A DNA stretch of 48,474 nt from Terriglobia bacterium (lineage in GTDB: Bacteria > Acidobacteriota > Terriglobia > Terriglobales > Acidobacteriaceae), in contig JAIQFP010000028.1 in NCBI GenBank assembly GCA_020073165.1, forward strand, positions 1-48,474, written 5' to 3'. A program made the position numbers and the translations under genes. Below, piece by piece: positions 1 through 48,474 of this stretch (its first letter is position 1; each line of letters starts with the position of its first letter). Below the pieces are notes generated by a model. The model was given only the letters and a program-made list of their open reading frames with translations. It was not told the DNA's origin and made no database searches.

Positions 1-651
1 CCCGCGGGACCAGTTGGTGCCACCGGCAGTGCTGGACCCGTTGGGCCTGCAGGACCAGTTGGTGCCACCGGCGGTGTTGGACCCGTCGGACCTGCGGGGC
101 CAGTTGGTGCCACCGGCAGTGCTGGACCCGTTGGGCCTGCAGGACCGGCTGGGCCGCAAGGCAAAGTCGGCGACACTGGACCAGCGGGACCGTCCGGGCC
201 CACCGGACCGCAGGGCGTGCCTGGACCGCAGGGGCCTCCCGGGCCAACCGGCCCGGTCATTCCCGTGGACTACGCCCTGGTGGTGCATCCGACGGTGACG
301 GCTACGAACGCTCAGGGTTGGGCGATGCCGGGAGCATTAACGGAATTGTTCAACGACGTGGTGCGAGTCCAGGCTGACTTGACTAAAGCCAGCCAGGTTC
401 GGCTCTACGCGGAAGTTGGCAACCAGTTCGGCCCTGTCGGCTCGCTGATTTTCTCGCAGTTCTCAACCGACGGCGGACAGACCTGGGCGTCATTGACCGC
501 CAGCGCTCCGGTGAGTTCGACAGGGTCGCACGTTTCGCCCTGGGTGAATGTCCCCTCGCTCGCAAAAAAGGACGTAATCATCCGCGCAGTTGCGCAAAAC
601 GGAATCAGTCTGCCGGTCGACATCAAGGCCGTGCATCTGCAGGCGAGGTAA
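1..651 (+). CDS. Collagen-like protein, C-terminal part (5' end outside window)
   Basis: The frame is open from base 1. The first ~84 codons are uninterrupted Gly-X-Y triplets rich in [12 protein letters not shown], followed by a ~130-residue globular C-terminal domain starting around [13 protein letters not shown] and ending at TAA 649-651. Bacterial collagen-like proteins are usually secreted or surface-attached, form triple helices and carry a terminal trimerisation or recognition domain; localisation cannot be seen here because the N-terminus is missing. The stop is one base before the ATG of the secreted beta-helix gene (TAATATG), so the two are very likely co-transcribed and perhaps translationally coupled. 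The function of the C-terminal domain is not recognised. Confidence 0.85.
11..145 (+). repeat. Three tandem 45-bp repeats inside the collagen-like gene
   Basis: Units begin at 11, 56 and 101 (CAGTTGGTGCCACCGG) with an exact 45-bp period. Each encodes 15 residues, i.e. five Gly-X-Y triplets, so gain or loss of a unit keeps the frame and the triple-helix register. The middle unit carries a few substitutions. The array may continue upstream of the window. Confidence 0.9.
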
Positions 652-652
652 T

Positions 653-3196
653 ATGAGGCGCACTAAATTACTGGTGTATGCCCTGCTCGCCTCCTGTGCC
701 TGGGGGCAGGCCACCATCACCGGCACGCCCAGTATTCAAGGCACCGTCACGATTACCAGCGGCACAGCTGGCTTACCGGGGCCGAATGATGTCTATCTTG
801 CTCCTGCTGCCCAGGGTGGAAGCGACAGCAACCCCTGCACTTTGACCCAGCCGTGCCTCACTCCGCAGCATGCCAGCTCAGTGGTGCGCGGAATGCCGGG
901 CGGCAAGCACGTCGTGTGGTTCCGCGGCGGGACTTACTACCTGACGTCGGCATGGAGTCTCAATAGTGCAGACAGCGGCAGTGCGACCACTCCTATCCTC
1001 TATCAGAACTTTCCGAATGAAACCCCGGTGATCAGCGGCGGTGTAGCTGTCCCGGCTACGAGTTGGACTCAAGCCGGTAGTTGCGGCACCGGCACCAAGT
1101 ACACTGCCTCCTACACCACCGCAACGTTCGCCGACACCGAAGCCCTGTTCTACAACGGAGAGCGGCGCTATCGTCCGCGGAGTTCCGCCACTTACCTGAC
1201 GCAGGCCGGGTCCTGTTTTGCGACTTCCCAGGGCTCCAGCTGCACCCAGTTGACCAGCCCCATCAACGGCTGCGCGGTGGGACAATTCACCTGCTTTGAC
1301 CGGTTTAACTTGAACTCTGCCGGCGATGCGAACCCTTCCTGGCACGGACTGGCCAAGGGCGACATCATCGTGGATGACTTCGAGCAGTGGACCAAGAGCA
1401 CCCTGCGGGTGCAGTCCATCTCCGGCACCCTGGTCACCCTGACCGGCGCAACCTTCAACGATTCCCAGGACAGCGGGTTCTTGAAGGATCACCGGTTGAT
1501 CTTTGAGAACGTCCTTGAGAGCCTGGGCCCCGGCCAGTGGTATCTGGACCGGAGTACCCCCAACATCAACACCACCAACCGCACGCTGAACTATTGCGCC
1601 GCACCCGGCGAAGATCCAACCAACACCGCCAACGTGGTCGAAATTCCGCAACAGGCCAAGATCATTACTGCCGCGGGGTTGCACGATGTCAGCTTCAGGG
1701 GACTAACGTTTGCCCACGATAACTGGACCATCCCCTCCGCCGGTCTTGGCGACCAGCAGGGAATGCCCAACGTCCCCGCTGCCATGTCCTTTGTGAACAC
1801 CACAAACGTGGTCCTGGACGGAGTCACCGCACGCAATATCCAGGGCTGGGCGGTGGAATTCATTGGCGACGGAACCGGAGCAAGCACTTTCAGCGCGGGA
1901 GTGTGCACGGGCAATGGTTCTTGCGGGAACTCTGTGGTGCGCAGCCGGTTTTATGACATCGGCGCAGATCCGATCCGCATCGGGCGCTGGCCGTGTGTGG
2001 GCAATCACCAGCAGGTCACCGACTGCAGGGTGGCCGACACCGAGAATAGCGTCTCGCAGCACAACACGGTCCAGGACAACCTCATGGCCTACACTGGACA
2101 GATTCAGCCTACGGTTGCCGCCGGCGGTACATGGATTGGGAACTCGCACCACAACCTGGTAACCCACAACGAAGTCCACCACATCTATGACACGGCTTTC
2201 AGCGTTGGTTTCAACTACGGGTACGAGAACCAGGACGGCAGCCTGAAGTGCGCCAGTGTCAACGCTGCGCCACGCTGCCTGGCGCACGATAACGAAATTT
2301 CCTACAACTGGGGCTATCAGTCAGGCCGCGGAGTGATGCAGGACGTGGTGGGCGGCGCCTATTTTGCTGCCGGCAACACCACCGGGAACACCGCTCTGCA
2401 CAACAAGTTTACCGACGCGATCGCCGGCTGGCACGACCTCCACGGCTATGGCGGCGACCTGATTTACATGGATCAGGGCAGCACCAACGTGACCGCCAAA
2501 TTCAACCTGCTGGCTCGTGCTACAGGCGCATGCTTCAACCTGAATCCATCGGAGCGGAAGAATGACATCTTCCCGCAGAACAACGTCTTCGAAAACAATA
2601 TCCTGGTGGATTGCGGATCGTCCACGTCCAACAATGTCAATACTGATCCAGCGGTATTCCGGCGCGACGGCTCCAACCCTAACGCGGTCACTTTCCGGAA
2701 TAACGTGGTGTCCGTAGATCTGGGCCACGAGTCCTTCATGGCGCACAAGGGCGGTTGGTTCCCTAATGGAAATGCCACGGGGCAATTCGAGTTTGACCAC
2801 AACCTGTGGTGGAACCGGGCCAGCGGAAACAGGCTTTCCGGCGACTTCATCACGTGTAAGACTTCCGCCTGCAGCCCTTTTTCGGCCGACTTCAACCTGC
2901 TGAGTGGTGCCGCGAACTTCGACACCTCTACCTGGAACACGAGCACGCGTACCAATGCCGGGGACGCGGCCACGGGCGAGGATTTTGGGTCCATCTCGGC
3001 GGACCCGCAGTTCCGCATGAATACTGCTGATGACTATGTGCCGGCGGTCACGCCCTCCGGTTTCGTCCCCTTTGAGCCTGGGGATGCGGGTCGGATAACC
3101 AACTTCATGACGGTTCCAACCCTGCCCGATGCCTGGCCGCCCTTCTTGTTGGATCCGAACAAGGATTGGGGAACTCCCATCCCAATAAATCATTAG
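653..3196 (+). CDS. Secreted right-handed parallel beta-helix protein
   Basis: 847 residues from ATG 653. I prefer this start to upstream in-frame codons because it begins a clear signal peptide (MRRTKLLVYALLASCAWGQ, cleavage near residues 18-20) and lies directly after the preceding stop. After a DVYLAPAAQGGSDSN opening typical of pectate-lyase-like beta-helix proteins, the chain is rich in Asn/Gly coils with paired His (HHNLVTHNEVHHIY, AHDNEISYNWGYQSGRG), as in parallel beta-helix repeats of polysaccharide lyases and GH141/GH120-like glycosidases. Several Cys pairs fit an exported protein. Probable role: binding or cleaving a polysaccharide outside the cell; the substrate and catalytic residues cannot be assigned. 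It is paired with the collagen-like gene upstream. Confidence 0.85.
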   Translation: MRRTKLLVYALLASCAWGQATITGTPSIQGTVTITSGTAGLPGPNDVYLAPAAQGGSDSNPCTLTQPCLTPQHASSVVRGMPGGKHVVWFRGGTYYLTSAWSLNSADSGSATTPILYQNFPNETPVISGGVAVPATSWTQAGSCGTGTKYTASYTTATFADTEALFYNGERRYRPRSSATYLTQAGSCFATSQGSSCTQLTSPINGCAVGQFTCFDRFNLNSAGDANPSWHGLAKGDIIVDDFEQWTKSTLRVQSISGTLVTLTGATFNDSQDSGFLKDHRLIFENVLESLGPGQWYLDRSTPNINTTNRTLNYCAAPGEDPTNTANVVEIPQQAKIITAAGLHDVSFRGLTFAHDNWTIPSAGLGDQQGMPNVPAAMSFVNTTNVVLDGVTARNIQGWAVEFIGDGTGASTFSAGVCTGNGSCGNSVVRSRFYDIGADPIRIGRWPCVGNHQQVTDCRVADTENSVSQHNTVQDNLMAYTGQIQPTVAAGGTWIGNSHHNLVTHNEVHHIYDTAFSVGFNYGYENQDGSLKCASVNAAPRCLAHDNEISYNWGYQSGRGVMQDVVGGAYFAAGNTTGNTALHNKFTDAIAGWHDLHGYGGDLIYMDQGSTNVTAKFNLLARATGACFNLNPSERKNDIFPQNNVFENNILVDCGSSTSNNVNTDPAVFRRDGSNPNAVTFRNNVVSVDLGHESFMAHKGGWFPNGNATGQFEFDHNLWWNRASGNRLSGDFITCKTSACSPFSADFNLLSGAANFDTSTWNTSTRTNAGDAATGEDFGSISADPQFRMNTADDYVPAVTPSGFVPFEPGDAGRITNFMTVPTLPDAWPPFLLDPNKDWGTPIPINH

Positions 3197-3300
3197 GGAT
3201 AAAGGCAGGCTCTTTCGGATGCACAGGTCGAAACTACTATGAACATTGCGGTAGGGCAGCTCTTGTTAGAGAGCTTGAGGGGAGTGCGTATGGTTCTACT

Positions 3301-4539
3301 TTAATGGATCGTCTTGGTCTTCCGCGACATGTAATCCATCAGCAGATACTGCCCCAATGTGTATGGCGTGGTGAAGTACGCTTTCCCGCGGCACATCTCG
3401 GTGACCTTCTGCACAAACTGCACCAGACCGTAATCGGACGCCAGCATGAACGTGTTGATCAGCACTCCGGCCCGCTTGCACTTAGAGACTTCTTCCAGCG
3501 TCTGGCTCACTACCAGCGGATCGAGCCCGAACGCGTTCTTGTAAATCCGTCCGTCCTCCAGCGTCAGCGCTGATGGCTTGCCGTCGGTGATCATCACAAT
3601 CTGCTTCATGTCCTTGCGCTGGCGTTGCAGGATGCGCTGCGCCAGACGCAGACCTTCTCGAGTGTTGGTGTAGTACGGCCCCACCTTGACTCGCGCCAGT
3701 TGCGAGAGCGGCACCTCTTCGGCGGAATCGTGAAACAGAATCAGCGATAGGGAATCGCCCGGATACTGCGTGCGGATCAGATGCGAAAGCGCCATCGCTA
3801 CTTTCTTCGCCGGGGTGAAACGATCTTCTCCGTACAGGATCATCGAGTGCGAGCAGTCCAGCATAAGCACGGTGGCACAAGAAGATTGGTACTCGCACTG
3901 ATGTACTTGCAGGTCCGAGTACTCGATGTTCAGGGGCAGCTTTGCCCCTTCGCGCTGAATGGCGCTGGAAAGCGTGGCAGTGATGTCGAGGTTGAGCGTA
4001 TCGCCGAACTCGTAGCGCCGCGAGGCGCCGCTGGTCTCGATGCCGGTCGCGAGGTCGCGCGTGTCGTGGCGTCCAAAGCTCGACTTGCCCAGCGATCCCA
4101 GCAAATCACGCAGGGTATTGAAGCCCAGAAAGTCCAGACTCTTGTCGGTGATCTCGAACTTGGTCTGCTGTTGCGCCTCCCCGACCTGCCCGCCGACGCT
4201 CGACTGCCGCGACGGGTCATGCGGTTGATCGATGCTGATGTAGTCTTCCTGCTCCATGCGCTCGATGAGCTGTTCGATGAGTTCGTCCAGAGTGCCTTCC
4301 GCCTGCATCTGCTGCAGGCGTTCACGCATTTGCTCATCTAGCAAATCACTATCGAGCAAAGCCTGCTCGATGGCGCGCCGCAGATCGTCGAGCGTCTGCT
4401 CGCCCTCGGGCGGATCGTAGTACATGTAGTCCTGAAACCCGCTCTGCAAAAGGTAATCAGACAGCGCGCTGAGCAGCTCCTCCATGCTCATCTCGCCGGC
4501 GGGATCGGGAACGTACTTGCTGTAGCGGATGCGTTTCAT
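3301..4539 (-). CDS. von Willebrand factor A domain protein, partner of MoxR-type ATPase
   Basis: 412 residues. The N-terminal half (~1-200) is acidic and helical. The VWA domain begins near residue 223 and has the MIDAS metal site motif DCSHS at 228-232, a downstream Asp in the [10 protein letters not shown] strand, and a Thr in the helix following YYTNT. The gene follows a ChlI/MoxR-like AAA+ ATPase on the same strand with a ~98-bp gap. By analogy with the BchI-BchD, RavA-ViaA and MoxR-VWA pairs, the two probably form a chaperone or metal-insertion machine that remodels a client protein. The client is unknown; no chelatase H subunit or methanol dehydrogenase gene is nearby. Confidence 0.85.
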
Positions 4540-4552
4540 AAGTGCGGTCGTT

Positions 4553-4638
4553 CGTCGTTGGTCATTGGTCGTTAGTCAAGAACCCATGAGCGTTCAAAAC
4601 GGACTTGGGCCAACGACCACCGACCACCGACCAACGAC
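4553..4638. repeat. Imperfect inverted repeat between AAA+ and VWA genes
   Basis: The left arm 4553-4577 reads CGTCGTTGGTCATTGGTCG and onward; the right arm 4610-4638 is a run of CCAACGACCACCGACCACC type. The arms are near-complementary with a ~30-base loop. The right arm overlaps the stop codon region of the ATPase gene. It is a GGTCGTTGGTC-type interspersed repeat and could form an intra-operon hairpin that sets the ratio of the two proteins. Confidence 0.7.
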
Positions 4639-6125
4639 TAGTTAAACTGCCTTCTCGGCCGGTACGGCGGTTCCTCGCGGTCAAACGGCTTCTCTGCGGG
4701 CTTGGGCTGCTTCTCGCCTGCGCTGAACACCCGCTCCTCGTTTCGCCCGATGCGCTTGTGTGCGTGCAGACCCTCGAGGACAAACTCTGCGGCAGAAACT
4801 TGCATCTCTATGCTGTCCTTCGGCCCGACGCCGACTTTGCCCAGCTTGTCCATCAAACCCTGGATGGTCTGCAACGATTGCAGCACTTCGCCAGCACCCG
4901 CAGTGTCAGAAAGCTGGATTTCGCCTCCCAGATCGAACCACTGCACAATCTGTTGCGTGTTCACGCCGGTGAAGTATTCGTCGTAGGTCTTGGCGATTGC
5001 GGTCCGAATCAGCTCGCGGCCCACGTGGTCCGCGCCTTTCATCTCGCCTTCGTACTCCAGTTCCAGCTTGCCGGTGATGGCGGGCATAGCGGCGTACACA
5101 TCGCCGATGCGTGGTACCACCACCTTTTCATCATGATGGATGGCCCGCCGCTCCGCATTCGAGATCACGTTCTCCATGCAGGAAATCGGCAGGCGCTGGC
5201 TGACTCCTGACCGCTTGTCGATCTTCTTGTCCTCGCGCGCCGCAAACGCGACCCGCTCGATCACTTCGTGCACGTACTTGGGAACATACAGCTTGTAGCC
5301 GTCACGCAGCATCCAGGCTTCCTGTGTAGTAATCGCGATGCCTTCTTCGATGGACGCCGGATAGTGAGTGCGAATCTCCGACCCAATGCGATCCTTGAGC
5401 GGCGTGATGATCTTTCCGCGAGCCGTGTAGTCTTCCGGGTTGGCGCTGAAGACGAGAGCAACATCGAGCGGCAGGCGGATGGGGTAGCCCTTAATCTGGA
5501 CATCGCCTTCCTGCATGATGTTGAACAAGCCGACCTGGATCTTGCCCGCCAGGTCCGGCAGTTCGTTAATCGCGAAAATACCGCGATTGGCTCGGGGCAG
5601 CAGCCCGTAGTGCACCGTGAGTTCGCTCGAGAGCTCATGCCCGCCGCGCGCCGCCTTGATGGGATCAATGTCGCCAATCAGGTCCGCAATGGTGACGTCC
5701 GGTGTCGCCAGCTTCTCCACGTAGCGTGCCTCGGGTGTGAGATAGGCGATGGGCGTATCGTCGCCATGCTTCGCGACTTCCTCGCGGCAATGACGGCAGA
5801 TCGGTGCATAGGGGTCGTCATGAATCTCGCAGCCCGCAATGTACGGCATCTGAGGGTCGAGCAGTGCCGTGAGCGAGCGCAGGATGCGGCTCTTGGCCTG
5901 TCCCCGCAATCCCAGCAGGATGAAGTTGTGACGCGAAAGGATGGCGTTAATGATCTGGGGCACGACCGTATCGTCATAGCCCACGATGCCGGAGAAAATG
6001 GGCCCACCCGCGCGCAGCTTGGTCACCAGGTTGTCGCGCAGTTCGTCTTTCACCCGCCGGGTACGCAAACGTTGTTCGGAGAATGGACTGTGGCGCAGCT
6101 CGCCCAGCGTCCGCGGGAAACTCAT
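4638..6125 (-). CDS. MoxR/magnesium-chelatase-I-like AAA+ ATPase
   Basis: 495 residues. The P-loop GLRGQAKS is at 72-79 and the Walker B-like GIFAINELPDL at 182-192, followed by the long NIMQEGDVQIKGYPIRLP insertion and FSANPEDYTARGKIITPLKDR, all typical of the ChlI/BchI and MoxR branch. A Cys cluster (C99, C110, C113, with PICRHC) between the P-loop and Walker B may bind metal. The P-loop has Ala where the classical GxxGxGKS has the last Gly. The ATPase probably works as a hexamer with the adjacent VWA protein on an unknown client. ATG 6125 has a good -10 box 38 bases upstream. It is the first gene of the two-gene unit. Confidence 0.88.
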   Translation of the reverse strand: MSFPRTLGELRHSPFSEQRLRTRRVKDELRDNLVTKLRAGGPIFSGIVGYDDTVVPQIINAILSRHNFILLGLRGQAKSRILRSLTALLDPQMPYIAGCEIHDDPYAPICRHCREEVAKHGDDTPIAYLTPEARYVEKLATPDVTIADLIGDIDPIKAARGGHELSSELTVHYGLLPRANRGIFAINELPDLAGKIQVGLFNIMQEGDVQIKGYPIRLPLDVALVFSANPEDYTARGKIITPLKDRIGSEIRTHYPASIEEGIAITTQEAWMLRDGYKLYVPKYVHEVIERVAFAAREDKKIDKRSGVSQRLPISCMENVISNAERRAIHHDEKVVVPRIGDVYAAMPAITGKLELEYEGEMKGADHVGRELIRTAIAKTYDEYFTGVNTQQIVQWFDLGGEIQLSDTAGAGEVLQSLQTIQGLMDKLGKVGVGPKDSIEMQVSAAEFVLEGLHAHKRIGRNEERVFSAGEKQPKPAEKPFDREEPPYRPRRQFN

Positions 6126-6163
6126 GATGGAAAACCCCCAGGGGAAACAACTTTCTGGTTCCG

Positions 6164-6169
6164 ATTATA
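6164..6169 (-). promoter_or_regulatory. Candidate -10 box for the AAA+/VWA operon
   Basis: The minus strand reads GTATAATCGG, containing a perfect TATAAT 38 bases upstream of the ATPase ATG. No convincing TTGACA lies at the expected distance, so this is a -10-only call. Confidence 0.5.
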
Positions 6170-6201
6170 CCCCCGGTTGCGTCACCGGCTGGTGTGATGA
6201 T

Positions 6202-6813
6202 TTAGCTGGCGTGGCCGTTGCCGCCGGCCTTCCGGCGCACGTGCACCGTCCGCCGCAGATTGGGCAGGATAGTTTCAAAGTAGGTGATGACCGCTTGCAG
6301 GCGCTCGGGCTCTGATTTCATTCCCAGCAGGTTCTGCTTGAAGTCCAGATCGAGCGGCATTGACCCGGCAATGTGGAAGGAGAGTTGCGCGATCTCTTCT
6401 TCCGACGGTTTCTGTTGCTCCGCTCCCGCCAGCGCCAGAATCTCGTTGTGCAGCTTGACCGCGCGAGCGACATCTTCCGCCGTCGCTCTGCCGGGTTCGT
6501 CGTGCAGGTACACGACCTCGCCTTGCAGAAAAGCCCGCTCCTGGTTCACTTCCATGACTTCGAATCGCTCCACGCCCTGGGTGACGATGTCCATGCGGCC
6601 GTCTTCATATTTCTTGGTGACGGTGACGATCTCCGCGGTGCATCCGATCTCGGCCACGCCCTCGTCCTTGGCGCGCAGCACGCCGAAGGGCCGCTTCTGG
6701 GCCAGGCATTCCCCGATCATCTCGCGGTAGCGCGGTTCGAAGATGTGCAGAGGAAGGGGCGTGCCCGGGAACAGGACCAGGTCCAGCGGGAATAAGGGCA
6801 GAAGTGAGCTCAA
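6202..6813 (-). CDS. LON peptidase substrate-binding (N-terminal) domain protein
   Basis: 203 residues from a TTG start. The N-terminus LLPLFPLDLVLFPGTPLPLHIFEPRY is the hallmark of the LON substrate-binding domain; the C-terminal half is helical and there is no AAA+ or protease domain, so this is a stand-alone LON-domain protein. TTG 6811-6813 is chosen because GGAGG (complement of 6820-6824) lies 6 bases upstream and because the conserved domain begins immediately; upstream ATGs at 6882 and 6894 would add residues that are only the shadow of the neighbouring gene. The role is probably substrate recognition in protein turnover; unproven. Divergent from the SDR gene at 6893. Confidence 0.85.
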   Translation of the reverse strand: MSSLLPLFPLDLVLFPGTPLPLHIFEPRYREMIGECLAQKRPFGVLRAKDEGVAEIGCTAEIVTVTKKYEDGRMDIVTQGVERFEVMEVNQERAFLQGEVVYLHDEPGRATAEDVARAVKLHNEILALAGAEQQKPSEEEIAQLSFHIAGSMPLDLDFKQNLLGMKSEPERLQAVITYFETILPNLRRTVHVRRKAGGNGHAS

Positions 6814-6892
6814 CCAGGGCCTCCGGCCGCGAGCGTTGGTTGATTGTACGCCTGTGCTTGACTTGGCATCGCCCGGCAGCATAAAAGCGCTC

Positions 6893-7684
6893 ATGGACCT
6901 TTCCGGCAAAGTCGTGGTGGTTACGGGCGCTTCCATGGGCATCGGCGAGGCCATCGCCAGAATTTTCGCCGAGCACGGCGCCAGCGTGGTGCTGCTCTCC
7001 CGCGACGCCGGACGCGCCGAAGCCGCCCGCGGCCGCGTGGGCCACACCGACCGCACCCTCGCCCTGTCGTGCGACGTGCGCAACCGCGAGGAGATTGACC
7101 GCGTCCTCAGCCTCACCCTGCACCACTTCGACCGCGTGGACGTCTGGGTGAACAACGCCGGCCACGGGCTGCTGGATTCCGTCGCCCAGTTGGATATGGC
7201 CGCCTGCCGCGATACCTTCGACGCCAACTTCTTCGGCACCGTCGCCGCCATGCAGGCGGTCATCCCGGTGATGAAGCAGCAGGGCTCCGGCACCATCATC
7301 AACATTTCGAGCGTCGCCGGACACATTCCCCTGCCGTTTCACGCCGTCTACAGCGCCACCAAGTTCGCCATGAACGCCTTCGGCAAGGCGGCGCGGGTGG
7401 AACTGAAGAGCGCCGGCATTCACCTGATGACGGTCTGCCCCGGCTACGTCCGCACTGACTTCGGAGCCAACGCCCTGCGCGGCCGGGAAGTGAAGGTCGT
7501 CCGGCCGTCCTCAGTGCGTGGGATCACCGCCGAGCGCGTGGCGCGCGCGACCTTTCACGGCTATCTGAAGCACAAGCGGGAGGTGATTGTGCCCTGGACG
7601 ATGCACGTGCCCATTAAGATTTACCAACTCTTCCCGGGATTGGTGGAATGGGCGATGGCGAGGATGGCGCGGTCGCAAGGCTGA
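6893..7684 (+). CDS. Short-chain dehydrogenase/reductase
   Basis: 263 residues from ATG 6893. Classical SDR layout: nucleotide-binding TGASMGIG near residues 12-19, acidic/Arg residues after the second strand (LSRD) that favour NADP(H), VNNAGHG, the catalytic Ser in IINISSVAG and YSATK. A C-terminal extension (KREVIVPWTMHVPIKIYQLFPGLVEW) looks amphipathic and could contact membrane, as in the DHRS7-like branch that acts on lipophilic substrates. The substrate is unknown. It is divergent from the LON gene, with a ~79-bp shared upstream region. Confidence 0.85.
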   Translation: MDLSGKVVVVTGASMGIGEAIARIFAEHGASVVLLSRDAGRAEAARGRVGHTDRTLALSCDVRNREEIDRVLSLTLHHFDRVDVWVNNAGHGLLDSVAQLDMAACRDTFDANFFGTVAAMQAVIPVMKQQGSGTIINISSVAGHIPLPFHAVYSATKFAMNAFGKAARVELKSAGIHLMTVCPGYVRTDFGANALRGREVKVVRPSSVRGITAERVARATFHGYLKHKREVIVPWTMHVPIKIYQLFPGLVEWAMARMARSQG

Positions 7685-7723
7685 AGGAAAACACCAGAAG
7701 ATGCTAGGGACGCAGGCTTTCCT

Positions 7724-8032
7724 TCACCCCAGCTCCGCCAGCATCGCTTCCATCTCCGACTGTGCGTGGGCATTCCCGGTGCGCTGGGCAGAGGCGATGC
7801 CGTCGGCTAGCATCTTTTTCGCGTCGTTGTTCCGGGAGGCTGCTGCCAGGGTCTGCGCGGCCATGAAGTAGCCGGCGGTGTAATCCGGATGGGCGGAGAG
7901 CAGCTTGCCAAATTCCTCCAACGCGCGCTCCACCTCGCCCGCCTTGGAGTACTCCAGGGCCAGGCCGTAGCGGGCAAAGGCGTCGGCGGGATTCTCGGCG
8001 AGGATTTCGGTGAGCAGGGCGACACGGTCCAT
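7724..8032 (-). CDS. Small tetratricopeptide-repeat protein
   Basis: 102 residues, about three TPR-like helical hairpins (ENPADAFARYGLALEYSKAGE, HPDYTAGYFMAAQTL) with the Ala/Gly/Tyr spacing of TPRs. No signal peptide. Likely a protein-protein interaction module; the partner is unknown. It converges with the SDR gene. Confidence 0.75.
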   Translation of the reverse strand: MDRVALLTEILAENPADAFARYGLALEYSKAGEVERALEEFGKLLSAHPDYTAGYFMAAQTLAAASRNNDAKKMLADGIASAQRTGNAHAQSEMEAMLAELG

Positions 8033-8122
8033 AGGGCGGTAGTCAGGAGTCAGCCAACAAGATTACTACAGCGGCGGGGGGGGCGGCGGGGGCACCCAGT
8101 ATTGTGCCGCCCCGAGCGGGGT

Positions 8123-8176
8123 CCCCTTCGACTTCGCTCAGGGCAGGCTTTCGCCCGCGGCGGGCTCAGGATGACG
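8123..8176. repeat. Interspersed palindromic repeat (CTTCGACTTCGCTCAGGG type)
   Basis: The segment reads CCTTCGACTTCGCTCAGGGC then GGCTTTCGCCCGCGGCGGGC and ends CTCAGGATGAC. From memory it belongs to a family of short GC-rich repeats common in Acidobacteriota and other soil bacteria; when translated it yields the recurrent artefact peptide TSLRAGF. It lies upstream of the hypothetical gene at 8258 and explains spurious reading frames here. The rest of 8033-8257 holds only a G-rich tract. Confidence 0.6.
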
Positions 8177-8257
8177 CCCTTCATGGATGGAGGTCGGGAC
8201 TGGCGGTATCCCCTCCTCCTGAGTACAATGGCCGCGTTCCCTCAAAGGAGATCCGAG

Positions 8258-8686
8258 TTGGCGTGCCCATTCTTCATGCCGACGCACCGGTTGGAAGGCG
8301 GAGCCTGGCTGCATCCTTCGCGCCTGCCCCTGGGGGGTGGGTGGAAGGGACATTGCTGCGCTCCCGGACACGAAGGCGCCATTCCCACCGTGGAACAACT
8401 CACACAATTCTGCAATCTGGGGTATGCGGTGGATTGTCCGCGATTGCCGGCGGAGCGGGATTGCGATGCGGTGCGCTTTTCGGTGGCGCGGGAGCGCGGG
8501 TCGCAACTGCTGCTGTGGTTTGTGTGCGAGGCGGCGCATACTCCCGCGGAGCATGGCACGCTGGAGTACGATGTTTCGCTCGGGCTGTGGACTTCGGTCC
8601 ACCCCAACCCACGCATTCAGAGAATGGCGGCGTGTTATCTGGAATCCTATTTGCTCCGCCGAACGCAGCCTGCCCTGGCAGGCTAA
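8258..8686 (+). CDS. Conserved-looking hypothetical protein with N-terminal cysteines
   Basis: 142 residues if TTG 8258 is used. AAAGGAG (8244-8250) lies 7 bases upstream, and the product begins LACPFFMPTHRLEGG. Cys at 3, in HCCAPGHE, in FCNLGYAVDCP and later positions suggest metal binding or redox. I recognise the general form (CPFF..P, PHPSRLPLG, C..P, NLGYA..C) as one recurring in Acidobacteriota but know no function. Its stop is 17 bases from the thioesterase start, so the two are probably co-transcribed. Confidence 0.65.
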   Translation: MACPFFMPTHRLEGGAWLHPSRLPLGGGWKGHCCAPGHEGAIPTVEQLTQFCNLGYAVDCPRLPAERDCDAVRFSVARERGSQLLLWFVCEAAHTPAEHGTLEYDVSLGLWTSVHPNPRIQRMAACYLESYLLRRTQPALAG

Positions 8687-8703
8687 ACCGCGAGCGTACA
8701 TTG

Positions 8704-9210
8704 ATGAACTTGCCCGATTTGTCGTTGATTACCCGCCCGGTTCGCGATTCGCAGTCCGAAATGGCCGAGATTGTTCTCCCTAACGATGCCAACCCGCTGG
8801 GGGCGCTGCTCGGCGGACGCCTCATGCATTGGATTGACATGGCTGGCGCGCTGGCGGCGCATCGCCATTCGCGGCACTACGTGGTCACGGCTTCCATCGA
8901 TCACATGGATTTTTGGGTGCCGGTACATATTGGCGACCTGGTCATTCTGCGCTCGTCGGTGAATCGCGTGTTTCACACCTCGATGGAAGTCGGAGTCAAA
9001 GTCTGGGTGGAAAACTACATCGCCGACAATTGCCAGCACGTCAGCTCTGCCTATCTGACGTTTGTGGCAGTGGATGGCGGCGGACGGCGGGTGCCGGTAC
9101 CGGCGGTCGTCCCGGAAACCGACGAACAGCGGCGCCGTTATGAGGACGCCGGGCGGCGGCGGGAGATCCATCGCGCGGAGCGGGAGCGCCGCAACGCCCA
9201 CCTTCGCTAG
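8704..9210 (+). CDS. Acyl-CoA thioesterase (hotdog fold, YciA/BACH-like)
   Basis: 168 residues from ATG 8704. NDANPLGALLGGRLMHWIDMAG is the signature of the acyl-CoA hydrolase branch of the hotdog superfamily: conserved Asn-x-x-Gly, the GG before the helix and the Asp in the central helix. DHMDFWVPVHIGDLV matches the second strand. The C-terminal tail is highly charged (RRRYEDAGRRREIHRAERERR). It hydrolyses acyl-CoA to free acid and CoA in the cytoplasm; chain-length preference cannot be read. An upstream in-frame extension exists but only runs through the preceding gene and a repeat. Confidence 0.88.
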   Translation: MNLPDLSLITRPVRDSQSEMAEIVLPNDANPLGALLGGRLMHWIDMAGALAAHRHSRHYVVTASIDHMDFWVPVHIGDLVILRSSVNRVFHTSMEVGVKVWVENYIADNCQHVSSAYLTFVAVDGGGRRVPVPAVVPETDEQRRRYEDAGRRREIHRAERERRNAHLR

Positions 9211-9220
9211 ATAAGGCTGA

Positions 9221-9268
9221 GGGCTGTGATTGGCGTCACAGCCCGCGGACCACAGCAGCCGCCATAAT
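9221..9268 (+). promoter_or_regulatory. CRP/FNR-type operator and class II-like promoter of cydAB
   Basis: A perfect 9-bp inverted repeat, GGGCTGTGA (9221-9229), TTGGCG, TCACAGCCC (9236-9244), contains the exact CRP consensus TGTGA-N6-TCACA. A -10-like CATAAT at 9263-9268 puts the start near 9275, so the palindrome is centred about -42, the class II CRP activation geometry in which the activator replaces a -35 box. ATG of cydA follows at 9298. The same hairpin could also act as a weak terminator for the thioesterase gene, but it has no T-run. Confidence 0.6.
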
Positions 9269-9297
9269 TCCCGTTCGCGCCGGAATGGGGCATCCTT

Positions 9298-10632
9298 ATG
9301 GAAAGCGCACTCCTGGTTCACCGCCTGCATTTCGCCTTCACTGTTACTTTTCACTACCTCTTTCCGCAGCTCACCATGGGCCTGGCGCCGCTGATCGTGG
9401 TGCTCAAAACGCTTGGCCTGCGCCGCAACGACGAAACTTACAACCAGGCGGCGCGGTTTTGGGCACGGATTTTCGGGATCAACTTCGTGCTGGGCGTGGT
9501 GACCGGCATCCCTATGGAATTTCAGTTCGGCACCAACTGGTCGCACTTTTCGCGCTTCGCCGGAGGCGTAATCGGCCAGACCCTGGCCATGGAAGGCATG
9601 TTCGCCTTCTTTCTGGAATCGGCGTTCCTGGGCTTGTTCCTCTACGGCGAGAAGCGGCTTAGCCCCAAGGCGCATTGCTGGTCGGCGGTGGCCGTGTTTC
9701 TGGGCTCGTGGCTCTCGGGATTTTTCATTATCGCCACCGACGCGTGGATGCAGCATCCCGTGGGCTATGAGCGCGCCGCGGACGGATCTGCCCAGCTCAA
9801 TAGCTTTTGGGCGCTGGTGCTCAACCCCTGGGCGTGGTGGCAGTACGCCCACAACATGAGTGGCGCGGGAATTACCGGGGCGTTTGTCATGGCCTCGGTG
9901 GGTGCGTTCTACCTGCTGGGGCGGAAGCACGTGGAGCACGGACGGATTTTCGTCAAGGTGGGCGTGGTCGCGGGCTGCGTGTTCAGCATCGTGCAATTGT
10001 TTCCCACGGGCGACGGACAGGGGCGGATGCTGGCTCAGAACCAGCCAGTCACGCTGGCCGCGATGGAGGCCCTGTTCACCGGGCAGCCGGGTGCGCCGCT
10101 GGTGCTGATTGGACAGCCGAACGTGCCGGAAAAGAAGATCGACAACCCGATCGTCGTCCCTAAAATGCTCAGCTTCCTGACTTACCGGCGCTGGGAAGCG
10201 CACGTGCACGGCCTGGATGAATTCCCGCAGGAATTGTGGCCGGGGACCATTCCACTGCTGTACTACAGCTATCACATCATGGTGGGACTGGGGACGATCT
10301 TCATCGCCATCATGGTGGTGGCGGTGTTTTTGCTGTGGCGCGGCAAGCTCTTCGACGCGCGCTGGATGCTCTGGGTGCTGCTGCTCAGCTTGCCGTTCCC
10401 CTATATCGCCAACACCGCGGGTTGGATGACTGCTGAACTTGGCCGCCAGCCCTGGCTGGTGTACGGACTGATGCTCACGGCCGACGGCTACTCCAAAACC
10501 GTCTCCGCCGGGAATGGCATGTTCACGTTGCTGGGGTTCATGGGGATGTACACGGTGCTGGGGATTTTGTTCCTGTTTCTGGTGCGACGGGAGATTGAGC
10601 ACGGACCGTTGGCAGCAACATCGGCCCACTAG
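9298..10632 (+). CDS. cydA: Cytochrome bd ubiquinol oxidase subunit I
   Basis: 444 residues, about nine transmembrane helices. His19 (HYLFPQ) is the high-spin haem ligand position; LAMEGMFAFFLES carries the conserved Glu near the haems; YAHNMSGAG matches the haem b558 His region; GRQPW is the family motif in the late helices. It is shorter than E. coli CydA (522), consistent with the short-Q-loop or cyanide-insensitive (CioA) group. With subunit II it oxidises quinol and reduces O2 to water at the inner membrane, suited to low oxygen or oxidative stress. cydB starts 8 bases after the stop. Confidence 0.95.
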   Translation: MESALLVHRLHFAFTVTFHYLFPQLTMGLAPLIVVLKTLGLRRNDETYNQAARFWARIFGINFVLGVVTGIPMEFQFGTNWSHFSRFAGGVIGQTLAMEGMFAFFLESAFLGLFLYGEKRLSPKAHCWSAVAVFLGSWLSGFFIIATDAWMQHPVGYERAADGSAQLNSFWALVLNPWAWWQYAHNMSGAGITGAFVMASVGAFYLLGRKHVEHGRIFVKVGVVAGCVFSIVQLFPTGDGQGRMLAQNQPVTLAAMEALFTGQPGAPLVLIGQPNVPEKKIDNPIVVPKMLSFLTYRRWEAHVHGLDEFPQELWPGTIPLLYYSYHIMVGLGTIFIAIMVVAVFLLWRGKLFDARWMLWVLLLSLPFPYIANTAGWMTAELGRQPWLVYGLMLTADGYSKTVSAGNGMFTLLGFMGMYTVLGILFLFLVRREIEHGPLAATSAH

Positions 10633-10640
10633 AGGTCATC

Positions 10641-11681
10641 ATGGAAACCCTGTGGTTCATCATCGTTGCGGTCATGCTGACGGCTTACGTGGTGCTGGAT
10701 GGCTTCGACCTGGGCGCGGGCATCATCTATCTCTTCGCGGCGCGGACCGGCGACGAGCGCCGCATGGTGCTGCGCTCGATCGGCCCGGTGTGGGACGGCA
10801 ACGAAGTCTGGTTGCTGGCCGCCGGCGGGACGCTGTACTTCGCCTTCCCGCAGCTCTATGCCTCCAGTTTTAGCGGCTTCTATCTGCCGCTCATGATGGT
10901 GCTGTGGCTGCTCATGCTGCGAGCCATCGGGATCGAGTTCCGCGCGCATATTGATGATCCGGTGTGGCAGGGATTCTTTGATGTGGTCTTTTGTGTATCC
11001 AGCGTGCTGCTGGCCATTTTCTTCGGAGCCGCGCTGGGCAACGTGATCCGTGGCGTGCCGCTTGGGCCGGACGGCTACTTTTTCGAGCCGCTGTGGACCG
11101 ACTTCAGGGTCGGACCACACCCCGGGATCCTGGACTGGTACACGGTTATGGCCGGGGTGGTGGCCCTGGTGACGCTCACCGCGCACGGCGCGCTGTACGT
11201 CGCGGTTAAAACGGAAGGTGATTTGAGCCGGCGCGCCCGCCGGATCGCCGTCATGGCCTGGCCGCTCCAGTTGCTGCTTACCTGCGTCAGTCTCATCGCG
11301 ACCTACTACATTCAGCCACAGGCCATGGACAATTACAAAACGTACTCCGCGGGTCTGCTGGTACCCGTCGTGGTGCTGGGAAGCCTGGGCGTGATCATCT
11401 GGGCCGCCACCAAGAACAAAGAGAAACTCGCCTTCACCGCTTCCAGTCTGTACATCGCGGCCATGCTGGTGGGCGCGGCGTTTGCGCTGTATCCAGTCGT
11501 GCTTCCCGCCAGCACCGATCCCGCCTACAGCCTGACCATCTACAACAGTGCAGCCGGGCATCATGGACTAGTGGTGGGCATTGTCTGGTGGATTCTGGGA
11601 ATGCTGCTGGCACTGGGATATTTCGTGTTCATCTACCGCATGTTCCGCGGGAAGGTACGGCTGGAGGGGCAGGGGTACTGA
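10641..11681 (+). CDS. cydB: Cytochrome bd ubiquinol oxidase subunit II
   Basis: 346 residues, about eight transmembrane helices. The N-terminal VMLTAYVVLDGFDLGAGI, then GPVWDGNEVWLLAAGG and FPQLYASSFSGFYLP, are the CydB/CioB signatures. It has no haem of its own and stabilises CydA. No cydX-like small subunit or cydCD genes are visible downstream. The next gene is a methyltransferase in a different compositional context, and a hairpin follows the stop at once. Confidence 0.95.
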   Translation: METLWFIIVAVMLTAYVVLDGFDLGAGIIYLFAARTGDERRMVLRSIGPVWDGNEVWLLAAGGTLYFAFPQLYASSFSGFYLPLMMVLWLLMLRAIGIEFRAHIDDPVWQGFFDVVFCVSSVLLAIFFGAALGNVIRGVPLGPDGYFFEPLWTDFRVGPHPGILDWYTVMAGVVALVTLTAHGALYVAVKTEGDLSRRARRIAVMAWPLQLLLTCVSLIATYYIQPQAMDNYKTYSAGLLVPVVVLGSLGVIIWAATKNKEKLAFTASSLYIAAMLVGAAFALYPVVLPASTDPAYSLTIYNSAAGHHGLVVGIVWWILGMLLALGYFVFIYRMFRGKVRLEGQGY

Positions 11682-11690
11682 ACAACTGTA

Positions 11691-11714
11691 GAGACGCAGC
11701 TTGCTGCGTTTCTT
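11691..11714 (+). terminator. Hairpin terminator after cydB
   Basis: GAGACGCAG / CTGCGTTTC form a 9-bp stem (one G-T pair) with loop CTTG, then a short TT tail. The sequence (GTAGAGACGCAGC...) also looks like a member of an interspersed repeat family, so its role as terminator is inferred. Confidence 0.5.
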
Positions 11715-11819
11715 GGCTTGCGTGGATGGCATTTGCGTCCCTGGACGATCATCCCCGCCATGCGGTATCGTTCCTACAAGAAACAAAGAGCCAGCTGGCC
11801 CCGAACGATTTCCTTGCCC

Positions 11820-12638
11820 ATGATTAAGAAGCTCTTAAGTCGGTCTGTAGGCGTGCTCCCAGAGACCGTTCAGTTCCAGATTCGGGAGCGGTACTGGCGC
11901 GTCAAGAGCAGGTTGCTCTATCAATCGCTCTACCGCTTGGTCGAGCTTGAGCACACCCTCCAATCTGGGCTAACTGTGAAGATTGCCAGCAAAGGTGAAT
12001 GGTGGGCTTACAACGAAATTTTTGTAGACGGCGGTTATGACCTTCCCATTCAGACGGCTTTGAAGACCCGTTCACCAGCGCAGCCCTTCGTGGTGTTAGA
12101 TCTCGGTGCAAACGTCGGCTATTTCACGCTTCGAGTCGTGGACCAGATCGTTCGGCAGCATCTGGAGCACGTTGTTTCGGACATTACGATGGTCGAGGGT
12201 AGTCCCGAAACATTTCGGGAATTAGAGGGGAGGATTCAGTCGCAGCATCTGCCCGCAACGAGTCTTCGCATGGTTCACGGGCTTGTCGGCCAGCGCACCG
12301 GCAGCGCGCTTATGCGCGAATCAGCTTTGCACGTGAAAAGCACAATTGTCGATGTTCCTGCGGGTGGAGGAATCGACGTTGCGTTCGTGGATGTGGGTCC
12401 CCTCATGGATGACAGGATTGCGATTGATCTCCTCAAGTGCGATATCGAGGGTGCGGAGTTACTGTTCATCGAAAACTATGCGGATCTTCTCCGCAGGGTC
12501 AAGCACGCAGTATTCGAGCTGCATCATAATCAGTGCGACACGGACAAGTGCGTGCGCATGCTGCAGGCTTTAGGGTTTCGGCAGGAGACCTTGCGATCCA
12601 ACCCTTCTTTTTTTGTTAGTTATTTTAGTAGAAGCTAA
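11820..12638 (+). CDS. FkbM family SAM-dependent methyltransferase
   Basis: 272 residues from ATG 11820 (MIKKLLSRSVGVLPETV); an upstream ATG at 11718 would add 34 residues of unlikely composition. VVLDLGANVGYFTLRV is the SAM-binding motif I, ITMVEGSPETF motif II, and LLKCDIEGAELLFIENY the FkbM-specific D(V/I)EGAE signature. Family members O-methylate sugars, polyketides or surface glycans; the substrate here is unknown. Base composition is visibly closer to 50% GC than the neighbouring genes and there is no glycan cluster around it, so it may have been acquired horizontally. Confidence 0.82.
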   Translation: MIKKLLSRSVGVLPETVQFQIRERYWRVKSRLLYQSLYRLVELEHTLQSGLTVKIASKGEWWAYNEIFVDGGYDLPIQTALKTRSPAQPFVVLDLGANVGYFTLRVVDQIVRQHLEHVVSDITMVEGSPETFRELEGRIQSQHLPATSLRMVHGLVGQRTGSALMRESALHVKSTIVDVPAGGGIDVAFVDVGPLMDDRIAIDLLKCDIEGAELLFIENYADLLRRVKHAVFELHHNQCDTDKCVRMLQALGFRQETLRSNPSFFVSYFSRS

Positions 12639-12737
12639 CCTTTCTTTCTGCGGGGAGGAATGGCGGGATAGGCGGTCGCGCATTATCGGTTGCTTTTATT
12701 GAGATTTTGAAAATAGAACTGATCTCGCTTCCGTCGT

Positions 12738-12753
12738 AGCGGCTTTAGCCGCT
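12738..12753. repeat. Short palindromic repeat (AGCGGC-TTTA-GCCGCT)
   Basis: A perfect 6-bp stem with TTTA loop in CGTAGCGGCTTTAGCCGCTG, a form I associate with interspersed hairpins in soil bacterial genomes. It lies between the FkbM and SDR genes. Confidence 0.5.
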
Positions 12754-12794
12754 GAGGCACTTGGTCTCACTCTTCCGCTAGACTATTGCCGATC

Positions 12795-13553
12795 ATGAAC
12801 TCCCGCCTGAAAGACAAGACTGCAATTGTTACCGGCGCGGGCAGCGGCATTGGCCGCGCCTGCGCCATTGCCCTGGCCCGCGAAGGCGCAAAGGTCGCCC
12901 TGGTTGGCCGCCGCAAGGAACGCCTCGAATCCGTCGCCCGCGAGATCGGCAATTCTGCCCTGGTTCTCGCCGCCGATGTCTCCATTCAGCAAGAGATCGA
13001 CCGCGTAGTCGAGCAGACCGTAAGCGACTGCGGCGGGCTCAACGTGCTGGTCAACAGCGCCGGGGTGCTTCACGTTGGAACCGCCGAACAGATCACCGAA
13101 GCCCAGTGGGACGAGACCTTCGACGTGAATGTCCGCGGAGTCTGGCTGCTCTCCCGCGCCGTGCTGCCGCACATGCGCAACGCCGGAGGCGGGTCCATCA
13201 TCAATATCGCTTCGGTGCTCGGCATCAACGGCGCCCGCAATCGGGCTTCGTACGCTGCGTCGAAAGGCGCGGTGGTGCTGCTCACCAAGTGCATGGCCAT
13301 CGACCACGGAAAGGAGAAAATCCGGGTCAACGCGATCTGTTCCTCGTTTGTCGAGACCGATCTGACGGCGGCGGTGATCAGCAAGGCTCCCGATCCGGAG
13401 CAAGTGAGAAAAGAGCGCACCGCCGTGCATCCCATCGGTCGCCTGGGCCAGCCCGAAGATATCGCGGGGCTGGCAGTGTACCTGGCCAGCGATGAGTCCT
13501 CGTGGGTGACCGGAGCAGCGTTGCCGGTGGATGGGGGATATCTGGCAGTGTGA
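12795..13553 (+). CDS. SDR family oxidoreductase (FabG-like)
   Basis: 252 residues from ATG 12795. TGAGSGIGRACAIALAREG is the Rossmann motif; VGRRKERL after the second strand suggests NADP(H); NSAGV, IINIASVLG and YAASKGAVV give the catalytic Ser-Tyr-Lys; GRLGQPEDIAGLAVYLASDESSWVTGAALPVDGGY is the classical SDR C-terminus. Residue 200 on (CSSFVETDLT) deviates from the usual PG motif. The substrate cannot be assigned (3-oxoacyl-ACP reductase, glucose dehydrogenase and others share this form). Confidence 0.88.
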   Translation: MNSRLKDKTAIVTGAGSGIGRACAIALAREGAKVALVGRRKERLESVAREIGNSALVLAADVSIQQEIDRVVEQTVSDCGGLNVLVNSAGVLHVGTAEQITEAQWDETFDVNVRGVWLLSRAVLPHMRNAGGGSIINIASVLGINGARNRASYAASKGAVVLLTKCMAIDHGKEKIRVNAICSSFVETDLTAAVISKAPDPEQVRKERTAVHPIGRLGQPEDIAGLAVYLASDESSWVTGAALPVDGGYLAV

Positions 13554-13689
13554 GCACTCAGCCGTCAGCCAGCAGCCATCAGGTACGCACTTAGCTTTTC
13601 TTGACGTCATCCCGAAGCCCGGCGCAGTTCAGCCGGGCGGGATCTTGCGCGCACCACCAACACTCTTTGCTGGCTGAATGCTGAGTGCT
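13553..13689. repeat. Compound inverted repeat, 21-bp arms matching 19/21
   Basis: The arms 13553-13573 and 13669-13689 (AGCACTCAGC...AGCCAGC and its complement) bracket an inner GC-rich palindrome (GAAGCCCGGC...GCCGGGCGGGA, ~13614-13642). The whole element sits exactly between the SDR stop and the Mrp promoter. It looks like a nested pair of interspersed repeats or a non-autonomous element. Confidence 0.65.
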
Positions 13690-13694
13690 GGCCC

Positions 13695-13737
13695 GTCACA
13701 GCCTCGTGTGACGATCTGTATAATCAACCGTGGAAGG
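13695..13737 (+). promoter_or_regulatory. Promoter and ribosome-binding site of the Mrp gene
   Basis: TATAAT at 13719-13724 with a partial -35 (GTCACA, 13695-13700, 18-base spacer). GGAAGG (13732-13737) lies 6 bases before TTG 13744 and 15 before ATG 13753, which favours the TTG start. Confidence 0.55.
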
Positions 13738-13743
13738 TGCCTC

Positions 13744-14586
13744 TTGGCCCACATGCATTCTGGACAGCAACCGCCCGCTCCCCAGCCTCTACCCGGCGTA
13801 AACAGCATCATCGCGGTCGGTTCCGGCAAGGGCGGAGTGGGGAAGACCACGCTCGCGGTGAATCTGGCGATCGCTATGTCGAAGCTGGGACACAAAGTCG
13901 GCCTGCTCGACGCCGACGTCTATGGTCCCAACGTCCCGTTAATGCTGGGCACCAGCGCGCAGCCCAAGGTCGTGGGAGACAATCGCCTGGAGCCGCTCAC
14001 TATCCACGGACTCAAGGTGATCTCGGTGGGCTTCCTCAATCCCGGCGACAAGCCGCTGATCTGGCGCGGGCCCATGCTGCACTCCATCATCCGCCAGTTT
14101 CTCGGCTCGGTGGAGTGGGGCCTGCTCGACTACCTGGTGATTGATCTGCCTCCGGGCACCGGAGACGTGGCGCTCTCGCTCATCCAGACGGTGCCGCTGA
14201 CCGGCGCTATCGTGGTTTCTACGCCGTCGGACGTTTCCTTGCAAGACGCGCGCAAAGCCATCGAAATGTTCCGCCAGATGAAGGTGGACCTGGTGGGCAT
14301 GGTCGAGAACATGAGCTACTTCGTCTGCCCGCACTGCCATCACGAGATTGACATCTTTTCCCGCGGCGGCGCGGAAAAAACTGCCAGCCAGTTCGGGGTC
14401 GCATTCTTGGGCAGTGTGCAGCTCGATCCCGATATCCGCAAAGCCGGAGACACCGGCAAGCCCACAGTCCTCGAAGGAGAAGACTCTCCCCACGCCAAGT
14501 CGCTGTTTGAATTCGCCCGCAAAGTGATGACCCGGACCGAGGAAATCCGTTCCAGCGCCGGAGAAGGCGTGATTCAGATCCAGTAA
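13744..14586 (+). CDS. mrp: Mrp/NBP35 family Fe-S cluster carrier ATPase
   Basis: 280 residues from TTG 13744 (277 if ATG 13753 is used). The deviant P-loop GSGKGGVGKTT, LLDADVYGPNVPLMLG, LIWRGPMLHSIIRQFL and LVIDLPPGTGDVALSL are canonical for Mrp/ApbC. The C-terminal VCPHC carries the conserved CxxC that binds the bridging Fe-S cluster in a dimer. The N-terminal MIP18-like (DUF59) domain found in many Mrp proteins is missing, so this is the short form. It delivers Fe-S clusters to apo-enzymes in the cytoplasm. Start choice rests on Shine-Dalgarno spacing. Confidence 0.9.
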   Translation: MAHMHSGQQPPAPQPLPGVNSIIAVGSGKGGVGKTTLAVNLAIAMSKLGHKVGLLDADVYGPNVPLMLGTSAQPKVVGDNRLEPLTIHGLKVISVGFLNPGDKPLIWRGPMLHSIIRQFLGSVEWGLLDYLVIDLPPGTGDVALSLIQTVPLTGAIVVSTPSDVSLQDARKAIEMFRQMKVDLVGMVENMSYFVCPHCHHEIDIFSRGGAEKTASQFGVAFLGSVQLDPDIRKAGDTGKPTVLEGEDSPHAKSLFEFARKVMTRTEEIRSSAGEGVIQIQ

Positions 14587-14688
14587 CTCCCGACCCGCGC
14601 CTGGGCTGCGATTTGCTCAATCCGCCCCGCAGCACTAGAATGGCCGCGCCAATCAATCTGACAATTTGCTTCCCAATCAGGAGGGAAC

Positions 14689-15150
14689 ATGAAAGCAAGA
14701 ACGATTTTATTGACGCTAGTCGTGTGCCTGGTCGCAGCGGTCATGTGCTTCGCCAGCCCGCAAATGGGCACATGGAAGCTGAACGAGGCCAAATCGAAGT
14801 TCGCCCCTGGGGCGCCGAAGAACCACACGGTTGTCTACGAGGCCGCGGGTGACAACGTAAAAGTCACGGTGGACGGCACCGACGCCGACGGCAAGGCCCT
14901 GCACAACGAGTGGACAGGGAAGTTCGACGGGAAAGACTATGCCGTCACCGGCGATCCCACCTCCGACACGCGGGCGTACAAGAAGGTGAATGACAATATG
15001 TTGGACATGACGATTAAGAAAGATGGCAAGGTGACCGCCACCGGAGAAATCGTCGTCTCGGCCGACGGCAAGACTCGCACCGTCACCACCAGCGGAACCG
15101 ATTCCAAGGGCAAGACGGTCAAGAACACCGCAGTGTACGACAAGCAGTAG
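14689..15150 (+). CDS. Small secreted protein of unknown function
   Basis: 153 residues. GAGGGA just upstream of ATG 14689 is a strong ribosome site. A signal peptide (MKARTILLTLVVCLVAAVMCFA) is followed by MGTWKLNEAKSKF, a form common in small acidobacterial exported proteins, and then repeated beta-strand motifs (VTVDGTDADGKALHNEWTGKFDGKDYAVTGD, EIVVSADGKTRTVTTSGTDSKGKTVK). I know no function. A 15-residue remnant of a close paralogue lies 3.2 kb downstream at 18382-18429, after katG. Confidence 0.82.
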   Translation: MKARTILLTLVVCLVAAVMCFASPQMGTWKLNEAKSKFAPGAPKNHTVVYEAAGDNVKVTVDGTDADGKALHNEWTGKFDGKDYAVTGDPTSDTRAYKKVNDNMLDMTIKKDGKVTATGEIVVSADGKTRTVTTSGTDSKGKTVKNTAVYDKQ

Positions 15151-15250
15151 CGGGATCTCTCCTAAAGGCTGACAGTAACAGGGATGCCCTTCCGCTCGGT
15201 TCCGGGCGGGAGGGCATTGCTATTTTTCAAGAACAGGACCGCTGTGAGTG
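15104..15250 (+). repeat. Direct repeat, left copy, flanking fur-katG
   Basis: These ~147 bases (last 15 codons of the secreted-protein gene, its terminator and ~20 bases beyond) are repeated with few changes at 18383-18525, in the same orientation on the far side of the fur-katG segment. Both copies keep the CGACAAGCAGTAGCGGGAT core, the terminator hairpin and the final GTGAGTG. Confidence 0.85.
15184..15227 (+). terminator. Rho-independent terminator of the small secreted protein gene
   Basis: ATGCCCTTCCGC (15184-15195) pairs with GCGGGAGGGCAT (15206-15217) over 12 bp with one G-T pair; the loop is 10 bases and the T-run is at 15223-15227. Confidence 0.85.
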
Positions 15251-15464
15251 TTATCTGTCCAGCTCCAGCGAATTCGGAAACTTCATGGAACGTCTGCTTC
15301 CTCGAAGCGACTTACCAGTAGTAATCGCGGTAAGCCGGCATCAGATTGCTTCCGTGTGGCCCACGATCCGTCCAAAAGCGGGTCCCGATGCCGGTCGTGA
15401 TCGCTGAGCCACAGTCTGGTCTTGCGGCCGCCCGCCCGCTTCGAGGTCAAAGGAAAGATTTCGG

Positions 15465-15509
15465 TTGACACGGCTCTCGATCGTTTTATACTGATTATTA
15501 TTCGATAAT
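15465..15509 (+). promoter_or_regulatory. Promoter and candidate Fur/PerR operator of the fur-like gene
   Basis: TTGACA (15465-15470), 16-base spacer, TATACT (15487-15492). The predicted start (~15499) falls inside a perfect 13-bp palindrome ATTAT-TCG-ATAAT (15497-15509) that ends one base before the ATG. An A/T-rich palindrome over +1 is a natural auto-repression site for a Fur/PerR protein. The leader would be only ~12 bases with no Shine-Dalgarno sequence. No gene is seen from 15228 to 15510. Confidence 0.7.
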
Positions 15510-15510
15510 T

Positions 15511-15939
15511 ATGCGCCTCACCCATGAACAGTTCCGTGAGTTGGCGGCGAAGCACGGTTTGGCGGTCACGCACCAGCGTCAGGTGGTCTATGAGGCTGTC
15601 ATCGCTTCCCACGGACACCATTCCCCGGAAAGTATTTACGCCGCGGTCCGGCGTCGCATTCCATCCATTTCTCTGGCCACGGTCTACAACAATCTGCGGC
15701 TTTTCATCGAGTGTGGGCTGCTGCGAGAGGTCACTCCGCATGCGTCCACATTGCGCGTGGACGGCAATATCAAACCTCATCACCACCTGGTCTGCTCCCG
15801 CTGCAAATCGGTGCAGGACATCGAAGGGGAGTTCATTGATTTCAATCGGCTATCCCGGCAACTGCCGGACGGCTTTGATCTGACACAGCCGTTGATCGAG
15901 GTCTTTGGCCTCTGTCGCCGCTGCCGTGCAAAAACCTAA
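15511..15939 (+). CDS. Fur-family transcriptional repressor (PerR-like)
   Basis: 142 residues. Winged helix to ~residue 85 with the recognition helix SISLATVYNNLRLF; then the dimerisation domain with His90-92 (KPHHHLVC) and the structural zinc pairs C95/C98 and C135/C138 (CSRC, CRRC). It lacks the HHH-rich region of typical Fur proteins, and its place next to katG favours a peroxide sensor (PerR) over an iron regulator; this is inferred from context. It probably represses itself and katG, derepressed by H2O2 oxidation of metal-binding His. Confidence 0.85.
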   Translation: MRLTHEQFRELAAKHGLAVTHQRQVVYEAVIASHGHHSPESIYAAVRRRIPSISLATVYNNLRLFIECGLLREVTPHASTLRVDGNIKPHHHLVCSRCKSVQDIEGEFIDFNRLSRQLPDGFDLTQPLIEVFGLCRRCRAKT

Positions 15940-16046
15940 GCAAAGACAGTCGGTAACCATGTGGAACTTAATCCCACATTTCCGAAAGCAAGAATCTTGA
16001 TAAGAGTGGCGGCTGCGCGAATGGGAAAGCCAGGATGCGTTCGTAG

Positions 16047-18272
<2,226 letters not shown>

Positions 18273-18358
18273 GCTCGGCGAGAAAGAAAGATGTCAACTT
18301 CGTGCGGTTGCTGTTGTTTGGATCGGCTAGACCGAAGTCGTCGCTTTTCCTGGCTCGC

Positions 18359-18379
18359 GGGGGCGCACCGCGCGCCCCC
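18359..18379 (+). terminator. GC-rich hairpin after katG
   Basis: GGGGGCGC / GCGCCCCC form a perfect 8-bp stem with loop ACCGC, ~87 bases after the katG stop. There is no T-run, so a terminator role is weak; it sits at the junction with the right copy of the direct repeat. Confidence 0.4.
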
Positions 18380-18381
18380 AT

Positions 18382-18429
18382 GCCAAGGGCAAGAAGGTCA
18401 AAAACACTGCGGTGTACGACAAGCAGTAG
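18382..18429 (+). pseudogene. 3' remnant of a paralogue of the secreted protein at 14689
   Basis: In-frame codons give AKGKKVKNTAVYDKQ and a stop, against SKGKTVKNTAVYDKQ at the end of the intact gene. No start or upstream portion is left; homology begins abruptly after the GC-rich hairpin. It marks an old duplication or the junction of an insertion that brought in fur-katG. Confidence 0.8.
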
Positions 18430-18525
18430 CGGGATTCTCCTAAAGGGCTGACAGTCGCAGGGATGCCCTTCCGTGGGGTTCGGGCGGGAGGGCATTGTCA
18501 TTTCAAAAACGACAAGCCGTGAGTG
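18383..18525 (+). repeat. Direct repeat, right copy, flanking fur-katG
   Basis: Same orientation as 15104-15250 and covers the paralogue's last codons plus a terminator hairpin (ATGCCCTTCCG...CGGGAGGGCAT, about 18464-18496). Differences are scattered substitutions and short indels, so the duplication is not recent. Confidence 0.85.
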
Positions 18526-18536
18526 CAAACGCCTGT

Positions 18537-18680
18537 GGGTGTTGAAAAAGTCCGATTTCCTCCCAAACAGTCAAAATTTGGGGGATAGAAAATGTCTAGA
18601 AAACTAAGAAAGTCGTTTGTAGGGCATCCTGACGCGATTTCATTTTGGCGAATTTCGCGGGAAGGAGTTTTTCAACAGCC
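18537..18680. mobile_element. MITE-like element, 144 bp
   Basis: The terminal inverted repeats GGGTGTTGAAAAAGTCC (18537-18553) and the complement GGCTGTTGAAAAACTCC (18664-18680) agree at 15 of 17 bases. The (GG)CTGTTGAAAAA form is one I associate with ends of transposase-encoding insertion sequences. The interior is non-coding and A/T-richer than its surroundings. No target duplication is obvious. It ends 17 bases from the stop of the amber-split gene. Confidence 0.65.
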
Positions 18681-18697
18681 ACGCCTGATTGCGACAG

Positions 18698-19168
18698 TTA
18701 TTCACCGCATGATATTTGCGCATCGTGCGCCGCGATAACTTGCCATTTGCCGTCCCGTTTTAACCAAGTGTCGGTAAAGGTTAGGCATCGCGGTGCGTCT
18801 CGCCCGTCTTTCCCTTTGCGCACGGAAAATGCCTTACCGTAAACCATGGCAAGATTTTCCCCGAAAATGCGCACTCTAGGATCAATTTGGTGACACTGAC
18901 GCGCCGATTTCGATGGATCTTGCGTATCCTTGACTTCTTCCGCCTTCCCATAGGTTGTTCCATCGGGAGCAGTGCCCCAAAAATCGTCGGCAAGAACCGT
19001 CTCCGGACTCTTGTTGTGGCTACAAGCGGCCTCGTCCCATTGTTCCTCGGCGTCAAGTATGAATTTTGCAGTTGCATCCTCCGCTGGGAGCTACCGGCCC
19101 TGTTGCGCCTGAGTCGTAATGACCGTGACAATCACCATCGCCAACCACGTCAAGCCCTGCTTCATCAT
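18698..19168 (-). pseudogene. Secreted NTF2-like (SnoaL/DUF4440-type) protein split by one in-frame amber codon
   Basis: Reading the minus strand from ATG 19168 gives a 25-residue signal peptide (MMKQGLTWLAMVIVTVITTQ...), then TAG (19093-19091), then 130 further codons in the same frame to TAA 18700-18698. The part after the amber codon (AKFILDAEEQWDEAACSHNK, LADDFWGTAPDGTTYGKAEE, LTFTDTWLKRDGKWQVIAAH) is a clear DUF4440/SnoaL-like fold: small cone-shaped domain, often a lyase, isomerase or binding protein. AAGGGAGG lies 8 bases before the ATG, and TTGACA (complement of 19216-19221) is a possible -35. There is no other lesion over 156 codons, so this is either a very young pseudogene, a sequencing error or readthrough. 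Confidence 0.8.
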
Positions 19169-19280
19169 GTGACATACCTCCCTTGCGGCGGAAACCCTAC
19201 CATGTCCTCGCAGAATGTCAACAAGCCGCATGGAGTGCCGGGCGATGACTGGCGAAAAATCGCGATTACACCAATAACGC

Positions 19281-20486
19281 CTACCAGCTCGCCATCCGCG
19301 GATGCGCCTTGCTCTGTGCCGCGACCGAGTGAGTGGTCAGCGCCTTTGCCGGCTGCGGAAATCTCGCCAGCCGAAAATACGGCTTAGGTTCCTTCTCTTT
19401 TAAAACCAGTTCCGTCATCATCTCCCCCACCACCGGCCCATGTTTGAATCCATGTCCTGATCCTCCGCCAAGCAGCCAGACGTTCTCCGCCACCGGATGC
19501 CGATCCACGATGAAGTGGTTGTCGGGAGTCTGCTCATACTGGCAGACTCGCGTCTCGACCAGCGGCGCGTCTTTCATGGCCGGAAAGCGCAGGGCCAGGT
19601 ATTCGCGCATGGCTCTCAGCCCGTCGGGATTCACTACCCGCTCGCCGTTGGTGGGGTCGAAGGTCGGGCCGCGGGTGTCGTCGGCGATTTTGAAGCCGCG
19701 TCCCTGGTTGCCGGGAATGCCGTAGCGGAAGCGGTCGCGGTGCTCGGCCCAAATAGGAAGATGGCGGTCGTCGAGGTGCGACTCCGCCGACGGCACGCCG
19801 AAAAAGAACACATCCTGCTTGGTGGGACGGATGCGGTCTCCAATGGTTTTGGGAAACAGCTTGCCCATCCACGGGCCGCAGGCGAACACGTAACGGTCGC
19901 CGGCGAGGGTTGAGCCATCTTCGAGCGCCAGGGCTTTCCAGGAACCGGACTCCAGCTCCTCGGGCCGCACCGCCACTTGCCGGTATTCGCCGCCTTCAGA
20001 AATGAATTTCTCCACCACCAGCTGGCAGATGATCCGCGCGAAAAGGTATCCGGCATCGTGCTCAAAGATTCCCCACTGCACGCCGTCGAAGTTGATCTGC
20101 GGCCAGCGCTTCTTCAGTTCGCGTGCGGGCAGCTCATCGAACTTGAGTTTGGCCCTGCGCAGCATCTGGATGGATCCGCGTTCGAAGCTGTCTTCGCCGC
20201 TCGACGCCATCCACAGCACGCCGGTGCGGGTCAGCATCGGGCGCTTCCACTCTTTTTCGTACTTTCTCCACAGGGGAAGGGCGCGGGCGGTCATTTCGGT
20301 GTAGGGGGAATTCGGCCCGTAAATTCCGCGGATGATGCGGGTCTCTCCTCCCGAGGTGGCGCGCGAGTTGCCCGGCCCCCAGGCATCGAGCAAACTTACG
20401 CGCGCGCCCGCGCGCAGCAATGACCAGGCGGTCCACCCGCCGAAACAACCGGCGCCAATCACCACCACGTGAGGTTTCGTCGGCAT
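19281..20486 (-). CDS. FAD-dependent amine oxidase, monomeric sarcosine oxidase-like
   Basis: 401 residues. The N-terminal Rossmann motif VVVIGAGCFGGWTAWSLLRAGARVSLLD binds the FAD ADP moiety; SGGETRIIRGIYG and CGPWMGKLFP follow the sarcosine-oxidase/N-methyltryptophan-oxidase pattern. Near the C-terminus VCQYEQTPDNHFIVDRHP holds the Cys that carries covalent 8alpha-S-cysteinyl FAD in MSOX, and LLGGGSGHGFKHGPVVGE is the closing motif. It oxidises a secondary or N-methyl amine, giving H2O2; the exact substrate is unknown. The first ~28 bases are included in the upstream tandem duplication at 20458-20683. Confidence 0.85.
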   Translation of the reverse strand: MPTKPHVVVIGAGCFGGWTAWSLLRAGARVSLLDAWGPGNSRATSGGETRIIRGIYGPNSPYTEMTARALPLWRKYEKEWKRPMLTRTGVLWMASSGEDSFERGSIQMLRRAKLKFDELPARELKKRWPQINFDGVQWGIFEHDAGYLFARIICQLVVEKFISEGGEYRQVAVRPEELESGSWKALALEDGSTLAGDRYVFACGPWMGKLFPKTIGDRIRPTKQDVFFFGVPSAESHLDDRHLPIWAEHRDRFRYGIPGNQGRGFKIADDTRGPTFDPTNGERVVNPDGLRAMREYLALRFPAMKDAPLVETRVCQYEQTPDNHFIVDRHPVAENVWLLGGGSGHGFKHGPVVGEMMTELVLKEKEPKPYFRLARFPQPAKALTTHSVAAQSKAHPRMASW

Positions 20487-20683
20487 ATCTTGTGTGGCGC
20501 GGACACTCTTGTCCGCGCAGCCACAACCTATTCTTCACGTCTTAGCTGGGTCAAGGACAGCACTCTTTGCCGGCTCGGATCACCACATGAGTTTCGCCGG
20601 CATGGTCTGGGACGCGGACAGGAGTGTCCGCGCCACACAGCAACCTATTCTTTATTGCGTAAGCTGGTCAAGGACAAGCACTC
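20458..20683. repeat. Degenerate tandem duplication of the oxidoreductase 5' end and upstream hairpin
   Basis: Copy A (20458-20565) and copy B (20579-20683) share in order ATCACCAC, TTTCG(T/C)CGGCAT, a GCGGACA hairpin, CAACCTATTCTT, GCTGG(G)TCAAGGACA and GCACTC. Copy A covers the start codon of the flavoenzyme gene; copy B is a non-coding echo. The hairpins (GCGCGGACA-CTCT-TGTCCGCGC, 20497-20518; GCGGACA-GGAG-TGTCCGC, 20614-20631) are of an interspersed-repeat type. No gene is seen in 20487-20836. Confidence 0.7.
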
Positions 20684-20701
20684 CCAACCCGAGAGTGCTA
20701 A
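20675..20701 (+). promoter_or_regulatory. CIRCE operator (HrcA binding site)
   Basis: CAAGCACTC (20675-20683), exactly 9 bases, then GAGTGCTAA (20693-20701). The right half matches TTAGCACTC-N9-GAGTGCTAA perfectly and the left half at 7 of 9. It lies 3 bases upstream of the hrcA -35 box, so HrcA should repress its own operon, relieved on heat shock when GroEL is titrated. The left half-site coincides with the end of duplicated copy B. Confidence 0.88.
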
Positions 20702-20704
20702 TGC

Positions 20705-20733
20705 TTGACAGAGCTACCCTGCCTTCCTAGAAT
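20705..20733 (+). promoter_or_regulatory. Sigma-70 promoter of hrcA-grpE-dnaJ
   Basis: TTGACA (20705-20710), 17-base spacer, TAGAAT (20728-20733): near-consensus. The start is predicted near 20740, leaving a ~97-base leader to GTG 20837. Confidence 0.85.
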
Positions 20734-20836
20734 TCAAACTGGGGAGCGCGGTGCGTCCTAAATCTAAGTTTATGCATCTAAAGATGTTAGTGGATTGGGT
20801 CCGAGCGAGTAGTCCGCCCTCCGAGGCTGTTTCAAG

Positions 20837-21895
20837 GTGATACAGAAAAATAACATGCAGTCCGGGCCGCCCATCGGAGGCCGCGAGCGGGAGATCCTCA
20901 CCGCCATCGTGGAAACCTTTATTGCCAGCGGCGAACCGGTGGGGTCGCGCACCCTGGCGCGGGCCAACCGCGAAGGCCTCAGTCCGGCCACTATCCGCAA
21001 CGTGATGGCCGACCTGGCCGATGCCGGCTTTCTGGAACAGCCGCACACCTCGGCGGGACGGGTGCCGACTTCGGAAGCCTACCGTTATTACGTGGAGCAA
21101 CTGACCGGCAAGGCGCATCTCTCGCATGAGGACGAGAACATCATTCAGGATTCGCTGCACGGGGTCGCCGATGTGCAGGAGTTCATGGAGCGCACTTCGC
21201 ACGTTTTGTCGCTGATCTCGCACAACGTCGGAGTGGCGGTGGCCGTCGGCGGGCCCAAAAACGCGCTGGAGCATGTTTACTTTTCGCGGTTGGCTGAGCA
21301 GAAGGTGCTGGCGGTCGTGGTCACGCGCTCGGGCCTGGTGCGGGATCGCGTGTTGCGGCTCGATCTTTCGCAGACCGACCTGGACGCTGCGGCGCGGTTC
21401 ATCAACGAAAATTTCCGCGGCTGGACCATGGATGCGATGCGCAGCGAGCTTGCCCGCCGCCTGGAGCAGGAGCGCAGCGAATACGACCGCCTGATGACTT
21501 CGGTCGAGCAGCTCTATCGCCAGGGCGCGCTGGCCGCGGAAGATACGGCGCAGACCGTGTTCGTGGAGGGCGCAGCTAACCTGGTGGCCGGCGAACAGGA
21601 CCGGCACCGCCTGCAGGAGTTGCTGAAGACGCTGGAGGAAAAGCAGAAAGTGGTCGAGCTGCTGGGCGCCTATCTGGACGCCAAGCAGGAAGCGGTGCGC
21701 GTGGTGATCGGCCTGGACCAGGCGTTGCCTTCGATGCGCAACTTCGTGCTGATCGGAGCGCCGGCGCGAGTGGGCGGGGAAGTGATGGGATCGCTGGCCG
21801 TGATTGGGCCCACGCGCATGGACTACCAGCACACGATTACCGCTGTCTCCTACATCGCGCGCCTGTTTGACAAGCTCTTGAACGAATCTGAGTGA
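20837..21895 (+). CDS. hrcA: Heat-inducible transcription repressor HrcA
   Basis: 352 residues from GTG 20837 (GAGG 10 bases upstream; ATG 20855 is the alternative). The winged helix-turn-helix ILTAIVETFIASGEPVGSRTLAR...LSPATIRNVMADLADAGFLEQPHTSAGRVPTSEAYRYYV is diagnostic. The GAF-like dimerisation domain and C-terminal VIGPTRMDYQHTITAVSYIARLFDKLL complete the family. It binds CIRCE to repress chaperone genes. The grpE start overlaps or lies within 10 bases of the stop. Confidence 0.96.
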   Translation: MIQKNNMQSGPPIGGREREILTAIVETFIASGEPVGSRTLARANREGLSPATIRNVMADLADAGFLEQPHTSAGRVPTSEAYRYYVEQLTGKAHLSHEDENIIQDSLHGVADVQEFMERTSHVLSLISHNVGVAVAVGGPKNALEHVYFSRLAEQKVLAVVVTRSGLVRDRVLRLDLSQTDLDAAARFINENFRGWTMDAMRSELARRLEQERSEYDRLMTSVEQLYRQGALAAEDTAQTVFVEGAANLVAGEQDRHRLQELLKTLEEKQKVVELLGAYLDAKQEAVRVVIGLDQALPSMRNFVLIGAPARVGGEVMGSLAVIGPTRMDYQHTITAVSYIARLFDKLLNESE

Positions 21896-21903
21896 GAAGC
21901 GCT

Positions 21904-22497
21904 ATGGGAAGAACGAACGGAAAATCCGAAATCGAGCCCCAGGAACTGGACGCCGAGCATGAGTTGCCGGCGTCGGATGAAGGGGCTGAAGAGACGCCAA
22001 GCGCAAGCACGACTGCGGCAGCAGCGCAGCCTGGTGCGCCTCGCGATGCGGAATTCGAGAAGCTCAAGGCCGAGCGCGATGCCTTGCTGGATCGCCTGGC
22101 CCGCCTGCAAGCCGAATTCGAGAACGCCCGCAAGCGCAGCGCTCGGGAGCAGCAGGAATTTCGCGAATACGCCCTGGCGGAAGCCGTCAAGGGGCTGCTG
22201 CCTGTCCTGGACAGTTTTGAACGCGCCCTGCAGGTCGGCGCGAACGAATCAGAGCTCCGCGGCGGGGTCGAGCTCATCTATAAACAACTGCAGGATGCGC
22301 TGGCCAAGCTGGGGCTGCGGCCCATTCCGGCGAAGGGCGAGCCTTTTGACCCGCATCTTCACCAGGCCATCGAAATGGTGGATACCACCGAAGCCAACGA
22401 TCATCAGGTACTGGAAGAGCTGCAGCGCGGCTACAAGTTAAAAGACCGGCTGCTGCGTCCCTCCATGGTGAAGGTCGCGCGCAACACAAAGCACTGA
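21904..22497 (+). CDS. grpE: Nucleotide exchange factor GrpE
   Basis: 197 residues from ATG 21904; a GTG at 21892 would overlap the hrcA stop by four bases (GTGA) and add four residues. Acidic, disordered N-terminus; long coiled coil (EFEKLKAERDALLDRLARLQAEFENARKRS); C-terminal beta-wing GLRPIPAKGEPFDPHLHQAIEMV and LQRGYKLKDRLLRPSMVKVA. It releases ADP from DnaK. dnaK itself, often between grpE and dnaJ, is absent here and must lie elsewhere. Confidence 0.95.
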   Translation: MGRTNGKSEIEPQELDAEHELPASDEGAEETPSASTTAAAAQPGAPRDAEFEKLKAERDALLDRLARLQAEFENARKRSAREQQEFREYALAEAVKGLLPVLDSFERALQVGANESELRGGVELIYKQLQDALAKLGLRPIPAKGEPFDPHLHQAIEMVDTTEANDHQVLEELQRGYKLKDRLLRPSMVKVARNTKH

Positions 22498-22535
22498 ATC
22501 CAGGGAAAATCTGAAAGGGCTCGGGAAAGGCTATT

Positions 22536-23666
22536 CTGGCCGGCAACGGAAAACGCGACTATTACGAAGTGCTCGGTGTGGCGCGCGGCGCCAGCGACCA
22601 GGAGATCAAGAGCGCCTATCGCAAGCTGGCTCTGCAGTTCCATCCTGACCGAAATCCTAACAATCCGGACGCGGAAGAGAAATTCAAGGAATGCAGCGAA
22701 GCCTACGCCGTCCTGGCCGACGGCGACAAGCGTGCCGCGTATGACCGCTTCGGCCACGCCGGCGTAAGCGGTGCGGGCGCCGCGGCTGGCTTCGACCCTG
22801 CCATTTTCCAGGATTTCAGCGACCTGTTCGGCGACTTCTTCGGGTTCGGCGAAATGTTCGGCGGTGGAGGCGGTCGCCGGCGCAGCCGCGCTCAGCGTGG
22901 CCCCGATCTGCGCGAAGACATCACCCTCGATTTCGAAGAGGCGGTGTTCGGCACCGAGACCAAAGTCACGGTCCGCCGCCACGAGGGGTGCGAGGAATGC
23001 CGCGGCTCCGGCGCTGCTGCCGGCAAAGCGCCCGTGATCTGCCGCTCTTGCGCCGGACACGGCCAGGTTCGCTACCAGCAGGGATTCTTCAGCATTGCCC
23101 GTACCTGTCCTACCTGCCAGGGCACCGGCAGCGTCATCACCGATCCCTGCCCGAAATGCAAAGGCGAAGGCCGCGTGCTGCGCCAGAGAACGATCGATGC
23201 CAAGGTCCCCGCCGGCGTCGAAGACGGAACGCGCATCCGTTTTGCCGGGCTGGGCGAAGCCGGCACTTTCGGTGGGCCAGGCGGCGACCTCTACGTTGTC
23301 CTGCACGTCAAGGAGCACTCCTTCTTTGAACGCGAAGGCAACGATTTGTATTGCGTGATGCCCATCTCGTTTACGCAGGCGGCGCTGGGAACCGAAATCG
23401 TTGTCCCCACCCTGGAAGGCGAACACACGCTGAAAATCCCTGAGGGGACGCAGTCCGGAACCACCCTGCGCATTCGCAATAAGGGCGTGCCGGTGCTGAA
23501 TGGCCACGGCAAGGGAGATTTGTTCGTCGAGGTCCGCGTGCAAACCCCCAGCAAGCTGACCAAGCGCCAGCGTGAACTGCTGCAGGAACTGGACGGGATC
23601 ACGCGAGTCGAAAACAAGCCGCAGCGCCGCACCCTGCTGGGCAAAGTGAAAGACATTTTCGGGTAG
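22536..23666 (+). CDS. dnaJ: Chaperone DnaJ with no canonical start codon
   Basis: About 376 residues. J domain with [12 protein letters not shown] and HPD (FHPDRNP); G/F-rich linker; four CxxCxGxG zinc repeats ([32 protein letters not shown]); then the client-binding beta domains. It stimulates DnaK ATPase. Between the in-frame stop at 22512 and the J domain there is no ATG, GTG or TTG; the candidates are CTG 22536 (AAAGG 5 bases upstream) and ATT 22533. The first GTG (22569) would cut off most of J-domain helix I, so I use CTG with low certainty about the exact base. Confidence 0.9.
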
Positions 23667-23678
23667 AAGAAAAGCATT

Positions 23679-23750
23679 CACCACAAAGGACACAAAGACA
23701 CACGAAGGACTCCAGGCGTTCCTTTGTGCTCCTTTGTGTCCTTTGTGGTG
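23679..23750. repeat. Long inverted repeat between dnaJ and rsmE
   Basis: CACCACAAAGGACACAAAG...CGAAGGA (from 23679) faces TCCTTTGTGTCCTTTGTGGTG (ending 23750), giving a ~30-bp imperfect hairpin. The CACCACAAAGGACACAAAG form recurs widely in soil bacterial genomes. It may terminate or attenuate transcription between the chaperone genes and rsmE, but has no T-run. Confidence 0.75.
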
Positions 23751-23778
23751 AGCGCTTTTGGGGGCCGTAGAGGAGAGA

Positions 23779-24492
23779 ATGACCCGCCGCCGGTGGATCG
23801 CCGACGAAGTCTCTGGCAACCGCGCCGCCTTGGTCGGCGCGCACGCTGAGCACCTTGCCCGCGTGCTCCGCGCCCGGGTTGGGCAGGAATTCGACGTGGT
23901 TTCGGACGGAACGGTTCGACGCGCGCGGATCGTGAGCATCGCTGCCGAGCGGGTCGAGTTCGAGCTGGGCGAGGAAATCCTGGTAGCCGCGGGCACCAAC
24001 ATTACCCTGCTTCTCTCCATCTTCAAGTTTGACCGCATGGAATGGGCCATCGAAAAGTGCACGGAGCTGGGAGCCGCTCGCATTGTCCCGGTGATTGCTC
24101 GCCGCACTGAGGCCCACCTCGCCGCTGCCGCCGCCAAACGCGTAGAACGCTGGCACCGAATTGCCCACGAAGCTTCCGAGCAGTCCCGGCGCGCCACACC
24201 ACCGGAAATCTCACAGCCCATGAAGTTGAAGGATGCCCTTGCTCTGCCGGGCGGCACCCGCATCGTGCTGGCGGAATCCGAGCAAGCGGTGATGCTGAGG
24301 GACGTTCTCCAATCGCATCCGGCGGGCGGAGAAGTAGTGCTAGCCTTCGGACCAGAGGGTGGCTGGGTGGAAGACGAACTGGAAACATTCCGTGGCGCAG
24401 GCTGGACGGCAGGCTCTCTGGGCAGCACCATCCTGCGAGCCGAAACCGCGGCCATCGCAGCGATGGCCGTGGTTGTTGCAGAACTGCAGTAG
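23779..24492 (+). CDS. rsmE: 16S rRNA (uracil-1498-N3)-methyltransferase
   Basis: 237 residues from ATG 23779 with GAGGAGAG just before it. N-terminal PUA-like domain (HAEHLARVLRARVGQEFDVVSDG); C-terminal SPOUT fold with KFDRMEWAIEKCTELGAARIVPV, FGPEGGWVEDE and LGSTILRAETA, the SAM-binding knot motifs. It methylates U1498 of 16S rRNA. Adjacency to dnaJ is a widely seen arrangement. Confidence 0.93.
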   Translation: MTRRRWIADEVSGNRAALVGAHAEHLARVLRARVGQEFDVVSDGTVRRARIVSIAAERVEFELGEEILVAAGTNITLLLSIFKFDRMEWAIEKCTELGAARIVPVIARRTEAHLAAAAAKRVERWHRIAHEASEQSRRATPPEISQPMKLKDALALPGGTRIVLAESEQAVMLRDVLQSHPAGGEVVLAFGPEGGWVEDELETFRGAGWTAGSLGSTILRAETAAIAAMAVVVAELQ

Positions 24493-24582
24493 ATCCAGCT
24501 AACCACGAGCCGGATGACAAGTGGAGAATGGACGTCACCAGGAAGGCCAGACGAGAAATAGAATTTAGTGAAAAGGGTAGCT

Positions 24583-25281
24583 ATGGGAGAGAACGGGACT
24601 AGTTCAGCAGAAAGCCTCTTCAGAAGAGCGAAAGCCCGCTTTACCATTGGTTCGGCTCGTAATTACAAAGCTGGTTTAGAGTTGCTGAAGCGAGCTGCGT
24701 CGCTTGACCATGTCGGAGCTCATGAATGGCTGGGGGCTGCATACGACTACGGCCTGGGTACCAGACCCAATCGTCGTCGGGCCTTTGAGCACTACCTCAC
24801 AGCGGCCAAGGCGGGTAATCCAAACTCGGAATACCACGTCGGCATCTTCTACCACGGTGGTATTGGTGTGCGGAAGAATCGCGTTCTGGCGGTTGGGTGG
24901 CTGCAAAGAAGCGCCAAGCATGGCGACGCGGGCGCAATGCACGTTCTCGGCAAGTGCTACCGGTACGGACAAGGCTTAAGAAAGGATCCTGAGAAGGGTT
25001 TTGCCCTGGAACTTGAGGCCGCTAGGAAGGGAATCGTCGAGGCTCAGTTCTCTGTCGGAGTCTGCTTCAGTAAAGGGGAGGGTGTGCGGTCTGACCCGAA
25101 ACAAGCGTTTAGGTGGTACCTCAGGGCCGCGAAGAAGGGGCATGATGATGCCGCCTACAATCTGGGCTATTTCTACGAGACGGGTCGAGGCGTGAGAAAG
25201 AACACCCGGAAGGCACAGCATTGGTATGCCCGTGCCGAGGTGCTCCGGAAAAAGAGCACCGGGGGCACACTCAGGAAATAG
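24583..25281 (+). CDS. Sel1-like repeat protein
   Basis: 232 residues from the ATG preceded by AAAGGG (a GTG 15 bases upstream is the alternative). About five consecutive 36-residue Sel1 units, each with the A.xxLGxxYxxGxGVxxdxxkAxxWyxkAA pattern (YDYGLGTRPNRRRAFEHYL, YHGGIGVRKNRVLAVGWL, YRYGQGLRKDPEKGF, FSKGEGVRSDPKQAFRWYL, YETGRGVRKNTRKAQHWYA). No signal peptide. Alpha-solenoid scaffold; the partner is unknown. Base composition is lower in GC than its neighbours. Confidence 0.88.
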   Translation: MGENGTSSAESLFRRAKARFTIGSARNYKAGLELLKRAASLDHVGAHEWLGAAYDYGLGTRPNRRRAFEHYLTAAKAGNPNSEYHVGIFYHGGIGVRKNRVLAVGWLQRSAKHGDAGAMHVLGKCYRYGQGLRKDPEKGFALELEAARKGIVEAQFSVGVCFSKGEGVRSDPKQAFRWYLRAAKKGHDDAAYNLGYFYETGRGVRKNTRKAQHWYARAEVLRKKSTGGTLRK

Positions 25282-25452
25282 GGCCGCTGGGCGACAACTC
25301 GAAGGTCAGGAATTCTGGCGCTGCTGCGCAGCGGGTATGAGGGTGATGCGTCACTCCCGGACGTTTCTTCCGCTTGGTGGCCAGCGGGACGCCGGCGCTA
25401 CGGCTGCTCCGTCGGGAATATCCTCAGCTTTCTCTGATATTCTCCTGCTGCA

Positions 25453-28422
25453 GTGGCAGTCTCCAAACCCATTCCCAGTGCGCCGGCGTTCGAACTCGAT
25501 GACCGCCAACGTCAGGCCGTCGAGCATGTTGAAGGCCCCATGCTGGTGGTGGCCGGAGCGGGCACGGGCAAAACCACCGTCCTCACGCGACGCATTGCCC
25601 ACCTGATCCGCGACGCTGGGATTCGCCCCGACCAGATCCTCGCCGTCACTTATACCGAAAATGCGGCCGGCGAGATGCAGGAGCGGGTTGAGGCCGAACT
25701 CCGAGGAACCGACACCTCCGGTCTGCAGGTCGCTACCTTTCACGCTTACTGCAACAACCTGCTGGCCCGCTGCGGCAAGCAATTCGGAGTGCTTGACGAC
25801 AAGGATCTCTGGATCTACCTCCGTAAACGCATTCGCGAGCTGCGCCTGAATTACTTTGTGCGGGCGGCCAATGTCAGCCAGTTTCTCGACGACCTGCTCG
25901 ATTTCATGCGGCGCTGCCACGACGAATTGGTCGGCCCGGAGAAGTACGCCGAATACGTCAGCCGCCTCGAGCACGGTGAGTTGCCCATCCCGCGCGTGGG
26001 CAAGTCGAAGGACGTCCTCAGCGACGAGGAGGTGCTCGGGCGCTGCCGGGAAATCGCCGGCGTCTTCGCGACGGTCGAGCGCATGCTGCGCGAAGAAAAC
26101 CTGGGTACCTTCGGCCACATGATCACCCACGCGCATGCGCTGCTGCAGCAGGACGCTGGTTTACTGGCGCATGAACGCACCCGCGCCCGCTTCATCCTGG
26201 TGGACGAGTTCCAGGATGCCAACTTTGCCCAGGTGAAGATCCTGCAAAAACTTGCGGGAGACGAGCGCAACGTCTTTGCAGTGGGCGATCCCGATCAGGC
26301 CATCTACCGTTTCCGCGGCGCCTCGAGTGCGGCTTTTGGACTATTTCAGCGTCATTTCCCCGGGGCCAGGCTGGTGGCACTGGAAAAGAATCGGCGCTCA
26401 ACCACACCTATCCTCAAGTGCGCCTTCGCCCTGATCGCCAGGAATCCGGACATCTTTCCCGCAGGGAAGGGATCCACGTTCCCCTACCGGCGCTCGCCCC
26501 TGGTTTCAGCGCGAGAAGAGGAAGCGGTCCGGCAGGGCAGGGAGTTTCCGAGTGTTCCGGTTGACAGCGCGCTGCTCACGGCGAAAGAAGTGGAATGCGC
26601 CGACCTGGTAAGTGCCATCCTCCAGAAAAAGAAAGAGGTGCGCTGCGCCTGGAGGGATTTTGCTGTGCTCTACCGGCAGCATGCCCACCGCGACCCGCTG
26701 GCGGAAGAACTGGCGGAGAAGGGCATTCCCTTTTCCATCGAGAACATGGACGTAGTGGACACGCCCGAAGTGCGCGATCTGTTTGCCTGCTTGGGCGCGG
26801 TGGTCTCCGCCCATGACGGGGCGAGCCTGTTCCGGGTTGCGGCCTTGCCTCAGTTCGCTATTGATCCGGAAAAGCTGCGCGCCGGCATGAGGGCGATCCC
26901 GCGGGACGAACGAGATGTGGGTGTGGCCTCAGTTTTGGCACAGGTCGAAGGCGGCGCAGCGGTGCTCGACGCAGTAAAGCAAGCGCGTGAGGAAGTCGCC
27001 CGCACGGGCGCCAAGGGCCGCGCAGCCCTGGAAATCCTCATCCGCCGCTTTGCGCTCGATGGCAGCTCCCGCCCACTGCGTGCCGTTCTCGAGTTCGTTG
27101 CCAAGTGGGAGGAGAAGCCAATTACCCGGACCGGGGAAATTGGCGAGCTGATCGAGTACCTCGACTACTTTCGCGAGGCCCGCGGGGCCATCCCCATGCC
27201 GTCGCCCGACGAGAACGCCGTCCATCTGATCACCGCACACGCAGCCAAGGGGCTGGAGTTCGATCATGTGTTCGTTCTCCGCGCCAATTCGGGTTCGTTC
27301 CCGGCGTCCTACAAGGAACCGCTGGTGGAGTTCCCCAGCGAACTGCGCGACCCCGACTCCGTCGCCCAAGGTGAAGGCAAGGCGTTGCACGACCAGGAGG
27401 AACGCCGGCTGTTCTACGTGGCCATGACCCGCGCCCGCGACTCGCTCACCATCTACGCCCGGCAGGGCAAAGGGAAAGACACCACTCCCCCGGGTTACCT
27501 GCGCGACCTGCTGAAGGACCCCAGTCTCAGCCGGTGGCTGCGCCCTCGCAACGCGCGCCCCTTTCAGACCGACATGTTCGGCGGCGCCTCCACCGCGAGA
27601 TCAGCTTCGCGCACCAGCGAGTGGATCTCCTTGCCACCCGTGCTCAACCTCAACGCCCGGCTGAGCGCCACGGCGGTTGCCAGCTATGACCTGTGTCCGC
27701 TGCAATTCAAGCTGGAACGCGAGTGGAACATTCCCCGCAAGGCTCCCGCGGCCATCCACTACGGAGGCGCGATGCATCTGGTGTTGCGCGCCTACTATGA
27801 TTCAGTGCGCGCTGAGCGCTCCTTGGCCGACGAGGCCCTGATCGACCTCTTTCGCGCCACCCTGGCCGCGGCGGGCATCCAGGACCGCTATCAGTTCGAA
27901 CTCTACGAGCAGCAGGGCATCGCTCAGTTGCGCGACTTCCTGGCAGCCTGCCGCCGCGGTCCGGCGCCCGAGGTGCTGCACACGGAGGAGTCGTTCCAGG
28001 TGCAGATCGGCGGCGCCACCGTGGTCGGCCGGATTGATCGCGTGGATCATCTGGGCGACGGACACGTAGTCATAACCGATTACAAAACCGGCAAGCCGCG
28101 ATCGCAGGAAGATGCCGACGAGAGCTTGCAGCTTTCGATCTATGCGTTAGCGGCGCGCGCGAAATGGGGTTACCAGGCCGAGCGGTTGATCTTCTACAAC
28201 CTGCAAGAGAACACTCCGGTGGTTTCACTCCGCAGCTCGATTCAGCTGGAAGAGGCCAAAGCGAAGATCGAAGAAGTTGCAGCGAATATTGCCGCGGGAG
28301 AGTTCGACCCCAAACCCGGCTTCCATTGCAGCTTTTGTGCCTACCGCAATCTCTGCCCGGCCACCGAGAAGCGGCTCTATAGCATTCCCGCCGTCACCAA
28401 GACCAGCGGCGGAAAGAACTAG
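25453..28422 (+). CDS. UvrD-type helicase fused to an AddB/Cas4-like Fe-S nuclease domain
   Basis: 989 residues from GTG 25453. SF1A motifs: Q-motif LDDRQRQAVEH, Walker A AGAGTGKT (34-41), Walker B LVDEFQDA (251-256), GDPDQAIYRFRGA, LITAHAAKGLEFDHVF and FYVAMTRARDSL. The last ~250 residues are a PD-(D/E)XK nuclease: GRIDRVD, ITDYKTGKPRSQ, Q and Y motif LQLSIYALAA, with four Cys (YDLCPLQF and CSFC...LCP) arranged as in the [4Fe-4S] nucleases AddB and Cas4. Probably end resection or repair; a single-polypeptide alternative to AddAB/RecBCD, or an accessory nuclease. No partner subunit is adjacent. Confidence 0.88.
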   Translation: MAVSKPIPSAPAFELDDRQRQAVEHVEGPMLVVAGAGTGKTTVLTRRIAHLIRDAGIRPDQILAVTYTENAAGEMQERVEAELRGTDTSGLQVATFHAYCNNLLARCGKQFGVLDDKDLWIYLRKRIRELRLNYFVRAANVSQFLDDLLDFMRRCHDELVGPEKYAEYVSRLEHGELPIPRVGKSKDVLSDEEVLGRCREIAGVFATVERMLREENLGTFGHMITHAHALLQQDAGLLAHERTRARFILVDEFQDANFAQVKILQKLAGDERNVFAVGDPDQAIYRFRGASSAAFGLFQRHFPGARLVALEKNRRSTTPILKCAFALIARNPDIFPAGKGSTFPYRRSPLVSAREEEAVRQGREFPSVPVDSALLTAKEVECADLVSAILQKKKEVRCAWRDFAVLYRQHAHRDPLAEELAEKGIPFSIENMDVVDTPEVRDLFACLGAVVSAHDGASLFRVAALPQFAIDPEKLRAGMRAIPRDERDVGVASVLAQVEGGAAVLDAVKQAREEVARTGAKGRAALEILIRRFALDGSSRPLRAVLEFVAKWEEKPITRTGEIGELIEYLDYFREARGAIPMPSPDENAVHLITAHAAKGLEFDHVFVLRANSGSFPASYKEPLVEFPSELRDPDSVAQGEGKALHDQEERRLFYVAMTRARDSLTIYARQGKGKDTTPPGYLRDLLKDPSLSRWLRPRNARPFQTDMFGGASTARSASRTSEWISLPPVLNLNARLSATAVASYDLCPLQFKLEREWNIPRKAPAAIHYGGAMHLVLRAYYDSVRAERSLADEALIDLFRATLAAAGIQDRYQFELYEQQGIAQLRDFLAACRRGPAPEVLHTEESFQVQIGGATVVGRIDRVDHLGDGHVVITDYKTGKPRSQEDADESLQLSIYALAARAKWGYQAERLIFYNLQENTPVVSLRSSIQLEEAKAKIEEVAANIAAGEFDPKPGFHCSFCAYRNLCPATEKRLYSIPAVTKTSGGKN

Positions 28423-28503
28423 TTCCCGGATCTCCGCAAATTGTTCTCAAAACCGAAGGTGGGCTTCGCTGGGCTGTTGCTGAAGACTGACGACTGTTCT
28501 CCC

Positions 28504-28534
28504 AAAAAACTTAGGGGACGCTTTGTGCGTCCCC
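28504..28534 (-). terminator. Rho-independent terminator of the lysine-rich microgene
   Basis: On the minus strand GGGGACGC-ACAAA-GCGTCCCC is followed by TAAG and six T (28509-28504). Perfect 8-bp stem with a T-run only in the minus direction, so it terminates a leftward transcript. Confidence 0.85.
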
Positions 28535-28560
28535 CGGTTTGCTTTCTTGCTGCAGGGCTC

Positions 28561-28611
28561 TTAGTGTTTCTTCTTGCCGCCCTTTTTTGCCGCTTTCTTC
28601 TTGGTTGCCAT
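28561..28611 (-). CDS. Candidate lysine-rich microprotein, 16 residues
   Basis: ATG 28611 to TAA 28561 encodes MATKKKAAKKGGKKKH. GGGAG lies ~10 bases upstream on the leader, a near-consensus promoter ~60 bases further, and a strong terminator 27 bases after the stop, so this is a complete transcription unit of ~165 nt. The peptide resembles the Lys/Ala/Gly-rich tails of histone H1-like and ribosomal proteins and should bind nucleic acid if made. The RNA itself could be the functional product (small RNA). I know no named family. The rest of 28423-28974 holds nothing recognisable. Confidence 0.55.
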   Translation of the reverse strand: MATKKKAAKKGGKKKH

Positions 28612-28676
28612 AGTTTCTATTCTCCCTTCCATTGTTCATGGACTGCGCAACGTTCTTACTGTTGCGACTGATTGAA

Positions 28677-28705
28677 TGTATAGAGTCAATAAAAAGTGAT
28701 GTCAA
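28677..28705 (-). promoter_or_regulatory. Promoter of the lysine-rich microgene
   Basis: On the minus strand TTGACA (28705-28700), a 17-base spacer, then TATACA (28682-28677). The start is predicted near 28670. Confidence 0.7.
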
Positions 28706-28974
28706 GAAAAAAATGCGCTCGGCGGCGCGTGCGACCCATACACCAAAGTCACCGGAGAGGGTCGGAGGAGAATTTCGCTCGCTTGCGAGTTGAATTCCGG
28801 ATGGATGCACTGCGAGAAATGTTTGCCGTGTCGCGGGCCATGGCCGTTGGGCGCAGTGCGAGCTGGCGTGGTCGTGCATCGGACACGATCGTCGTCGCCG
28901 CAGCCAAAGTTCATCATTTTGACGTCCCGCACATCTATAATTGAAGGCTACGAAATCATCGCAGGAGCACATCT

Positions 28975-30168
28975 ATGGCTGCTTTGGACGAGGTCGTCAT
29001 CATCTCCGGTTGTCGCACACCCGTAGGGAAATTCCAGGGAAGTTTGTCGGACCTGAGCGCCACCCAACTGGGCGCGATCGCGGTGCGCGAAGCGGTGCAG
29101 CGCGCCAAGATCGATCCCAGGCAGGTGGACGAGTGCATCATGGGCAACGTGGTTTCCGCCGGGCTGGGGCAGAACCCGGCGCGGCAGGCGGCCATCTTCG
29201 GCGGCCTGTCCCCCGAAGTAGGTGCCATGACCGTAAACAAGGTCTGTGGCTCCGGATTGAAATCCGTTGCGCTCGCCGCGCAAGCGATCCAGACAGGGAA
29301 CAGCTCGATCGTGGCCGCCGGCGGCATGGAATCGATGACCAATGCTCCCTACCTGCTGATGCAGGCCCGCAAGGGATATCGCCTGGGCAATCAGCAGGTC
29401 GTTGACTCCATGATCCAGGACGGCTTGTGGGACATCTACAACGACTACCACATGGGCATCACGGGCGAGAACGTGGCTGAGAAGTACGGCATCACGCGCG
29501 AGGAGCAAGACCAGTTTGCGGTGAACTCCCACCGCAAAGCCATTGCCGCGATCAAGGAGTGTCGCTTCAAGTCACAAATTGTTCCAGTCGAGTTGCCCGC
29601 CAAGAAGAAGGGTGCCCCTGCGGTGATCTTCGACAAGGACGAATCGCCTCGCGAAGACACCACCATCGACGTGCTGCGCTCCCTCAAGCCGGCCTTCAAG
29701 AAAGACGGCACGGTGACCGCCGGCAATGCCCCCGGAGTGAATGACGGCGCTGCCGCTGTCGTGGTTACCAGTGCGCGGCAGGCCAAGGAACTCGGCGCCC
29801 AGCCCATGGTGCGCATCGTGGCCCAGGCCACCAGCGGGGTCGAGCCCAAATGGGTGATGATGGCTCCGGTGAGCGCGGTCCGCAAGATCTGGGAAAAGAC
29901 CGGCTGGAAGAACGAAGATGTGGACCTCTACGAACTCAACGAAGCCTTCTCCGTGCAGGCCCTGGGCGTGATGCGCGAGCTCGGCCTCGATCCCAACAAG
30001 ACCAACGTGAACGGCGGTGCGGTCGCCATCGGACATCCCATCGGCGCCAGCGGCGCCCGCATCCTGGTCACGCTCATCTACGAGATGATCCGCCGTGACG
30101 CGCACCGCGGAATTGCCGCCTTGTGCCTGGGCGGCGGAAACGCAGTGGCGATGGCGGTGGAACGGTAA
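28975..30168 (+). CDS. atoB: Acetyl-CoA acetyltransferase (thiolase)
   Basis: 397 residues. Nucleophile C91 in [11 protein letters not shown]354 in [10 protein letters not shown] and C384 in CLGGG make the thiolase catalytic set; NEAF and [12 protein letters not shown] are standard. It resembles E. coli AtoB closely along its length, so biosynthetic condensation of two acetyl-CoA (or the reverse) is likely; a role in polyhydroxybutyrate or fatty-acid breakdown cannot be told from context, as no phaB or fadB neighbour is present. AGGAG lies 8 bases before ATG 28975. Confidence 0.93.
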
Positions 30169-30403
30169 GCCGGCAGCTGGGCAATAAGCAGTTTCCGAAT
30201 TCGCATTGCCTGACAACCGCATGGAGTCTGCTGCAAGCTCCATGCGGAACAATTTTCTCTGCGCCTGTCATCCTTGCACTGCGCCAATTCACCCAAGCCG
30301 CGAAGGCCGATTGGAATTTCAACGACTTAGGCCTAAGGCCACAACTTGGCAAGGGAGTTGCAACTTTCTTTCGTAGACACAGTCTCTTCCGCAGGAGTTC
30401 GCA

Positions 30404-30763
30404 ATGAAGAAGGTGCAAGCAGCTGTGCGGAACATGTTGCCCGCAGTGGTGATGACTGTCAGCCTGCTGATGGTGTGCAGGCCGGTGATCGCAGAGAATC
30501 TAGCCGCTGAAGGTAACACCTGGGCTCAGGAGCAGCCCGCGCCGCAGCCGGGCGATCAGTACCCGATGTCAGAAACGAAAACCTTCGCTGGAAAGATCGT
30601 GAAAGCCGGGGACAAACTCGTTCTCTCCGACGCCCAAGGCAAGACCTACCAACTCGACGACCAGCAGAAAGCCCAGGAATTCGTGAACAAGACCGTGAAA
30701 GTGACCGGGATCCTGGATCCTTCCACCGGCATGATTCGCGTGCGTGCGATCGGCCCGGCTTGA
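30404..30763 (+). CDS. Small secreted protein, DUF5818-like
   Basis: 119 residues. AGGAG 6 bases before the ATG. Signal peptide to about residue 30 (MVCRPVIA), a short linker, then one small beta domain: TFAGKIVKAGDKLVLSDAQGKTYQLDD...FVNKTVKVTGILDPSTGMIRVRAI, which fits the DUF5818 pattern frequent in Acidobacteriota. It is an OB-like fold of unknown role, exported. Single-gene unit with its own terminator. The 30169-30403 gap upstream shows no gene. Confidence 0.8.
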   Translation: MKKVQAAVRNMLPAVVMTVSLLMVCRPVIAENLAAEGNTWAQEQPAPQPGDQYPMSETKTFAGKIVKAGDKLVLSDAQGKTYQLDDQQKAQEFVNKTVKVTGILDPSTGMIRVRAIGPA

Positions 30764-30772
30764 CTGGTGATG

Positions 30773-30808
30773 GGCGGGGGCGATGACTGCCCCCGCCACC
30801 CGATTTTT
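30773..30808 (+). terminator. Rho-independent terminator after the DUF5818-like gene
   Basis: GGCGGGGGC (30773-30781), loop GATGACT, GCCCCCGCC (30789-30797), then TTTTT at 30804-30808. Separates the gene from the trehalose operon. Confidence 0.8.
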
Positions 30809-30891
30809 GCTCTATCATAAGGGACAGCACTTGCGCCTTCGTCTCCACCGACACCGAGACATTGCCAAACTCAACCTGAGAGGTAAATGGC

Positions 30892-33183
30892 ATGCGACTT
30901 TTGAGTGCTCGGCTGATTGTTTCCCTTATTCTTGGCATTGCCCTGGTGTCTCTGTTGTTTTCCTACTACCAGGTTGTGGTGGAGAAGCGCGGGCTGCGAA
31001 GTGACTTGGAACGGCGGGCCGAAGTGCTCGGCGAAAGCCTGGTAGGCAACGTCGAAGGCTCATGGGATGTTGGGTCGGACCGGCAATTGCAGCGCCTCGT
31101 GCAGCGTTTCGCCAACCGCGAGCACCTGGTCGGGGTAGCCATATACGACCAGCTGGGAAACACGGTGGCGATGACCCCGGAGTTGGAGAAGACACTCACC
31201 GCGACTCCGCATGTGGTAGCCCAAGCCATCGCGAAAAATCACGTCGCCAGTTCCTTCATGCGGCTGGGCGGTGATCCGGTGCACGTCCTCGCGTTGCCTC
31301 TGCACCAGAAGGGTGAAGTGGTGGGCGGCCTGGCGGTGGTGCACGATGTGAGCTACATCCGGGCCCAGAGCCTTCGCGTGTGGCGGGTTGGTTTTTTCCG
31401 TGTCCTCACCCAGGGTTTCTTCGTCGTCTTCATCACACTGTTGATCGTACGCTGGAGCATTGCGGGGCCGATCGCGCGGGCGGCGCACTGGATGCGCGCG
31501 CTGCGCACGGGAAAAATCTCCTCCCACCAGGAGATGCCGGACCTTGATCTTTTCCGCCCTCTGGCGCGAGAAGTCGTCACCATGGCTGAGAGCCTCAGCC
31601 AGGCGCGCAGCGCGGCGGAGAACGAAGCACGCCTACGGGAAGCGGCCGAGTCCATGTGGACCGCGGAGCGGCTTTCGGTGCAGGTGCGTACCCGCCTCCA
31701 GGAGAGCCGCCTGTTCGTGGTCTCCAATCGTGAGCCCTACCTCCATCAGCGGGCCGGCAAGGCGCTCGAGGTGGTGGTGCCCCCCAGCGGACTGGTGACC
31801 GCGCTGGAACCGGTGCTGCGCGCTTGCGATGGCACCTGGATCGCCCACGGCAGCGGAGACGCCGACATGGAGGCGGTGGATGCCCAGGACCGCCTGCGCG
31901 TTCCTCCCGATGATCCCCGCTACACTTTGCGCCGGGTGTGGTTGAGCAAAGAGGAGGAAGAAGGCTACTACTACGGGTTTGCCAACGAAGGTCTTTGGCC
32001 GCTCTGCCACATCGCGCATACCCGTCCCATTTTTCGGGCCGCCGATTGGCAGCATTATCAAGAGGTCAACCGCAAGTTCACGCAAGCCGTTCTGGAGGAA
32101 ATCGAAGACACGCCCAAGCCGGTGGTGCTGGTCCAGGACTACCATTTCGCATTGCTCCCCCGCCTGGTCAAAGAGAAGCGGCCGGATGCGCGGGTGGCCA
32201 TTTTCTGGCATATCCCGTGGCCCAACCCGGAAGCCTTCGGGATCTGTCCCTGGCAGCGGTATCTGGTGGAGGGCCTGCTAGGGGCCGACCTCATCGGATT
32301 CCACATTCAGTCGCATTGCAACAACTTCTTGCGAACCGTGGATCGGGTGGTGGAATCGCGCGTGGACTGGGAGCATTTTGCCGTGCAGCGCCAGGACCAC
32401 CGTACTATCGTCCGCCCCTTTCCCATCAGTGTTGACCTCACCGACGATCAATCCGCGCAAGACAAGCACGATGGCTCCAGCTATATCGAGCGCGGAACTC
32501 TGATACGCAACCTCGGGGTCGAAGCCACGTTTCTCGGGGTGGGCGTCGATCGGGTGGACTACACCAAGGGAATTCTGGAGCGCTTCCTGGCGATCGAGCG
32601 CTTCCTGGAGAAAAACCCAACCTATCAGGGGAAGTTCACCTTCGTGCAGATTGGGGCGCCAAGCCGCACCCACATCAAGCGCTACCACGACCTGCTGGCT
32701 GAGGTGGAAGCTGAGGCGGAACGCATCAACTGGCACTTTCAGGCCGCTAAGTGGAAACCCATTGTTTTCCTGAAGCGTCAACACAGCCACAAGGAGATTG
32801 CTCCTTACTACCGCGCCGCCGATCTTTGCCTGGTGACATCATTGCACGACGGCATGAACCTGGTGGCGAAGGAGTTCCTGGCGGCGCGCCGGGACGAACG
32901 CGGAGTGCTGATCCTGAGCCAGTTCACGGGCGCAGCCACTGAGTTGCGGGACGCCTTGCTGGTCAACCCTTATGACATCGACCAAACGGCGGAAGCCATC
33001 CGGGTTGCTCTGGAAATGGAACCGGAAGAGAAACAGTTGCGAATGCAACGCATGCGCCGGGTCATCAAAGAGCACAACATCTACCGCTGGGCCGGAAACC
33101 TGATTACGGAACTCTGCGAGGTCCGGTTGGATGCAGCCCAGGACGCCCCGGAAAAACTTCGCGCCAGCGTTTCCGGCGCCTGA
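30892..33183 (+). CDS. otsA: Trehalose-6-phosphate synthase fused to a membrane sensor-HAMP module
   Basis: 763 residues, versus ~475 for ordinary OtsA. Residues ~7-29 and ~166-188 are transmembrane helices enclosing a ~135-residue extracytoplasmic segment ([35 protein letters not shown]), similar to periplasmic sensor domains of histidine kinases. A HAMP-like segment (~188-240) and a coiled-coil linker ([15 protein letters not shown]) lead to a GT20 domain from ~272: [56 protein letters not shown]. It makes trehalose-6-phosphate from UDP- or GDP-glucose and glucose-6-phosphate. AGAGG lies 8 bases before the ATG. The fusion implies signal-gated synthesis at the membrane. Confidence 0.92.
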
Positions 33184-33214
33184 TCTGTCGCTGGCGGAAA
33201 GGAGGAGATGCAGT

Positions 33215-34039
33215 GTGAGATCCGATACGCAGCCTCTGCTTGAGGCCTTTTTTAGATCGCTGACGCAGGCATCCCAATCGCTGTTGCTGCTCGACTACGA
33301 CGGAACCCTGGCGCCATTCCGCAAGGAGCGGGACCAGGCAGTTCCGTATCCCGGCGTGGCGTCGGCTTTGCAGGCGATCATGGGTGAGGGCCACACGCGC
33401 GTGGTCATCATTTCGGGGCGGGAGGCGGCCGACATCCGTCCGCTTCTAGGTATTCAGCCCAGCCCGGAGGTTTGGGGGCTTCACGGTTTGCAGCGAGTGA
33501 AGCCTGACGGAAGCTCGGAAATCCTCCAGCCGGATGAGCGTACTCTGGAGGTCCTGTTGGCTGCCGGTGAGTGGCTGGATCACCAGCACCTGCGGCACAT
33601 GGCAGAGTTCAAGACCGGGAGCATCGCGTTTCATTGGCGTGGTTTGGGCGAGTGTGAGGCAGAGGAGGTGCGGGGCCGGGTACTGGCGGGCTGGCTAGTC
33701 ATTGCTGAGCGTGCGGGCCTGGATCTGTTGGAGTTCGACGGGGGAGTAGAAGTCCGTGCCTCGCAAGCCGACAAGGGCGATGCGGTCCGCGCCATCTTGC
33801 GGGAAATGGAAGCGAATACGCCGGCCGCTTATCTGGGCGACGACACCACGGACGAGAGCGCGTTCCAGGCTCTCCAGGGCCGGGGATTGAGCGTACTGGT
33901 ACGTCCGCGCTGGCGCCAGACCGCCGCCCAGCTATGGCTCAAGCCGCCAGACGAACTTCTCAGTTTCCTGGCGCGATGGCTCAGGGCCTGCCGCGCGGGC
34001 GCAGCCAGCGGCAAGACGGCCGCGGCGGTGAAGCGATGA
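33215..34039 (+). CDS. otsB: Trehalose-6-phosphate phosphatase
   Basis: 274 residues from GTG 33215, with GGAGG 9 bases upstream; the reading frame stays open upstream into otsA but that part is not OtsB-like. HAD phosphatase motifs: DYDGTLAPF (nucleophile Asp), ISGREAADI, GDDTTDESAF. It dephosphorylates trehalose-6-phosphate to trehalose. It overlaps the next gene by four bases (ATGA), so coupled translation is likely. Confidence 0.92.
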   Translation: MRSDTQPLLEAFFRSLTQASQSLLLLDYDGTLAPFRKERDQAVPYPGVASALQAIMGEGHTRVVIISGREAADIRPLLGIQPSPEVWGLHGLQRVKPDGSSEILQPDERTLEVLLAAGEWLDHQHLRHMAEFKTGSIAFHWRGLGECEAEEVRGRVLAGWLVIAERAGLDLLEFDGGVEVRASQADKGDAVRAILREMEANTPAAYLGDDTTDESAFQALQGRGLSVLVRPRWRQTAAQLWLKPPDELLSFLARWLRACRAGAASGKTAAAVKR

Positions 34040-34716
34040 GCAGCGCAGCCGCAGCCACGCCTCAACGCGCACCCGCCAGACCGTTCTACTTCAATACCTC
34101 AGCGCATCTTCTGCGCATCACCACCTACCGGGCGGATACCCTTGCGGAGCTCCTGGATGCACTGCGAGAGTGTCCGGAAGACTCCATCTTTCAACATACC
34201 TTCCGCACCTTGCAGGAACATCACTTTATCCGTGAAGGTTTTTCCAACGACTTTGCGCACTGGGTGCTGTCAGCCTGCAACGAGCCCAAGCTGGCGGAAC
34301 GGCTGGCCAGCGTGGATGTTCGTGAGTTCACGTCGGTCGCCGAGTTGCGAGAACGATTCGTCCAGATTGTGGACAGCTATCTGCAACCCAGCCCGGGAAC
34401 GGCCCAGCGGCCTGCGGAAGAGACCTTCTATTTTTGTGCCTCTGACATCGTCATAATGCCCACCAGCTTTGTGGCTAATACCATGCAGGAGTTCGCAGAA
34501 GGGCTAAGGCACGTCAGTGTGCATTCCATCCATCACCATTTCATCGAAGCGCGCCTGCGGCTCAAGCTGATGTCCAACGACTTCTCCCAGTGGTTGCACG
34601 AAGATGTGGGATTGACCGAGCCGGCCCGGGCCCTGAACCGGATCGACATCTACACCGCGACCCTGGAAGATGTGCGCCGGCAGATGGTGCGGATCGTGGA
34701 ACGGGCATTGACCTAG
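34036..34716 (+). CDS. DUF5752-like protein made of two homologous halves
   Basis: 226 residues from ATG 34036, which overlaps the otsB stop. From memory this family, DUF5752, sits beside trehalose genes; its function is unknown. Two tandem copies of one ~95-residue unit are visible: FYF at 17-19 and 131-133; SIFQHTF...HHF and SIHHHFIEARLRL; SNDFAHW (70-76) and SNDFSQW (180-186); then FTSVAELRERFVQIVDSYL and YTATLEDVRRQMVRIVERAL. Conserved His in each half could bind metal or phosphate. Context suggests a regulator or adaptor of trehalose synthesis. Confidence 0.8.
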   Translation: MSSAAAATPQRAPARPFYFNTSAHLLRITTYRADTLAELLDALRECPEDSIFQHTFRTLQEHHFIREGFSNDFAHWVLSACNEPKLAERLASVDVREFTSVAELRERFVQIVDSYLQPSPGTAQRPAEETFYFCASDIVIMPTSFVANTMQEFAEGLRHVSVHSIHHHFIEARLRLKLMSNDFSQWLHEDVGLTEPARALNRIDIYTATLEDVRRQMVRIVERALT

Positions 34717-34737
34717 CAGGCAGCAGGCGAGCAGACT

Positions 34738-36087
34738 ATGGAGCCACTCAAGCAGCAAAGCCCCGAGAGCGAGCAGGCGGCGCCAGAACTTTCACCGCAC
34801 CAGCCGATGGCGTCCCCCCAGGTTCTACCTCTGCAGCCGGAGCGCCGGAAAGCGCCGCGGACTTGGGAGACACCTCCCGCACCCGTTCCGCCACCCCATC
34901 TGGATGACTATCAAAGTATTGTCGGCCCTGCTGTGCTCGACGAACTGCGCTTCCTGGCCCGGGAAGTCAAAGCCAGAACCCTGAAGATGGTCAACTCCAC
35001 GGCGGTGGGGGGCGGGGTCGCTGAGATGCTGAACCGCCTGGTTCCGCTGTTGAGCGAGCTCGACGTCACCACCCACTGGGACGTGATTACCGGAGGAAAC
35101 GATTTCTTCGAGGTGACCAAGGCCTTCCACAATGCGTTACACGGCAGCGACTACGAACTCACCCGGCATGCGCAGGAAATCTTCCTGATGTACAACGAGC
35201 AAAACCGCCAGCGCATGCAGTTCTCCGAAGATGTAGTCGTGATCCATGACCCGCAGCCTGCCGCCCTCATCCGGGCCCGCGCAGAAACCCAGGCACGGTG
35301 GGTATGGCGCTGCCACATCGATTTATCGAATCCCCATCCGCAAGTGTGGGGTTTCCTGCGGCCTTTTGTTGAACAATATGACGCCGCCATTTTCTCTTCC
35401 CAGTCGTTTGCCCGCCAGCTGCCGATTCCGCAGTACTTGTTTTATCCCTGTATCGACCCGCTATCGGAGAAAAACAAAGAGCTCGATGACAGTTTGGTCC
35501 AGAAGGTGTGTGACGAGTTCGGAGTCGATCGCTCCCGGCCCATCGTGACCCAGGTCTCGCGCTTCGACCGATTGAAAGACCCCGTGGGAGTAGTCCAGGC
35601 CTTCAAGCTGGCCAGGAAGTACGTGGACTGCCAACTGGTGCTGGCCGGAGGTGGGGCCAGCGACGATCCGGAGGGGGCGCTCGTTCTAAAGGAGGTGCGG
35701 GAGGCGGCCGGGAACGATCCCGACATCGTCATTCTTGACCTGCCGCCCTGGTGCGCCCTGGAGATCAACGCCCTGCAACGGGCTTCGACGCTGATCGTGC
35801 AGAAGTCCATTAAAGAAGGCTTTGGGCTCACCGTCACGGAGGCGCTCTGGAAAGGTAAGCCCACCATCGCTGGCGCCGTCGGGGGGATTCCAAACCAGAT
35901 CATTCATAAGCTGACGGGTATGCTGGTGCATTCTGTGGAAGGGTGTGCTTATCAGATTCGCTACCTCTTGACCCATCCTGAATTTGCCGCCCAACTCGGC
36001 AGGAACGGGCGCGAGCACGTCAAGGAAAACTTCCTGATAACCACCAACGTCCGGCGGTGGTTGCTGCTGCTACGGCGTTGGGTGTAG
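34738..36087 (+). CDS. treT: Trehalose synthase, TreT-type GT4 glycosyltransferase
   Basis: 449 residues. A Pro-rich N-terminal ~55 residues, then LKMVNSTAVGGGVAEMLNRLVPLL, WDVITGGNDFFEVTKAFHNALHG, VVVIHDPQPAAL, WRCHIDLSNPHPQVWGFLRPFV and a C-terminal GT-B domain with VSRFDRLKDPVGVVQAF, SIKEGFGLTVTEALWKGKPTIAGAVGGIPNQI. This is the TreT / trehalose phosphorylase-like pattern: reversible joining of NDP-glucose and glucose to trehalose. It gives the operon a second route that bypasses trehalose-6-phosphate. It starts 21 bases after the DUF5752 stop. Confidence 0.87.
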   Translation: MEPLKQQSPESEQAAPELSPHQPMASPQVLPLQPERRKAPRTWETPPAPVPPPHLDDYQSIVGPAVLDELRFLAREVKARTLKMVNSTAVGGGVAEMLNRLVPLLSELDVTTHWDVITGGNDFFEVTKAFHNALHGSDYELTRHAQEIFLMYNEQNRQRMQFSEDVVVIHDPQPAALIRARAETQARWVWRCHIDLSNPHPQVWGFLRPFVEQYDAAIFSSQSFARQLPIPQYLFYPCIDPLSEKNKELDDSLVQKVCDEFGVDRSRPIVTQVSRFDRLKDPVGVVQAFKLARKYVDCQLVLAGGGASDDPEGALVLKEVREAAGNDPDIVILDLPPWCALEINALQRASTLIVQKSIKEGFGLTVTEALWKGKPTIAGAVGGIPNQIIHKLTGMLVHSVEGCAYQIRYLLTHPEFAAQLGRNGREHVKENFLITTNVRRWLLLLRRWV

Positions 36088-36113
36088 GCACACCACGCTT
36101 ACCGCCGCGGAAG

Positions 36114-38246
36114 CTATCCAGGTCCTGCTGCTTCTGCACGCGCACTTGGCAGCGTGACCGTGAACACCGCGCCTCCCCCCGCACCCGAGGAAGCTTCCAC
36201 GTTGCCTCCGTGCTCCCGCAGAATCGCCTTGCAGATGCTCAGCCCCAGCCCCGTGCCGCGTCCCGGCCGCTTGGTGGTGTAGAAGGGATCGAAGATGTTG
36301 GGCAGAATGTCCGGCGAGATGCCCGGCCCGTCATCCTGAAAGGTAGCGGTCACCGCATTGTCGGCTCGCCCCAGGCGAATGCGCAGTGTGCCTCTGTCGC
36401 GCACCTCCCGGATGGCTTGCTCCGCATTCAGGATCAGGTTCAGGAAAACCTGCATGAGCTGGTGGGGATCGCCGTTCACAGGGGGGATTGCGTTGTCCGG
36501 CAGAAAATCCACGGTAATGTTGTTCCGGCGCAGGGAATAGGCGTGCAGGTGCAGAGTGCGCTGCACCAGTTCACCGAGGTTGATTGGGCCCTTTCCCGGG
36601 GAGGGCGGCCGCGAGAAGTACATCAGGTTCTGCACGATCTCGGCGGCGCGGCGGCTCTGCTGCTGCAACATAACCAGGTGCTTGCGGACGGGCTCGGTAA
36701 CCTCCCCCTCCTGCAGCAGTTCGGCGACCCCCAGGATGCTGGTGAGGGGATTGTTCAGTTCGTGGGCAAAGCCGCCAATCATCTGCCCCATGGCCGCCAA
36801 CCGCTCGCTCTGGATGATCTGCTGCTCGAGCTTTTTTTCCACCGTGATGTCGCGCACGGAAACAATCACTCCGTTCAGCTTGCTCTCGGCGTCGAACAGC
36901 GGGCTGGCGGTGGCCCGCATGGTGCGCCAGCTTCCGTCACGGTGGCGCGCCCCATACTCGCAAAAGCTGAACATCTTTCGCCCTGAGCTGACCTCCCGGC
37001 ACAACGCCAGAAACTCGGGTGACTGGTCTTGCCCCGCTTCGAGCTTCCTTCCGGTTAGATCCTCGGGCTTATAGCCGAGCAGATCGCGGATGCGGGAGCT
37101 GACAAAGCTGTAGCGTTCATCGAGGTCAATGACCAGAATCAGGTCAGGGAAGCTCTCCAGCAGGTAGCGCTGAAACTCTTCCTGCCGCCGGATGGCCTTC
37201 TCCATCTCCCGCCGCTCGGTGACGTCCACCAGCGTGCCCTGGTAGCGGATGATCTTGCCGGCGCTGTCCCAGACCGCGCGCGAAGTGTCCTGGAAGATGG
37301 CACTTTTGCCGTCCCGGCGGCGCAGCGTAATCTCTCGCGTGCGCACTCCCCCCTGATCATCGGCACTGCGTCCCAACACCGGGCTTTGGCCCGGCTCCAA
37401 GTTCAGGGCAGTGGGATCGAGGCGGAGCAGGTCGTCCTTGCTTTCATATCCCAGCATCTGAACCAGCGCGGGGTTGGCGTCGAGCAGCTTGCCTTCTGGC
37501 GTGCTGAAGTAAACACCCTCTTGCAGGGTTTCAAACAGCTCGGTGAAGCGCCGTTCCTTCTCGCGTTCTTCGGTGACATCGCGGGCGAGGGCGCTGACTC
37601 CGACCACCTCATCGCTCTTCAAGATCGCGTTCAGCACGCAATCAAAGTACAGGACTCGTGGATTGTTCTTCAGCCGCACCCGGACCATGCCGGCCCAGCG
37701 CCGCTTTTCCAGGAACCGGGCCAGGCCGGACTCCACATGGCTGCGCACCGGTTCATCCACAAATTCGTCGAGCTTGTGCCCGACGACATCGATGTAGGAG
37801 ATCCCCAGCAACTCGACCACCCGGCGATTGACCGTCCTCAGCGTGCCGTCCAGCGAAACCGCGAAAGCCACATCGTCAAAGGAGTCGATCAGCTCTTTGA
37901 AGCTGCGCTGCGAACGCATGATGACCTGGGAGAGCTGGTCGAGTTGCTCTTCACTCGGGGCCACGCCCACCCGGTCTTGCAGTCCGTGCAGCAGGACTTT
38001 GAGTTCGGAAACCTCGCGGCGCCGGCCGTAGGCATAGACCGCGAACAGGACGGACAGCACCAGCAGGCCAACCGGTACTGCGCCCAGGCGGTAAGGCAGT
38101 TTCTCCAGGGCCTGCCAGGAAAGGGCTGCCATGCCGGCTGCCAGCAGCACCAGCAACCAAAGCGCGTAGTGCCACAGCCGGTTTTCTTCCCGTTCGAGAT
38201 GACTGGGAGTGCGGGGACGCTCGGTTTGCTTTTCGTCTTCAGCCAT
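36114..38246 (-). CDS. Membrane histidine kinase with three PAS domains
   Basis: 710 residues. Two transmembrane helices (~26-46 and ~52-72) with almost no external loop, then three PAS domains (~115-230, ~240-355, ~365-480; each ends in a DVTE/DITVEKK PAC motif), HisKA with FAHELNNPLTSILG (phospho-acceptor His) and HATPase_c with NLILNAEQA, DDGPGI, TTKRPGRGTGLGLSI. The short loop and PAS set suggest sensing of redox, light or a cytosolic ligand. No response regulator is adjacent, so it is an orphan kinase. It converges with the trehalose operon; a functional tie is only positional. Confidence 0.93.
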   Translation of the reverse strand: MAEDEKQTERPRTPSHLEREENRLWHYALWLLVLLAAGMAALSWQALEKLPYRLGAVPVGLLVLSVLFAVYAYGRRREVSELKVLLHGLQDRVGVAPSEEQLDQLSQVIMRSQRSFKELIDSFDDVAFAVSLDGTLRTVNRRVVELLGISYIDVVGHKLDEFVDEPVRSHVESGLARFLEKRRWAGMVRVRLKNNPRVLYFDCVLNAILKSDEVVGVSALARDVTEEREKERRFTELFETLQEGVYFSTPEGKLLDANPALVQMLGYESKDDLLRLDPTALNLEPGQSPVLGRSADDQGGVRTREITLRRRDGKSAIFQDTSRAVWDSAGKIIRYQGTLVDVTERREMEKAIRRQEEFQRYLLESFPDLILVIDLDERYSFVSSRIRDLLGYKPEDLTGRKLEAGQDQSPEFLALCREVSSGRKMFSFCEYGARHRDGSWRTMRATASPLFDAESKLNGVIVSVRDITVEKKLEQQIIQSERLAAMGQMIGGFAHELNNPLTSILGVAELLQEGEVTEPVRKHLVMLQQQSRRAAEIVQNLMYFSRPPSPGKGPINLGELVQRTLHLHAYSLRRNNITVDFLPDNAIPPVNGDPHQLMQVFLNLILNAEQAIREVRDRGTLRIRLGRADNAVTATFQDDGPGISPDILPNIFDPFYTTKRPGRGTGLGLSICKAILREHGGNVEASSGAGGGAVFTVTLPSARAEAAGPG

Positions 38247-38503
38247 GAGCGGTGCCCCCGGGGGAGCGTCCTGCCAGCCGGTGAGATTCCGGTTGGGGGG
38301 TTAGTCGAATCCTAGTTCACCAACGCACGCGCACACAACGAAAAGCATAGTAGGCATCTTGGTTCGCACGCAGGGTGCCCGTCACCCGTAATGGTGACCG
38401 CAGTCACGGCTTGTCCGGGCCTGCCGGGCGTATGTTCGAGGCTGACCCCGTCTGCTGGACCCCCGTGTCACCAATACGTCTGTCTGCTGCAAGCGCAGGA
38501 ACT

Positions 38504-38788
38504 ATGCTGTACAAAACCCTGAGCGCCGCGGTCTACGGTATTGACGCCAGCATCATCGAGGTCGAGGTGGATGTCTCCGGCATCAAAATGACCGAGGACC
38601 ACTTCCACACCGTCGGGCTGCCCGATGCCGCTGTGCGGGAAAGCCGCGACCGCGTCCGCGCTGCCCTCAAGAACTGCGGCTACGACATTCCTCCTACGCA
38701 GATCACCATCAACCTCGCTCCTGCCGACATCCGCAAAGAAGGTTCCGGCTTTGATCTGCCCATGGCATTGGCGATCGTAGGCGCCTAG
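38504..38788 (+). pseudogene. comM: comM/yifB (Mg-chelatase-like), truncated after 94 codons
   Basis: ATG 38504 (AGGA 4 bases upstream) begins MLYKTLSAAVYGIDASIIEV, then FHTVGLPDAAVRESRDRVRAALKNCG and ITINLAPADIRKEGSGFDLPMALAIVGA, a good match to the N-terminal domain of YifB/ComM. The intact family is ~500 residues; here a stop follows GA and neither the AAA+ domain nor the C-terminal domain occurs in the rest of the window. Downstream sequence changes character at once. ComM is a hexameric helicase for branch migration in transformation; this copy cannot work. Confidence 0.85.
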
Positions 38789-38908
38789 CATCGTACTCTT
38801 TGGTTTGACAGCTTCGGACTTGGCGCGTTCATTCTTTGCTGGCTCTGTCACAGTTGTCTCCAGAGTTGCTAAATTCTCGTTGAGCGACTCACAATAAGGG
38901 AATTGACA

Positions 38909-39211
38909 GTGGGTATTTTCAGAATGACCTTGGACGATTTTCGTCAATCACTCACCGCTGCCCAGCCGCCAGCCGGACTCACGCACGCCCTCGCCGGGCT
39001 ATGGTGGGATGCCAAGAACGATTGGACACGAGCACACGAATCCGCTCAGCAGGACGAAGGCGTCGAGGGTGCGTGGGTGCATGCCTACCTGCACCGCAAA
39101 GAAGGCGATCAGAGCAACGCCGCGTACTGGTACAACCGGGCGGGCAAGCCCGTGTGCCGGGAGCCACTGGATGCAGAATGGGTCAGTATTGCTACCGACT
39201 TACTTGGCTGA
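38909..39211 (+). CDS. Hypothetical protein
   Basis: About 100 residues. AAGGG (38896-38900) lies 8 bases before GTG 38909; ATG 38924 is the alternative. Trp/Tyr-rich: LAGLWWDAKNDWTRAHESAQ, AWVHAYLHRKEGDQSNAAYWYNRAGKP. I have an impression of this pattern as a recurrent acidobacterial protein of unknown role; it resembles a short TPR-like helical protein. It looks intact although it lies just inside the disturbed region. Confidence 0.7.
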   Translation: MGIFRMTLDDFRQSLTAAQPPAGLTHALAGLWWDAKNDWTRAHESAQQDEGVEGAWVHAYLHRKEGDQSNAAYWYNRAGKPVCREPLDAEWVSIATDLLG

Positions 39212-39407
39212 CCGAAGCAGTAAATTCGATCAATCTCAAGCGCAGGTGCTTTCGTTCAACCGAACCGTCTAGCCCTGTCCTGTTCGGAATTCCCAAAAAC
39301 CTCAAGCGATCACGGATTAAGCCTCGCATTTGTGGTAAATAGAGAGGGTCAGGTTGCGCCTTGAGGGGGGACGCAACTCTGGATGTATCATTGCTTTTCA
39401 CCCCACG

Positions 39408-40742
39408 ATGAGCACTGCGTATCACGCGAAGTATTTTGCGTACGAACTGACAAAGCGGTGCGCCTCCGACAGCATGGAGAAGCTGGCTGCTTCTCTTGCT
39501 GATGCTCAAGTTGACCTGAAGCCGATCCAAAGGTACTCGACCCAGATCAGTTAGAAAAAGTGGCGGAAGAGATAAAGTCTCTCCGACTGTTTACTGAACT
39601 GGCGAACTCGATTGCCAAGAACTCCAAGGGCGAAAGGCTCCAGACTGCGCTGAAGAGAGGGCTTGCGGAAGCCAAGAGCAAGGGCGGCAGGGAAAAAGCG
39701 ATCATTTTCACCGAGTCCACACGGACTCAGGAGTACGTCCGCTCTATCCTAGAGGCAATTCCCCACTACAAAGGCAAGGTCGTCCTGTTCAACGGCTCCA
39801 ACAACGACGCCAAGTCGAAAGAAATCTATCAAAACTGGCTGAAGAAGCACGCAGGCACCGACCAAATCACGGGTTCCAAGACCGCCGACATGCGGGCTGC
39901 GTTGGTCGAATATTCCACGATGAAGCGATTATTATGATCGCCACCGAAGCGGCTGCCGAGGGCATAAACCTCCAGTTCTGCTCGTTGGTGATCAACTACG
40001 ACCTGCCTTGGAACCCTCAGCGTATAGAGCAACGCATCGGGCGCTGTCACCGCTACGGTCAGAAGCACGATGTTGTGGTCGTCAACTTTCTCAATAAGAA
40101 GAATGCTGCTGACCAGCGGGTGTATCAGCTACTGGATGAGAAATTCAAGCTTTTCAGCGGTGTCTTCGGTGCGAGCGACGAGGTCTTGGGCAGCATCGGA
40201 GCAGGGGTGGATTTCGAAAAGCGAATCGCCGATATTTACCAGAACTGCCGGACGGAACAGCAGATTCAATTCAATTTTGATCAGTTACAACAAGAGATGG
40301 AAATACAGATTGACGAGCGCATGAAGCTCACTCGGCAAAAGCTGCTGGAGAATTTCGACGAAGAGGTTCACGAGAAGCTCCGCGTCAACCTCAAGGAAAG
40401 CAGCGAGGTTCTTGGTAAATATGACGCGTGGCTGTGGCAACTGACACGGTTTTATCTCGCGCCTTACGCGCACTTCGAAGATGGTCTTAACGGCTTTACG
40501 CTGGTTGAAAACCCATTTCCAACGGAGCAGATTCACCGAGGACCGTATCGAAGCGGTAAGGGCGTAGAGGATGTAAACCTGTACCGACTGGGTCATCCGC
40601 TGGCGCAGAAGATTATCGAGCGGTGCAAGGCGTTGCCCTTGGAGTTGAAAGAATTGGTTTTTCGGTACACAGGCTCGGGCAAGAAAATCTCCGTTCTGGA
40701 GCCGCTTGTCGGGAAGGCAGGCTTTCTGTCGGTGACCGCGTT
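39408..40742 (+). pseudogene. SNF2-family helicase with internal deletion, frameshift and lost 3' end
   Basis: It starts MSTAYHAKYFAYELTKRCAS...DAQVDL, the usual N-terminus of a class of bacterial SNF2 ATPases. Then the entire DEXH lobe is missing: the frame jumps to LDPDQLEKVAEEIKSLRLF in another phase (~39528-39560). The helicase C-lobe follows (AIIFTESTRTQEYV) with a one-base deletion at ~39915 (EY-STMKRLL for EYFHDEA), and continues from IATEAAAEGINLQFCSLVINYDLPWNPQRIEQRIGRCHRYGQ to GFLSV, where it runs into the truncated DUF2779 gene. No ATPase can be made. In working form such genes are common in defence islands. Confidence 0.85.
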
Positions 40743-41618
40743 GAGGGATTCAAATTCGCCCTTCAGGTCTGCACTAAACCAAGGCTGACCCGTTTGCATG
40801 GCGTCGCAGACACGTCGCTGAAACTCGCTTAACTCGAAATCATCCGGTATGTCTCGGATGGATTCGACACCCATTTCCTCAAGCTGCTCCATTGCGCTGG
40901 CATGGAGGCGAGGGAGATAGCCAACGTGATCGTTTGGGAGCGGGGGATTGCAGTGGTCGAAGAACTCGCAAGTGACCGGGTTTGTGCAGTGCGGTCCTGT
41001 GGGGAGATCGGGCGCTTTGGGCATGGCGAGCACACGGAACTGTGAGCGAAGCTGAAACGTCAGTGCTGGTTGTAGTTGTTGCACTCTGCGTGTGAGGTTT
41101 CTGAAGAGGAAAAACTGGCGGGGATCAACCGTCTCTCCCGCAAGCACGTATGCTCGGTTGACGTGAGCTAACCAAACCGAGGCTAAAGTCACACCGGAAC
41201 GTGAAAGCACATAGCTTTGGATCGCCACGTCTTCCAGATGGTGTTCTTTCAAGTCGGCTGTGGACTTCACTTCGATAAGACGCCAATGGTTATCATTGCG
41301 GCGTTGCAGAATATCTACCTTGACGATGACGCCCTCGTGCGCAAATGCAGCCTCGAAAATCGCAGGGACTTCGGAGTTGGACATTAGCTCTTTCGTCCTC
41401 CGAATCGCCTGATCAAGCCCCGCAGAACGCTCAACCTCGATGCCACCGGGGAATAGTTGGCGTGCAAGAAGCCCAACTTGGAGTCCTTGCTTAATGATCC
41501 CTTCGCTTCCTCCGTCCGGCTCAGCACCCAGTTCGGGTTGGTGTACTAGCAAGTAAAGGCGCTTCAGGCATTGCACCCCAGCCATGAACTTACTCTTGGA
41601 TATTCTTATCGTGCTCAC
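40743..41618 (-). pseudogene. DUF2779 (RecB-like nuclease) gene, 3' truncated
   Basis: GTG 41618 opens MSTIRISKSKFMAGVQCLKRLYLLVHQPEL. The Cas4/RecB-like nuclease core is intact: VIVKVDILQRR, LIEVKSTADLKEHHLEDVAIQSYVL, and a Cys set (C..NPVTCEFFDHC). After DLKGEFESL the frame enters antisense helicase sequence (~40743) and ends at 40593, so the DUF2779 C-terminal exonuclease-like half is gone. The start overlaps the stop of the 85-residue gene upstream (GTGA), showing a former operon. Confidence 0.8.
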
Positions 41619-41872
41619 CGCAGCGCCTCGTCTTGCATCTCGCGAACCATGCCCGTGAACTCGCGCATCGCTGCGACCAAGTTGGTCGTCGCAGCGTCCT
41701 CTTGCCAGTTGGCGTCGATCTGGAACGCCTCGAACTCGTTGCTGACGTCTTTGTCTTGGTGATCCTCGGCTTCGTGCAGACTGAACGTCACGCCGACATT
41801 TTTGCGCACCACTTCGCCTCGGCTGCCCATGCTCAACGTCATTAACACATAGACATTCGTCGCCTCCATCAT
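41615..41872 (-). CDS. Small acidic hypothetical protein
   Basis: 85 residues, MMEATNVYVLMTLSMGSRG...FSLHEAEDHQDKDVSNEFEAFQIDANW...REMQDEALR. The start overlaps the stop of the upstream membrane-protein gene by ATGA and its own stop overlaps the DUF2779 start by GTGA; GGGGAGGG precedes the ATG. The function is not known; tight coupling suggests a subunit or antidote-like partner of its neighbours. Confidence 0.6.
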   Translation of the reverse strand: MMEATNVYVLMTLSMGSRGEVVRKNVGVTFSLHEAEDHQDKDVSNEFEAFQIDANWQEDAATTNLVAAMREFTGMVREMQDEALR

Positions 41873-42513
41873 GCCCTCCCCAACGAAAGGCGCTTTAGGA
41901 ACCGCCACACGAAGAGGATCGGAAACGGGCTGAGCAGCGCGAGCCACGCCCCGGTGAACCATCCTCTGTCGTCCCAGTTGCAGCGCACGTCGTAGTTTGT
42001 CGCGAAGAGAAGCATTGCACCAGCCGACGCAACGAACCCGAACGCCATCGCTCCGAAGGCTTTCAACTGGAATACTAGCCCTCTCTCGCCCCGGTCGTGC
42101 GCCGGGATCATGGCGATTATCACGAACCAAAACGTGGAGGCGAAGGGACCTAACACGCCGAACAGCCACTTGAGCAGCCAAATGTCGTCCGGCGAGGCGT
42201 ACTTAAGAGCGAGAACCGGAACTATCGCGAAGATCGCAGGCGCGAGGAGAAGGAACCAGACTCCGCCCTTGCGGCTCCATCGGAGTTCGCGGTCAACCTG
42301 CCGAAGCTGGCTCTCCTCGCGTGCAACGAGAGCCGCGACTGGGATCGAACGCTCCTTGGCGTCCCGCACAAGCTTGTCGATGTCGCTCTCGGCGATTGTT
42401 GACTTGTCCTTGTTGTCGATCAGAATTTTCGGCTCAGTCGGATCGCCGTTCGGAGCGCGGTATGCCAGAATGAAATCGCCGTTTCGAGGAAGCTTCTCGC
42501 TGATGCAGATGCC
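41869..42513 (-). pseudogene. N-terminally truncated nuclease-like membrane protein
   Basis: The frame is open from 42513 but has no start until GTG 42369. The first part (GDFILAYRAPNGDPTEPKIL, IDNKDKSTIAESDIDKLVRD, VAALVAREE) resembles PD-(D/E)XK-type segments such as those of DUF2130/RmuC-like proteins (Asp...IDxK pattern); the second part has about four transmembrane helices (WFLLLAPAIFAIVPVLAL, LFGVLGPFASTFWFVIIAM, FGAMAFGFVASAGAMLLFA). The N-terminus is cut at the junction with a recombinase fragment. The 41869-42369 part could still be translated. Confidence 0.6.
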
Positions 42514-42554
42514 TCAGCGGTGCTCACGCGAACGTAAATGGCGGCTTTTTTCAC
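42420..42554 (-). pseudogene. Serine-recombinase N-terminal stub
   Basis: GTG 42554, with GGAGGA 9 bases upstream, begins VKKAAIYVRVSTAE, the catalytic Y-x-R-V-S-T opening of serine recombinases (Ser of RVST is the nucleophile). After ~15 residues similarity ends and the DNA continues as the nuclease-like gene one phase away. It is therefore a deletion junction that left only the recombinase start. Confidence 0.65.
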
Positions 42555-42558
42555 TTGC

Positions 42559-43110
42559 TCAGTTCCTCCTGCCCATCGAATTAAATTGGGTTCTATCCTC
42601 GTACAGACGGACGGTGCGTCTGGTCTGCTTGTGTATGAACTCAGTTGTGCAGCCCGCCTCCCCAAAACCCGCTCGTAGTAAGCAAACTTTCGCTTCTGTC
42701 ACGTCTGAGACCAAGAGAGTGCTGCTGGCGAACCGATTCATCTGCCAAGGGAGTTGCAGGAATGGGATGCCTGCCCGATACAGGGCGACCTCTGCGTGCA
42801 GAACGTGATCGCCATGCTCTGCCATCCTCGCCCGAAGCCGTCTCGCGTACGCTGCCGTGGGGATGGCTCCCCGGAGACGGTTGGCGGCTTCGACGCAGAC
42901 GGTCGCCTCAGGAGCCAAGAGACTCAAGTTTGGGCAGACCTCCTCGTCCAGCAGTCGCGCCATTTGGAAGTCGCTGAGCAGCCGCAGCCGTCTGGACAGT
43001 TCGGCGGGGATCAGCAGCGCAGCCGCCAGTCGCTCGGCTGGATTGCCGGAACGAACCCGCTTCCGCTGTTCTTCCATGAGTTCTCGGATCGTCAACTCAA
43101 GCTCCCCCAC
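42559..43110 (-). CDS. Hypothetical protein upstream of the recombinase
   Basis: 183 residues from GTG 43110. N-terminal helix-rich charged region (LTIRELMEEQRKRVRSGNPAERLAAALLIPAELSRRLRLL), Cys at several positions, C-terminal VSDVTEAKVCLLRAG...FIHKQTRRTVRLYEDRTQF. I do not recognise it. Its stop lies four bases before the recombinase start and its 3' end supplies that gene's Shine-Dalgarno sequence, so it was probably part of the same mobile unit, perhaps an accessory or regulatory protein. Confidence 0.55.
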   Translation of the reverse strand: MGELELTIRELMEEQRKRVRSGNPAERLAAALLIPAELSRRLRLLSDFQMARLLDEEVCPNLSLLAPEATVCVEAANRLRGAIPTAAYARRLRARMAEHGDHVLHAEVALYRAGIPFLQLPWQMNRFASSTLLVSDVTEAKVCLLRAGFGEAGCTTEFIHKQTRRTVRLYEDRTQFNSMGRRN

Positions 43111-43261
43111 TCCCGGTATACAGCGGAGCTTTCACAATTGGCTGGAGAATCCGGGCGAGTTACCGAAGATATTTGGCACGCTGCGTGCTTCAGCGAACCG
43201 AGGCGAGCGGAGTTTGACGGGCGGGCTGCAAAGTGAGGGAAAGAAGTTCGAAGAGCCGGAG

Positions 43262-43639
43262 TCAGGCAAGCTTGCGACGTTGCCGCGACGGCAAACGGCG
43301 TGCCAGGTCGGCGGTCACAAACTTGTGAGCCATGCCGAGCAAGTCCCGCAGGACGCCGGGCGTGGCGCGGGAGAGGCGAATCAGCACGGCGCTGTAGTCA
43401 AGGTAGTGTTCGGTCACGTAGTAAACGTCGGGAGCGGCTGCGAGCAGTTCGGCGCGGTCGCCCAAGCTGACGCGAACCACAAGGGAACCCGGCTCAGCCG
43501 AACGGTGAGTAGGCACGCACGCCAAGAGCTTGCCGCGAACCTTGAGCGCGGGTGACCCGTAGGCTGTGCTCTCCTCCACGCCGGGCAACGTCAAACCGAT
43601 CTTCCGCACCGTCTCGAAGTTGATTGTGCTTCTCGACAT
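43262..43639 (-). CDS. MmcQ/YjbR family protein
   Basis: 125 residues: FETVRKIGLTLPGVEESTAYGSPALKVRGKLLACV, LVVRVSLGDRAELLAAAPDVYYVTEHYLDYSAVLIRL, LLGMAHKFVTADLARRL. Matches the YjbR fold (double-wing, CyaY-like) often described as DNA-binding; the precise role is unknown. It appears intact. Monocistronic; 43111-43261 upstream of the next gene shows nothing. Confidence 0.82.
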   Translation of the reverse strand: MSRSTINFETVRKIGLTLPGVEESTAYGSPALKVRGKLLACVPTHRSAEPGSLVVRVSLGDRAELLAAAPDVYYVTEHYLDYSAVLIRLSRATPGVLRDLLGMAHKFVTADLARRLPSRQRRKLA

Positions 43640-43685
43640 GGGCGAATGTGATTATCGGCAAGAACAGGAACCTTTTCAAGGCAGA

Positions 43686-43766
43686 CTATTGCAGCTTCGC
43701 GTAGTCGGCTTTGGCTTCCTTCAGGAGGTGGATGCCGGGGTCGGCTTCTCTCCAGAGGGTGAGCCT
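43686..43766 (-). pseudogene. C-terminal tail fragment of a TPR/adenylate-cyclase-type protein
   Basis: The minus strand reads RLTLWREADPGIHLLKEAKADYAKLQ-stop. This matches the xxLWKDADPDIPxLKxAKAEYAKLQ ending I associate with large acidobacterial Ser/Thr-kinase or transcriptional-regulator TPR proteins. Only ~26 codons are left and there is no start. Confidence 0.65.
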
Positions 43767-43788
43767 ATGCACCGGATGCGCCTGCCCG

Positions 43789-44163
43789 CTACGCCGCCTG
43801 CTTTGCCGGAGCCAGAGCAATCAGGGCAACGCCGACTATGACCAGCGCAGGTATGTCGCCTAGCAGATGCCCGTGTTCGCTTGGATGCTGGAATGCCTGA
43901 ACAGCCATAATAGCGGCGTGAACGAGGCTCGACCACGCCGTGAAGGCGATGAGGCTGCGATTCTCGGACGGATTACGTGCTGCGAGCAGTAGGAAAATTC
44001 CCAGCGTGGCATAGACGCCAAGGATCATCTGCTCGTATTCCGGCTGGTTCGGCTGCCATCGCCAGCCGCTCGACCACAGAAACATCATCAACGGGTAGAC
44101 ACCAAACAAGAAGATCAGCCCCACTAGGACCAATACAACCTTCAGCGCCCGTTCTCGGTTCAT
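43789..44163 (-). CDS. Small membrane protein (possibly DUF6632)
   Basis: 124 residues; GGAGG 5 bases before ATG 44163. Four hydrophobic helices: VVLVLVGLIFLFGVYPLMMFL, MILGVYATLGIFLLLAA, FTAWSSLVHAAIMAVQAF, ALVIVGVALIAL. The pattern fits small acidobacterial membrane proteins I associate with DUF6632; uncertain. Function unknown. Upstream, 44164-44454 has no recognisable gene on either strand. Confidence 0.65.
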   Translation of the reverse strand: MNRERALKVVLVLVGLIFLFGVYPLMMFLWSSGWRWQPNQPEYEQMILGVYATLGIFLLLAARNPSENRSLIAFTAWSSLVHAAIMAVQAFQHPSEHGHLLGDIPALVIVGVALIALAPAKQAA

Positions 44164-44454
44164 GGTGACCTCCGGCTAAAACACCGCGAACAAACTCGGA
44201 GTGCAATCTTAGCGATGGGAAGAAGCGAAGGTCAACAGCGGATGGCATGCTGACGGACGCAGGCGACGGAAAAGCCCTCGATTTCAGGTTTTCCCAAGCC
44301 CTTGCCAACCCACCGTCTCAGAAGGGTGCAATCCACAGCTTCATTTTTCGCGACCTTTCGCCCCCTGTTTCGCCGGATCGGTCGCTGGTGCAGGGGTATA
44401 CCTTTTGAGCTACACGGAGTGGAGGCTGAGTGACCGGACGTAGAGTGCTTCAGA

Positions 44455-45063
44455 TTAGACACAGTCGCACGGCTCGCCTCGCATTGCTCCCCATCCTTCG
44501 CGAAGGACAAGGGGGATTACAAACAGAGCCGCAGCGGGATCAGCCCACGCCACATGCCAAATCGCATTTACGGCTAACCCCGCCAAGGCGATGAGAGAAA
44601 GATAGCCGCACACGGCTGACTCTGCTGCATCCGCTCTGAGGGCGGCACTGCCTGTCAGTGCTGACAGCCGCCGTTTCTCTCTGGCGAGCAAAGGCATGAA
44701 CACGGCTGCCGCGATCAGGATGGCAATTCCCAGAAGCGTCGGCTTTGGCTCGCCGTACCCAAGCAGCACCATCAAGGAAATAACGACCACACACGCGGCG
44801 AGAGCAAACAATAGCCATCCGGCGATTCGTGACGCTCGATGTTCTGCGTGTTCTTGATTGGCATTGGCATCGAACCGCCAGAGCACGACGACAGCCGAAA
44901 TGAGTTCAATCGCGCTGTCTCCACCGAAAGCAAGGAGCGCCGGACTCTTTGAGCGCCACGCGGCGAAGAGGGAGACCACAGCCTCCACGCTCATCCAGAC
45001 AATTGTGACTGCTTGAACACGCCGGATGCGCCGGACTGCGCTTTGAGTTGTGATCTGCGACAT
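44455..45063 (-). CDS. Cation diffusion facilitator-like transporter
   Basis: 202 residues, about six transmembrane helices and no cytoplasmic C-terminal domain. TIVWMSVEAVVSLFAAWRSKSPALLAFGGDSAIELISAVVVLWRF matches the first part of CDF proteins, including the Asp of the metal site (GGDSAIE), and RADAAESAVCGYLS its partner in helix 5. Likely efflux of Zn2+ or another divalent metal, driven by protons. ATG 45063 is one base from the stop of the methyltransferase, so the two form one operon. Confidence 0.8.
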   Translation of the reverse strand: MSQITTQSAVRRIRRVQAVTIVWMSVEAVVSLFAAWRSKSPALLAFGGDSAIELISAVVVLWRFDANANQEHAEHRASRIAGWLLFALAACVVVISLMVLLGYGEPKPTLLGIAILIAAAVFMPLLAREKRRLSALTGSAALRADAAESAVCGYLSLIALAGLAVNAIWHVAWADPAAALFVIPLVLREGWGAMRGEPCDCV

Positions 45064-45064
45064 G

Positions 45065-45766
45065 CTAATTGTCTGCCGAGTCCTCCATTTTACGTGCCGA
45101 TGCTATCAGCACCTCGGAACTGATACCCCAGCTTGTCACCTTGGTCTGGTGATTGGGCTTCCACCACTCCGACCGCAAATATCCCGAAAGCTCGATGGGA
45201 TGGCAGCCGCCCACGATGCCCGGACGGAGCCGCCACAGTGGTTGCCAGCCCCAGCACACAGCCCGCGAAAAGGCAGACGTACCAAACGTCATGCTCACCA
45301 GACAGAGCTTCCCTCCCGGCAAAAGTACGCGATGAGCCTCCGACAAGAGTTGATCTATGAAGTCGGGAGCCAGAAGGTCGAACACGTAGGTCGAAACGAA
45401 GCGGTCGAAGCTGCGGTCAGGCTCAAGTATGCGAGGGGAGCCGTCACTCTGACGTATATGTGCTCGATCCGACCACGGCTTGAGCCGCTCCTGCGCAAGC
45501 GAGACCATCGTGTCGCTGATGTCCAGCCCAACGTAGCGAGCGTCGGCGGGCAAAAGATGCTGCAACAGGCGTGCAGCCAACGATCCCGTTCCGCATCCGA
45601 ACTCGAACACGGAGCGTGCCGAATCGAAGGCGGCGTGCGCGACCAGTTCGTTGATGGCGGGGTTTTCGTAGAAGCCTTGCCAGTCCTGTCGTGAGCCGAG
45701 ACGATCATAGAACCGCTTCGCCTGTTCGGGCGAGAGGTACCGATCCATTGGCTCGCGAACGCTCAC
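45065..45766 (-). CDS. Class I SAM-dependent methyltransferase
   Basis: 233 residues from GTG 45766 (ATG 45748 possible). YDRLGSRQDWQGFYENPAINELV, then motif I VFEFGCGTGSLAARLL, motif II YVGLDISDTMV, and LSEAHRVLLPGGKLCLVSM. UbiE/Methyltransf_11 type. The substrate is unknown; co-transcription with a CDF-like transporter hints at metal or metalloid metabolism, but that is inference. Confidence 0.85.
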   Translation of the reverse strand: MSVREPMDRYLSPEQAKRFYDRLGSRQDWQGFYENPAINELVAHAAFDSARSVFEFGCGTGSLAARLLQHLLPADARYVGLDISDTMVSLAQERLKPWSDRAHIRQSDGSPRILEPDRSFDRFVSTYVFDLLAPDFIDQLLSEAHRVLLPGGKLCLVSMTFGTSAFSRAVCWGWQPLWRLRPGIVGGCHPIELSGYLRSEWWKPNHQTKVTSWGISSEVLIASARKMEDSADN

Positions 45767-45810
45767 ACGCGAATCTTAGCAGCGTCCTCTGTCAGCGATG
45801 TCCTTGATGC

Positions 45811-46071
45811 TCAGACAGGCTTGGCGAATTGGTTGTACAGCCAAGCGAAAACCGCACCGCCGACGAATCCGTCCACAGCGCCATAGAGAGTCCCGACGAT
45901 GACCTCTGCGATGCTGCGAGTTGCATGGTAGCCGGGGTAGACCGATGCCATTAGCTGAAGGAATTGCTGACCGTAGTTGCCCCAGATCAGGTTCGCCAAA
46001 CCCATGCTCAGCATCGCCACACCCCAAAGGATTCCAGATGCCAGTGCCAGACCTTTCACACTGAATTTCAT
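45811..46071 (-). CDS. Small two-helix membrane protein
   Basis: 86 residues; AAGGAG 6 bases before ATG 46071. Two Gly-rich transmembrane segments (GLALASGILWGVAMLSMGLANLI and VIVGTLYGAVDGFVGGAVFAWLY) separated by QLMASVYPGYHATRS. A holin-like shape, but nothing else phage-derived surrounds it, so I leave the function open. Confidence 0.72.
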   Translation of the reverse strand: MKFSVKGLALASGILWGVAMLSMGLANLIWGNYGQQFLQLMASVYPGYHATRSIAEVIVGTLYGAVDGFVGGAVFAWLYNQFAKPV

Positions 46072-46221
46072 GGCTCACTCCTTTCCATTATTCTAGGTTG
46101 TCAGGGACGTCCGCTCTCTTGATCTTTCCAACTTGTTCGCCGAAGCTTGCGGGATGAGCTACTCGCGGGGGCAGCCATTCCGTTTGACCGTTGCCGTGCT
46201 AATGTTGGATATTGAGACGGA

Positions 46222-46428
46222 ATGGACGTTGAACGCATCATTGAGGACATCGAGCAGCTACAGGAAATGTTCGAAGCGCCGGACATTAGACCACTCAGCG
46301 CAAGCGATATCTCGGCTGCAAATCGAAGGCACGATGAAACGCTGGCGCATAGCCCTTGGTTTAAACTCTGGCAACATTATGGCATCTGCTGCCGACCTGA
46401 GGCTCCCATAATCCAACTGCCCGAATAA
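46222..46428 (+). CDS. Small hypothetical protein
   Basis: 68 residues, MDVERIIEDIEQLQEMFEAPDIRPL...AANRRHDETLAHSPWFKLWQHYGICCRPEAP. Charged helix, then a Trp-rich and CC-containing tail. It stops three bases before the reconstructed stop of the convergent zinc-ribbon pseudogene, which supports both. No recognised family; the ribosome site is weak. Confidence 0.55.
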   Translation: MDVERIIEDIEQLQEMFEAPDIRPLSASDISAANRRHDETLAHSPWFKLWQHYGICCRPEAPIIQLPE

Positions 46429-46431
46429 GTC

Positions 46432-46714
46432 CTACTGTTCCGCATACCAGAGCGAGTGCGGCGACCATCGACTGCACGAGAGACACTTGGGTCTCAGTCC
46501 ACTGGTGAAGGCATGCTGGGCAGACCCCGCCTGTGTCGAAGGTATTCCACTCATTGCCGCAGGTGCAGAACCATTTCTTTTCCTTGCGTGGCGACCAGCC
46601 GCTCAGCGGGCAGCGGATACGCGGGGGTTCCGACGCGCCGGGCTTCTTTTCTTCTTCAAGTTCGCGATCCGGGTCTAGCGTCGTTTCGTTGGAGATAAGA
46701 CTCACGTCCGCCAT
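46432..46714 (-). pseudogene. Zinc-ribbon protein with frameshift and lost Cys
   Basis: ATG 46714 overlaps the upstream stop (TAATG). MADVSLISNETTLDPDREL is followed by IRCPLSGWSPRKEKKWFCTC and GGVCPACLHQWTETQ. Near 46488 one extra base shifts the frame; removing it gives CLSCSRWSPHSLWYAEQ and a stop at 46432. The first knuckle also reads CPLSG where CPLCG would be expected. Two independent lesions in metal-binding positions point to decay. If the frameshift is ignored the frame runs on to 46361. Confidence 0.65.
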
Positions 46715-46953
46715 TATGACGTACATCCCTCTGGATGCGGCATCCGCTCGCCGACGCGCCGAGTTCCACGGTTCAGGCAGGGGCGGCAGGTACATCTGTA
46801 CTCCCGCACGCCGGGGCGGACGGTGTGGGCGCAGTCGCGGCAGACGAATCGACCGTCCTTGTAAGCGATCATCGGTCTGAACTCAATACCAACGACGCAA
46901 TAGGGGCAGCGGATGACCAATGTCGTGTCGGTCGGCGTGCAGTCTGTTGCCAT
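46714..46953 (-). CDS. Zinc-ribbon protein
   Basis: 79 residues. IRCPYCVVGIEFRPMIAYKD and GRFVCRDCAHTVRPGVREYR, then CTCRPC, give CxxC...CxxC plus a third CxC/CxxC pair, as in small zinc ribbons. Its stop overlaps the start of the next (decayed) zinc-ribbon gene, so the two were an operon. Role unknown; zinc ribbons of this size act as adaptors in transcription or protein complexes. Confidence 0.7.
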   Translation of the reverse strand: MATDCTPTDTTLVIRCPYCVVGIEFRPMIAYKDGRFVCRDCAHTVRPGVREYRCTCRPCLNRGTRRVGERMPHPEGCTS

Positions 46954-47100
46954 GCCGACTTGCTAGCATGTGCGAGTCCGAAGCCGAACCCACGCAACAC
47001 ACCGGAAAAGAACGAAGACACTTGCGAAAACCTCTGATTATGCCGATATTTCGGCAGGCAGCCGACCCATCGGCAGACCGTTCACAGGGGGCACTCTGAA

Positions 47101-47313
47101 CTAGCGAAAGAGAGGCTTCTGAGCCTCGGCGACCTCAACAGGTCGCGAGCACTCCTCGTCATCATTCGCTACATGGTTGACCCGCGTGCTCACCGGGTAA
47201 CAGCGCATGAGGCGAGCGTCGAAAGGCTTCAGCAGTTCGGAGATCGCCGCCACGTTCTGCATACCGGGGTCGAGCCACAGATCATAAGAATCAGGATGCC
47301 AGAAATTATGCCA
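47101..47313 (-). pseudogene. C-terminal fragment of a SRAP (YedK/HMCES) peptidase
   Basis: The minus strand encodes HPDSYDLWLDPGMQNVAAIS, LLKPFDARLMRCYPVSTRVN and HVANDDEECSRPVE, ending at TAG 47101: the closing part of SOS-response-associated peptidases, including the conserved WLD and YPVSxxVN motifs. The N-terminal catalytic Cys2 half is missing; upstream sequence (47314-47381) is unrelated. SRAP proteins crosslink to abasic sites in single-stranded DNA. Confidence 0.75.
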
Positions 47314-47381
47314 TGTGCCTGTGCTGTTCCTCGCCGATTCTCATGGCTGGAGCCGATTCCGCATCATGTAGAGCACGGTTG

Positions 47382-47621
47382 TCAAATCGGCTCATACAAG
47401 CCTCTGCCAACACGCTTAAATCGTGCGCGTAACCCTCTGCGAATTACCATGTAGCCCTTCAGTTCGTGATTGGCGAGTACGGTGTTGAGATGTTTTTCGC
47501 TAACGTCAGGGAAACGCTTTCGAAAATCCCCGACGCGGAACGGCGTCGGAATACCTCCACTTCGGGACAGCGTTACGATCTCGTCGGCGACAGCCTCGGC
47601 AGTTATTCTCATGCCGCGCAT
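47382..47621 (-). CDS. Small winged-helix-like hypothetical protein
   Basis: 79 residues from ATG 47621 (ATG 47612 possible). RITAEAVADEIVTLSRSGGIPTPFRVGDFRKRFPDVSEKHLNTVLANHELKG...RARFKRVGRGLYEPI: predicted helices, a turn, then a basic strand pair, in the manner of a winged helix. No family is recognised. It stands alone between two pseudogene fragments. Confidence 0.55.
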   Translation of the reverse strand: MRGMRITAEAVADEIVTLSRSGGIPTPFRVGDFRKRFPDVSEKHLNTVLANHELKGYMVIRRGLRARFKRVGRGLYEPI

Positions 47622-47667
47622 GGTACCACCGCTCAACAGGCAAGTTTCAAGTGCCAACTATGGCTGG

Positions 47668-47838
47668 CTACGGTACCGTTTCTTTTCGCTTCGATTGTAT
47701 GGCGAGCTTATAGACCTGCCCCGGTATCGTTCTCTTCTTCCACGCCACGGTGCCCGCAACGTTCATGCCCTGTCTCTCGTAGAATCGGCATGCGACCGCG
47801 TTTTCCTGTCGCACGCTAAGGGTATACAGATTATGACG
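47668..47838 (-). pseudogene. C-terminal fragment of a GNAT acetyltransferase
   Basis: The minus strand reads NLYTLSVRQENAVACRFYER, QGMNVAGTVAWKK and onward to TAG 47668. LxVxxxNxxAxxFYExxGM is motif B of GNAT N-acetyltransferases, which binds acetyl-CoA. Nothing upstream remains; the fragment abuts the HAF-repeat remnant on the opposite strand at ~47820-47838. Confidence 0.7.
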
Positions 47839-48140
47839 CCTTCCTTTTTAAGAGCGGCAAGTTCCAAAACATTGATGTGCCTGGTGCGCAGCTGACCGCG
47901 GCTTGGGATGTAAACGACTTTGGCGTGGTAGTGGGGTACTACAATCCTATCTCAACGAATCAGTATCATGGCTTTGCGCTGCGGAACGGCAAGTACGTCT
48001 CATTTGACTACCCCGGGGCGCTAGGTACGTTTCCGATGGGGATCAACAACTCAGGTCAGATTGTGGGAACGTACACCTTCGACTATGTCACCTATCATGG
48101 CTTCGTGACAAGTCCGGTCCTCTCAAGTTTGTCCGAATAG
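47820..48140 (+). pseudogene. 3' remnant of an extracellular HAF-repeat protein
   Basis: The open frame has no proper start and encodes YTDYDAFLFKSGKFQNIDVP, GAQLTAAWDVNDFGVVVGYY, HGFALRNGKYVSFDYPGALG and GINNSGQIVGTYTFDYVTYH. These are two to three HAF/PGA-type repeats (HGFxLxxGxF..DxPGA..T...GINxxGxIVGxY) of secreted acidobacterial proteins. Complete members have a signal peptide and many repeats, missing here. A GTG at 47877 could start a 87-residue product. Confidence 0.7.
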
Positions 48141-48474
48141 CTGTGAAGACGCTCGAATTGGCGGCGAGGGAAATTCCCCGCCGCCAAATGGATCTAGCGG
48201 ACGGGTGGCCCGGGTCTGCGTCAGTATATCTCCGCATTGTGTCCCGCGATATAGTTGGAGGGTGCCCCTCGATAAGAGCGAAGGCTGTGTCAAGGGCGTA
48301 GTTCTCCTGGCGGTGCGCGAGCACCGCTTTTTTCGCCAGAGAGGTTGAGGACCAAGACTCTGGAAATCTCACGCGAATCACTCTGCGGTGGACTTACGTT
48401 CCACCAACCATCGATTCGGCCTAACCATCGACCATGATTCTTCTATGCGAACATCCCGCCCCGTGCGGGATGCG
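48141..48474. other. Non-coding tail of the window with two hairpins
   Basis: I see no supported gene. GGCGGCGAGGGAA faces TTCCCCGCCGCC (~48159-48185), a strong hairpin after the HAF remnant without a T-run, and ATCCCGC...GCGGGAT near the right edge (~48450-48471) is another. Confidence 0.5.

Follow-up and report, generated by a model that had tools for sequence, protein, structure and literature searches.

The window, a stretch of 48,474 nucleotides from a Terriglobia bacterium, carries on its forward strand a tightly spaced cluster in which a long fusion gene is followed by OtsB, a DUF5752 protein and a TreT-like GT4 glycosyltransferase. The fusion protein combines, in this order, a first transmembrane helix (TM1), a Cache domain, a second transmembrane helix (TM2), a diverged HAMP, a coiled-coil linker and a complete GT20 domain, located as follows:

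30892..33183, + strand: Cache-HAMP-GT20 fusion, a putative receptor-type trehalose-6-phosphate (T6P) synthase (ATG start, 763 aa)
30898..30954, + strand: TM1, residues 3-21 (hydropathy peak in 76/76 family members; inside AF2 helix 2-58)
30982..31383, + strand: predicted extracytoplasmic single Cache domain, WalK/YycG-like, residues ~31-164 (profile and fold)
31393..31449, + strand: TM2, residues 168-186 (hydropathy peak in 76/76 members; segment 166-188 of one length in 76/76)
31450..31602, + strand: putative diverged HAMP, residues 187-237 (AS1 with P193 and R205; variable connector; AS2 with P223 and E227)
31603..31704, + strand: coiled-coil/signalling-helix linker, residues 238-271 (invariant A238, A242, A246, R249, W256, T257 and L261)
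31708..33114, + strand: GT20 domain, putative T6P synthase, residues 273-741 (Pfam PF00982, structures, active site)
33215..34039, + strand: OtsB, trehalose-6-phosphate phosphatase (GTG at 33215; listed ORF start 33131)
34036..34716, + strand: DUF5752 protein (ATG overlapping the OtsB stop as ATGA; listed ORF start 33934)
34738..36087, + strand: TreT-like GT4 glycosyltransferase (starts 21 bases after DUF5752)

The coordinates that the sequence-only reading, an earlier interpretation of this DNA, had assigned to the fusion frame are exact, and a ribosome-binding-like GAGAGG lies 5' of its ATG, at 30878. The fusion stop is separated by 31 bases from the OtsB GTG, which is a likelier start than the listed one because it is preceded by GGAGG at 33201; the ATG at 34036 is the likely start of DUF5752. 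Trehalose is a stress sugar and trehalose-6-phosphate its precursor. The fusion is the sole GT20 match in this 4.6-Mb genome and the cluster OtsB its sole trehalose phosphatase match, while TreS (TIGR02456) and TreY (TIGR02401) are represented in the genome by sub-cut-off fragments only, at two places. Trehalose synthesis in this organism thus seems to run through the fusion cluster, and TreT-type synthesis by the neighbouring GT4 may provide a further route.

A scan of genome contigs returned 173 relatives, of which the best 80 were kept, so that the distribution counts are no estimate of prevalence. The frame is unbroken across both halves in 75 of these 80 loci, one of which (L032) continues into the next gene; the five others (L075, L076, L092, L098 and L111) are cut off by the end of their contig and were excluded. 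The window protein and its 75 relatives constitute the family set of 76 members. By record title the carriers belong to Acidobacteriota, Elusimicrobiota, Thermodesulfobacteriota, Nitrospirota, Ignavibacteriota and Bacteroidota, and the records are nearly all metagenome assemblies, in which binning can err, together with one complete chromosome (CP085323.1). Acidobacteriaceae bacterium ZG23-2 (L085), presumably a cultured organism, is a carrier whose genome is complete. An artefact of assembly or frame, a doubt that had been raised when the fusion was first described, is ruled out by the unbroken frames in 75/80 loci, complete chromosome included. The proposed search for the same fusion in other Acidobacteriota was carried out on a sample of 396 genomes and identified, counted by eye, 32 with a full-length match (starting at or before profile position 30 and ending at or after 719), with one stop reported within the aligned stretch in two of them (G297 and G019). 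Beyond these 32, a broken or split copy is found in G201 and G074 and a diverged variant only in G192, G221 and G169. Scoring was limited to at most three GT20 candidates per genome (three of five in G394), and the following figures refer to these scored candidates. No GT20 besides the fusion was scored in 25 of the 32 carrier Acidobacteriota; in the others the fusion is accompanied by a diverged sensor variant (G289, G385 and G005), by a soluble-sized GT20 (G073, G139 and G150) or, in G116, by a second fusion plus one more GT20, located in a frame of 1242 aa. Of 12 genomes chosen from the carriers, 11 of them outside Acidobacteriota, all but one contain a single GT20 match, located in a fusion-sized frame; the remaining genome has two matches, both fusions (L106 and L108).

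The two transmembrane helices postulated earlier are confirmed by hydropathy peaks at residues 3-21 and 168-186. Both regions lie above the transmembrane threshold in all 76 members, against just 9/76 members in which any stretch of the GT20 half passes it; the N-terminal half, which might have proved non-membrane, is not seen to be so in any of them. In the AF2 model of residues 1-280 (mean pLDDT 83.1, from a 68-sequence alignment) a long helix over residues 2-58 leads into an alpha/beta domain, which is followed by another long helix (154-206), a break and a further helix at 222-255, a succession that corresponds to the classical order of TM1, sensor, TM2, HAMP and coiled coil.

The extracytoplasmic domain of ~135 residues proposed from the sequence is identified as a Cache domain by both profile and fold. 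Pfam sCache_3_2 stays sub-threshold on the window protein (E 0.01; 16.4 and 17.3 against a gathering cut-off of 28.4 bits) and reaches E<=0.01 in 18/68 members (best 4.2e-7). SMP_2, another Cache-superfamily model according to passages of PMC4822843, is matched by 21/68 members, and a few match other Pfam families. Against solved structures the family profile matched the extracellular domain of WalK/YycG (5is1, E 7.6e-7; 4ywz and 7dud near 1e-5). A Foldseek search with the AF2 model placed at the top the WalK integrative model 9a5d (TM 0.70 of query) and WalK/YycG crystal structures, and VIA-align superposed the model on 5is1/4ywz with a Z score of 15.7 over 131-135 residues, the sensor domains of KinD, Mlp24, CitA and DctB following at about 14-15 (range of Foldseek and VIA hits together, 13.8-15.7). 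Since these matches to WalK/YycG come from the family profile, Foldseek and VIA-align, the extracytoplasmic part is, as judged from profiles and the predicted fold, a single Cache domain of the WalK type. No ligand residues or motif could be assigned in the Cache domain.

The HAMP-like segment of the sequence-only reading requires more nuance. Pfam HAMP (PF00672) does not match the window protein, and at E<=0.01 it is found in only 2/68 members (best 0.0057). However, this part of the protein can be aligned with the regions that Pfam scores as HAMP in homologous histidine kinases, which makes "HAMP-like" a fair description. The family profile of residues 1-280 matched three sensor kinases in other Acidobacteriota, L142, L143 and L144, over profile positions 1-269, 1-261 and 1-255 (E 4e-29, 6e-30 and 1e-30, respectively). 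A profile restricted to the Cache domain matched the same kinases at E 8e-14 to 6e-13, and one restricted to HAMP and linker (residues 185-262) at 0.003, 6e-5 and 2e-5. Pfam recognises HAMP (E 2e-9 to 5e-14), HisKA and HATPase_c in the three kinases. This profile homology indicates that the same sensory module is joined to a kinase in some proteins and to GT20 in others. The presumed HAMP identity rests on this homology and on the predicted helix-connector-helix anatomy after TM2. A sequence resembling an NtrC-like regulator was also seen, by eye, downstream of each of these kinases.

The TM2-AS1 segment has one length in 76/76 members and the segment from AS2 to GT20 in 75/76, a pattern suggestive of rigid helices. 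The HAMP connector between them, counted from R205 to P223 with both ends included, ranges over 17-22 residues, and sensor length differs by up to nine residues among the 76 members. Linker length had been considered as proof of signalling, but this is weakened by a control in which 70% of 57-residue windows inside GT20 are equally invariant (sensor windows are less so, maximum 0.91); an invariant linker length is by itself weak evidence for signalling. The periodicity of the linker is suggestive only (period 3.38, p 0.01 for residues 221-271; period 3.44, p 0.065 for 219-252). Conservation of linker residues 238-262 comes close to that of the enzyme (mean 0.75 against 0.78), while the final ten residues, 263-272, are poorly conserved (0.52), and a W256-like helix also precedes GT20 in the soluble-sized relatives L151 and L158, as seen by eye; part of the linker thus belongs to the enzyme. 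The HAMP and linker profile matched none of six diverged sensor-variant loci, though their Cache parts matched. In the full-length AF2 model confidence is low across HAMP and linker (block means 53-67, residues 191-260), so that the coupling geometry is not predicted.

The main rival to a receptor is a mere membrane anchor, in which the N-terminal half would hold the synthase at the inner membrane, the place where trehalose is required, with no regulatory role. We regard this as unlikely. The presence of both transmembrane regions in every member is compatible with an anchor, and so is the position of the sensor as the least conserved and fastest-evolving domain (33% identity in 23 far relatives). 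The median pairwise dN/dS is 0.164 for the sensor (80/191 pairs usable), 0.084 for TM2-HAMP-linker (120/191) and 0.056 for GT20 (87/191), values that are rough because the median dS is above 1, and by these sequence comparisons all parts of the fusion look to be under purifying selection. For anchoring, however, one transmembrane helix would suffice, whereas the whole Cache fold, the HAMP and the linker are retained under this apparent selection in loci named for six phyla, and the near-enzyme conservation of linker residues 238-262 also argues against a passive tether.

The GT20 domain is complete, as claimed earlier. PF00982 covers residues 273-741 from position 2 to 471 of its 473 with 409.6 bits (cut-off 32.5; E 2.3e-122). 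Among solved structures the nearest are T6P synthases, one of them the ADP/glucose-6-phosphate complex 5jio of Mycobacterium thermoresistibile OtsA (36% identity, TM 0.89 of target). Residues R280, G300, W316, Y360, D416, H440, R554, K559 and R592 are identical in 76/76 members, and W369, D653 and E661 are found in 75/76, with one gap each; the same active-site residues are present in the aligned structure 5jij. We take R280, G300, W316, Y360, W369 and D416 to correspond to E. coli OtsA R9, G22, W40, Y76, W85 and D130, and H440, R554, K559, R592, D653 and E661 to H154, R262, K267, R300, D361 and E369, these twelve positions being donor, acceptor and catalytic residues. Two other positions are altered: S299 in the donor loop replaces G in 64/76 members, and H652, just before the DGMN motif, replaces R/K in 74/76. 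The domain missed the cut-off of the OtsA equivalog model TIGR02400 (432.2 against 564.85 bits), and is therefore filed as a GT20 of a separate group and not as a TIGR02400 OtsA; the bifunctional model PRK14501 is also below its cut-off. These shortfalls and the two substitutions would suit a domain that is not, or not mainly, a T6P synthase, making instead another glucoside phosphate or acting as a silent sugar-phosphate-binding module with signalling by another route. We consider this improbable. The same reading could draw on the loci, at least 11 of the best 80 of 173 relatives, in which DUF5752 follows the fusion directly and leaves no room for OtsB. Against it, the twelve catalytic and substrate positions are conserved, the closest structures are T6P synthases, a glucosylglycerol-phosphate synthase model scores lower on the fusion (323 bits), OtsB adjoins the fusion in the window and is matched by BLAST in 37/80 of these loci, and no other GT20 was found in the genome. 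The domain is accordingly annotated, from its sequence, as a putative T6P synthase. The metabolic-enzyme output of the sequence-only reading is retained, with a complete GT20 half and conserved active-site residues.

The neighbourhood of the fusion is conserved in part. BLAST with the window proteins matched DUF5752 in 33/80 and the TreT-like protein in 36/80 of the best 80 of 173 loci; these counts, like that for OtsB, are lower bounds for diverged proteins, and downstream room for OtsB, DUF5752 and TreT exists in 72, 69 and 63 of the 80, respectively. In nine loci without OtsB by BLAST (L055, L059, L065, L068, L077, L080, L089, L101 and L105), Pfam searches of selected flanking ORFs returned GH30, alpha-amylase, 4-alpha-glucanotransferase, pyrimidine genes, a beta-lactamase-like protein, BKACE, FtsX, a HAD hydrolase (L077) or nothing. 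Conservation of the neighbourhood is thus only partly informative as a test of function. Genes for DUF5752 and the TreT-like protein also lie beside the soluble-sized relatives L151-L153. Such associations are what one would expect if the TreT-like GT4 and DUF5752 governed the synthase within a membrane-bound complex, the sensor only localising or tuning it. In support of this, parts of PMC3634074 describe that the synthase activity of Thermoproteus tenax TPSP needs a co-expressed GT4, which switches on the T6P synthase, and that a channel-like protein lies in the same operon. By analogy, the TreT-like GT4 could play a similar activating part. Control by the neighbours is nevertheless very improbable in our estimation: around half of the loci with downstream room, among the best 80 of 173, are without these neighbours by BLAST, and the T. 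tenax GT is likened to PimA, not to TreT, in the same parts of PMC3634074. The tight spacing of OtsB, DUF5752 and the TreT-like GT4 3' of the fusion means that the "one-protein signalling pathway" of the sequence-only reading needs qualifying.

To place the fusions among GT20 enzymes, 103 GT20 domains were put into a maximum-likelihood tree, rooted at the midpoint and built by a quick search with SH-aLRT as the only support measure; the fusions were represented by the even-numbered loci, and two classical rows under 400 aa were dropped. Forty-four fusions lie on one side of a branch with SH-aLRT 99. A wider group of 73 rows (SH-aLRT 100) leaves outside the 28 rows that were regarded as ordinary Acidobacteriota GT20s and includes, in addition to fusions, 12 soluble-sized enzymes, 6 sensor variants and 10 long-frame rows (SH-aLRT 100). 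In L148 and L149, with frames of 1012 and 1220 aa, the sensor profile matches only from residues 266 and 474 on, respectively, and the remaining N-terminal frame is probably a non-coding extension. The long frames (870-1436 aa, other Acidobacteriota) had been considered as further sensor fusions and proved unexpectedly different: in 8 of the 10 rows the frame that holds GT20 also has a match above cut-off to the Na+/H+ exchanger family PF00999, and L167 and L171 have no exchanger match. This exchanger-tethered group lends some weight to the anchor, since a related GT20 group attached through a quite different membrane protein suggests that membrane attachment itself may be what is selected.

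There is good support for a receptor architecture that ends in a metabolic enzyme, since the N-terminal half is homologous to the sensor-HAMP half of histidine kinases. The fusion shares the TM-Cache-TM-HAMP-coiled coil order with WalK/YycG and other Cache-HAMP sensor histidine kinases (Z 15.7 to 5is1/4ywz), and its sensory module with the three Acidobacteriota sensor kinases (E 1e-30 to 4e-29). Unlike the WalK/YycG kinases, it lacks HisKA and HATPase, its coiled coil leads into GT20, and Pfam HAMP is silent on it. Similarly, it resembles OtsA and other GT20 synthases such as 5jio in its complete domain with conserved catalytic and substrate residues, but differs from OtsA in belonging to a separate GT20 group (SH-aLRT 100), in the 270-residue membrane sensor ahead of GT20, in the S299 and H652 substitutions and in falling below the TIGR02400 cut-off. 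A combination of T6P synthase, GT4 and membrane component is shared with the TPSP-GT-MSC unit of T. tenax, for which a role in stress response is proposed in parts of PMC3634074. In that unit, as these parts describe it, the mechanosensitive-channel-like protein is separate and the synthase is fused to the phosphatase, whereas here a receptor is fused to the synthase. Nor does the cluster correspond to a T. tenax-type complex, defined by a TPS-TPP fusion that shares one operon with a GT4 and a mechanosensitive channel: OtsB is encoded separately, the GT4 resembles TreT, and no channel is present among the four cluster proteins.

HAMP receptors are known for outputs of the same kinds as Cache receptors. 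Passages of PMC4822843 name kinases, cyclases, phosphatases and chemotaxis domains among the outputs of Cache receptors. The output columns of its Table 1 are HK, MCP, GCD, AC/GC, SP, STK, IC and TF, with no glycosyltransferase among them, although the columns sum short of the totals and some proteins are unclassed. The fusion follows the receptor logic of the Cache/HAMP diguanylate and adenylate cyclases among these output classes, in which an enzyme is the output, but its output is a biosynthetic glycosyltransferase. Neither a membrane- or HAMP-fused T6P synthase nor an Na+/H+ exchanger-GT20 fusion turned up in searches of open-access literature; of two evolution papers, the main text of PMC1769515 is free of the words "transmembrane", "sensor" and "kinase", and 12 of 19 OtsA passages of PMC11046441 describe no such fusion. 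We see in the fusion an established receptor chassis that bears an output of a new kind.

With its observed architecture, its homology to kinase sensors, its conserved active site and its place as the sole GT20 detected, the fusion is probably a transmembrane Cache-HAMP receptor in which a trehalose-6-phosphate synthase has taken the place of the histidine-kinase output. Such a receptor would work as a dimer. A periplasmic signal would change the Cache domain, and TM2 and HAMP would turn this change into a rotation or altered packing of the coiled coil, which would reposition or re-oligomerise the GT20 domains and thereby drive T6P synthesis up or down, OtsB then completing T6P to trehalose. 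That the receptor gates the synthase, and with which sign, we infer. As to the signal, osmotic or envelope state is a guess; by that guess an envelope or osmotic-stress cue, or else a small periplasmic ligand, would be the most likely. It is conceivable, at somewhat less than an even chance, that in at least six phyla (by name) osmoprotectant synthesis is controlled by a periplasmic Cache receptor that drives its own T6P synthase through HAMP, dispensing with transcription and phosphorelay, and that, given the exchanger-fused group, direct membrane wiring of this GT20 clade arose two or more times.

A biosynthetic enzyme as output would extend what a receptor can control. It also makes testable how the motion of HAMP and coiled coil is read by an unrelated enzyme fold, with a product that is easily assayed, and the separate Na+/H+ exchanger fusion suggests that coupling of this enzyme to the membrane has been favoured repeatedly. 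If the receptor reading is true, the "second messenger" of the receptor would be the precursor of the protectant itself, and a quick rise of trehalose in Acidobacteriota, requiring no new gene expression, may be possible.

Two residues of the enzyme domain distinguish the Cache-HAMP-GT20 fusion from the 28 classical rows of the GT20 tree, taken as ordinary Acidobacteriota GT20s, among which neither is found.

31786-31788, +, residue 299: Ser replaces Gly in the donor loop
32845-32847, +, residue 652: His replaces Arg/Lys ahead of the DGMN motif

These changes could reflect a different nucleotide-sugar preference. The Ser-for-Gly replacement at position 299 is absent from a group of GT20s, clustering as one in the tree, in which a PF00999 (Na+/H+ exchanger) membrane domain and a C-terminal GT20 share a single frame (L162-L166 and L168-L170, all in other Acidobacteriota). 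The exchanger-GT20 arrangement is a second membrane wiring of the fusion's enzyme clade, unrelated to the sensor wiring.

Downstream of the fusion, the trehalose cluster ends with two genes and is faced by a convergent kinase gene.

34036-36087, +, DUF5752 and TreT-like GT4
36114-38246, -, PAS-rich histidine kinase (domain matches to PAS repeats, HisKA and HATPase_c)

Among the best 80 of 173 relatives, DUF5752 lies near the fusion in 33 loci and the TreT-like GT4 in 36, and the same two genes also adjoin the soluble-sized GT20 relatives L151-L153. A search of an open-access library turned up no paper on DUF5752. The kinase has no match above 150 bits in any of these 80 loci.

In six loci from six genomes (L145-L150) the GT20 is preceded by a diverged variant of the sensor (sensor-profile E-values of 8e-19 to 1.2e-11), which co-occurs with the main fusion in three of these genomes (G289, G005 and G385). 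Locus L181 (G074:C19), whose sensor and GT20 halves occupy two overlapping frames, is a copy with either a frameshift or a sequencing error. Judging by the prefixes of their contig names, several assemblies appear to have two paralogues of the fusion (candidate pairs L036/L088, L059/L089, L069/L076, L081/L082, L106/L108 and L063/L075). The neighbours of these candidate paralogues differ in some cases, and the two copies might sense different signals.
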